A stretch of DNA of 38,935 bases from Ruminococcus sp. (GTDB lineage Bacteria > Bacillota > Clostridia > Oscillospirales > Ruminococcaceae), in the NCBI GenBank assembly GCA_024403935.1, contig JAKSQV010000012.1, positions 1-38,935 of the forward strand, given 5' to 3'. Shown in pieces: positions 1 to 38,935 of this stretch (positions are counted from its first letter, which is position 1; every line of letters starts with the position of its first letter). Position numbers and translations under genes: made by a program. The notes under the pieces are model-generated. The model did not search any database and had not been told where the DNA came from. It worked only from the letters and a program-made list of their open reading frames with translations.

Positions 1-99
1 AATCTGATGATACTCTTCAATAAAAATTCTTTACTTCATATTCTGATTTATCTTAATGACAACTCCCAGTTTGCCGAACTGATAAAAATTTTCCTTTAA
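1..99 (+). CDS. Possible 3' end of an unidentified gene (partial)
   Basis: Frame 1 is open from the first base to a TAA at 97-99, giving about 32 residues ending in SQFAELIKIFL. The other two forward frames and the reverse frames close quickly. The stretch is much more AT-rich than the genes that follow. A strong hairpin follows at 126-150, as expected after a gene end. The piece is too short to assign a family, and chance openness in AT-rich intergenic DNA is possible. Confidence 0.3.
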   Translation, partial: NLMILFNKNSLLHILIYLNDNSQFAELIKIFL

Positions 100-125
100 C
101 ATACTTGCTGACACACAAACACAAT

Positions 126-150
126 GCCCCGAAGCAGAATGCTTCGGGGC
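126..150 (-). terminator. Hairpin terminator of the RING/zinc-ribbon gene, perhaps bidirectional
   Basis: A perfect 10-bp stem, GCCCCGAAGC pairing with GCTTCGGGGC, encloses the loop AGAAT. It lies just beyond the stop codon of the minus-strand gene, and the minus strand continues into a T-rich run (ATTGTGTTTGTG). It could also end a plus-strand gene entering from the left, since AAATCTTTT follows on that side. Confidence 0.7.
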
Positions 151-168
151 AAATCTTTTGGTGTCCTT

Positions 169-1110
169 TTATATCACGTTCACAAGCAGCAGGTATGTTC
201 CGTACAATGAAAGGAATGTCAGTGCTATCATCATTATCACCAGAAGCACCGAATTGAGCACTCTCACGCCGCCTACCGCATATATCTCCTCACGTTTGAG
301 CTCTCCGTGAGCGTGCAGCCTGAGCTTCTTCAGCGTTCTCAGAACATAGCGGTAGTACAGCTTGTTGCTGAACAGGCAGAAAGCAATGCGTATCAGCATA
401 TCCGCCACATTGCAGGCATCCACGAGCTCCGAAAGGAGATGCCTGTTGTCGTATATCCTTTGGACAATTTCCGCCGGAAAGATAGAATAGCTCGTCTCAA
501 GCCCTTCGGCAACGAAGTAGCTCACCATCAGCGGTATTGAAAGCAGAATTGTCAGGAGCAGTGATACCACAGCCCAGAACCACATTCTTCTGTTTGCAAA
601 ATAAACAGGCCGCAATATGAAGCTCAGCAGATTGAAGGAGATACTGCGTCCCGTATCCTTCATCCTCTTGAATATCGGGATATAATAAATAGTGTTCGTC
701 TGTACGAAGTCTGCTACGTCCTTCAGCGGCGAACCACCCATGTCCTCCTCGGGATTGAAGCCGAGATACGGTCTGGGTACGCCGTAATAGGCATTTCCGT
801 TTTCATCTTCTTCCACGATGTCAGTGAGGTCTGCACCGCATCTCACGCAGGTCTCTGCTTCAATGCTGTTCGGGAAGTGGCACGCCGGGCACACTACGAA
901 TTTCTTCACTTCTGTTTTAGCAGCCTCATCCGATGCGGCAGAGCTTTCCCAGCTCTTGTCAGTGCCGTGGAGCACTTCATTCGCACATTTTTTCTCAGCC
1001 ATGTAGCAGGCTCTGTGGTGCGGCGAGCCGCACTCAGGACAGACAACGATGTCATCACCGTCAGCAAAGACTTCTCCGCAGGCAGCACATTTTTCACCGA
1101 TAAAGTCCAT
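169..1110 (-). CDS. RING-type/zinc-ribbon integral membrane protein
   Basis: A 313-residue protein with two metal-binding modules and a membrane region. Residues 8-45 hold CAAC, CPEC, HHRAC and a further Cys in the spacing of the prokaryotic RING finger family 1. Residues 73-95 form a zinc ribbon (CPAC...CVRC). After a soluble linker, hydrophobic segments near 175-200, 235-250 and 285-313 suggest several membrane spans, in the style of DUF2628-like proteins. The start is ATG at 1110, preceded by GGAGGG and by a promoter at 1164-1192. The gene appears monocistronic. The partner or substrate is unknown. The zinc modules probably bind protein or stabilise the fold; E3-ligase activity should not be assumed in a bacterium. 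Confidence 0.8.
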   Translation of the reverse strand: MDFIGEKCAACGEVFADGDDIVVCPECGSPHHRACYMAEKKCANEVLHGTDKSWESSAASDEAAKTEVKKFVVCPACHFPNSIEAETCVRCGADLTDIVEEDENGNAYYGVPRPYLGFNPEEDMGGSPLKDVADFVQTNTIYYIPIFKRMKDTGRSISFNLLSFILRPVYFANRRMWFWAVVSLLLTILLSIPLMVSYFVAEGLETSYSIFPAEIVQRIYDNRHLLSELVDACNVADMLIRIAFCLFSNKLYYRYVLRTLKKLRLHAHGELKREEIYAVGGVRVLNSVLLVIMMIALTFLSLYGTYLLLVNVI

Positions 1111-1163
1111 TTTTCATCCCTCCTGTCCATATCACCGAACATACTTGAAATCATCATACATCT

Positions 1164-1192
1164 ATTATACCACAAAAAAACATATTTAGCAA
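1164..1192 (-). promoter_or_regulatory. Sigma-A-type promoter for the RING/zinc-ribbon gene
   Basis: On the minus strand, TTGCTA (1187-1192) is followed after 17 bases by TATAAT (1164-1169). The first ATG lies about 55 bases downstream, behind GGAGGG. Confidence 0.7.
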
Positions 1193-1242
1193 CACATTTT
1201 ACACATTAAGTTGCGGTGCTGCCGCAGCCCTGTCCGCTCCGC

Positions 1243-1270
1243 ACAAAACCTCCGCTTTCTCCATATAATG
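1243..1270 (+). promoter_or_regulatory. Candidate sigma-K-like sporulation promoter for dpaAB
   Basis: An AC dinucleotide at 1243-1244 is followed after 17 bases by CATATAATG (1262-1270). This approximates the mother-cell sigma-K pattern (AC, 16-17 bases, CATAnnnTA), with one mismatch at the end. The Bacillus counterpart operon spoVF is sigma-K dependent. The element is short and degenerate, so this is only suggestive. Confidence 0.25.
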
Positions 1271-1387
1271 TTATGTCAGGCTCGTTTTGCCATTCAAGGC
1301 AAAGCAGCAGACATCAATGTACAGAGATTGCCGTTCCTGCAACGGCAGCTCCGAACCTACTGTGCCACAGGCAGAATGGAGAATACT

Positions 1388-2233
1388 ATGAAAAAAGAAA
1401 TGAAAATACTTATCGCAGGCGGCGATATGCGGCAGATATACTGTGCCGGGCGGCTTGCGCTGAGATACAGTACGTCAATTGCAGGCTTTGATGCCGCAGG
1501 ATTCTCAGAGCCGTTCCCTGCTGTCGGAAGCTGCGGCTGCGCAGTTCTTCCCGTACAGATGCCTGACTCTGACGGAAATATCCCTGCCCCGTTCGGAGCT
1601 CCGCTCTCTGCTTCGGCGGTCGCATCCGCTGTCAGGGACGGCGGCATCATCTTCACCGGACGCACCGACTCGCGTCTTTGTGAGCTGTTCCCACGGCAAA
1701 GGCTCATCAGCTATCTTGAATGTGAGGAGCTTCTGCTGCGGAACGCTGTCCTCACAGCAGAGGGAGCAGTACAGCTCGCGCTGGAGCGACTTGATACCGC
1801 ACTGTGCGGACTTCCTGTACTCATTGTCGGCCTCGGAAGGATAGGCTCTGCTCTTGTTCCAATACTCCGCGGCTTCGGAGCAGAGGTCACTGCGGCTGTA
1901 CGGAGTCCCGAAGCGGAAGCAAAAGCTGATAAGCTCGGCATCGGACATATTCGGACAGACAGCATCAGCGGGGACTTTGCTCTTGTATTCAATACTGCTC
2001 CCGCAACTGTTTTCACGCTTGAAAATATCAGCAGATTCAACAAGAGAACGCTCTTCATCGAGCTTGCCTCAGACTCGGGCGGCTTTGACAAGGCTTCCTC
2101 TGAAAGTCTCGGTCAGCGGCTTATCCGCGCAGGAGGGCTTCCGGGGAAGACTGCTCCCGTGACCGCAGGTGAGATAATCGCCGATGCTGTGACAGCACTT
2201 ATTGAAGAAGGAGGCGGCTGCTGTGAAAACTGA
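1388..2233 (+). CDS. dpaA: Dipicolinate synthase subunit A
   Basis: DpaA (SpoVFA) acts with DpaB to form dipicolinic acid, the calcium-chelating spore-core solute, from the product of dihydrodipicolinate synthase. The 281-residue protein begins with a conserved N-terminal block (ILIAGGDMRQ, then YCAGRLA) and has a nucleotide-binding Rossmann turn, VLIVGLGRIGSAL, near residue 145. The start chosen is ATG 1388, six bases after GGAG. The open frame continues upstream to 1211, but that extension is Cys/Arg-rich, has no ribosome site and resembles leader DNA. The stop overlaps the dpaB start by 11 bases, so the subunits are co-translated. The genes imply sporulation capacity; expression was not assessed. 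Confidence 0.9.
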   Translation: MKKEMKILIAGGDMRQIYCAGRLALRYSTSIAGFDAAGFSEPFPAVGSCGCAVLPVQMPDSDGNIPAPFGAPLSASAVASAVRDGGIIFTGRTDSRLCELFPRQRLISYLECEELLLRNAVLTAEGAVQLALERLDTALCGLPVLIVGLGRIGSALVPILRGFGAEVTAAVRSPEAEAKADKLGIGHIRTDSISGDFALVFNTAPATVFTLENISRFNKRTLFIELASDSGGFDKASSESLGQRLIRAGGLPGKTAPVTAGEIIADAVTALIEEGGGCCEN

Positions 2234-2819
2234 CTTCAGCGGTGTCAGGATAGGCTATGTGATGACAGGCTCATTCTGTACATTCGGGAAAAGCTTTGCA
2301 CAGGCGGAACGGCTGCGCGATATGGGCGCGGAGCTGATACCCGTGATGTCGGAACGTTCCGCTTCCTTCTCGACGCGCTTCGGTACGAGTTCCGAGAACA
2401 TCGCACGCCTTTCGGAAATATGCGGACGTGAGGTCATCGCCGATATTACTGCTGCCGAGCCCATAGGTCCGAAGGATATGACGGATATTATGGTCGTTGC
2501 GCCGTGTACATCGAATACAGCGGCAAAGCTTGCAGCAGGCATCACTGACAGTGCCGCGACTATGGCAGTAAAATCGCATCTTCGGAGTGGAAAGCCCGTC
2601 GTGCTCGCGATAGCCTCAAACGACTCGCTGCTCGCCTCAGCAAAGAATATCGGTGAGCTTTTCAACCGCAGAAACTACTACTTCGTCCCCATGCTTCAGG
2701 ACGACATCGAAAAGAAGCCTGCTTCGCTCGTGGCAGAATTCAGGCTGCTGCCCGAAGCAGTTGATGCTGCTCTGCACGGCATACAGCTTCGCCCGATCAT
2801 CTATCACAGTACACCGTAA
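2223..2819 (+). CDS. dpaB: Dipicolinate synthase subunit B (flavoprotein family)
   Basis: This is the second subunit of dipicolinate synthase (DpaB/SpoVFB), a member of the flavoprotein (UbiX/PPC decarboxylase-like) fold family. The protein has 198 residues. It shows the N-terminal GYVMTGSFCTF segment, the central MVVAPCTSNTAAKLA motif and a closing VPMLQDD segment that are typical of DpaB. The start is GTG 2223, eight bases after a perfect AAGGAGG at 2208-2214. A TTG at 2202 is in frame but lies upstream of this site. The reading frame overlaps dpaA by 11 bases. No convincing terminator separates it from the groES promoter about 100 bases on, so read-through is possible. Confidence 0.92.
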   Translation: MKTDFSGVRIGYVMTGSFCTFGKSFAQAERLRDMGAELIPVMSERSASFSTRFGTSSENIARLSEICGREVIADITAAEPIGPKDMTDIMVVAPCTSNTAAKLAAGITDSAATMAVKSHLRSGKPVVLAIASNDSLLASAKNIGELFNRRNYYFVPMLQDDIEKKPASLVAEFRLLPEAVDAALHGIQLRPIIYHSTP

Positions 2820-2915
2820 CAAAAGGCACACGCGCGGAACGAGCTGCGAATCGGTGTCGTATATCAACATTTCGCCGCGATATTTGTGCACAATCACAAA
2901 GTTTCCGTATATGTC

Positions 2916-2943
2916 TTGATTTCTCAGAAAAAGGTGGTAAAAT
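2916..2943 (+). promoter_or_regulatory. groESL promoter
   Basis: TTGATT (2916-2921), a 16-base spacer and TAAAAT (2938-2943). An overlapping TATAAT at 2943-2948 is an alternative -10 but would give a 21-base spacer. The CIRCE operator begins immediately downstream, around the transcription start. Confidence 0.65.
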
Positions 2944-2947
2944 ATAA

Positions 2948-2974
2948 TTAGCACTCCGAGAAAGAGAGTGCTAA
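2948..2974 (+). promoter_or_regulatory. CIRCE operator (HrcA binding site)
   Basis: TTAGCACTC at 2948-2956, a nine-base spacer, and GAGTGCTAA at 2966-2974: an exact match to the consensus inverted repeat. CIRCE is bound by the HrcA repressor, whose activity depends on GroEL, giving feedback control of heat-shock expression. hrcA itself is not in the window. Confidence 0.97.
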
Positions 2975-3280
<306 letters not shown>

Positions 3281-3335
3281 GCACCAAAGATACAGCCGCG
3301 GAGCTCTTTCCATGCTGTGCGGCATCATGTAATGA

Positions 3336-4991
<1,656 letters not shown>

Positions 4992-5018
4992 TGATATAAT
5001 TCCCGGATCAAAATAAAA

Positions 5019-5046
5019 GGCGGAGCCGATCGGCTCCGCCTTTTTT
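5019..5046 (+). terminator. Bidirectional terminator between groEL and the ABC permease gene
   Basis: A 22-base perfect palindrome at 5019-5040 (GGCGGAGCC at its left arm, GGCTCCGCC at its right) is followed by six T. AAAA precedes it, so the minus strand also ends in a T run. It serves the convergent groEL and ABC permease genes. Confidence 0.95.
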
Positions 5047-5052
5047 GCTGTT

Positions 5053-6381
5053 TTATTCTTCGCTCTTGTTGTTCTTTTTGAACTTTGACTTCTGTCCGAA
5101 GTTGAGTGATGCTGTAAGTATCTTATCCGACTTGAACAGCCTTATTGCAAAGAACATACATATAATGAACACCGCGAACTGGTAGACAAGTCCGCCGAAG
5201 AAGACAGTCATATTGCCGAACATGATGTTATTGACCGCTGAGAATGTATGTGTGAACGGTATCACGTACACAATGAGTCTTACTGCTGTCGGAAGTGTAT
5301 TGATGTCCGAAAGCATGGAGATGAGATAAGGCACCATAGCCATTATCATCATCGGCATCATCATTGTCTGTGACTGCTTGGTATCGTTTACCAGTGCACC
5401 GAGCATGAGCGAAACTGAAAGGCATATCATTATCGTAAGGAAAAGCTGTGCGCCGATGAGAATGTAATCGGCTGCTCCGAGTGTAAGTCCGAGTCTTTCA
5501 AGTGCTTCATCCACCGAGATATACTCTCCGATAAGCTGTCCTGAAAGCTCTTCGCTAACGCTGTCCGTAGCTCCCGACATGAACGCAGAGAAGCCGAACA
5601 TATATACAACAGCATTGAGCAGTGCCATTATTGCTGCTGCAAGCATTTTCGCGCCGAGTATAGCCGTTCTTGAAACAGGAGCAGAAAGCAGTGTTTCAAG
5701 CGTCTTGTCGATCTTTTCGTTGCTGATAGCTCCCATGAGCATATTCGATGTGAACATTATGAGTATGAACACTATAACAGGAAGGATCATATTCTTTGTC
5801 ATTATGCTGCTCATAATATTCATGCTTGACACAGGAGCGGACTTGTCCTTGACAACTGTCTGCTCTGTGACAGCAACAGGATTATCCATAAGTGCGACCT
5901 GCTCGGCAGAAAGACCTGCCTGAGATGCTACCATTGAGGATATGCACTCGGATATGAGCTGTACTGCGCCTGTGTTGCCGTTTGTCACGTTGGACATGGC
6001 GGCTGCGGACTTCATTCCCGCTATGCTAATAAGCTCCGGACGCTCACCTTTTTCAAGCTTCTCGGTGAAGCCCTCAGGAATGATGACAAGGGATTCGGTG
6101 TCAGCATCCTTGAGGATGGCTGAATAATCGTCGCCTGATGTGCTTACTGTCTTGAGCGTTGCACCGCTCTCCTCAAGTACATTGGCAAGCTGCTTGGTGA
6201 ACTCCGTATCATCACGGTCGCTGAGCGTGATCGTGTACTCGTTCTCGACAGCTTCCTTTATCGTATCCTTCATGAGGTTGCCCATGAATACGAGCAGCAG
6301 TGATATGGCAACAAGGCTGACAATGGTCTGCACTGTGATAAGCTCACTGAGCTCCTTTTTCAACAGATTAAAGAATTTCAT
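5053..6381 (-). CDS. ABC-2-type export permease (NatB-like)
   Basis: A 442-residue integral membrane protein. The first span is at about residues 15-35. A large external domain of about 150 residues follows. Five or six spans then fill 195-420, including MILPVIVFILIMF and LIVYVIPFTHTF. This topology matches ABC-2 permeases of the NatB/YhaP group. The conserved EKIDKTLETLLSAPVSR segment lies between spans. It overlaps the upstream ATPase gene by 14 bases, so the two form one exporter. The start is ATG 6381. The substrate cannot be read from sequence; family members export sodium ions, peptides or drugs. Confidence 0.88.
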   Translation of the reverse strand: MKFFNLLKKELSELITVQTIVSLVAISLLLVFMGNLMKDTIKEAVENEYTITLSDRDDTEFTKQLANVLEESGATLKTVSTSGDDYSAILKDADTESLVIIPEGFTEKLEKGERPELISIAGMKSAAAMSNVTNGNTGAVQLISECISSMVASQAGLSAEQVALMDNPVAVTEQTVVKDKSAPVSSMNIMSSIMTKNMILPVIVFILIMFTSNMLMGAISNEKIDKTLETLLSAPVSRTAILGAKMLAAAIMALLNAVVYMFGFSAFMSGATDSVSEELSGQLIGEYISVDEALERLGLTLGAADYILIGAQLFLTIMICLSVSLMLGALVNDTKQSQTMMMPMMIMAMVPYLISMLSDINTLPTAVRLIVYVIPFTHTFSAVNNIMFGNMTVFFGGLVYQFAVFIICMFFAIRLFKSDKILTASLNFGQKSKFKKNNKSEE

Positions 6382-7108
6382 TGCCGTTCACCACCCTTTC
6401 AAATACTTCCTCAAGGTTCGCAGCACCGTAACGCTCCTTAAGCTCGTCTGCTCTGCCTGACACAAGAAGGTGTCCCTTTGAGATTATGCCCACGCGGTCG
6501 GACACAAACTCTATCTCAAGCATATTGTGTGACGACAGCAGGAAGGGCATCCCCTCCTCTGCGGCAAGCTTCTTTATCATCTTGCGTATCTCGATGGCAT
6601 TCAGCACGTCAAGACCGCTCGTAGGCTCGTCGAGAATAGCGAGCTTCGGCTCGGTCATAACAGCACGCGCGAGCAGGAGCTTTCTTATCATGCCGCGGCT
6701 GTATGAACCGATCTTGTCCTTCAGCCTTTCTCCGAGCCCGCAGATCCTCTCTGCGCGCTCAACGCAGCGGTTTATGGTGTCGATATCAGTCGAGAATAGT
6801 CCTGCCATAAAGCGCAGGTAATTCTTGCCCGTCATATTCTTGTACGCACCTGCCTCATCGGGAAGGTAGGTTATGCACTCGCGTACCTTTGCGGCATCCT
6901 TGATGATGCTGTGTCCTGCAAGCAGTGCATCACCGGATGTAGGCGTAAGGAGCGTCGAGATCATGCGGATAGTAGTAGTCTTACCGGCACCGTTAGGACC
7001 GATGAGAGCAAATATCTCGCCCTTTTCGATGTCGAAGCTGACTTTGTCCGCAGCAAGCACTTTTGTGTACTGCTTGGACAGTTCCTTGACTTCAAGCACT
7101 TTTTCCAT
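6368..7108 (-). CDS. ABC exporter ATP-binding protein (NatA-like)
   Basis: A 246-residue ATPase that should energise the adjacent permease. Walker A is GPNGAGKTTT (about residue 38), the signature region is YSRGMIRKLLLARA, Walker B is LAILDEPTSGLD, and the H-loop is LLSSHN. The signature is the degenerate form common in exporter ATPases. The start is ATG 7108 with TGGAGGG upstream. An in-frame extension to 7171 overlaps the promoter and is rejected. The ORF runs into the permease gene by 14 bases. It has its own promoter at 7143-7171, so it can be expressed apart from the xre gene ahead of it. Confidence 0.93.
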   Translation of the reverse strand: MEKVLEVKELSKQYTKVLAADKVSFDIEKGEIFALIGPNGAGKTTTIRMISTLLTPTSGDALLAGHSIIKDAAKVRECITYLPDEAGAYKNMTGKNYLRFMAGLFSTDIDTINRCVERAERICGLGERLKDKIGSYSRGMIRKLLLARAVMTEPKLAILDEPTSGLDVLNAIEIRKMIKKLAAEEGMPFLLSSHNMLEIEFVSDRVGIISKGHLLVSGRADELKERYGAANLEEVFERVVNGNEIL

Positions 7109-7142
7109 AATTTGTATCCCTCCAGGTATAAAAGATAAAAAT

Positions 7143-7171
7143 ATTATAACATAAGATAATTGATCATGCAA
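7143..7171 (-). promoter_or_regulatory. Promoter of the ABC exporter operon
   Basis: On the minus strand, TTGCAT (7166-7171), a 17-base spacer and TATAAT (7143-7148). It sits in the 70-base gap between the xre stop and the ATPase start. Confidence 0.7.
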
Positions 7172-7178
7172 GATGTTA

Positions 7179-7385
7179 TCAGAAGAAAAACAGTTCCTCG
7201 AATTTTCTGTCGAGTGCTATGCAGAGTATCAGTGCAAGCTTTGCTGACGGCTGATACTGTCCCGTCTCTATTGAGCTGATAGTGTTGCGCGACACGCCGA
7301 CCGTCTCAGCAAGCTGTGCCTGCGAGAGCTTCGCCTCCGTGCGGACTTCCTTCAGCCTATTGCGGAGAATGAGTTTATCGTCCAT
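7179..7385 (-). CDS. Small Xre-family transcriptional regulator
   Basis: A 68-residue DNA-binding protein made almost entirely of one Cro/C1-type helix-turn-helix. The helices are clear in LSQAQLAETVGVSRNTISSIE, followed by the family-typical TGQYQPSAKLALILCIALD and a short FEELFFF tail. The start is ATG 7385, four bases after the stop of the upstream membrane-protein gene, so the two are translated together. A longer frame up to 7436 lies inside that neighbour. Such short regulators usually repress their own operon; the inverted repeat at 7764-7802 is the probable operator. The adjacent ABC exporter may be a further target. Confidence 0.92.
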   Translation of the reverse strand: MDDKLILRNRLKEVRTEAKLSQAQLAETVGVSRNTISSIETGQYQPSAKLALILCIALDRKFEELFFF

Positions 7386-7389
7386 AGGC

Positions 7390-7707
7390 TTACCTTTGAA
7401 ACAGTTCGGTAAAATACAGATATGCCATAACCACACCTATAATTGCCATGATGACAGCGGTAAAGAGATTTCGCTTTGATCTTGTCCGTATAAAAATGTA
7501 AATGTCATACGCTACACGCATAACACAGAATATCAGCCAGCAGCCGCTGTTGTAGTGATCTGCAACTATCTCCTCTACAAGCAGGAGCACTGCACAGGCC
7601 AGACCGCCCACAATATATGCGATACTTCCTGCGGAATCGTATATGTGCTTTTCATATTCCGAATTGTGTTCACTTCGGCTCTTTTCAAGAATTTCATTTC
7701 TGTTCAT
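7390..7707 (-). CDS. DUF6442-like small membrane protein
   Basis: A 105-residue protein with a charged N-terminal helix (residues 1-28, MNRNEILEKSRSEHNSEYEK) and three hydrophobic segments at about 29-50, 55-75 and 82-102. The size, layout and position beside a small Xre regulator match proteins grouped as DUF6442, whose function is unknown. The start is ATG 7707, preceded by AAGGAGGACT. The in-frame extension to 7845 runs through the promoter and operator and is not coding. Together with the regulator it may form a membrane-signal/repressor unit; that is inference. Confidence 0.8.
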   Translation of the reverse strand: MNRNEILEKSRSEHNSEYEKHIYDSAGSIAYIVGGLACAVLLLVEEIVADHYNSGCWLIFCVMRVAYDIYIFIRTRSKRNLFTAVIMAIIGVVMAYLYFTELFQR

Positions 7708-7752
7708 AATAGTCCTCCTTTGCCAAGCTGGCTTTGCATTCAGTGTATTTGT

Positions 7753-7781
7753 ATTATAGCATTGCAAAGTTCGCTTGTCAA
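7753..7781 (-). promoter_or_regulatory. Consensus promoter of the DUF6442-xre operon
   Basis: On the minus strand, TTGACA (7776-7781), exactly 17 bases, then TATAAT (7753-7758): both hexamers are perfect. Such a strong promoter would normally need a repressor, which fits the operator overlapping its -35. Confidence 0.92.
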
Positions 7782-7802
7782 TACCTGCCAAGCAAACTTT
7801 GC
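7764..7802. promoter_or_regulatory. Inverted-repeat operator, probable Xre binding site
   Basis: GCAAAGTTCGCTTG (7764-7777) and CAAGCAAACTTTGC (7789-7802) are inverted repeats with 13 of 14 positions matching and an 11-base spacer. They bracket the -35 hexamer of the operon's promoter, so a bound dimer or tetramer would exclude RNA polymerase. Related GCAAAG-like words occur on both sides (about 7732-7739 and 7811-7818). Confidence 0.75.
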
Positions 7803-7901
7803 AAATTCGGCACTTTGCACAAAGATACAGTTCACTATTCTGCACATCTGCATAACAACTGTGTACAATAACATTCAGCCTTTTCTATACGGTATTTTTT
7901 C

Positions 7902-7930
7902 TTGACAGTACTTTATAAATTTGTTATACT
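7902..7930 (+). promoter_or_regulatory. Promoter of the 12-kb glycan-uptake operon
   Basis: TTGACA (7902-7907), a 17-base spacer and TATACT (7925-7930). Transcription should begin near 7937, leaving a leader of about 130 bases. Confidence 0.8.
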
Positions 7931-7936
7931 AATTTA

Positions 7937-8070
7937 TAAGGATTTATGCAGTTCGGCAAGACTGCTTCATATATCGACAGGCTTTAGGCAGCCTGCCGCA
8001 CACGGAAACCGTGCTGTTCTGCGCCCTCTTTGCAGAACAAGCCACTTACACTCATGAAAGGCGGATAAAA
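7937..8070 (+). promoter_or_regulatory. Structured 5' leader of the glycan-uptake operon
   Basis: The untranslated leader contains two clear stem-loops: CACGG-AAA-CCGTG at 8001-8013, and TGTTCTGC (8015-8022) pairing with GCAGAACA (8032-8039). A further possible stem lies around GGCTTTAGGCAGCC upstream. Neither of the two is followed by a T run, so they are not simple terminators. They match no riboswitch class I recognise. They may affect mRNA stability or access to the ribosome site at 8057-8064. Confidence 0.4.
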
Positions 8071-11007
8071 TTGAATATTATCATGCTTTGCCGGAGAATC
8101 ACCTCCGGCGCATTGTCATGCTTTATCGCAGCCGGCAGCCTCTCAGGCATCCCTTCTGCCTCAGCGGCGGCTGCTCCCTCTGCCCTCAGCGATGACTACT
8201 TCCGTATCGAGCCCGTTGATACGGACACACCGTCATACAGCAGCTACTATGACGAATACAGCGGCGAAAAGCGTCCCGACAAGGAGATAGCTATTTGTGC
8301 CGCAGACTACCGTTCGGCAGAGGACGGTACATTTTCTGTCGGAAGCTTCGGCACAGATGAGGATGTCCGCAGCGGTGTCCTGATATGGGAAAGCTCCGAC
8401 GGGAAGCTCTCATACGACATTGATGTCAATGAAACAGGCATATACTGCCTCGGCATACGCTATTTTCCGATCGAGTCAAACAGCTCGCAGATAGAGCTGT
8501 CCATGCAGATCGACGGCAGAACTCCGTACGATACGGCAAGCCGTCTCACCCTCAACCGCGTGTGGACTGACGAATCGGAGATACATAAGGATTCACGCGG
8601 CAATCAGGTGCGTCCCGCGCAGATACAGAAGGGTATGTGGCAGGAGTGCGACTTTGGCGACATCGACGGACTTTTCGGCGAGCCGCTGTTCTTCTTCCTC
8701 GAAAAGGGCAGACATGAGATAAGCTTTACTTCCGAACGTGCTCAGCTTGCGATCGAAAGCCTGACCTTCCACAATCCCGACAAGCTCCCGACGTATGAGG
8801 AATACCGCAGCTCCGTGAACGCGGCAGGCTCGTCAGAGCCCGATATATTCCGCATCGAAGGCGAGAATGCGTCACTCAAGTCCGATCCGACGCTCTACCC
8901 GACATACGATAATACAAGCTATCTCGTATCACCGTCCGATCCGACCAAAGTCGTGTACAACACTCTCGGCTCGGGCAACTGGAAAAAAGCCCTCCAGTCC
9001 GTAACGTGGACTATTCCCAAAGAGGAGATAGACTCTGACGGATGGTACAGAATAGGCATAAAGTCGCGTCAGAACCAGATGCGCGGCTTCTACTCCAACA
9101 GGAGGATATACATTGACGGAAAAGTTCCGTGCAGCGAGCTTGATCAGGTAAAGTTCTTCTACGATACCGACTGGAGCGTAGTTACTCCAAAGGCGGAAAA
9201 CGGCGAAGATATATACGTCTATCTCACTGCCGGCACCGACCACACCATTACGATGGAATGCGTTCCCGGAGAAATAGGCAACTCCATGCGCAGGCTCGAT
9301 GATGCCATCACCGACCTCAACACCTACTACCGCAGGATTCTGATGATAACGGGACCTGCTCCCGACCAGTACACCGACTACTACGTACACGAAAAGATAC
9401 CCGGTCTCGTCAGCGAATTCAAGAGGCTCTCTCAGGAGCTGAAAGACATTCAGGGCGAAATAGAAAGTCTCTCAGAATCGGCAGGCTCGGAAGCCGCCTC
9501 CCTCGAAACAATAACGGTCATCCTTGACAAGTGTACCGAAAAGCCGCTCAGGATACCTGATTATCTTACGCAGATAAAGGACAGCATAGCTTCCGTATCC
9601 GCGTGGGAAAGAGACTACCGCGACCAGCCGCTTGAGGTCGATTATATCGAATTTGCGACCGAAGGCGAAAACTTCACGGGCAGCAAAGAAAAGCTCGGAA
9701 AGTCGATAGCGTTCAGCGTTAAGTCGTTTATCGGCTCATTCTTCGAGGATTATACCACCCTCTCCGATGTCACGGGAGAGGACGCCATAAATGTATGGGT
9801 ATCACTCGGGCGCGATCAGGCTCAGGTCGTAAAGGAAATGACCGAAAACGAATTCATGCAGGAGTACAATATCCCTATCTCTGTCAACCTTGTGGTCGGC
9901 GGAGTGGTAGAAGCCACGCTTGCAGGAAAAGGTCCTGATGTGGCACTCTTCCTCGGCGGAGAATTCCCCGTCAATCTCGCTGCGCGCGACCTGCTCGTGG
10001 ACATCTCCGACACCACACAGTTCTCCGATTTTGACACGGTAACCGAACGCTTTCAGGAAAACGCCATGACACCGTATCAGTACAACGGCGGCACATACGG
10101 TCTGCCGATAAGCCAGACCTTCCCGATGATGTTCTACCGCACCGATGTCCTCTCGGAGCTCGGCTTCACATCTCCGCCGGAGACGTGGACAGAGCTTATT
10201 GATATGCTCCCTGCGCTCCAGCGCAACTACATGAATGTGGGACTCATTCTCCCGCCGACAAATATCTCACCTGCTACCGAAGCAGGACACACCTTTGCAA
10301 TGCTTCTGCTCCAGAAGGGGCTGAACTACTATGACGAGGAACAGACGGCTTCTACATTCGATTCCGTTGAAGCTGTACAGTCCTTTGAGGAGTGGACGGA
10401 CTTCTACACCAAATACAGCTTCGTCCAGCAGTACGATGCATTCAGCCGCTTCAGAACAGGCGAATATCCCATTGTAATATCCAACTATACCTTCTTCAAC
10501 CAGCTTGCTGTCGCCTCTCCCGAAATAAAGGGGCTCTGGAGCTTCTGCCCTGTTCCGGGCACTCTCCGCGATGACGGCACGGTATCTCACGCTGCCAACT
10601 CAACCGGCGCAGGCGCGGTGATATTCAAGAAGGTCAAGAACAAGGAGAATGCGTGGAAGTACATCAAGTGGTTCACTGAAGCCGACACGCAGGTTCGCTA
10701 CGGCACACAGATAGAGGGGCTGCTCGGTACGCTCGGCAGATTCGATACCGCCAACACCGAAGCTCTCGCCCAGCTCTCATGGTCACGCGGCGAATACGAA
10801 AGGCTCGCTGCTCAGCAGGCAGAGCTTGTCGAGATACCCGTTATCCCGTCATCCTATGCCGTTACCAGAAACATCATGAACGCATTCAGAGAGACCGTCA
10901 ACGAGCTTGAGAATCCGCGTGACACACTGATATGGTACAACCGCGACATCAACGACGAGATAACAAGAAAACGCAGTAATCTCGGTCTTGATAAAGACAA
11001 AAAATAG
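8071..11007 (+). CDS. Giant extracellular solute-binding protein with carbohydrate-binding-like modules
   Basis: The start chosen is TTG 8071 (978 residues), six bases after AAAGGCGG; a GTG at 8011 lies inside a leader hairpin. A signal peptide spans about residues 1-33, ending near ASAAAA. Two beta-rich blocks follow (about 30-200 and 250-425). Each has an FRIE-type opening and a closing strand resembling CBM6/CBM35-like modules. A helical linker covers about 440-540. The C-terminal half (about 565-975) is a family-1 sugar-binding protein, with GKGPDVALFLGGEF, GGTYGLPISQTFPMMFYRTD and FRTGEYPIVISNY. Most such proteins have only about 430-550 residues. It probably captures an oligosaccharide for the permeases that follow. 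No lipobox is evident, so surface retention may depend on partners. Confidence 0.85.
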   Translation: MNIIMLCRRITSGALSCFIAAGSLSGIPSASAAAAPSALSDDYFRIEPVDTDTPSYSSYYDEYSGEKRPDKEIAICAADYRSAEDGTFSVGSFGTDEDVRSGVLIWESSDGKLSYDIDVNETGIYCLGIRYFPIESNSSQIELSMQIDGRTPYDTASRLTLNRVWTDESEIHKDSRGNQVRPAQIQKGMWQECDFGDIDGLFGEPLFFFLEKGRHEISFTSERAQLAIESLTFHNPDKLPTYEEYRSSVNAAGSSEPDIFRIEGENASLKSDPTLYPTYDNTSYLVSPSDPTKVVYNTLGSGNWKKALQSVTWTIPKEEIDSDGWYRIGIKSRQNQMRGFYSNRRIYIDGKVPCSELDQVKFFYDTDWSVVTPKAENGEDIYVYLTAGTDHTITMECVPGEIGNSMRRLDDAITDLNTYYRRILMITGPAPDQYTDYYVHEKIPGLVSEFKRLSQELKDIQGEIESLSESAGSEAASLETITVILDKCTEKPLRIPDYLTQIKDSIASVSAWERDYRDQPLEVDYIEFATEGENFTGSKEKLGKSIAFSVKSFIGSFFEDYTTLSDVTGEDAINVWVSLGRDQAQVVKEMTENEFMQEYNIPISVNLVVGGVVEATLAGKGPDVALFLGGEFPVNLAARDLLVDISDTTQFSDFDTVTERFQENAMTPYQYNGGTYGLPISQTFPMMFYRTDVLSELGFTSPPETWTELIDMLPALQRNYMNVGLILPPTNISPATEAGHTFAMLLLQKGLNYYDEEQTASTFDSVEAVQSFEEWTDFYTKYSFVQQYDAFSRFRTGEYPIVISNYTFFNQLAVASPEIKGLWSFCPVPGTLRDDGTVSHAANSTGAGAVIFKKVKNKENAWKYIKWFTEADTQVRYGTQIEGLLGTLGRFDTANTEALAQLSWSRGEYERLAAQQAELVEIPVIPSSYAVTRNIMNAFRETVNELENPRDTLIWYNRDINDEITRKRSNLGLDKDKK

Positions 11008-11023
11008 AAAGGAGGGACTCCTC

Positions 11024-11965
11024 TTGGCTCAGATAGCTGCCGAAGATATCGGCAAAAGGACAAAGCGTGAGGAACGCGCCATGATGTGGCGGTCATTCAA
11101 GATGAACAGATCGTGCTACCTCATGCTTGCGCCGTTTATGCTGTTTTTCATAGTATTTACAATAGTGCCTGTTGTGATGTCCCTCCCTATGGGATTCACC
11201 GATTTCAATATGGCACAGGCTCCGAAGTTTGTCGGACTCTCGAACTATACAACATTATTCCTTTCGGACAAGATATTCATCAAATCCATAAGGGTAACGA
11301 TAGTATTTGCACTGTTCACAGGTCCCGTAAGCTATATTCTTTGCTTCCTTCTGGCATGGCTCATAAATGAGCTCCATCCGAAGCTCAAAACGATATTCAC
11401 GCTCATATTCTACGCTCCGTCGCTTGCAAACGTCTACACGGCATGGACACTGATATTCAGCGGCGATATGAACGGCTATGCAAACTCCTTCCTCATCAAC
11501 CTCGGACTCATCAGCTCGCCCGTACAATGGCTGACAGACGGCAGATATATCCTCGGCGTGACGATAGTCGTACAGCTCTGGATCTCGCTCGGAGCAGGCT
11601 TCCTTGCTCTGCGTGCAGGCTTCCAGAACATCGACCGCTCGATGTACGAGGCAGGTGCCATCGAGGGCATCCGCACACGCTGGCAGGAGCTTATCTACAT
11701 CGTGATCCCGTCAATGGGACCTCAGCTCATGTTTGCGGCTGTAATGCAGATAGTAAGCTCTTTCACGGCAGGAACCGTCGCACAGAACCTTGTCGGCTTC
11801 CCGAGCACCGACTACAAAGCACACACGATCATGACTCATGCGTTCGACTACGGCTGGGTACGCTATGAAATGGGCTACGCATCGGCAATATGCATGGTGC
11901 TGTTCGTTGTGATGTACCTGCTGAACAAGCTTATCAGCAAGGTGCTCAGCAAATATATGGACTAA
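11024..11965 (+). CDS. Sugar ABC transporter permease (MalF/UgpA type), first pair
   Basis: A 313-residue inner-membrane permease with six predicted spans. The EAA loop that contacts the ATPase reads EAGAIEGIRTRWQELIYIVIP (about residues 218-238). The start is TTG 11024, eight bases after AAAGGAGG (11008-11015); a longer frame from 10988 overlaps the preceding gene. The spacing to the solute-binding protein gene is 16 bases and to the partner permease 12 bases. It should pair with the next gene to form one sugar channel. No ATPase is encoded nearby, so a shared MsmX-type ATPase from elsewhere is implied. Confidence 0.92.
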   Translation: MAQIAAEDIGKRTKREERAMMWRSFKMNRSCYLMLAPFMLFFIVFTIVPVVMSLPMGFTDFNMAQAPKFVGLSNYTTLFLSDKIFIKSIRVTIVFALFTGPVSYILCFLLAWLINELHPKLKTIFTLIFYAPSLANVYTAWTLIFSGDMNGYANSFLINLGLISSPVQWLTDGRYILGVTIVVQLWISLGAGFLALRAGFQNIDRSMYEAGAIEGIRTRWQELIYIVIPSMGPQLMFAAVMQIVSSFTAGTVAQNLVGFPSTDYKAHTIMTHAFDYGWVRYEMGYASAICMVLFVVMYLLNKLISKVLSKYMD

Positions 11966-11977
11966 GGAGGTGGAACA

Positions 11978-12856
11978 GTGGCTCAGGTCAATACCGTGAA
12001 GCTCAAAGCTTCAAACAAGCAGGCAGGCAGAAAGATAGGCGGAACTGTTGCTATCTTTGCCTTTCTGGCAATTCTCGGACTCTTTATGCTGTTCCCTATC
12101 TACCTTATCTGTATAATGTCCGTAAAGCCGGTAGAGGAGCTGTTCATCTTTCCGCCGAAGCTGTACGCGATACGTCCGACTCTCGACAATTTCAGCGATA
12201 TGTTCGAGGTGCTCAACAGCAACCGCGTACCGTTCTCAAGATATGTTTTCAACAGCGTTGCCGTGACCGTATCGGTAACGGTGCTTCAGTGCATATTCGC
12301 ATCAATGGCGGCATTCGTGCTCGCAAAGTGCAGATTCCCGGGAAGCAAGCTCATAAACAGCATTATTGTCGTTTCACTGCTCTACCAGTCAAACGTCATA
12401 TACATCATGCAGTACATCGTAATGGCGAAGCTCGGGCTTATCGACAATCCGCTCGCACTGATACTCCCGTCGATAGCCTCACCTATGGGACTTTTCCTGA
12501 TGAGGCAGTCGATAAGTCAGGTACCCGATGCCATGATAGAAGCGGCAAAGGTTGACGGAGCAGGACTGTTCCGCATCTGCTGGCAGATAGTCATGCCCAA
12601 TCAGAAGCCCGCTCTCATGACCATAATCATCTTTGCATTTCAGGCGGCATGGAGAATAGAAGCAGGCTCCGTAGTCTTTCAGGAGCAGTACAAGACTCTC
12701 CCGACCGTCGTCAATCAGGCAGCCTCGGCAGGTCTCGCCCGTGCAGGCGTAGCTGCCGCCGCCGCAGTATTCATGCTCATCCCGCCCATCGTGGTATTCA
12801 TGCTCGCACAGCGTCAGGTCATCGAGACAATGGCACATTCGGGCATCAAGGACTAA
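11978..12856 (+). CDS. Carbohydrate ABC transporter permease (MalG/UgpE type), first pair
   Basis: A 292-residue partner of the preceding permease. After a short basic N-terminus it has about six spans, the first at LAILGLFMLFPIYLICIM. The EAA loop is EAAKVDGAGLFRICWQIVMP, a clean match to the CUT1 family. The start is GTG 11978, with AAGGAGG at 11964-11970. It precedes the NHL-repeat gene by 13 bases. The QRQVIETMAHSGIKD C-terminus is the usual ending of MalG-type permeases. Confidence 0.93.
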   Translation: MAQVNTVKLKASNKQAGRKIGGTVAIFAFLAILGLFMLFPIYLICIMSVKPVEELFIFPPKLYAIRPTLDNFSDMFEVLNSNRVPFSRYVFNSVAVTVSVTVLQCIFASMAAFVLAKCRFPGSKLINSIIVVSLLYQSNVIYIMQYIVMAKLGLIDNPLALILPSIASPMGLFLMRQSISQVPDAMIEAAKVDGAGLFRICWQIVMPNQKPALMTIIIFAFQAAWRIEAGSVVFQEQYKTLPTVVNQAASAGLARAGVAAAAAVFMLIPPIVVFMLAQRQVIETMAHSGIKD

Positions 12857-12869
12857 GGAGGGCAGGCGT

Positions 12870-14534
12870 ATGAAAAAACTATCAGGCAGGCTTATCACCC
12901 TCGCCCTCTCTGCCGCTCTGCTCGGAGGCTGTGTTTCAGCCCTCACCGCAAACGCAGACGAGCCTTATGACGTTTACAACTACGACCGCTGGGGAGAAGC
13001 TGTCCCCTCACAGGCGGGCTATATCGCCGACCGCGCTGTTTCAGGCTATGACCTCGGTGTGGGCGCATTTGACTCGCCCTCAGACATCTTTTTCAGCCAT
13101 GACGGTACCTTTTACATTGTCGATTCAGGCAATGACCGCATTGTTGCTGTCAATTCCGACTTCTCCGAAGCAACGGAGGTTTTCAACAGCTTCACCATGC
13201 CTGACGGCTCGGAGACTAAGCTGAAAAATCCGCAGGGCATATTCATCTCGGCAGAAAACGACCTCATGTATATCGCTGACAACGAGAACTCACGCGTTCT
13301 CATCTGCGACAGGAACGGCAACGTTCAGAGCGAGATGACCAAGCCGACCTCCGAAATATTCGACCAGAAGCGCACCTTTCTGCCGAAGCGCGTCATTGCC
13401 GACAAGGCAGGAAATGTGTACGTTGTGCTCGACAACATCACCACAGGCGCGGTAATGTTCGCTCCTGACGGTGAATTCATCGGATTCTACGGTGCAAACC
13501 GCGTTCAGCCTACGGCGGAGATAATCGGCAGATATTTCACAAGCCTGTTCACCCCTGAGGAAAAGCGTGCGCGCCGTGCAAGAAACGTTCCTACCGGCAT
13601 CACGAGCTTTGACATTGACGGCGACTTCATCTTCACCTGTGCATCTTCCTCGACACAGACCACCGATACGGTCAAAAAGCTCAACGCCGCAGGCAACAAC
13701 ATATTTGCGAATATGGACCTCAAATTCGGTGATTATGCCCCCATGTACGATACCTCGCAGAACAAGCTCCTTGCTCCTGCGATATGCGATATTGACATCG
13801 CTGATGACGGCAATATCAACTGCCTCGACTTCACTACGGGACGCATTTTCCAGTACGATGAAGACTGCAACCTCATCTTTATTACCGGAACGCTTGCAAA
13901 GCAGGTCGGCGGTTTTGACCACGCCGCAGCGATCGAATCGAACGGCAGCAATCTCTACGTTGTGGACAGCCAGAAGGATACGGTGACCATATTCAGAGAA
14001 ACCGACTTCGGAAAAATAGTCCATAAGGCTACCGCCTACTATAACGCAGGCTACTATGAGGAGGCTCTCGGTCCGTGGCAGGAGGTACTCAAACGCGACG
14101 GCAACTACCTGCGTGCCAATGTGGGCGTTGCATCCGCTCTGCTGCGCAAAGGCGACTACAAGGGAGCAATGAAATATGCAAAGCTCGCCGGTTCAGGCAA
14201 TATTTACAACAAAGCATTTGAGGGCTACCGTACGGAGTTCCTCAGACAGCACTTCGGACTTGTATTTGCCATTGCGGCTGCAATAGCTGCTGTCCTGTGT
14301 GCGCTCGGCATCGTCCTGAAGAAGCGCAGAAAGCTTCGTGCGGCAGAGAAAAAGATTCCCGAAGATGCCGCAATAGCAAGGCTCGACCTCGATAACGGCG
14401 AAGCGGCAGAAGCGTTACAGGCTCTTGAAGCAGAGACAAAGGCTGATGAGGAAGCCGCACGTCTCAAAGCCGAGATAGCCGCAGCAAATAATGCTTCCGA
14501 CAATGAAAGAACGAAAGGAGGAACAGCAACATGA
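12870..14534 (+). CDS. NHL-repeat/TPR protein with N-terminal signal and C-terminal membrane anchor
   Basis: A 554-residue protein of unknown role. The first 21 residues form a signal ending LLGGC, a possible lipobox; cleavage at ANA-DE (about 29-30) is the alternative. Residues 65-385 hold about five NHL-like beta-propeller repeats, such as [20 protein letters not shown] and [23 protein letters not shown]-like helices follow (about 388-455, [18 protein letters not shown]). One membrane span is at about 463-484. A Lys/Arg-rich stop (KKRRK) and an Ala/Glu-rich, probably coiled cytoplasmic tail close the protein. The propeller should therefore lie outside and the tail inside. It may scaffold or sense the transporter. 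ATGA overlap joins it to the Yip1 gene. Confidence 0.82.
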
Positions 14535-15160
14535 TGGATCTTAGTCCTGCCGAGTGGGTAAAGCACGCTGTCACCCACCCTGCGGAAGGCTTTGAGGATA
14601 TGCGCTGGAAAAAGTCAGGCTCGCTGAAGATAGCTTTCCTGATAGTGTTCATGCTGTTCCTCTCCGAGATAGCATACGAAAGGCTGTACGGCTTCCAGTT
14701 TGTCGTACCCAATGACAAGGTATTCAACATCATCCCGTTCATCACAAAAACGATAGTCGTTTTTGCAGCATGGGTGATAGGCAACTGGTCGGTATGTACT
14801 CTCCTTGACGGAGAAGGCACAATGCGGAATATATGCATTTACAGTGCCTATTCGCTGATACCGTTCATCGCACAGCGGTTCATCAACGTGATACTATCGC
14901 ACATCCTTATCCGCGATGAAGCTGTTTTTATGCAGGCGATAGAGATCATAGGCGTCGGCTGGACAGCAATACTGCTGTTCTCGGCTATCAAATCGGTACA
15001 CCAGTACAGCTTCGGCGAGACAGTTTTCGCTATCGTCCTGACGATAGCGGCAATGCTGATAATGCTGATGCTGCTCGTGCTTTTCATGTCGCTGATACAG
15101 CAAGTGTACATCTTCATTTCAACAATTTACACGGAACTCTCATACAGGATAAGAGTCTGA
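14531..15160 (+). CDS. Yip1-family membrane protein
   Basis: A 209-residue protein with a short amphipathic N-terminus ([28 protein letters not shown]) and about five spans from residue 34 on. The [11 protein letters not shown] lead followed by a five-span bundle is characteristic of bacterial Yip1-like proteins. It starts at ATG 14531 inside the stop of the NHL gene (ATGA), so the two are tightly coupled. Eukaryotic Yip1 proteins act in membrane trafficking, but bacterial ones are uncharacterised. Its place between an NHL protein and a DUF5696 protein suggests an accessory membrane part of the same complex. Confidence 0.8.
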
Positions 15161-15179
15161 CGGAACGGCGGTGATACCT

Positions 15180-18011
15180 ATGGTAAACAAAATAAAACGT
15201 GTACTGCTGTGCCTGCTTGCCGTTTCAACGATGACCGTATCTGCCGACATCTACGCCGATAACGCTGACGAAGCCGATACGGCGGCTGAGACTGACAGCA
15301 GCGAAGAAGATACCGAAGACGGCTCATCCGCAGAAAAAGCGGCAAAGCTCAAAGAGACCGCGGAGAAGGTCCGTGCGGAATATGACGACATCACAGCATA
15401 TCTCAGGCTGCTCGGATCGGCTGACGGCATTGACATCTACGTCATGGACAAGGACACCGAGGAAACAATATGGGCTGAAAACGGCGGAAAACCTGAGAAG
15501 AAATCCGACTACACCGACGAGCAGAAGGAGCTTGCCGACAAAATAAGCAGCCTCAAAAAGCTCGGCGACCTTGTAGCTGTCGATCCCGTAAAGAAGGAAG
15601 CTCTTGCGAGCTTCAGCGACAGCAGCAAATGTGATGAGGGTAAGCTCTACATAAGCGATGCAAAACGCTATCTGCTCTGCGTGGACAGCGACCTCACCCG
15701 TGTGATACGGATACGCCGTGTTATTTCGACCATTGACGATCCGTCACTGTTCAGCTCCGTTGACGGCAAGGTGCTCGAACGTATGGACAGCGACTATAAA
15801 AAGGTGATCGCATCATTCAGAGAAAGCGGCACTGAGGACGGGAAAAAGGTATTCCGCAGCGATGACGGCTCCGCTTTTGCATGGCTCAGCCCTGACGGAA
15901 AACAGGTCATCGGCACATACAGGCAATGCGCTGAAAATGACAGCTTCATCATGCTCGTGGACGACCGTCTCGGCAACTTCGGTCTCAAAAACAAGTCCAC
16001 AGGATATATCTGGTGGTCATCTCCGCTTGAAGCCGCCCGTGACAAGGTGGCGACTCCCCTGCTGGTCAATGAGCTGCGCTCATCGAATACGCTCCGCTAC
16101 GGCATACCCTCAAAGCGTTCCAACAACAACGTTCTGCGCTCAGGCACAGACGACTGCAAGATAAGCGTCAGCGATATCAGGAACGGAGTTGAAGTCACAT
16201 ACAGCTATACAAAAGGCTTCAGCTTTCCTGTCGAATACACCCTTGAAGACGACTGCCTGAAGGCATCTCTCAAGGTCTCGGAGATAAAAGAACCCAAGGA
16301 TGAAACGATAGCCACAGAGCTCACGATAATGAACAGCTTCGGAGCCGCCTCCGACACCGAGGACGGCTACTTCGTGATACCTGACGGCTGCGGAGCACTT
16401 GTCCGCTTCAACAACAATAAAACAATGGAAACAAACGCCTATCAGCAGCGCGTATACGGTCCTGATGTGACCGTCGTGCCGACAAGCAGAGGGGCAGTTT
16501 CCGAGCAGATATACCTGCCTGTATACGGCATAGTCAAGGAGGATAACGCAATGCTCGTGGTCGCATCCAAGGGCGACTCGAATGCATATCTTTCGGCTCA
16601 GGTGTCAAAGCAGTCCAACAGCAGCTACAACCTCTGCAATTTCACATTCATACTCCGCGGCACGGATACGTTCTATATGTCGGGCAACAACAGCGACAAG
16701 CTGACCGTCTTTGAGACAGGCGACATCATGTCGGACGACATAGAGCTGTGCTACTACCCGATAGCCAAGGAAAATGCGGACTACACCGACATTGCCGACC
16801 GTTACAGACAATACCTCATCGAGGAAGAAGGCGTGGAGCCGAAATCATCGGATGCGGCAATGTATGTTGACCTCTACGGCGGTACTCTCAAGAAAAAGCC
16901 CGTGCTCGGCATACCTGTCACGATGAAGCAGTCCGTCACCAAATACGGAGAGGCTCTTGAAATACTCAGCGAGCTCAAGGACAAGGGAGTTGACAACATG
17001 GTCGTCTCCTACAACGGCTGGACAGATGACGGCATCAGGCGGAAAATAGACAATGAAGCCTCCCCCTCGGGAACTCTCGGCGGCAAGAGCGGCTTCAGAA
17101 AACTCACCGACTTCATTGACGACAACGGCTTTGAATTCTATCCCGCTTCAAGCAACAGAGACTTCTACTCGGGCAACGGCTACTACTCGTTCACGAGCAC
17201 CTGTGTAAGAGGTTCAGGCTCGTACTCCCGTATCGTCAGCTATGACCGCGCATATGGTATTCCTGACGGATTCAGGAAGAATATGTCGCTGCTCTCACCG
17301 AGCTGCTTCGGCGAGGTCTACGACGAGCTTGCGGACAACTGCTCAGAAGCAGGACTCAGCGGCGTATCCGTGGACAATGCGGCATCATCGCTCTATGGTG
17401 ACTACGGCAAAAAGAACATCTCACGCTTCAAGGCAATGACCATAGCCGAGGAGGCATTCGGCAAGCTGGAAGAAAAGCTCGGGAACGGCTTCATTGCCGA
17501 CGGTGCGAACGCCTACGCTTTGCCGTACATCAGCCGCATCACGAATGTACCGCTCTCATCAAGCAGATTCGACATCTTCAACGAGGATGTGCCGTTCTAT
17601 CAGATGGTGATGCACGGACTTATCCCCTGCTCCACAGCTCCGATAAACGGGGACGCCGATCCGTCCGCACTGCTGCTGATGGCTGCATCTACCGGAAGCC
17701 AGCTCAGCTATGACATGATATACAGCGAATCAAGCGTGCTCAAGGACACCGACTATGATAATTACTTCTATGCAGACTGCCGCTGCTGGACGGACACTGC
17801 TGCGGAGAAATACCGCCTTCTTGCTCCTATGCTCAACAGCATCGGCGACAGCACGATTACAGGCTGGGAGCTCGGAAACGGCGGTGATCTCATTACAACG
17901 ACATATTCAGACGGCACAGTCGTAAAGACAGACCTCAAAACAAAAACTGTCGAATACAACGGAAAGATGATCTCGCTTGCAGATGATGAGGAAGGAGGTA
18001 TCAGTGACTAA
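15180..18011 (+). CDS. Large secreted DUF5696-like protein, possible divergent glycoside hydrolase
   Basis: A 943-residue protein. The start is ATG 15180, six bases after GGCGGTG; GTG 15171 in frame is the alternative. A signal peptide covers about residues 1-28. An acidic, low-complexity stretch (about 28-55) and a helical/mixed region follow. A large beta-rich domain spans about 240-540. The last 370 residues look like a TIM-barrel hydrolase, with strand-end motifs NMVVSYNGWTDDG (about 605), LSGVSVDNAASS (about 727) and a closing TYSDGTVVKTDL (about 909). Size, layout and context match proteins grouped as DUF5696. The Asp in SVDN is a candidate catalytic residue. The enzyme reading is inference, as no standard hydrolase signature is complete. 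Confidence 0.7.
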   Translation: MVNKIKRVLLCLLAVSTMTVSADIYADNADEADTAAETDSSEEDTEDGSSAEKAAKLKETAEKVRAEYDDITAYLRLLGSADGIDIYVMDKDTEETIWAENGGKPEKKSDYTDEQKELADKISSLKKLGDLVAVDPVKKEALASFSDSSKCDEGKLYISDAKRYLLCVDSDLTRVIRIRRVISTIDDPSLFSSVDGKVLERMDSDYKKVIASFRESGTEDGKKVFRSDDGSAFAWLSPDGKQVIGTYRQCAENDSFIMLVDDRLGNFGLKNKSTGYIWWSSPLEAARDKVATPLLVNELRSSNTLRYGIPSKRSNNNVLRSGTDDCKISVSDIRNGVEVTYSYTKGFSFPVEYTLEDDCLKASLKVSEIKEPKDETIATELTIMNSFGAASDTEDGYFVIPDGCGALVRFNNNKTMETNAYQQRVYGPDVTVVPTSRGAVSEQIYLPVYGIVKEDNAMLVVASKGDSNAYLSAQVSKQSNSSYNLCNFTFILRGTDTFYMSGNNSDKLTVFETGDIMSDDIELCYYPIAKENADYTDIADRYRQYLIEEEGVEPKSSDAAMYVDLYGGTLKKKPVLGIPVTMKQSVTKYGEALEILSELKDKGVDNMVVSYNGWTDDGIRRKIDNEASPSGTLGGKSGFRKLTDFIDDNGFEFYPASSNRDFYSGNGYYSFTSTCVRGSGSYSRIVSYDRAYGIPDGFRKNMSLLSPSCFGEVYDELADNCSEAGLSGVSVDNAASSLYGDYGKKNISRFKAMTIAEEAFGKLEEKLGNGFIADGANAYALPYISRITNVPLSSSRFDIFNEDVPFYQMVMHGLIPCSTAPINGDADPSALLLMAASTGSQLSYDMIYSESSVLKDTDYDNYFYADCRCWTDTAAEKYRLLAPMLNSIGDSTITGWELGNGGDLITTTYSDGTVVKTDLKTKTVEYNGKMISLADDEEGGISD

Positions 18012-18982
18012 TGGCAGAAGAAGCTATCAAGGCAGAAATATCAGCTCCGTCAGCGGAGACTGACGCAGGCAAGCCCAAAAAGAAACGCCGCAGTCTCTCC
18101 TATGAGAAGCGCAAACAGCTCTACGGCTACGGCTTCATATCAATATGGATGATAGGCACATTGTTCTTCTTTCTCATACCGCTGATAAAATCCTTCTGGT
18201 ACTCTTTCAATGACGTTTCTATCGGAGAGGGCAGAATGATGACGGAATGGGTTGGTCTTGCAAAATACGATTTCGTGCTAAATGCCGATCCCAACTACAC
18301 GGCCTTCCTCAAGGACACTCTCATCGAAACAGCATGGAAAACTCCGCTCGTTCTGATATTCTCACTGTTCATCGCCGTCATACTCAATCAGGAATTCCAC
18401 GGCAGAACTCTTGCACGTGCCGTATTCTTCCTGCCTGTTATCATTGCAACAGGTCCTGTCTACAAGATAATAAGCGGCGATATGAACTCAACAGGCAATA
18501 CTGGTGCGGCACAGTTCTCGACCATGTTCTCCACCGACCTCGTCGGAGAGCTGCTGCAATTTCTCGGCATATACGGCATAAGCGACAAAATGAGTACGAT
18601 CATCTCTACCATCGCAGATAATATCTTCGGTATCGTCTGGGCGAGCGGCATACAGATACTTCTTTTCCTCGGCGCATTGCAGAATATCCCCCCGTCAGCC
18701 AAGGAAGCCGCTCAGATAGAGGGCGCGACCTCATGGGAATTCTTCTGGAAGATAACCCTCCCCTACGTCAGCCCGTTCATACTTGCAAATCTGATATTCA
18801 CTGTCATCGACTCATTCACAAGCCCAACCAATACAGTCATGGGACGCATCCTCTCAATGAAGGAGGAATGGAAATTCGGTGAGGCTTCGGCAATGGCGTG
18901 GATATACTTCATGATAGTCCTTGCGGCTATCGGACTGGTAACGTTCATAATAAACAAGTTCGTTTACTATGAAGTCGAATAA
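18011..18982 (+). CDS. Sugar ABC transporter permease (MalF type), second pair
   Basis: A 323-residue permease with an unusually charged N-terminal tail of about 38 residues (PKKKRRSLSYEKRKQ), then a first span at IWMIGTLFFFLIPLI. The EAA loop is EAAQIEGATSWEFFWKITLP. The start codon shares one base with the DUF5696 stop (TAATG) and GGAGG lies at about 17995-17999, so translation is coupled. It is divergent in sequence from the first MalF-type permease in the operon, so it is not a recent duplicate. It pairs with the next gene. Confidence 0.93.
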   Translation: MAEEAIKAEISAPSAETDAGKPKKKRRSLSYEKRKQLYGYGFISIWMIGTLFFFLIPLIKSFWYSFNDVSIGEGRMMTEWVGLAKYDFVLNADPNYTAFLKDTLIETAWKTPLVLIFSLFIAVILNQEFHGRTLARAVFFLPVIIATGPVYKIISGDMNSTGNTGAAQFSTMFSTDLVGELLQFLGIYGISDKMSTIISTIADNIFGIVWASGIQILLFLGALQNIPPSAKEAAQIEGATSWEFFWKITLPYVSPFILANLIFTVIDSFTSPTNTVMGRILSMKEEWKFGEASAMAWIYFMIVLAAIGLVTFIINKFVYYEVE

Positions 18983-18994
18983 GGGGGCGATGAT

Positions 18995-20026
18995 ATGACT
19001 GATACAACAGGTGCCGTTGTGAAAGACGAAAATGAGATCGGCGGCGGACTTTCTCCCCGACAGGCAAAGAAGCTTCGTATGCAGTCCATGACCGCAGAGG
19101 AGCGCGGATATGTGCGCCGGAAGGCTGTGCTTGACGCTGTATGGCCGATATTCCGCTTTGTCATACTTTTTGGACTTGGCTTTGTAATACTCTATCCGCT
19201 CATCTATATGGTAAGCTGTACCTTCCGCGAAAGAGCAGACATGACCGATCCCACAGTAATGTGGATACCGCGTCATTTCACGCTGGATGTCCTCAAGGAA
19301 ACACTTACTGCTATGGACTTCTGGAACACGCTCAGAACGACACTGATACTCAATATCGGATGCTCGTTCGTTCAGGTCGTTTCGTGTGCGCTTACAGGCT
19401 ATGGCTTTGCGCGGTTCAAATTCAGGTTCAAGGGACTGCTGTTCGGAATAGTCATCATGATGATACTTGTACCGACACAGGTAATAGCACTTCCGCTGTA
19501 TACGCAGTTCAGATACTTCGGCATACGCGGACTTTTCACGATAAACCTCATCGACACGCTGTGGACGATGTACCTCCCCGCGATAACCGCCAACGGCATA
19601 CGCTCGGGACTGATGATACTGATATTCCGCCAGTTCTTCCGCGGACTTCCGAAGGAGCTTGAGGATGCCGCCTGCATCGACGGCTGCGGACCGCTGAAAA
19701 CGTTCATAAAGGTAATGATACCGAACGCAGGCTCGGCATTTCTGACGGTATTTCTTTTCTCGGTCGTATGGTACTGGAACGACTACTATGTCAGCTCGAC
19801 ATTCTATGTAAATACGAACACTCTTGCGCGTATGCTCACAAATCTTGATACCGAGCTGAAGATAAGACTGTTCCAGTCCGCAACGGTGGAGATCTCACCG
19901 CGTGAACAGATAGTATGGAAGGAAGCAGGCTGCCTGCTCTCGATAACGCCCATACTTCTGCTGTACGTCGGTCTTCAGAAGCACTTCACCGAGGGCATTG
20001 CACGTTCGGGAATCACAGGAATATAA
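18995..20026 (+). CDS. Carbohydrate ABC transporter permease (MalG type), second pair
   Basis: A 343-residue permease, longer than its first-pair counterpart because of a hydrophilic N-terminus of about 48 residues (SPRQAKKLRMQSMTAEERGY). About six spans follow. The EAA loop departs from consensus, DAACIDGCGPLKTFIKVMIP, with D for E at its start. The start is ATG 18995 after a GGGGCGATGAT stretch, 12 bases from the previous stop. It is the last gene of the operon; a terminator begins 34 bases later. Whether it shares the large binding protein or uses one encoded elsewhere is unknown. Confidence 0.92.
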   Translation: MTDTTGAVVKDENEIGGGLSPRQAKKLRMQSMTAEERGYVRRKAVLDAVWPIFRFVILFGLGFVILYPLIYMVSCTFRERADMTDPTVMWIPRHFTLDVLKETLTAMDFWNTLRTTLILNIGCSFVQVVSCALTGYGFARFKFRFKGLLFGIVIMMILVPTQVIALPLYTQFRYFGIRGLFTINLIDTLWTMYLPAITANGIRSGLMILIFRQFFRGLPKELEDAACIDGCGPLKTFIKVMIPNAGSAFLTVFLFSVVWYWNDYYVSSTFYVNTNTLARMLTNLDTELKIRLFQSATVEISPREQIVWKEAGCLLSITPILLLYVGLQKHFTEGIARSGITGI

Positions 20027-20060
20027 CAAATATACCATTTCCTGCACATTGACAACAAAA

Positions 20061-20098
20061 AGCCTCTCTGAAGGGTGATCCTTCGGAGAGGCTTCTGT
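20061..20098 (+). terminator. Bidirectional terminator after the glycan-uptake operon
   Basis: AGCCTCTC-TGAAGG and CCTTCG-GAGAGGCT form a long stem (20061-20092) around GTGAT, with TCTGTTTT after it. AAAAA before it gives a T run for the convergent minus-strand gene. Confidence 0.85.
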
Positions 20099-20115
20099 TT
20101 TCATATTCATTCGTT

Positions 20116-20745
20116 TCAGGTCTCAGCTCTGAAACGGGCATTATACTCGGTGTACGCTTTTACGATCATCTCCGCACACAGCTCATCACCGAGCTCGGCA
20201 CTGTTTAGACAGAGCGAGTAGATGTCCTTATCCTGCCAGTTCCTGCCTGTATTAACATTGAAGAACGTCTCACGGCGTTTGTCTGCCTTCTTGAGAACGC
20301 TCTCAGCCTTGTTCTCAGCAACGCCGTATTCCGACACGGCACGCTTTATCCTTGCATCATGCGGAGCATAGATATATACGCTGAAGCAGCCCTTTTCCTC
20401 AAGGATATAGCTTCCACAGCGTCCCACAAGCACGAAGTTATCCTCATTCTCGGCTATCTCACTGATAATACGGCTTTCCATAAGGAAGACCTTATCTGAA
20501 AGAGGCAGATTCTCCTCTGTTGTTCGTCCGGGACTTGCCGACAGCAGCAGTGAATAAAGAAAGCTCGTAGGCACGCTCTCCTCAGCAGATTCGAGATACT
20601 CTGCGGAGATGCCGCATTTTTCAGCAGCCATTTCGAGTATCTGTCTGTTATAGCAGTTGATGCCAAGCTTTTCTGCTGCAAGCCTGCCGATATTGCTGCC
20701 TCCGCTGCCGTACTGACGTTCGATGGTGATGATGGATTTTTTCAA
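20116..20745 (-). CDS. Cytidylate-kinase-like P-loop protein
   Basis: A 209-residue protein starting with SIITIERQYGSGGSNIGRLAAEKLG. This is the nucleotide-binding turn of the cytidylate-kinase-like family, in which GSGGS replaces a classical Walker A. Then come YNRQILEMAAEKCG, the FVLVGRCGSYILEEK core, DARIKRAVSEYGV, and the conserved FFNVNTGRNW and AEMIVKAY ends. The start is TTG 20745, seven bases after GGAGGG. The predicted promoter at 20791-20818 puts the transcript start near 20784, which excludes the upstream in-frame ATGs. Members are widespread in Clostridia and their substrate is uncertain. CMP kinase proper (Cmk) is another family branch. Confidence 0.85.
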   Translation of the reverse strand: MKKSIITIERQYGSGGSNIGRLAAEKLGINCYNRQILEMAAEKCGISAEYLESAEESVPTSFLYSLLLSASPGRTTEENLPLSDKVFLMESRIISEIAENEDNFVLVGRCGSYILEEKGCFSVYIYAPHDARIKRAVSEYGVAENKAESVLKKADKRRETFFNVNTGRNWQDKDIYSLCLNSAELGDELCAEMIVKAYTEYNARFRAET

Positions 20746-20790
20746 TGATCCGCCCTCCGCTTCTGTAATATCTGTATTTCTATACATAAT

Positions 20791-20818
20791 ATTATACCAC
20801 AAAAATCAGATTTTTCAA
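20791..20818 (-). promoter_or_regulatory. Promoter of the cytidylate-kinase-like gene
   Basis: On the minus strand, TTGAAA (20813-20818), 16 bases, TATAAT (20791-20796). The -10 is preceded by TTGTGG, as at the promoter at 1164-1192. Confidence 0.65.
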
Positions 20819-20979
20819 CAATAGAAGGCTGTCAAGAGGCGATATTAAAGAATTTTCTGCCTTTTATACAACGGTATGTTGAATATATTGTGTAAATCCT
20901 ACAACAATCTGCCGTGCATTCTGAAATCATGATATGATATGGCAGCGGAACGATGTCAGAAAAATATCATTCGCCGCTA

Positions 20980-21008
20980 TTGACAGATTGACAGAAAATG
21001 TATATAAT
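20980..21008 (+). promoter_or_regulatory. pckG promoter
   Basis: TTGACA (20980-20985), exactly 17 bases, TATAAT (21003-21008), both perfect. A second TTGACA at 20988 is too close to the -10 to serve. The leader to the start codon is about 84 bases and T-rich at first. Confidence 0.88.
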
Positions 21009-21098
21009 AGTATTTGAGGGTAAATCGGTTTTTTTACGTTTCCCCTGCGCGGCATCGCTGCTGCACTGAAAAGATATTCTTTTAGGAGGTATATATCA

Positions 21099-22916
21099 AT
21101 GTCACTGACAAAGAACCCCAATGTATTAAAATGGGTCGATGAAATGATCGCTCTCTGCAAGCCTGAGAAGGTTGTATGGATCGACGGCTCCAAGGAGCAG
21201 ATCGACTCCCTTATCGAAGAGGTAACTTCCCTTCCCGATGACAGCTGGGACAAAATGTACAAGCTCAATCAGGAGAAGTATCCTAACTGTCTCTACCACA
21301 GAACACGCGCCAACGACGTTGCCCGTGTTGAGGACAGAACCTTTATCTGCTCAAAGGAGAAGAAGGGTGCAGGTCCTACAAACAACTGGATGGATCCCGA
21401 AGAGATGAAGGCTAAGCTCACACCTATGTACGACGGCGTAATGAAGGGCAGAACAATGTACGTTATCCCCTATTCAATGGGCCCCATCGGTTCTCCTCTC
21501 GCTAAGGTAGGCGTTGAGGTAACAGACTCTATCTACGTTGTTCTCAACATGAACATCATGACCCGTATGGGCAAGCAGGCATTCGAGAACCTCGGCGATA
21601 CCTCCGATGATTTCGTAAGAGGTCTCCACTCAAAGGCAAACGTTGATCCCGAGAACAGATACATCGTTCAGTTCCCTGAAGACAACGCTATCTGGTCAAT
21701 AAACTCCGCATACGGCGGAAACGTTCTCCTCGGCAAGAAGTGCTTCGCTCTCCGTATCGCTTCCTTCCAGGGCAAGAACGAGGCATGGATGGCTGAGCAC
21801 ATGCTCATCCTCGGTGTCAAGAAGCCCAACGGCGACATCAAGTACATCACAGCTGCATTCCCGTCAGCTTGCGGCAAGACCAACCTCGCAATGCTCATTC
21901 CGCCCGAGGGATACAAGAAGGACGGCTATGAGGTATTCACAGTCGGTGACGACATTGCTTGGATGAAGCCCGGCAAGGACGGCAGACTCTATGCTATCAA
22001 CCCCGAGAACGGCTTCTTCGGCGTTGCTCCCGGAACAAACGCAAAGTCCAACTTCAACGCTCTTGCCTGCACTAAGGAAGGCGCTATCTTCACAAACGTT
22101 GCTCTCGACAACTCCGACAACACTGTTTGGTGGGAGAAGCTCAACGAGAATCCGCCTAAGGATGCAACTGAGTGGACAGGTATCAAGTGCGACGGTGAAG
22201 CTTGGGTAGCTGAGGGCAAGAAGCTCGCTCACCCCAACTCAAGATTCACAGCTCCCGCAAAGAACTGCCCCTGCATCTCTCCTGAATTCAACAATCCCGA
22301 GGGCGTGCCCGTATCTGCTATCATCTTCGGCGGCAGACGTGCAACAACTGCTCCTCTCGTATATCAGTCATTCGACTGGACTCACGGTACATACATCGGC
22401 TCTGCTGTTTCTTCTGAGACAACTGCTGCTGCTACAGGTGCAGTAGGTGTTCTCCGTCATGACCCGATGGCTATGAAGCCCTTCATCGGCTACAACGTTG
22501 GTGACTACTGGGCTCACTGGCTTGAAATGGGCGCAAGACTCGGCAGCAAGGCTCCTAAGATCTTCAACGTAAACTGGTTCAGAACAGACGACGAAGGCAA
22601 TTTCCTCTGGCCCGGCTACGGCGAGAATATGCGTGTTCTCGACTGGATCATCAAGAGAGTTGACGGCGAAGTTGACGCTGTTGAGACTCCTATCGGATTC
22701 CTCCCCAAGGCTGAGGACATCAACCTCAGCGGCATCGAGAGCGAGGTTACTCCTACTGCTCTTCAGGCTCTCCTTACAGTTGACAAGGAAGAGTGGAAGA
22801 AGGAGATCGCTGAGATGAGAAGATACTATGACGAGGACATCAAGGCTAAGGGCGGCAATATCCCGCAGGCACTCTATGATGAGCTCGACATGATCGAAGC
22901 AAATCTCAGCAAGTGA
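21099..22916 (+). CDS. pckG: Phosphoenolpyruvate carboxykinase (GTP)
   Basis: A 605-residue GTP-dependent PEP carboxykinase, interconverting oxaloacetate plus GTP with PEP, CO2 and GDP in the cytosol. In anaerobes it often runs toward oxaloacetate and succinate. Family markers are AFPSACGKTNLAML (kinase-1a loop, about residue 254), VGDDIAWMKPG (metal-binding, about 283), FFGVAPGTN, and a guanine-binding FNVNWFRTDDEG near the end. Length matches the GTP class; the ATP class is unrelated in sequence and shorter. The start is ATG 21099 after AGGAGGTATATATC, nearly the groES ribosome site. Codon bias is strong, so it is probably abundant. Confidence 0.97.
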   Translation: MSLTKNPNVLKWVDEMIALCKPEKVVWIDGSKEQIDSLIEEVTSLPDDSWDKMYKLNQEKYPNCLYHRTRANDVARVEDRTFICSKEKKGAGPTNNWMDPEEMKAKLTPMYDGVMKGRTMYVIPYSMGPIGSPLAKVGVEVTDSIYVVLNMNIMTRMGKQAFENLGDTSDDFVRGLHSKANVDPENRYIVQFPEDNAIWSINSAYGGNVLLGKKCFALRIASFQGKNEAWMAEHMLILGVKKPNGDIKYITAAFPSACGKTNLAMLIPPEGYKKDGYEVFTVGDDIAWMKPGKDGRLYAINPENGFFGVAPGTNAKSNFNALACTKEGAIFTNVALDNSDNTVWWEKLNENPPKDATEWTGIKCDGEAWVAEGKKLAHPNSRFTAPAKNCPCISPEFNNPEGVPVSAIIFGGRRATTAPLVYQSFDWTHGTYIGSAVSSETTAAATGAVGVLRHDPMAMKPFIGYNVGDYWAHWLEMGARLGSKAPKIFNVNWFRTDDEGNFLWPGYGENMRVLDWIIKRVDGEVDAVETPIGFLPKAEDINLSGIESEVTPTALQALLTVDKEEWKKEIAEMRRYYDEDIKAKGGNIPQALYDELDMIEANLSK

Positions 22917-22950
22917 TCTTTGTCAGACACATGACTTTACAGTAAATTTA

Positions 22951-22981
22951 AAGGCTGCCGGATATTTCCGGCAGCCTTTTC
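22951..22981 (+). terminator. pckG terminator
   Basis: AAGGCTGCCGG (22951-22961) pairs with CCGGCAGCCTT (22968-22978), extended by one A-T pair, around a short loop, and ends in a T run. Confidence 0.92.
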
Positions 22982-23021
22982 TGCGATCATAGCCCGTTGA
23001 CGTTTTTCGCATATTTTATGC

Positions 23022-23050
23022 TTTACATTTGCTGAAAAATATGTTAATAT
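23022..23050 (+). promoter_or_regulatory. Promoter of the CPBP protease gene
   Basis: TTTACA (23022-23027), 17 bases, TAATAT (23045-23050). The coding start is 38 bases downstream. Confidence 0.6.
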
Positions 23051-23087
23051 ATATTTACAGATACAGATTCCCAAGGAGGGAGAGACA

Positions 23088-24275
23088 ATGACGGATCACA
23101 CCAAAACCGACAGCCACTCTGAGATCGCTGCACTTGAGCATGAGGTCTACTGCCTCACGAAACAGCTCAACGAACAGGAACAGCGACATCTCACCGAGGC
23201 TATGCCCGATAAATACGATCCATTCGATAATCCGACAGAGTATAAAGGCTTCTGCGGCGATTATTCAAAAATACAGCCGCGCATCACCGAAACAGGCTAT
23301 GAGCTGCCGCTTGAGCCCGACTTCAGCGAACGAAAAAAACTCAGGCGCGAGTACAGTAAGGGCGGCTGGCTGATGCTGTTCCAGTTCCTGCTGTCAAACG
23401 GACTCGGCTATCTGCTGATACAGCTTGCCGTTTTTGCAATGAGCACCGTGAATCCCGATTCAGACACGGCTGCCATTTCCGAATATATCCGCGGCTCGTC
23501 AATACTCGTGTCAACCAATATGCTGGTATACCTTTTCTGCAATGTCTGCATTGCCCTAATCGGTATGAAGTGGTCAGGGATACGGTACACATCCCTTGTA
23601 CGGACCAACGATTTCAGCATCGGCAGGGCACTCCAGTACTGCATGATAGGCTTGCTGCTGTGGACAGTTTCGCTTTACCTCGTTACAGGAACAAGCGACG
23701 TCTTTTCAAAATACGGCATTGACATCATCCCCGACCTGAGCGGAGTTGCCAATACCTACCTCGGCAAGACCGTTCAGCTTGTATATTCCTGCATGATAGC
23801 TCCGGTAACAGAGGAGCTGTTCTTCCGCGGCGTGCTTCTCAGGACGTTTGCCAAGTCGAACCAGCGGTTTGCCGTGTTTATATCAGCTCTTTTCTTCGGA
23901 CTTGTCCACGGCAATCTCCAGCAGTTCATTCTTGCTTTCCTGCTCGGCATCTTCCTCGCGCATATCACACTCAAGCACGGCTCGATAATCCCGTCAATAC
24001 TCGTGCATATATGCGTAAACACCGCATCAACCATCATCGGCTATGTCGCTGAGCTGGGCACCGTCGCTTCGATACTGAGCTACCTCGCACTGTTAGCCGT
24101 TGCGCTTCTCGGCGTGATAATGCTGCTTATGTTCATCGGCAAGGACAAGCTCCCCTCAACTACTCCCAAGCAGGCAAGGCGCGGCATCCTCGTTGCAACA
24201 GGCTCGATACCGTTTATGGCAGCGATACTTATCTATTCAATCAGCATTTTCTGGACACTTTTTGCCAAACGATAA
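23088..24275 (+). CDS. CPBP-family intramembrane metalloprotease
   Basis: A 395-residue membrane protein. A soluble N-terminus of about 90 residues with many charges precedes eight or so spans. The CPBP/Abi catalytic motifs are present: EELFFRGVLLR (motif 1, about residue 240), FFGLVHGN (motif 2), and HICVN (motif 3). The glutamates and histidines are the expected zinc ligands of this glutamic/metallo-type membrane protease group. The start is ATG 23088 after AAGGAGGGAG. It is a single-gene unit with its own promoter and a terminator shared with trpB2. The substrate is unknown; relatives process prenylated proteins or bacteriocin precursors, or give self-immunity, and no peptide gene lies beside this one. 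Confidence 0.9.
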   Translation: MTDHTKTDSHSEIAALEHEVYCLTKQLNEQEQRHLTEAMPDKYDPFDNPTEYKGFCGDYSKIQPRITETGYELPLEPDFSERKKLRREYSKGGWLMLFQFLLSNGLGYLLIQLAVFAMSTVNPDSDTAAISEYIRGSSILVSTNMLVYLFCNVCIALIGMKWSGIRYTSLVRTNDFSIGRALQYCMIGLLLWTVSLYLVTGTSDVFSKYGIDIIPDLSGVANTYLGKTVQLVYSCMIAPVTEELFFRGVLLRTFAKSNQRFAVFISALFFGLVHGNLQQFILAFLLGIFLAHITLKHGSIIPSILVHICVNTASTIIGYVAELGTVASILSYLALLAVALLGVIMLLMFIGKDKLPSTTPKQARRGILVATGSIPFMAAILIYSISIFWTLFAKR

Positions 24276-24276
24276 A

Positions 24277-24308
24277 AAAACGCCCAAGGGGAACCCCTTG
24301 GGCGTTTT
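24277..24308. terminator. Bidirectional terminator between the CPBP and trpB2 genes
   Basis: CGCCCAAGGGG (24281-24291) and CCCCTTGGGCG (24294-24304) form an 11-bp perfect stem with a two-base AA centre. It is flanked by an A run on the left and TTTT on the right, so it works for both convergent genes. Confidence 0.92.
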
Positions 24309-24318
24309 CATTTCAGTA

Positions 24319-25692
24319 TCAGTCAAGCTTGGGAAGCTTTGCAACGGCTTTGGCGATTTCCTCGTCAGAAGGGATATAGTCACCCATCTTGCCATCGTTG
24401 TATGCAGCATATGCGTACATATCAAAATAGCCTGTGCCTGTAAGTCCGAAGAGGATAGTCTTTTCCTCACCTGTCTCCTTGCACTTCAATGCCTCGTCGA
24501 TAGCAACTCTGATAGCATGGCTGCTCTCGGGAGCAGGAAGGATACCCTCAACTCTTGCAAACTGCTCCGCTGCTGCAAATATTGAAGTCTGCTCTACTGA
24601 ACGTGCTTCCATGAGTCCCTGATCGTAAAGCTCTGAAAGTATGGAGCTCATACCATGGTAGCGGAGTCCGCCTGCGTGGCTTGATGACGGCATGAAGCCG
24701 CTTCCGAGGGTGTACATCTTCTGGAGAGGACAAACTCTGCCGGTATCGCAGTAATCATAAGCGTATACACCGCGTGTAAGGCTCGGGCACGAAGCAGGCT
24801 CAACAGCAATGAACTGATAATCTGCTTCACCGCGGAGCTTCTCGCCCATGAACGGAGCGATAAGTCCGCCGAGGTTTGAGCCGCCGCCTGCACAGCCGAT
24901 GATAATATCAGGCTTGATGCCGTACTTGTCCATAGCAGCCTTTGATTCAAGACCGATAATAGTCTGGTGGAGAAGCACCTGTGAAAGCACGCTTCCGAGG
25001 ACGTAGCGGTAGCCCTCCTGTGATGTAGCTGACTCAACAGCCTCTGAAATAGCACATCCAAGGCTTCCGTTCGTGTCGGGGAACTCTGCAAGTATCTTTC
25101 TTCCGACCTCGGTAGTATTTGAAGGAGAGGGAGTAACACTTGCGCCGTAGGTACGCATTACCTCGCGGCGGAAGGGCTTCTGCTCGTAGCTTACCTTTAC
25201 CATATATACGTGGCAGTCGAGTCCGAAGTATGAGCACGCCATTGAAAGAGCCGTGCCCCACTGACCTGCACCTGTCTCGGTGGTAACGCCTTTAAGTCCC
25301 TGCTGCTTGGCGTAATATGCCTGAGCAATGGCGGAATTGAGCTTGTGAGAGCCTGAGGTATTGTTACCCTCAAACTTATAATATATCTTTGCGGGAGTAC
25401 CGAGTGCCTTTTCGAGGCAGTATGCTCTTACGAGCGGAGCAGGACGGTACATCTTGTAAAAAGACAGAATCTCCTCAGGAATATCAATATATGGAGTAGT
25501 CTCATCGAGCTCCTGCTTAGCGAGCTCGTCGCAGAACACATGGCTCAGTTCCTCAACTGTAATAGGCTTGCCGGTAGCAGGATTGAGAAGCGGAGCAGGC
25601 TTCTTCTTCATATCAGCACGAACGTTGTACCACTGCTTCGGGAGCTCATTCTCCTCAAGGTAGATTTTGTAAGGGATCTTCTCGTTTGACAT
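24319..25692 (-). CDS. TrpB2-type tryptophan synthase beta chain
   Basis: A 457-residue PLP enzyme of the TrpB2 branch, which condenses indole and serine to tryptophan. The PLP lysine is K117 in NNTSGSHKLNSA; the phosphate-binding loop is GCAGGGSNLGG; ETGAGQWG carries the catalytic glutamate. The N-terminal ~80 residues, including LNPATGKPI, and the greater length separate it from TrpB1 (about 400 residues). The start is ATG 25692, eight bases after AGGAG; in-frame ATGs upstream lie before that site. No trpA or other trp gene is adjacent, so it may salvage free indole or use a TrpA from elsewhere. The preceding Trp-specific T-box strongly supports a role in tryptophan supply. Confidence 0.93.
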   Translation of the reverse strand: MSNEKIPYKIYLEENELPKQWYNVRADMKKKPAPLLNPATGKPITVEELSHVFCDELAKQELDETTPYIDIPEEILSFYKMYRPAPLVRAYCLEKALGTPAKIYYKFEGNNTSGSHKLNSAIAQAYYAKQQGLKGVTTETGAGQWGTALSMACSYFGLDCHVYMVKVSYEQKPFRREVMRTYGASVTPSPSNTTEVGRKILAEFPDTNGSLGCAISEAVESATSQEGYRYVLGSVLSQVLLHQTIIGLESKAAMDKYGIKPDIIIGCAGGGSNLGGLIAPFMGEKLRGEADYQFIAVEPASCPSLTRGVYAYDYCDTGRVCPLQKMYTLGSGFMPSSSHAGGLRYHGMSSILSELYDQGLMEARSVEQTSIFAAAEQFARVEGILPAPESSHAIRVAIDEALKCKETGEEKTILFGLTGTGYFDMYAYAAYNDGKMGDYIPSDEEIAKAVAKLPKLD

Positions 25693-25721
25693 AATCATTT
25701 CTCCTTTTCTATGGATTTCGG

Positions 25722-26006
25722 GCAAAAAGAAAACTCCTGCCCGACATATTATGCCGGGACAGGAGCTAATTATTCATTAACTTCTGCGGTGCCACCCCGC
25801 TTGACGCAAAAACGTCCGCTCATGTGTACATAAGAATACACGGGATTTGATAACGCAGTACCGCTGCGGCTCGCATACTCGGAATTTCATCCTTTCAGTC
25901 CGCCCTCGGAAGTCCATTCACCACAGCCGCACGTACCTGTTCACACCAGCCACAGGCTCTCTGAAACGCTTATGAAGCAGTTACTTACCCTTCCTCACAG
26001 GTTTAT
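25722..26006 (-). ncRNA. T-box leader with UGG (Trp) specifier controlling trpB2
   Basis: The minus-strand transcript has the T-box box GGGGTGGCACCGCAG (about 25785-25799). A strong terminator follows: CTCCTG...CAGGAG arms at 25734-25765, then a T-rich run. Stem I spans roughly 25895-25995. In its 3' side the specifier position reads GAA-TGG-A-CTTCCGAG, with TGG at 25914-25916, the tryptophan codon. Uncharged tRNA-Trp should bind and favour the antiterminator, switching trpB2 on when tryptophan is scarce. Boundaries are approximate. Confidence 0.93.
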
Positions 26007-26012
26007 GACTGC

Positions 26013-26041
26013 ATTATATCACACTATTCCGCATTTGTCAA
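26013..26041 (-). promoter_or_regulatory. Promoter of the T-box-trpB2 transcript
   Basis: On the minus strand, TTGACA (26036-26041), 17 bases, TATAAT (26013-26018), both perfect. Confidence 0.9.
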
Positions 26042-26087
26042 GAGCTTTTGGAAGTATCTCTGTGAAAATGCATCATCAGGTGAAATA

Positions 26088-27026
26088 TCAGCGGTGTCCG
26101 CCGCTTCCGCCGTGGCTGCCTCCGCTGAAGCCGCCGCCTCCTCTGAAGCCGCCGCCTCCGCCGCCGCTGCTGCCGCTGCTCGGCGGGATGTAGGTCTTCG
26201 TTGTATTCGTGCGCATGAACTGGTCATTCTGTGTGCTGAATGACGTTTCCTCTCTTGAAAGGTAGATATTCGGATTGGTCTTGCTCTTGAACTTGTAATT
26301 CCGCTTTCCGATGAGGAAGGCTATGAGGTTGACGATGCTGCCGCCGACAAGTCCTATCAGTGCAGCGATAAGGTATACGACAGGCGGCTTGTGCTTTGAA
26401 ATAATACGCTCGTCGCCCTTGTAGTAGATATACTTCCTTGTTTTTTTGTCATGGAAGTATTTCATTCCATGTTTGAAGTCGTCCTGATATCTTTCAAGTC
26501 CGCGGAGGAAACATTCCACTCCGTTTTTCACGCCGTAACAATGCTCCGCGTAGTTGCCCTCCTCCGAAGAAGGGAGATACTCATAGGTAGCCTCACGGAT
26601 AGCATCCGTCTTGCCGTCGTAGAACAATATGGCTTTTCCTGCCGTTGAAATATAATCATAGGCAGGCTTTTTTCCTGACATATCAATGAAGAAGAACACT
26701 CCGTCGGTATCAGGTCCGAACCATTCATCATACGCCCGATCGCAGAATCCCGGAGTTTCACTGTCACTCATAAAGTATTGCGGACCTGCAAGCAGAACGT
26801 AGATATTGAGCTGTGTCCTTTCGGCAGTAGCTCTGACATCTTCATTCAGCTTTTCAAGCATTTCGGGCTGAGCGGCGAAGACTCCCGCATCATCATCGAC
26901 CAGAGAGAGATATACATCTCCCGACCAGCCCTGAGCACTGTTATCAGCAAATGCTGTCACCGTAAAAAGAGGCAGCATGAACATCAATGTCAGTATAGCA
27001 GCCGCTGCTGCAGCAAAACGTTTCAT
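26088..27026 (-). CDS. Secreted, membrane-anchored TPM-domain protein (YgcG-like)
   Basis: A 312-residue protein. A signal peptide (residues 1-27, MKRFAAAAAAILTLMFMLPL...AFA) leads to a TPM-like domain (about 30-190) with the DGVFFFIDMSGKKPAYDYISTAG core. A span follows at about 218-242 (VVYLIAALIGLVGGSIVNLIAFLIG). The C-terminal tail is Gly/Ser-rich and ends SGGSHGGSGGHR, typical of YgcG-type proteins. The start is ATG 27026, which overlaps the stop of the zinc-ribbon gene (ATGA); the AGGAGG upstream is 12 bases away, so coupling probably drives initiation. TPM proteins have been linked to photosystem repair and phosphatase activity in plants; the bacterial role is unclear. No terminator is visible before the T-box promoter. 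Confidence 0.85.
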   Translation of the reverse strand: MKRFAAAAAAILTLMFMLPLFTVTAFADNSAQGWSGDVYLSLVDDDAGVFAAQPEMLEKLNEDVRATAERTQLNIYVLLAGPQYFMSDSETPGFCDRAYDEWFGPDTDGVFFFIDMSGKKPAYDYISTAGKAILFYDGKTDAIREATYEYLPSSEEGNYAEHCYGVKNGVECFLRGLERYQDDFKHGMKYFHDKKTRKYIYYKGDERIISKHKPPVVYLIAALIGLVGGSIVNLIAFLIGKRNYKFKSKTNPNIYLSREETSFSTQNDQFMRTNTTKTYIPPSSGSSGGGGGGFRGGGGFSGGSHGGSGGHR

Positions 27027-28084
27027 AATATCAGCAGACCTCCTATAAAGAAGATCAGGAAGGCAACAGCTCCGATACATGATGAGAACGCCGCAAGCTT
27101 AGGCTTTGACAGCGGCGGAGTACCTGCAAGCTTGCCTGTCTGACCGTTCATAGCGAACTCGTACACCTTATTCTTGTATTTGTAGCTCATGAACCACACA
27201 GGAAGCATCGTATAGCTCCAGTCGGTCTTCAGGATATTGTACGTCTCCGTATCGACATTTACGGACGTATAGCCCTTGCCGACACTGTTATGTATGACCT
27301 CGCGGCTGACCTTGTTTGCACGCTCGCGTATGCGCGGAAAGACTCCTGCACGGTCAACGTCATACTTATCCGCGAAGAAGCCGCTGAGATAAGACATTGA
27401 AAAGTCTTTCAGGTCGTTGTAATCAAAAGGCTCGATAGCCTCCATAAGCAGGTCGTCTATCTTGCTTTCGCCGTCGGCAGGGATACCCTTCGTGAGGACC
27501 CGTGCGCGTCTGCTGATGCTGTATTCCTTTGTTTCGGTGTAGGCATAGTTGCCCGCAGTCCATCTGCGGACTTTCTTGCCTATCGCATGATATATCGCAT
27601 CTACATCGCAGTCCGCTACCCAGAACGGCACATACAGTCCCGTCATCTTTTCAAGCTGCTGAGACGACTTGAAGTCGCTCGGCACGAACTTTCTGCCCTT
27701 GCACCACGACTTGAAAGAGTCAAGAGCCTGCTCGCGTGTGTATCTGAAGCCTATAACTTTGCTCGGCTTGTAATCACCCGTGAGCTTGCCCGAAAGAATG
27801 ACGGGGTTATGGCAGTAATAGCAAAACAGCGCGGTCTGCTGGTCATCAGCCATTATCTCGGCTCCGCAGCTCTTGCAGTAGTAGAGATTGGTGTGTTCTG
27901 CGAATTCGTCCTTTGCCTCCTCGACAGTCTCGTCAGTCGGAAGTGCCTCAAGCTCGGCGTATATTTTCTTGATGTCCTCTATTGTGAAGGTACTGTCACA
28001 GTATTCACAGGCAAGTGTCTGAACTGTCGGGTCGAATTTCAGGTCAGCACCGCAGTTCGGACATTTATACTCTGATGCATCCAA
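27023..28084 (-). CDS. Double zinc-ribbon membrane-anchored protein
   Basis: A 353-residue protein with two zinc ribbons at the N-terminus: CPNCGADL...CEYC (about residues 9-33) and CKSCGAEI...CYYC (about 70-92). A mixed domain with the conserved VPFWVADCDV and TMLPVWFMSYKY strands follows (about 110-310), and a C-terminal span ends at IFFIGGLLIL. The pattern matches TFIIB-type zinc-ribbon proteins of Firmicutes with unknown function. The start is TTG 28084, nine bases after AAAGGAG. It overlaps the TPM gene by four bases and shares its promoter at 28244-28272. The pair probably works together at the membrane. Confidence 0.85.
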   Translation of the reverse strand: MDASEYKCPNCGADLKFDPTVQTLACEYCDSTFTIEDIKKIYAELEALPTDETVEEAKDEFAEHTNLYYCKSCGAEIMADDQQTALFCYYCHNPVILSGKLTGDYKPSKVIGFRYTREQALDSFKSWCKGRKFVPSDFKSSQQLEKMTGLYVPFWVADCDVDAIYHAIGKKVRRWTAGNYAYTETKEYSISRRARVLTKGIPADGESKIDDLLMEAIEPFDYNDLKDFSMSYLSGFFADKYDVDRAGVFPRIRERANKVSREVIHNSVGKGYTSVNVDTETYNILKTDWSYTMLPVWFMSYKYKNKVYEFAMNGQTGKLAGTPPLSKPKLAAFSSCIGAVAFLIFFIGGLLIL

Positions 28085-28130
28085 GTTTCACATCTCCTTT
28101 TCATTCATGCAATGATAAGTAATGTATCCT

Positions 28131-28174
28131 CAGTAACCGCAAAGCGGTTACTGCCCCCGAACTTCGTTCGGGGA
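28131..28174. repeat. Tandem perfect hairpins in the leader of the zinc-ribbon gene
   Basis: CAGTAACCGC-AAA-GCGGTTACTG (28131-28153), followed at once by CCCCGAAC-TTC-GTTCGGGG (28156-28174). Both stems are perfect and neither is followed by a T run. They fall inside the leader of the zinc-ribbon/TPM transcript (minus strand), about 50 bases before its start codon. They could be a leader structure or a dispersed palindromic element. Confidence 0.6.
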
Positions 28175-28243
28175 GCACAGATTCATAATAATATTGAGAA
28201 TTTGCGCATCACAATTCTTAGTTATTGAGCAGACATTAAGTAA

Positions 28244-28272
28244 ATTATAGCACAATCCTGTCGAAATAGCAA
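28244..28272 (-). promoter_or_regulatory. Promoter of the zinc-ribbon/TPM operon
   Basis: On the minus strand, TTGCTA (28267-28272), 17 bases, TATAAT (28244-28249), with an extended TGC before the -10. The leader is about 150 bases and includes the two hairpins. The remaining intergenic DNA up to 28362 shows nothing else I can name. Confidence 0.65.
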
Positions 28273-28362
28273 GAAAAATCTTTTACCGAAAGTATGGGAA
28301 TACGAACATCTTCATCTCAAAGGCTCCGTCATGACTCTTTTTGGCAAATTTTAAAAAAAACA

Positions 28363-28391
28363 TTGCAGTTTTATCCGAACTGTGATATAAT
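28363..28391 (+). promoter_or_regulatory. prfB promoter
   Basis: TTGCAG (28363-28368), 17 bases, TATAAT (28386-28391). The coding start lies 44 bases downstream. Confidence 0.75.
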
Positions 28392-28435
28392 ATCAGTGTA
28401 TATGTGAAAAATCCGACACGAGAAAGGAAATTGCT

Positions 28436-29554
28436 ATGATTATTCTTGACGAACTGAAAGTCGAAATGGTCGGCTACCGCAAGGAAATGGAGGAGCTCGC
28501 CGACGTTCTGAATATCAAGGCTGCAAAGGAAAGAGTTGCTCAGCTCAACGACGAAACAGCAAAGGACGGCTTCTGGGACGATCTTGAAAATTCCCAGAAG
28601 GTGCTTCAGGAGACCAAATCTCTCGAACGTAAAATAGATAAATTCAACAAGCTCAATGACAATCTTGAGGACATCATCACTCTCATAGAGCTCTCTATCG
28701 AGGAGGAAGACGAAAGCTCCGTAGACGAGATAAAGTCCGAATCCGAGGCATTCAAGGCAAAGCTTGAGGAGGAAAAGCTCTCAACCCTCCTCACGGGCGA
28801 ATATGACAACGCCAACGCTATCCTCACCTTCCACGCAGGTGCAGGCGGAACAGAGGCTCAGGACTGGGCAGAAATGCTCTACCGTATGTATAATCACTGG
28901 GCTGAACGCCACGAGTACAAGGTCGAGCTTCTCGATTATCTCGACGGCGATGATGCAGGTCTCAAATCCGCTTCAATTCTTATCGAGGGCGATAACGCCT
29001 ACGGCTATATGAAATCGGAATCCGGCGTTCACAGACTTGTCCGTGTATCCCCGTTCGATGCATCAGGCAGACGTCACACCTCTTTCGCCGCACTCGAAGT
29101 AATGCCCGAAATAGACGATTCGATAGAGATCGAGATACGCGATGAGGACATCGAAATGGAGGTTTACCGTTCAAGCGGCGCAGGCGGTCAGAAGGTAAAC
29201 AAGACCAGCTCGGCTGTACGTCTTATCCACAAGCCGACAGGTATCGTGGTATCATGCCAGACTCAGCGAAGCCAGTATCAGAACAAGGACTACGCAATGA
29301 AGATGCTCCGCTCGAAGCTCATCGAGATAAAAGAACGTGAGCACCTCGAAAAGATTGAGGACATCAAGGGTGTTCAGAACCAGATAGCATGGGGCTCGCA
29401 GATACGCTCCTACGTATTCATGCCCTACACTCTTGTCAAGGACCACCGCACAGGCTTTGAAAACGGAAACATTCAGGCAGTTATGGACGGTGAGCTTGAC
29501 GGCTTTATCAACGCATATCTGAAGTCGCTCTCACACGGCACTCTTCAGAAATAA
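28436..29554 (+). CDS. prfB: Peptide chain release factor 2
   Basis: A 372-residue release factor that reads UGA and UAA stop codons. The tripeptide anticodon-like SPF is in VRVSPFDASG (about residue 203) and the catalytic GGQ in SSGAGGQKVNKTSS (about 247). The frame is continuous from ATG 28436, with AGAAAGGAA upstream. Many bacteria carry an in-frame UGA and a +1 frameshift near codon 25, but here that position reads on through ELADVLNIKAAKE. No autoregulatory frameshift is therefore present. The gene is monocistronic and ends at a terminator shared with rlmH. Confidence 0.97.
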   Translation: MIILDELKVEMVGYRKEMEELADVLNIKAAKERVAQLNDETAKDGFWDDLENSQKVLQETKSLERKIDKFNKLNDNLEDIITLIELSIEEEDESSVDEIKSESEAFKAKLEEEKLSTLLTGEYDNANAILTFHAGAGGTEAQDWAEMLYRMYNHWAERHEYKVELLDYLDGDDAGLKSASILIEGDNAYGYMKSESGVHRLVRVSPFDASGRRHTSFAALEVMPEIDDSIEIEIRDEDIEMEVYRSSGAGGQKVNKTSSAVRLIHKPTGIVVSCQTQRSQYQNKDYAMKMLRSKLIEIKEREHLEKIEDIKGVQNQIAWGSQIRSYVFMPYTLVKDHRTGFENGNIQAVMDGELDGFINAYLKSLSHGTLQK

Positions 29555-29607
29555 TGATAGTTTACGTTGTGCTCTGCTTATCGCTCGAATCCAAATCATA
29601 CTAAAAA

Positions 29608-29650
29608 AGAAAGGCTGTCAGACTTACCGTTCTGACAGCCTTTCTTTTTA
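29608..29650. terminator. Bidirectional terminator between prfB and rlmH
   Basis: AGAAAGGCTGTCAGA (29608-29622) pairs with TCTGACAGCCTTTCT (29631-29645), flanked by an A run before and TTTT after. The two genes converge on it. Confidence 0.93.
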
Positions 29651-30121
29651 TTTATGATACTTCCCGCCGCTGATTATCTGAAAGCTGCGGTATATCTGTT
29701 CAAGGAGCATCACCCTTGCAAGCTGATGCGGAAATGTCATCTTTGACATCGAGAGCTTCATGTCACCCATTGCCTTGACCTCGGGAGCAAGCCCGAAGGA
29801 GCTTCCGATAATGAACGTGATGGTGCTGACTCCGTCAACACCTGCGGAGCTTATCTTCTCCGCAAGCTCACAGCTCGTAAGCTGTTCCCCCTCAATGCAC
29901 ATGGGGATTATCATGCCCCTGGCGAGCTTCCTTATCTGCTCGCCCTCCTTTTTCAGAGCGGCTTCCGTCTCCTTCTCCGAAGGCGAGTCGCTCAGGCGGC
30001 ATTCATCAAGCTCGTGCAGCGTGAACGTGCAGTACCGACCGAGCCGCTTTATATATTCGGCGCAGGCTGAACGGAGATAGTCCTCCTTCAGCTTGCCGAC
30101 AACGATAAGTTCGATATTCAT
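29648..30121 (-). CDS. rlmH: 23S rRNA (pseudouridine1915-N3)-methyltransferase RlmH
   Basis: A 157-residue SPOUT-fold methyltransferase that modifies pseudouridine 1915 in helix 69 of 23S rRNA using S-adenosylmethionine. The N-terminal IELIVVGKLKEDYLR, the TFIIGSSFGLAPEV loop, and the C-terminal MTFPHQLARVMLLEQIYRSF knot segment ending KYHK are all as in the family, and length is normal. The start is ATG 30121; its A overlaps the stop of the upstream hydrolase gene (TGATG), so the two are co-translated. This hydrolase-rlmH order is common in Firmicutes. Confidence 0.97.
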   Translation of the reverse strand: MNIELIVVGKLKEDYLRSACAEYIKRLGRYCTFTLHELDECRLSDSPSEKETEAALKKEGEQIRKLARGMIIPMCIEGEQLTSCELAEKISSAGVDGVSTITFIIGSSFGLAPEVKAMGDMKLSMSKMTFPHQLARVMLLEQIYRSFQIISGGKYHK

Positions 30122-30906
30122 CAGAAGATAACAGCTCCTCCCTGAGTCTCCACGGGAGCGACTCCCATGAGATAATCCCTGCCGCGTGTGAAGTCGAGCA
30201 AATGCGACTGCACTGTTCTGTCAGCTATGTCAGGGCGGTTGTTGTCCTGACTGAGATGTCCGAGAATGATATGCGTCGTTCCCTGACGTATGAGCCTGCT
30301 GACCTGTTCTCCGCAGGAATGATTTGAAAGATGTCCGTTCTGTGAGAGTATGCGCTCCTTCAGGTACAGCGGATAGGGACCGTGGCGCAGCATATCCTCA
30401 TCGTAGTTTGCCTCAATAAGTACAAGCCTGCACCCGAGCAGAGCGGCATCTATCTCAGGCGTTACGTGTCCGAGGTCAGTGCAGACCGCACAGTTTTTTC
30501 CATCCTCGGTGGTTATCCTGTATCCGCAGCTCTGTATCGCATCATGCGGCGTATTGAAGCACGTTACCTCGCATCCTCCGCAGGCTATCGACTTTCCGGC
30601 GGTATCGACAAGGGGGGAATTGTCCGACACCTTGTCCGTATCGCACAGCCGCTGGAGCGTGCGCTTCATGCCGTATACGGGAATACCCGTGCTTTTTGTC
30701 AGGAGCTTCAGACCGCTCACATGGTCGCTGTGCTCGTGGGTTATGAATACCGCCTGTATTGCTCCGAGGGGGATATTGTTCAGCTCAAGTGCGGCACTCA
30801 GTCTGCGGAAGCTGATACCGCAGTCGATGAGTATCCCGCCCTTTTCTGTGCCGATAAATGTCGAATTCCCCTTGCTGGAACTGAAAAGCGGGTATATTCT
30901 TGCCAT
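30121..30906 (-). CDS. Metallo-beta-lactamase-fold hydrolase (WalJ/YycJ-like)
   Basis: A 261-residue MBL-fold protein. The metal-binding motif FITHEHSDHVSG (about residue 55) is intact, and later ligands are in CTDLGHVTPE, LIEANYDEDMLRHGPYP and HIILGHLSQDNNRP. This ordering matches YycJ/WalJ, which lies beside rlmH and the WalRK genes in many Firmicutes and is linked to cell-wall and DNA-repair processes. No walRK genes are in the window. The start is ATG 30906 with AAGGTGAT upstream. Its promoter is at 30964-30992 and a hairpin occupies the first part of the leader. Confidence 0.9.
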   Translation of the reverse strand: MARIYPLFSSSKGNSTFIGTEKGGILIDCGISFRRLSAALELNNIPLGAIQAVFITHEHSDHVSGLKLLTKSTGIPVYGMKRTLQRLCDTDKVSDNSPLVDTAGKSIACGGCEVTCFNTPHDAIQSCGYRITTEDGKNCAVCTDLGHVTPEIDAALLGCRLVLIEANYDEDMLRHGPYPLYLKERILSQNGHLSNHSCGEQVSRLIRQGTTHIILGHLSQDNNRPDIADRTVQSHLLDFTRGRDYLMGVAPVETQGGAVIF

Positions 30907-30929
30907 CGTATCACCTTGTAGTCAGAAAA

Positions 30930-30960
30930 ATGACCGCAGAAGCCTTTGCTCTGCGGCCAT
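30930..30960 (-). terminator. Terminator-like hairpin between the AIM24 operon and the MBL gene
   Basis: Arms 30930-30940 and 30950-30960 pair with one mismatch (CCGCAGA with TCTGCGG), and the minus strand continues TTTTTC. It can end the AIM24-small protein transcript. It also lies directly at the 5' end of the transcript from the promoter at 30964-30992. Confidence 0.7.
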
Positions 30961-30963
30961 TTA

Positions 30964-30992
30964 ATTATAATCCATTCGGAAAAATAAGTCAA
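30964..30992 (-). promoter_or_regulatory. Promoter of the MBL hydrolase-rlmH operon
   Basis: On the minus strand, TTGACT (30987-30992), 17 bases, TATAAT (30964-30969). The -35 lies only eight bases downstream of the small membrane protein's stop. Confidence 0.75.
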
Positions 30993-30999
30993 GCATATT

Positions 31000-31152
31000 T
31001 CACTTGTCGTTCTCTCCGTCACGAAAGAGCAGGACAAGCATATACGCGCCGTAGAATATCCATATTATCCATGAGACAGCCCACAGCCCTGTGAAGACGC
31101 TGAACAGCAGATATATCACCGCAGTCAGCAGTGTCACCAGTACTTTTTTCAT
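31000..31152 (-). CDS. Small (50-residue) membrane protein coupled to the AIM24 gene
   Basis: A short open frame on the minus strand encodes 50 residues beginning MKKVLVTLLTAVIYLLFSVF and ending LLFRDGENDK. It is almost wholly hydrophobic, with two likely spans and a charged C-terminus. Its ATG (31152-31150) shares a base with the AIM24 stop codon (TAATG), the usual sign of translational coupling. No independent ribosome site stronger than AAGAA is seen. A terminator follows at 30930-30960. I do not recognise a family; the composition, coupling and clean boundaries argue for a real gene. Confidence 0.72.
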   Translation of the reverse strand: MKKVLVTLLTAVIYLLFSVFTGLWAVSWIIWIFYGAYMLVLLFRDGENDK

Positions 31153-31826
31153 TATTTCTTGGGAAGCATCGAGATAACTCTTCCTGCGAAATCATTGAAG
31201 TTCTGAGTCTGGAGGATAACTCTGCCGGGACCTGTGAGCTTTGTTAGGAAAAGTCCCTCACCGCCGAGGAATATGTTGCCCAGACCCTTGACAGTTTCTA
31301 TATCGTAGCTTACAGAAGTCTCGAATGCAACGACATTGCCTGTATCGACCTTGATGACCTCGCCGGGAGCAAGTGTGCGCTCGACCATATCACCGTCTAC
31401 CTCAAGAAAAGCCATGCCGTTTCCGAAAATACGCTGGAGAATGAAGCCCTCACCGCCGAAAAGTCCTGCAGTAAGCTTCTTGGTAAATGTAGCCTTGAGC
31501 TCGACGCCCTGCTGAGCGCAGAGGAAAGCACCCTTCTGAGCGATCATCTCGCCCTTTGAGACATCAACAGGGACAACACATCCGGGAACTGTGGAGCCGA
31601 AAGCAATCTTTGCGCCTTCTGTTTCAGCAGTATAGTTTGCCATGAATATGGATTCGCCCGTGAAAATGCGTCCGAGGCTGCTTGCAAGTCCGCCTCTTGC
31701 GTTGGTAGACATCTTGATGCCTTCGGTCTCCCATATCATTCCGCCTGACTGGGTAAACATTGATTCGCCGGTGCTGAGTGTGACCTCAACTGCGGGGACA
31801 GTCTGTCCGATGATTTCGTATTTCAT
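31152..31826 (-). CDS. AIM24/TIGR00266-family protein
   Basis: A 224-residue, all-beta protein. It has the family's opening MKYEIIGQTVPAVEVTLSTGESMFTQSG, the FTGESIFMANYTA segment, and the GEGLFLTKLTGPGRVILQT C-terminal block; glycine-rich turns recur. Homologues are widespread in bacteria and in yeast mitochondria (AIM24), but their biochemical function is not established. The start is ATG 31826, seven bases after AGGAGG; the in-frame extension to 31889 runs across the promoter. It is the first gene of a two-gene unit with the small membrane protein. Confidence 0.92.
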   Translation of the reverse strand: MKYEIIGQTVPAVEVTLSTGESMFTQSGGMIWETEGIKMSTNARGGLASSLGRIFTGESIFMANYTAETEGAKIAFGSTVPGCVVPVDVSKGEMIAQKGAFLCAQQGVELKATFTKKLTAGLFGGEGFILQRIFGNGMAFLEVDGDMVERTLAPGEVIKVDTGNVVAFETSVSYDIETVKGLGNIFLGGEGLFLTKLTGPGRVILQTQNFNDFAGRVISMLPKK

Positions 31827-31879
31827 TTTCAAGCCTCCTGTTTGTATCATAATTTTGGGGAGATACTCCCTTGAGATAT

Positions 31880-31908
31880 ATTTTATCACTTTCGACCTGA
31901 TTCGTCAA
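31880..31908 (-). promoter_or_regulatory. Promoter of the AIM24 operon
   Basis: On the minus strand, TTGACG (31903-31908), 17 bases, TAAAAT (31880-31885). Confidence 0.7.
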
Positions 31909-32040
31909 TATTCAGAATAAAAAATTTGCAAAAAAAAATGAAATTTTGCCGAATTTTGTACGATTCCAACAACAGTGAATGTTGTTGACACGGCTTTTTT
32001 AAGCAAATGGCAGAATGTTACAGTCACGGCAAGAATAATA

Positions 32041-32069
32041 TTGATTTTGCATTTACTATGTGATATACT
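32041..32069 (+). promoter_or_regulatory. Promoter of the TM2-domain gene
   Basis: TTGATT (32041-32046), 17 bases, TATACT (32064-32069). The leader is about 80 bases and very AT-rich. An upstream inverted repeat, CAACAAC-GTTGTTG (31968-31988), is of unknown role. Confidence 0.6.
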
Positions 32070-32156
32070 TATTTTTAGCAGAATATAAAACGTATTATTA
32101 TATTTCTGCATTGTAATTTACTTATTATTCATAAGAATTGAAAGGAGAACATTGTT

Positions 32157-32411
32157 ATGGAAAACAAGCAGAAAATGGTAGCAGGTCTGCTCGCTATCTT
32201 CCTCGGCTGGCTTGGCATTCACAAATTCTATCTCGGATACAAGAAGGAAGCAATCATCATGCTTGCAGTAGGTCTTGCAGGCTCACTTCTCTGCGGTCTT
32301 GGTGCTGCAGTTATGGGTGTTATCGGAATCATTGAGGGTATCATTTACCTCACAAAGTCCGATGAGGAATTCCAGGAAATATACGTTAACAATCAGAAGA
32401 CTTGGTTCTAA
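32157..32411 (+). CDS. TM2-domain membrane protein
   Basis: An 84-residue protein with two spans: AGLLAIFLGWLGIHKFYLGY (about residues 8-27), containing the G-x-HKFYLG signature of TM2 domains, and AVGLAGSLLCGLGAAVMGVIGIIEGI. The hydrophilic C-terminus (KSDEEFQEIYVNNQKTWF) is typical of Firmicute members. The start is ATG 32157 after AAAGGAGAAC. It is a single-gene unit bounded by its own promoter and terminator. Its function is unknown. Confidence 0.9.
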   Translation: MENKQKMVAGLLAIFLGWLGIHKFYLGYKKEAIIMLAVGLAGSLLCGLGAAVMGVIGIIEGIIYLTKSDEEFQEIYVNNQKTWF

Positions 32412-32427
32412 TGATCGCATAAGCTCA

Positions 32428-32467
32428 AAGCTCTCCCGAATACCGTTCGGGAGAGCTTTTTATTTTT
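32428..32467 (+). terminator. Terminator of the TM2-domain gene
   Basis: AAGCTCTCCCGAA pairs with TTCGGGAGAGCTT around a five-base loop (32428-32460), followed by a T-rich run that lies directly before the next promoter. Confidence 0.9.
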
Positions 32468-32469
32468 CC

Positions 32470-32498
32470 TTGACAAAATCGGAATAACGTTGTATAAT
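32470..32498 (+). promoter_or_regulatory. Promoter of the leuA T-box transcript
   Basis: TTGACA (32470-32475), 17 bases, TATAAT (32493-32498), both perfect. Confidence 0.92.
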
Positions 32499-32504
32499 GC
32501 AAAT

Positions 32505-32780
32505 AGGAAATGCAGCGAAGGGAAATATTGCCCGAGGTAGTTTTTCAGAGAGCCGTCGGTCGGTGCGAGACGGTAAACGGATACGGTCATGGCTCCTCCC
32601 TGAGCAGTCGGCTGAAAACCGCACGGTGATTAGGCTTGAACGGGTTCTCCCGTTACAGAGATATGCGTTGTCAGGACGCAGATGAGTGGGCGTTTTTTCG
32701 TCAAGAAGAGTGGTACCACGGAGTATTTATGCAGCTTCGTCTCTTCCATGCATCAGGCATGGAAGAGATTTTTTGTTTTT
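32505..32780 (+). ncRNA. T-box leader with CUC (Leu) specifier controlling leuA
   Basis: The leader holds the T-box box GAGTGGTACCACGG (32708-32721). A terminator stem CTCTTCCATGC/GCATGGAAGAG (32741-32767) follows, with a T run to 32780. At the specifier position CTC (32593-32595) precedes C-TCCCTGAG, in the same register (12 bases to the GAG end) as the TGG of the trpB2 leader. CTC is a leucine codon, so uncharged tRNA-Leu should induce leuA. Part of this RNA lies within an open frame that starts at 32636, but that frame has no ribosome site. Confidence 0.92.
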
Positions 32781-32821
32781 CAGCTCTCTGTGCCGACAGC
32801 TTTTCAAAGGAGGTCATTATT

Positions 32822-34495
32822 ATGGCAGCAATGAAAAACGTAAGCAAGTACACGCGGCAATTCTTTGAAGTGCCGAAAACAGCGATGAAATGGACTGAAC
32901 GCCAGTATATTGACAAGGCTCCCACATGGTGCAGCGTTGATCTTCGCGACGGCAATCAGGCTCTCGTTATCCCTATGGGACTCGGCGAGAAGCTCGAATT
33001 CTTCCGTATGCTCACAGACATCGGTTTCAAGGAGATTGAAATAGGCTTCCCTGCCGCATCTGAGACGGAGTATGTTTTCTGCCGTACTCTCATAGAGGAC
33101 GCTCTCATTCCCGACGACGTGACGATACAGGTTCTGACACAGTCACGCGAGCACATCATAGAGAAAACATTCGAGGCTCTGCGCGGATGCAAAAACGCGA
33201 TAGTTCACCTCTACAACTCCACCTCCGCCGCTCAGCGCGAACAGGTGTTCCACAAGAGCCGCGAGGAAATAATCGACATCGCCGTATCGGGAGCAAAGCT
33301 CCTCAAGGAGTACCGCGAACGATATGAGGGCAATTTCCGCTTTGAATACTCTCCCGAGAGCTTCACGGGCACCGAGCCTGAATTCGCACTTGAGATATGC
33401 AACGCAGTTCTTGATGTGTGGCAGCCGACACCCGAGGATAAGGTGATAATAAATCTGCCGGTAACAGTCCAGCTCTCCATGCCGCACGTCTACGCGAATC
33501 AGATCGAATACATGTGCGAGAACCTGAAATACCGCGAGAATGTCATTGTCTCCCTCCACCCCCACAACGACCGCGGCTGTGCTGTCGCAGACACGGAAAT
33601 GGGACTCCTTGCAGGAGCAGAACGCGTGGAAGGCACTCTCTTCGGCAACGGCGAGCGCACGGGAAATGCCGATATCATCACCCTCGCAATGAATATGTAT
33701 ACACAGGGCATAGACCCTCAGCTTGATTTCAGCAATATACCTGCGATCAACGAAGTATACACTCGTCTGACGGGCATGGCTGTCAATGAGCGTCAGCCAT
33801 ACACGGGAAAGCTCGTGTTCGCGGCATTCAGCGGCTCACATCAGGACGCGATCGCAAAAGGTCTGAAATGGCGTGCCGAAAGTCATACGGATCGCTGGAA
33901 CGTTCCCTATCTACCGCTTGATCCCGAGGACATCGGACGCGAATACTCCGCCGACGTTATCCGCATAAACAGCCAGTCAGGCAAGGGCGGCATCGGATAC
34001 ATACTCGAAACTCACTTCGGCTACGACCTGCCGAAGAAAATGCGCGAAAAGCTCGGCTACATCGTCAAGGACGTCTCGGACAAGCTGCACAAGGAGCTTC
34101 TCCCCGGCGAAGTCTATGAGATATTCAGGCAGAGATTCGTGGACATCACCTCGCCGATAAACGTTACGGATACGCAATTCGTACAGCACAACGGCATCGA
34201 AGCAACAGTGTCGTTCAGCTTCGGAGACAAAACCGTCACTGCGACTGCCGGCGGTAACGGTCGTCTCGATGCGGTCAGCAATGCACTTCGTTCGTACACG
34301 GAAGCGGATTTCAACATCAACGCCTACACCGAGCACGCACTGGAAGTCGGCTCGGCATCCAAGGCTGTCTCCTATGTGGAGATCGTCACGGGCGATGGAA
34401 AGAATTACTGGGGAACAGGTATCGACAACGATATCATCACCTCCTCGATAAAGGCTCTTGTCAGCGCAGTAAACAATATGCTGACAGACAAATGA
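32822..34495 (+). CDS. leuA: 2-Isopropylmalate synthase (LeuA2 type)
   Basis: A 557-residue enzyme making 2-isopropylmalate from 2-oxoisovalerate and acetyl-CoA, the first committed step to leucine. Metal-binding and catalytic residues are visible in WCSVDLRDGNQAL (about residue 37) and SLHPHNDRG (about 240). The NGERTGNADII glycine loop precedes a C-terminal regulatory (LeuA dimer) domain (about 420-557). Sequence and layout, including the N-terminal TRQFFEVPKTAMKWTERQYI, place it in the LeuA2 group known from yeast and actinobacteria. The start is ATG 32822, shortly after AAAGGAGG; a frame reaching 32636 is T-box RNA. Regulation is by the Leu T-box and probably by leucine feedback. Confidence 0.96.
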   Translation: MAAMKNVSKYTRQFFEVPKTAMKWTERQYIDKAPTWCSVDLRDGNQALVIPMGLGEKLEFFRMLTDIGFKEIEIGFPAASETEYVFCRTLIEDALIPDDVTIQVLTQSREHIIEKTFEALRGCKNAIVHLYNSTSAAQREQVFHKSREEIIDIAVSGAKLLKEYRERYEGNFRFEYSPESFTGTEPEFALEICNAVLDVWQPTPEDKVIINLPVTVQLSMPHVYANQIEYMCENLKYRENVIVSLHPHNDRGCAVADTEMGLLAGAERVEGTLFGNGERTGNADIITLAMNMYTQGIDPQLDFSNIPAINEVYTRLTGMAVNERQPYTGKLVFAAFSGSHQDAIAKGLKWRAESHTDRWNVPYLPLDPEDIGREYSADVIRINSQSGKGGIGYILETHFGYDLPKKMREKLGYIVKDVSDKLHKELLPGEVYEIFRQRFVDITSPINVTDTQFVQHNGIEATVSFSFGDKTVTATAGGNGRLDAVSNALRSYTEADFNINAYTEHALEVGSASKAVSYVEIVTGDGKNYWGTGIDNDIITSSIKALVSAVNNMLTDK

Positions 34496-34536
34496 GCTGC
34501 GGCAAAACAGAATAATACCGCCAATAAAGGCTAATC

Positions 34537-34588
34537 GCAGGCTGCCGACCATGAACCACCGGTTTATGGCACGACAGCCTGCTTTTTT
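34537..34588 (+). terminator. leuA terminator
   Basis: GCAGGCTG (34537-34544) pairs with CAGCCTGC (34575-34582), with an inner stem CCATGAACC/GGTTTATGG, and then six T. Confidence 0.85.
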
Positions 34589-34589
34589 C

Positions 34590-34826
34590 GTTAAGGCAAA
34601 ACCGCATAAAGATTGTGCGTCAGAAACGCAGTCAGATTTTTCGTCAGATCGTACAGAAATTTTGCAGGCATACTGTCGTATGTCAAGAAATTTATGTGCA
34701 GAATGACGGAAAAGATGCAAGTTTATGGCGTACAAAGTCGTCAGACGCGCTTTGTGCGGTGTTGCCTTAAGGGCAGCACGCTTACAGCTCCCCCCTCCCG
34801 CATACACGTTATTTTTGCGATTTTAC
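34590..34826. other. Intergenic stretch with repeated CGTCAGA-like words and a short hairpin
   Basis: No coding gene is supported here. The word GCGTCAGA and variants recur (around 34610-34650 and at 34737-34747), and a stem GTGTTGCC/GGCAGCAC occurs near 34759-34779. A plus-strand frame of 79 codons crosses the region, but it lacks a ribosome site and resembles no protein. Its role is unknown; it might be a degraded element or an unmapped small RNA. Confidence 0.35.
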
Positions 34827-34855
34827 TTGATTTTTCAGCAGAAAAATGTTAAAAT
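34827..34855 (+). promoter_or_regulatory. Promoter of the ilvB-ilvN-leuC-leuD operon
   Basis: TTGATT (34827-34832), 17 bases, TAAAAT (34850-34855). The leader to the ilvB start is about 42 bases, too short for a T-box. Confidence 0.7.
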
Positions 34856-34903
34856 AAACTTGATATACACTTTTTCAGTTCCGATTCGGAAGGAAATGAT
34901 ATT

Positions 34904-36556
34904 ATGAGAATAACAGGAGCAAAAATTGTTGTTGAAACTCTCATTGAGCAGGGCTGTGAGACCGTATTCGGTTTTCCGGGCGGTCAGGTCATCGACCTCT
35001 TTGATGAGCTGTATCTCAGCAGCGACAGAATAAAGCATATACTTACCGCTCACGAGCAGGGCGCGGCTCACGCAGCAGACGGCTTCGCACGTGCAACAGG
35101 CAAGGTCGGAGTCTGCATCGCGACCTCAGGACCCGGCGCAACAAACCTCGTAACAGGCATTGCGACCGCATATCTCGATTCCATCCCGTTGGTTGCAATA
35201 ACGGGCAATGTTCCGTGCAGCCTCATCGGAAGGGACAGCTTTCAGGAGGTCGATATACTCGGCGTTACCATGCCCGTTACAAAGCACAACTTCATTGTCA
35301 AGGACATCCGTGAGCTTGCGGACACTCTCCGCTCCGCCTTCAAGATAGCCAAGTCGGGCAGACCGGGACCTGTTCTCGTCGATATTCCCAAGGACGTTCA
35401 GACTGCAAAATGGGACTTTGAGCCAAAACCTGATCCCGTACGTCCTTATCCTCTCTGCTTCGCTTCCGAGAACAAGCTGCGCAGAGCAGCGGAACTGATA
35501 AACAGCTCCGAAAAGCCGTTTATCTACTTCGGCGGCGGTATCGTATCGGGCAAGGCATCGAAGGAGCTGCTCGAGCTCTCGGAAAAGATTGACGCGCCGC
35601 TCGGAAGCTCACTCATGGGACTCTCGGCAGTACCGTATGACTATCCGCGATTTCTCGGCATGAACGGAATACACGGGCACTACGCCTCGTTCACAGCCCA
35701 GAACGAAGCAGACCTCATTATCGCTCTCGGTGTGCGGTTCTCTGACAGAGCCGCATTCGGCACAGAAAAGCATCCGCAGATAATACACATAGACATAGAC
35801 AACGCCGAGCTCGACAAGAATGTAACTGCCGACCTCTCAATAGAGGGCGACATCAATGACGCTCTGCACAGACTGATACCAATGCTTGCGGAAAAGCGGC
35901 ATCCCGAATGGAGTGAGCGCATAAGCGAGCTCCGCACAGAGGAGCTCCGCAGGAACGAGGCTGCACGCGGACAAACGACTGCTGAAGGTGCTCTCACGCC
36001 AGATGAGATAATCAGCATAATACGCAGCAAAGCCTCTGAGGACGACATCATCGTTACCGATGTCGGTCAGCATCAGATGTGGACGGCTCAGCTCTATCCG
36101 CTCCGCAAGCCGAGGACTTTCCTCACGAGCGGCGGTCTCGGAACAATGGGCTACGGCATGGGAGCTGCAATAGGTGCATCGACTGCAACGGGCAGACGAA
36201 CTGTCCTGTTTACGGGCGACGGAAGCTTCGGCATGAACCTGAACGAGCTTGCGACCGCTGTCTCTCAGAACACTCCGCTCGTAGCAGTAATATTCAACAA
36301 TGGCATTCTCGGAATGGTGCGCCAGCTCCAGACGCGTTTCTGTGACAGCCGCTACTCCGCGACCGTCCTCAGCCGCAAAACAGATTTCGTAAAGGTCGCC
36401 GAGGCATTCGGCGCAAAGGGCGGCAGAGCATCAGACGCAGGAGAGCTTCGCAGACTTGCAGAGGAGGCATTCGCATACAGCGGCACCTTCATTATCGACT
36501 GTACCGTAAGCTGCGAAGAAGTCGTACAGTCACCGCTGCAGGACAGCAATGAATGA
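34904..36556 (+). CDS. ilvB: Acetolactate synthase, catalytic (large) subunit
   Basis: A 550-residue thiamine-diphosphate enzyme that joins two pyruvates, or pyruvate and 2-oxobutyrate, in the first shared step of valine, leucine and isoleucine synthesis. The activating glutamate is in HILTAHEQGAAHAADGFARATG (about residue 47, HEQ). The ThDP-magnesium motif is GDGSFGMNLNELATAV ending in NN (about 430). ATSGPGATNLVTGIA is also typical. The start is ATG 34904 after GGAAGGAA. It lies nine bases upstream of ilvN, forming the usual pair. Length matches the anabolic form. Confidence 0.97.
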   Translation: MRITGAKIVVETLIEQGCETVFGFPGGQVIDLFDELYLSSDRIKHILTAHEQGAAHAADGFARATGKVGVCIATSGPGATNLVTGIATAYLDSIPLVAITGNVPCSLIGRDSFQEVDILGVTMPVTKHNFIVKDIRELADTLRSAFKIAKSGRPGPVLVDIPKDVQTAKWDFEPKPDPVRPYPLCFASENKLRRAAELINSSEKPFIYFGGGIVSGKASKELLELSEKIDAPLGSSLMGLSAVPYDYPRFLGMNGIHGHYASFTAQNEADLIIALGVRFSDRAAFGTEKHPQIIHIDIDNAELDKNVTADLSIEGDINDALHRLIPMLAEKRHPEWSERISELRTEELRRNEAARGQTTAEGALTPDEIISIIRSKASEDDIIVTDVGQHQMWTAQLYPLRKPRTFLTSGGLGTMGYGMGAAIGASTATGRRTVLFTGDGSFGMNLNELATAVSQNTPLVAVIFNNGILGMVRQLQTRFCDSRYSATVLSRKTDFVKVAEAFGAKGGRASDAGELRRLAEEAFAYSGTFIIDCTVSCEEVVQSPLQDSNE

Positions 36557-36565
36557 GGTGAGAGC

Positions 36566-37078
36566 ATGGAATACAGACAGTATGTAATAGGTGTTATCGT
36601 TTCAAACGTTTCAGGCGTGCTTTCACGGGTTTCGGGAATGTTCACGCGGCGCGGCTTCAACATCGACTGCCTTACCGTGGGCGAGACGGAATCCGCAGGA
36701 TTTTCACGCATCACAGTCGCATTCCGCGGCGATAATGACATACGCGACAAGATACTCAAGCAGCTTGAAAAGCTCCATGACGTCAAGGAGGTCGAGGTGC
36801 TCGACCCGAACGACACGGTCATACGCGAGCTGCTGCTGATAAAGATACGCAACTCGCCTGCCACCCGTCAGGACATCATGACGGCAGTCGAGATCTTCCG
36901 CTCAAAGATAGTTGACTACTCCCCCACGGCTCTGATATGCGAGCTCACAGGTGAGACTTCAAAGATCGACGCATTCATCGAGCTGATGAAGCCGTACGGC
37001 ATAATGGAAATGTGCCGCACAGGTATAGTTGCGATAGAGCGCGGCGATAACTGCCTGAAAACGATAAAGATGAAATAA
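36566..37078 (+). CDS. ilvN: Acetolactate synthase, regulatory (small) subunit
   Basis: A 170-residue subunit that activates IlvB and confers valine feedback. The N-terminal ACT domain (about residues 5-75) is plain in [20 protein letters not shown] and [11 protein letters not shown]; a second ACT-like C-terminal domain (about 80-160) has [20 protein letters not shown] and a [16 protein letters not shown] end. AGGTGAGAGC precedes ATG 36566. Translation follows closely on ilvB (nine-base gap), matching the need for balanced subunits. Confidence 0.96.
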
Positions 37079-37098
37079 CTGCGAAAGAAGCTGATACA

Positions 37099-38364
37099 AT
37101 GGGTATGACGATTACTCAGAAGATACTTGCAGCTCACTCGGGAACAGACTCAGTGCAGGCAGGAGAGCTTATCCTCGCCTCACTCGACCTCGTCCTCGGC
37201 AACGACATTACATCACCTGTCGCTGTCCGTGAGTTCGCAAAGCTCGGAAAAGACAGCGTGTTCGACAGAAACAGGGTAGCAATGGTCATGGACCACTTCG
37301 TACCCAACAAGGATATAAAAGCGGCAGAGCAGTGCTGCACCTGCCGCAGATTCTGCGGTGATATGGACATCACCCACTTCTACGATGTCGGAGATATGGG
37401 CATAGAGCACGCCCTCATCCCCGAAAAAGGACTTGTTACGGCAGGAGATGCCGTCATAGGTGCCGACTCGCACACCTGCACCTACGGTGCTCTCGGCGCA
37501 TTCTCAACAGGTGTCGGCTCCACGGACATGGCTTGCGGCATGGCAACAGGCAAGGCATGGTTCAAGGTGCCGTCCGCAATGCGGATAGAGCTTTCGGGAA
37601 GCCTACGCAGATACGTCTCGGGCAAGGACGTGATACTTCACATCATCGGGAAAACAGGCGTGGACGGAGCTCTCTACCGCTCAATGGAATTTGGCGGAGA
37701 AGGCCTTGCCTCGCTGACTATGGCTGACCGCTTCTGCATGGCGAACATGACTATCGAGGCAGGCGCAAAGAACGGCATATTCGAGGTCGATGACCTCACG
37801 CTCGACTATATCCGCAGTCACGGCGCAGCCGAGCCGAAGATATATTCTGCCGACTCCGATGCGGCATACGATGAAGTGCTGCATATCGACCTCTCTGAGA
37901 TCGAGCCGACAGTTGCTTTCCCGCACCTTCCCGAAAACGCCAGAACATTCGGTGAGATAGGCGACATAAAAATAGATCAGGTAGTCATCGGCTCCTGCAC
38001 CAACGGACGGCTTGAGGATCTTCAGGCTGCGGCTGAGATACTGCGCGGAAAGCACGTTGCAAAGGGCGTGCGCGTCATTGTGATACCTGCAACTCAGCGT
38101 ATATGGCTTGAGGCTATGGAGCTCGGGCTTCTCAAAACATTCGTTGAGAGCGGCGCAGTGGTATCAACTCCTACCTGCGGTCCCTGTCTCGGCGGATACA
38201 TGGGCATTCTTGCCGACGGCGAACGAGCTGTTGCCACTACCAACCGCAACTTCGTCGGACGTATGGGACACCCCGGCTCGGAGGTCTACCTCGCAAGTCC
38301 TGCAACTGCCGCGGCAAGTGCGCTGACAGGCAGGATAACAAGTCCGTGGGAGGTAATGGGATGA
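37099..38364 (+). CDS. leuC: 3-Isopropylmalate dehydratase, large subunit
   Basis: A 421-residue aconitase-family subunit that isomerises 2- to 3-isopropylmalate together with LeuD. The three [4Fe-4S] cysteines lie in [13 protein letters not shown] and [10 protein letters not shown]; the substrate-side [15 protein letters not shown] is also intact. The length, shorter than the 460-residue proteobacterial form, fits the LeuC2 (HacA-like) group common in Clostridia and archaea. The start is ATG 37099 with GAAAGAAG upstream; the second ATG at 37105 is possible. The stop overlaps the leuD start by four bases. Confidence 0.96.
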
Positions 38365-38855
38365 AATATACAGGAAGCGTTATAAAATATGGCAACAACA
38401 TCGACACCGATGTCATCATACCTGCACGCTACCTCAATACGAGCGTACCGTCAGAGCTTGCCGCACACTGCATGGAAGACCTCGACAAGACCTTCGTCAG
38501 CCGTGTAAAGCAGGACAGCATAATCACTGCCGGTCAGAATTTCGGCTGCGGCTCTTCACGTGAGCACGCTCCCATTGCAATTAAGGCAAGCGGAGTATCA
38601 CTCGTTATCGCAAAGAGCTTCGCGCGCATATTCTACCGCAACGCCATAAATATCGGGCTTGCTATCGTTGAATGTCCCGAGGCGGCTGATGAGATACAGG
38701 AGGGAGACTGCGTGGAAGCTGACCTCGACTGCGGCATTATCCGTGACCTGACAACAGGCAGGGAATACAAAACCGCGCCTTTTCCCGAGTTCGTGCAGAA
38801 GATAATCGAAAACGGCGGACTCATCGCGTCAATAGCAAACGGAGCACTGAAATAA
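38361..38855 (+). CDS. leuD: 3-Isopropylmalate dehydratase, small subunit
   Basis: A 164-residue swivel-domain partner of LeuC. The substrate motifs [16 protein letters not shown] and [15 protein letters not shown] are both present, as is [16 protein letters not shown]. The start is ATG 38361, seven bases after GGGAGG, with ATGA overlap on leuC; a frame from 38346 includes that ribosome site. Length is normal for the LeuD2 group. It should form the LeuCD heterodimer in the leucine pathway. Confidence 0.96.
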
Positions 38856-38883
38856 CGCGGCATCTGATGCTGTGCAAGACCGC

Positions 38884-38900
38884 GCCTGTGGAAAACAGGC
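38884..38900 (+). other. Short hairpin between leuD and the next gene
   Basis: GCCTGT-GGAAA-ACAGGC forms a six-bp stem directly before the ribosome site of the gene at 38916. With no T run behind it, a terminator role is unlikely; it may tune expression or mRNA processing. Confidence 0.35.
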
Positions 38901-38915
38901 AGTAAGGAGCAATAT

Positions 38916-38935
38916 ATGAAAGCTGAGATAGCTCT
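38916..38935 (+). CDS. Start of a further gene of the leucine/isoleucine operon (partial)
   Basis: ATG 38916 follows TAAGGAGCAATAT, a good ribosome site, and six codons are visible (MKAEIA) before the edge. Position after leuD makes leuB, 3-isopropylmalate dehydrogenase, the likeliest candidate, but too little sequence is present to confirm that; another branched-chain gene such as ilvD is possible. Confidence 0.55.

Follow-up and report, generated by a model that had tools for sequence, protein, structure and literature searches.

A conserved eight-gene operon of Ruminococcus combining two CUT1-type permease pairs with an NHL-Yip1-DUF5696 trio

The locus considered here raises the question of what an NHL beta-propeller protein, a Yip1-family membrane protein and a DUF5696 protein contribute to an operon that otherwise encodes a very large sugar-binding protein and two permease pairs. 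It lies in the window, i.e., the whole stretch of 38,935 nt that was analysed (positions 1 to 38,935 of contig JAKSQV010000012.1), which belongs to a 1.65-Mb draft genome of Ruminococcus sp. that is 74% complete. The nearest named loci are those of gut metagenome Ruminococcus, many of them ruminant-derived, and R. callidus ATCC 27760 is also a relative. In Bacteroidota, SusCD serves as the capture system; the delivery of polysaccharide fragments to importers in Gram-positive gut and soil bacteria is less understood than this route. The reading favoured here, to which we assign a probability of roughly 0.6, is that the cassette comprises two CUT1-type importers, a common distant ATPase and a membrane-anchored surface platform. 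A role in carbohydrate import is likely and a surface platform is plausible.

The operon (window positions 7902-20094) is confirmed as real by a promoter-like site, eight genes on the plus strand and a terminator-like hairpin. The promoter-like site at 7902-7930 (TTGACA-17-TATACT with extended TG) agrees with the consensus at 11 of 12 positions and is a consensus match alone, and the hairpin at 20060-20094 consists of 16 pairs followed by a T-rich tail. Over the whole scan, 18 promoter-like and 14 terminator-like sites were returned, as compared with 12.7 and 10.7 in shuffled sequences. Between these ends, the genes for the large binding protein, permeases F1 and G1, the NHL, Yip1 and DUF5696 proteins and permeases F2 and G2 follow one another with an overlap of 20 nt, gaps of 12 and 13 nt, an overlap of 4 nt, a gap of 10 nt, an overlap of 1 nt and a gap of 12 nt. 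The junctions and the scans of both ends bear out what the original prediction had described as eight packed genes with start-stop overlaps in a single promoter/terminator frame. Judged from the sequence, the start codon of the first gene is probably TTG 8071, with AAAGGCGG directly 5' of it, or ATG 8083, and not GTG 8011. Folding of the leader (7937-8085) barely beats that of shuffled sequences (z -1.62, with nine of 200 shuffles equally good), and an Rfam scan of the window returned nothing reaching the gathering score. On the minus strand at 7753-7804, upstream of a DUF6442 gene, a perfect (12/12) sigma-70-type promoter overlaps a 19-nt inverted repeat (89% complementary) of operator-like appearance. 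A defence system was rejected, as PADLOC returned no match for any of the four non-permease proteins.

All 24 genus members analysed, the present one included, contain DUF5696, as do eight of 16 genomes from elsewhere in the order; in one of these eight (G038), the protein is divergent and GH101-like and the cassette is absent. These counts refer to DUF5696 alone and not to the whole operon. Among 299 genomes drawn evenly from the phylum, DUF5696 exceeded the cut-off in 26 genomes of 12 families, and seven more gave weak matches below it. The profile of the window-type Yip1 protein matched 27 of the 299, namely the same 26 and, weakly, G241 (7e-7). Thus, the families do co-occur, contrary to the condition that the original prediction had named as refuting it. 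The large binding protein was traced by its N-terminal half to 33 of these genomes: the 26 with DUF5696 (in G141 cut by a contig end), two with tiny contigs and, more weakly, five of one family. Since the large binding proteins of G142 and G192, which occur without the trio, lie on contigs of 3.8 and 4.3 kb, no inference is drawn from the missing trio in these genomes.

Of 84 fetched loci with DUF5696, 83 were kept and the near-identical L074 was dropped; 63 had been fetched by DUF5696 itself and the other 20 by Yip1 in many-copy genomes, so that the latter are not independent of Yip1. Among the 63 loci, Yip1 is located directly upstream of DUF5696 in 60 and two permeases directly downstream in 59, while the full eight-part order is found in 46. 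The three loci in which Yip1 is not directly upstream are two at contig ends (L077 and L085) and one encoding a divergent GH101-like protein (L095). At the 20 loci fetched by Yip1, one of which is rearranged (L127), the corresponding numbers are 19, 17 and eight. Recurrence of the whole order (46 of 63) exceeds chance, and the notion of one conserved unit is borne out by this conservation across the fetched loci. Of the 21 loci closest to the window, 20 show the full order. The 29 loci lacking the full order are mostly located in multi-copy genomes or at contig ends, and many loci of multi-copy genomes exhibit the order NHL-Yip1-DUF5696-F2-G2 with an ordinary binding protein replacing the large one; at far loci, permeases were labelled F1 or F2 and G1 or G2 by best score, and mix-ups are possible. 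The same order was also found on two named plasmids, of Butyrivibrio fibrisolvens D1 and Paenibacillus cellulosilyticus KACC 14175.

The large binding protein (8011-11007; 998 aa, or about 975 aa counted from the likely start) consists of a signal peptide, beta-sandwiches, a helical linker and a CUT1 binding domain. This domain was assigned by its SBP_bac_1/8 fold, which is that of CUT1 importers, and the C-terminal 400 aa of the protein match SBP_bac_1 and SBP_bac_8 with E 5.3e-23 and 2e-23 (Pfam); the VIA rows hardly test the structure model below residue 565. In relatives, the N-terminal beta-sandwich regions are CBM35-like, and no CBM match was found in the large binding protein of the window. 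Its signal peptide lacks a lipobox, in contrast to most ordinary binding proteins found in the same genome; this contrast is not general, as six of 32 ordinary binding proteins at other loci carry a lipobox. Shorter stand-alone ORFs akin to its N-terminal half occur at the NHL-Yip1 loci L109, L124, L135 and L141, the first three of which are without a large binding protein, whereas the shorter ORF of L141 adjoins a complete one.

The permeases form two pairs, F1 (10988-11965) with G1 (11978-12856) and F2 (18011-18982) with G2 (18995-20026), where F denotes the MalF/UgpA side and G the MalG/UgpE side. BPD_transp_1 was identified in three of them (Pfam), the match of F2 being below the cut-off, and F1 was recognised by GlcT/PotB/UgpA-like NCBIfam matches far below the cut-offs. 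EAA loops, of EAA type in G2, were found in all four permeases, as in CUT1 permease pairs, and their NCBIfam sugar-permease matches lie below the equivalog cut-offs. None of the eight genes of the operon encodes an ATPase. A single ATPase of the MalK/UgpC/MsmK group, of UgpC type, exceeds the cut-off in this genome, is encoded on another contig (G000:C76:10605-11735) and would power the importers of the operon; in P. cellulosilyticus, a UgpC gene immediately precedes the cassette. According to the available portion of a study on Anaerocellum bescii, genetic evidence shows that one MsmK powers oligosaccharide importers (PMC12838199). With CUT1 importers such as Athe_0595-0598 of that organism, as described there, the cassette shares a binding protein, a heterodimeric permease pair and an ATPase encoded elsewhere, but it differs by its two permease pairs, its very large binding protein without lipobox and its three extra surface or membrane proteins.

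The DUF5696 protein (15171-18011; 946 aa, with a signal peptide) matches its family with E 6.7e-161 (Pfam) and is recognised by PF18952 and not by PF11308, which was silent in the 299 genomes and in 14 controls alike. The structure model, which the VIA rows hardly test outside residues 249-938, reveals the GH129 glycosidase fold including the barrel. This assignment corrects, for the fold alone, the earlier description of DUF5696 as one of the parts with no known biochemical role. Many of its nearest relatives carry an extra N-terminal domain (residues ~60-240) that is absent in others, e.g., L070, L071 and L073. Given the fold, DUF5696 might constitute a new GH129-related family of active exo-glycosidases that trim surface oligosaccharides before import by means of the positional dyad, in some members, or of a different acidic pair such as D744 and D830, an alternative that we regard as rather unlikely. 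The catalytic acids of GH129 (D435 in NagBb; D486/E517 in DagB) do not recur family-wide when their columns are placed by position counting instead of residue-level superposition: the expected nucleophile column 736 is acidic in 20 and the acid/base column 777 in 18 of 53 DUF5696 members, and both are acidic in five, against 6.8 expected as the chance product. In addition, aligning the barrel middle to GH129 chains gave no recognisable match but noise alone, and conservation within the cassette is lowest in DUF5696. Other columns argue for an enzyme, as position 744 is acidic in 45 of 53 members, D830 is D in 39 and D405 is kept in 50, while column 840 is E in 42 and S in the window protein. 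The window copy itself may be catalytically active, as its sequence has D735 beside the expected nucleophile column and D777 in the other one. Moreover, GH129 relatives already vary, since of the two catalytic residues of NagBb just one is retained in DagB, as stated in the accessible part of its description (PMC5698469). Because the catalytic columns are not conserved across the family, a glycan holder nevertheless appears likelier from the sequences than an enzyme. Compared with GH129/DagB-type enzymes (NagBb, 5wzn; ZgGH129, 5opq; partial text of PMC5698469), the DUF5696 family apparently lacks a kept catalytic pair and sits in the cassette at the examined loci with one clear exception. This exception, at L095:1652-3685 on the minus strand, is a divergent relative without the cassette that also matches GH101 and DUF6259 and might represent an active enzyme within the wider group.

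Analysis of the genomic context revealed a marked difference between the window and other lineages. The ten scanned flanking proteins of the window comprise cpn60, an ABC-2 membrane protein and ATPase, DUF6442, a cytidylate-kinase-like protein, PEPCK, an Rce1-like protein, a PALP enzyme, a release factor and one protein without a match, and no carbohydrate enzyme or carbohydrate regulator is among them. The cpn60/TCP-1 chaperonin gene is located at 3363-4991, upstream of the ABC-2 transporter pair. In other lineages, the flanks (236 ORFs of at least 250 aa, scanned with Pfam and excluding the window and its nearest relatives L060-L074, L081 and L117-L121) contain at least five each of GH26, GH28 and GH43, at least three each of GH95 and alginate lyase and at least two each of GH27, GH5 and GH51-type C-terminal proteins, counts that carry no random-locus baseline. 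LacI (at least eight) and AraC regulators as well as housekeeping genes were also present, and at some of these loci carbohydrate enzymes and regulators stand together as in polysaccharide utilisation loci. These lineages are not always other genera, as the GH95 loci L076 and L079 are titled Ruminococcus sp. Thus, the cassette resembles Gram-positive polysaccharide utilisation loci in other lineages, where glycoside hydrolases, regulators and ABC genes are found together, whereas the window has neither a glycoside hydrolase nor a carbohydrate regulator among its ten flanking proteins.

GH26 was considered as the best candidate for a link to a single common substrate. Of 20 GH26 matches in cassette genomes with E <1e-30, four (G105, G190, G123 and G267) are found 2-6 kb downstream of DUF5696, against an expectation of about 0.14 by arithmetic with 20-kb windows; G123 and G267 share one genus. 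The GH26 of L107 carries CBM35 and that of L111 carries CBM27/CBM6/CBM35, which suggests a beta-mannan link for these copies. One recurring same-strand flank cluster lies downstream of the cassette in L111, L107, L103, L078 and L080, so that the rabbit-gut loci L078 and L080 share it with loci bearing GH26. The GH26 reading was not adopted, because the cassette occurs without adjoining GH26 in G217, G242 and G315, which belong to the genus of G190, and because other enzymes are found beside other copies. A Thermoanaerobacter beta-1,2-mannoside cluster was likewise set aside: it has its own ATP-binding proteins, two permeases, GH5 and GH130, and the term 'NHL' does not occur in the available part of that report (PMC4264767). 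With neighbours that vary among copies and no carbohydrate enzyme in the window flanks, import of a single complex glycan, as originally proposed, is unsupported. The same flanks would be accounted for, together with the genus-wide presence of DUF5696, if the cassette served the recycling or assembly of the cell's own envelope polysaccharide and not food glycans. The housekeeping neighbours cpn60 and PEPCK, and ribosomal-protein-like genes recognised by eye 5-12 kb downstream in several relatives, fit this alternative. It is nonetheless unlikely, since five genomes hold eight to at least ten Yip1 matches each, beside differing polysaccharide-degrading enzymes and LacI/AraC regulators, and since the B. 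fibrisolvens plasmid copy adjoins GH43.

The NHL protein (12870-14534) combines a propeller with TPR and one transmembrane helix (about aa 464-482) followed by a basic C-terminal tail. Its NHL repeats score 21.6 bits against a cut-off of 20 (Pfam), and SGL and TPR matches remain below their cut-offs. A lipobox-like LGGC is located near its N-terminus, and seven of 80 NHL proteins carry a lipobox-like site. The Yip1 protein (PF04893; 14531-15160) has five hydrophobic segments and scores 50.2 bits against a cut-off of 28.6 (E 3.5e-13). Both proteins form one polypeptide at 17 of the 63 DUF5696-fetched loci and at 17 of the 20 Yip1-fetched ones, and at none of the 21 nearest loci; the P. cellulosilyticus copy has a single annotated YIP1 gene of sufficient length for such a fusion. 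This gene fusion suggests that NHL and Yip1 would interact physically. With other bacterial Yip1 proteins and NHL propellers such as the PknD sensor, they share profile-based family membership; unlike these, they are fused or adjoining and linked to sugar permeases. The proposal that the trio takes no part in transport but reports glycan occupancy to the cell, its propeller serving as the outer sensing domain, is quite improbable: the sensor domain of the PknD kinase is the best natural NHL chain matched by the window propeller (E 8.7e-22), and the transmembrane helix with its basic tail and a two-component system at the B. fibrisolvens locus would agree with it, but designed propellers outscore PknD, so that the match indicates the fold only, and the trio showed no signalling domain, whether kinase, HTH or other (Pfam/NCBIfam).

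In the favoured model of two importers and a surface platform, permease pair F1/G1 would be supplied by the large secreted binding protein with its beta-sandwiches and sugar-binding domain. F2/G2 would act with the NHL-Yip1-DUF5696 trio and with an ordinary binding protein at loci that have one. In the genome of the window, F2/G2 may use the large binding protein too, or a distant one. NHL and Yip1 would form one membrane unit with propeller and TPR outside and, together with the GH129-fold DUF5696, would keep oligosaccharides, or the binding protein that lacks a lipobox, beside the permeases. ATP would be hydrolysed by one common MsmK/UgpC-type ATPase encoded elsewhere. Of the capture-process-import machine in the original prediction, capture and import of a carbohydrate are probable, given the CUT1 fold, the EAA loops and the enzymes and regulators beside copies in other lineages, whereas processing by DUF5696 is doubtful owing to the unconserved catalytic pair.

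In the literature searched, outside of which lay subscription papers and preprints, no paper naming DUF5696 was found, and no description of the cassette was recognised among the matches listed. The available portion of a transcriptome study on R. albus 7 reports higher expression on cellulose than on cellobiose for Rumal_1426 (Sec; 4.37-fold), Rumal_1427 (TM; 4.74-fold) and Rumal_1428 (TM; 4.30-fold), all annotated as 'hypothetical', and terms Rumal_1427-1429 a putative ABC transporter operon (PMC4300822). Matched by predicted protein types alone, Rumal_1426-1428 may correspond to DUF5696, Yip1 and NHL read backwards. Against this identity, one might expect the name NHL to be given to such a protein, yet the annotation in that portion reads 'hypothetical'.

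A further, tentative possibility is that the cassette represents an undescribed glycan-uptake machine of Gram-positive bacteria, in which a platform of propeller, Yip1 and non-catalytic GH129 fold would retain oligosaccharides and an unanchored, CBM-bearing binding protein at the surface and would couple two ABC permeases powered by one common ATPase, as a counterpart of SusCD, to which it is likened in function. The presence of DUF5696 throughout the genus fits a housekeeping role equally well as a dietary glycan. As DUF5696 combines the GH129 fold with the lack of a family-wide dyad, its role is directly testable. Near-strict co-inheritance over 12 families, together with a marker shared by all 24 genus members examined, suggests that the cassette is standard equipment of these bacteria, carried under placeholder names.
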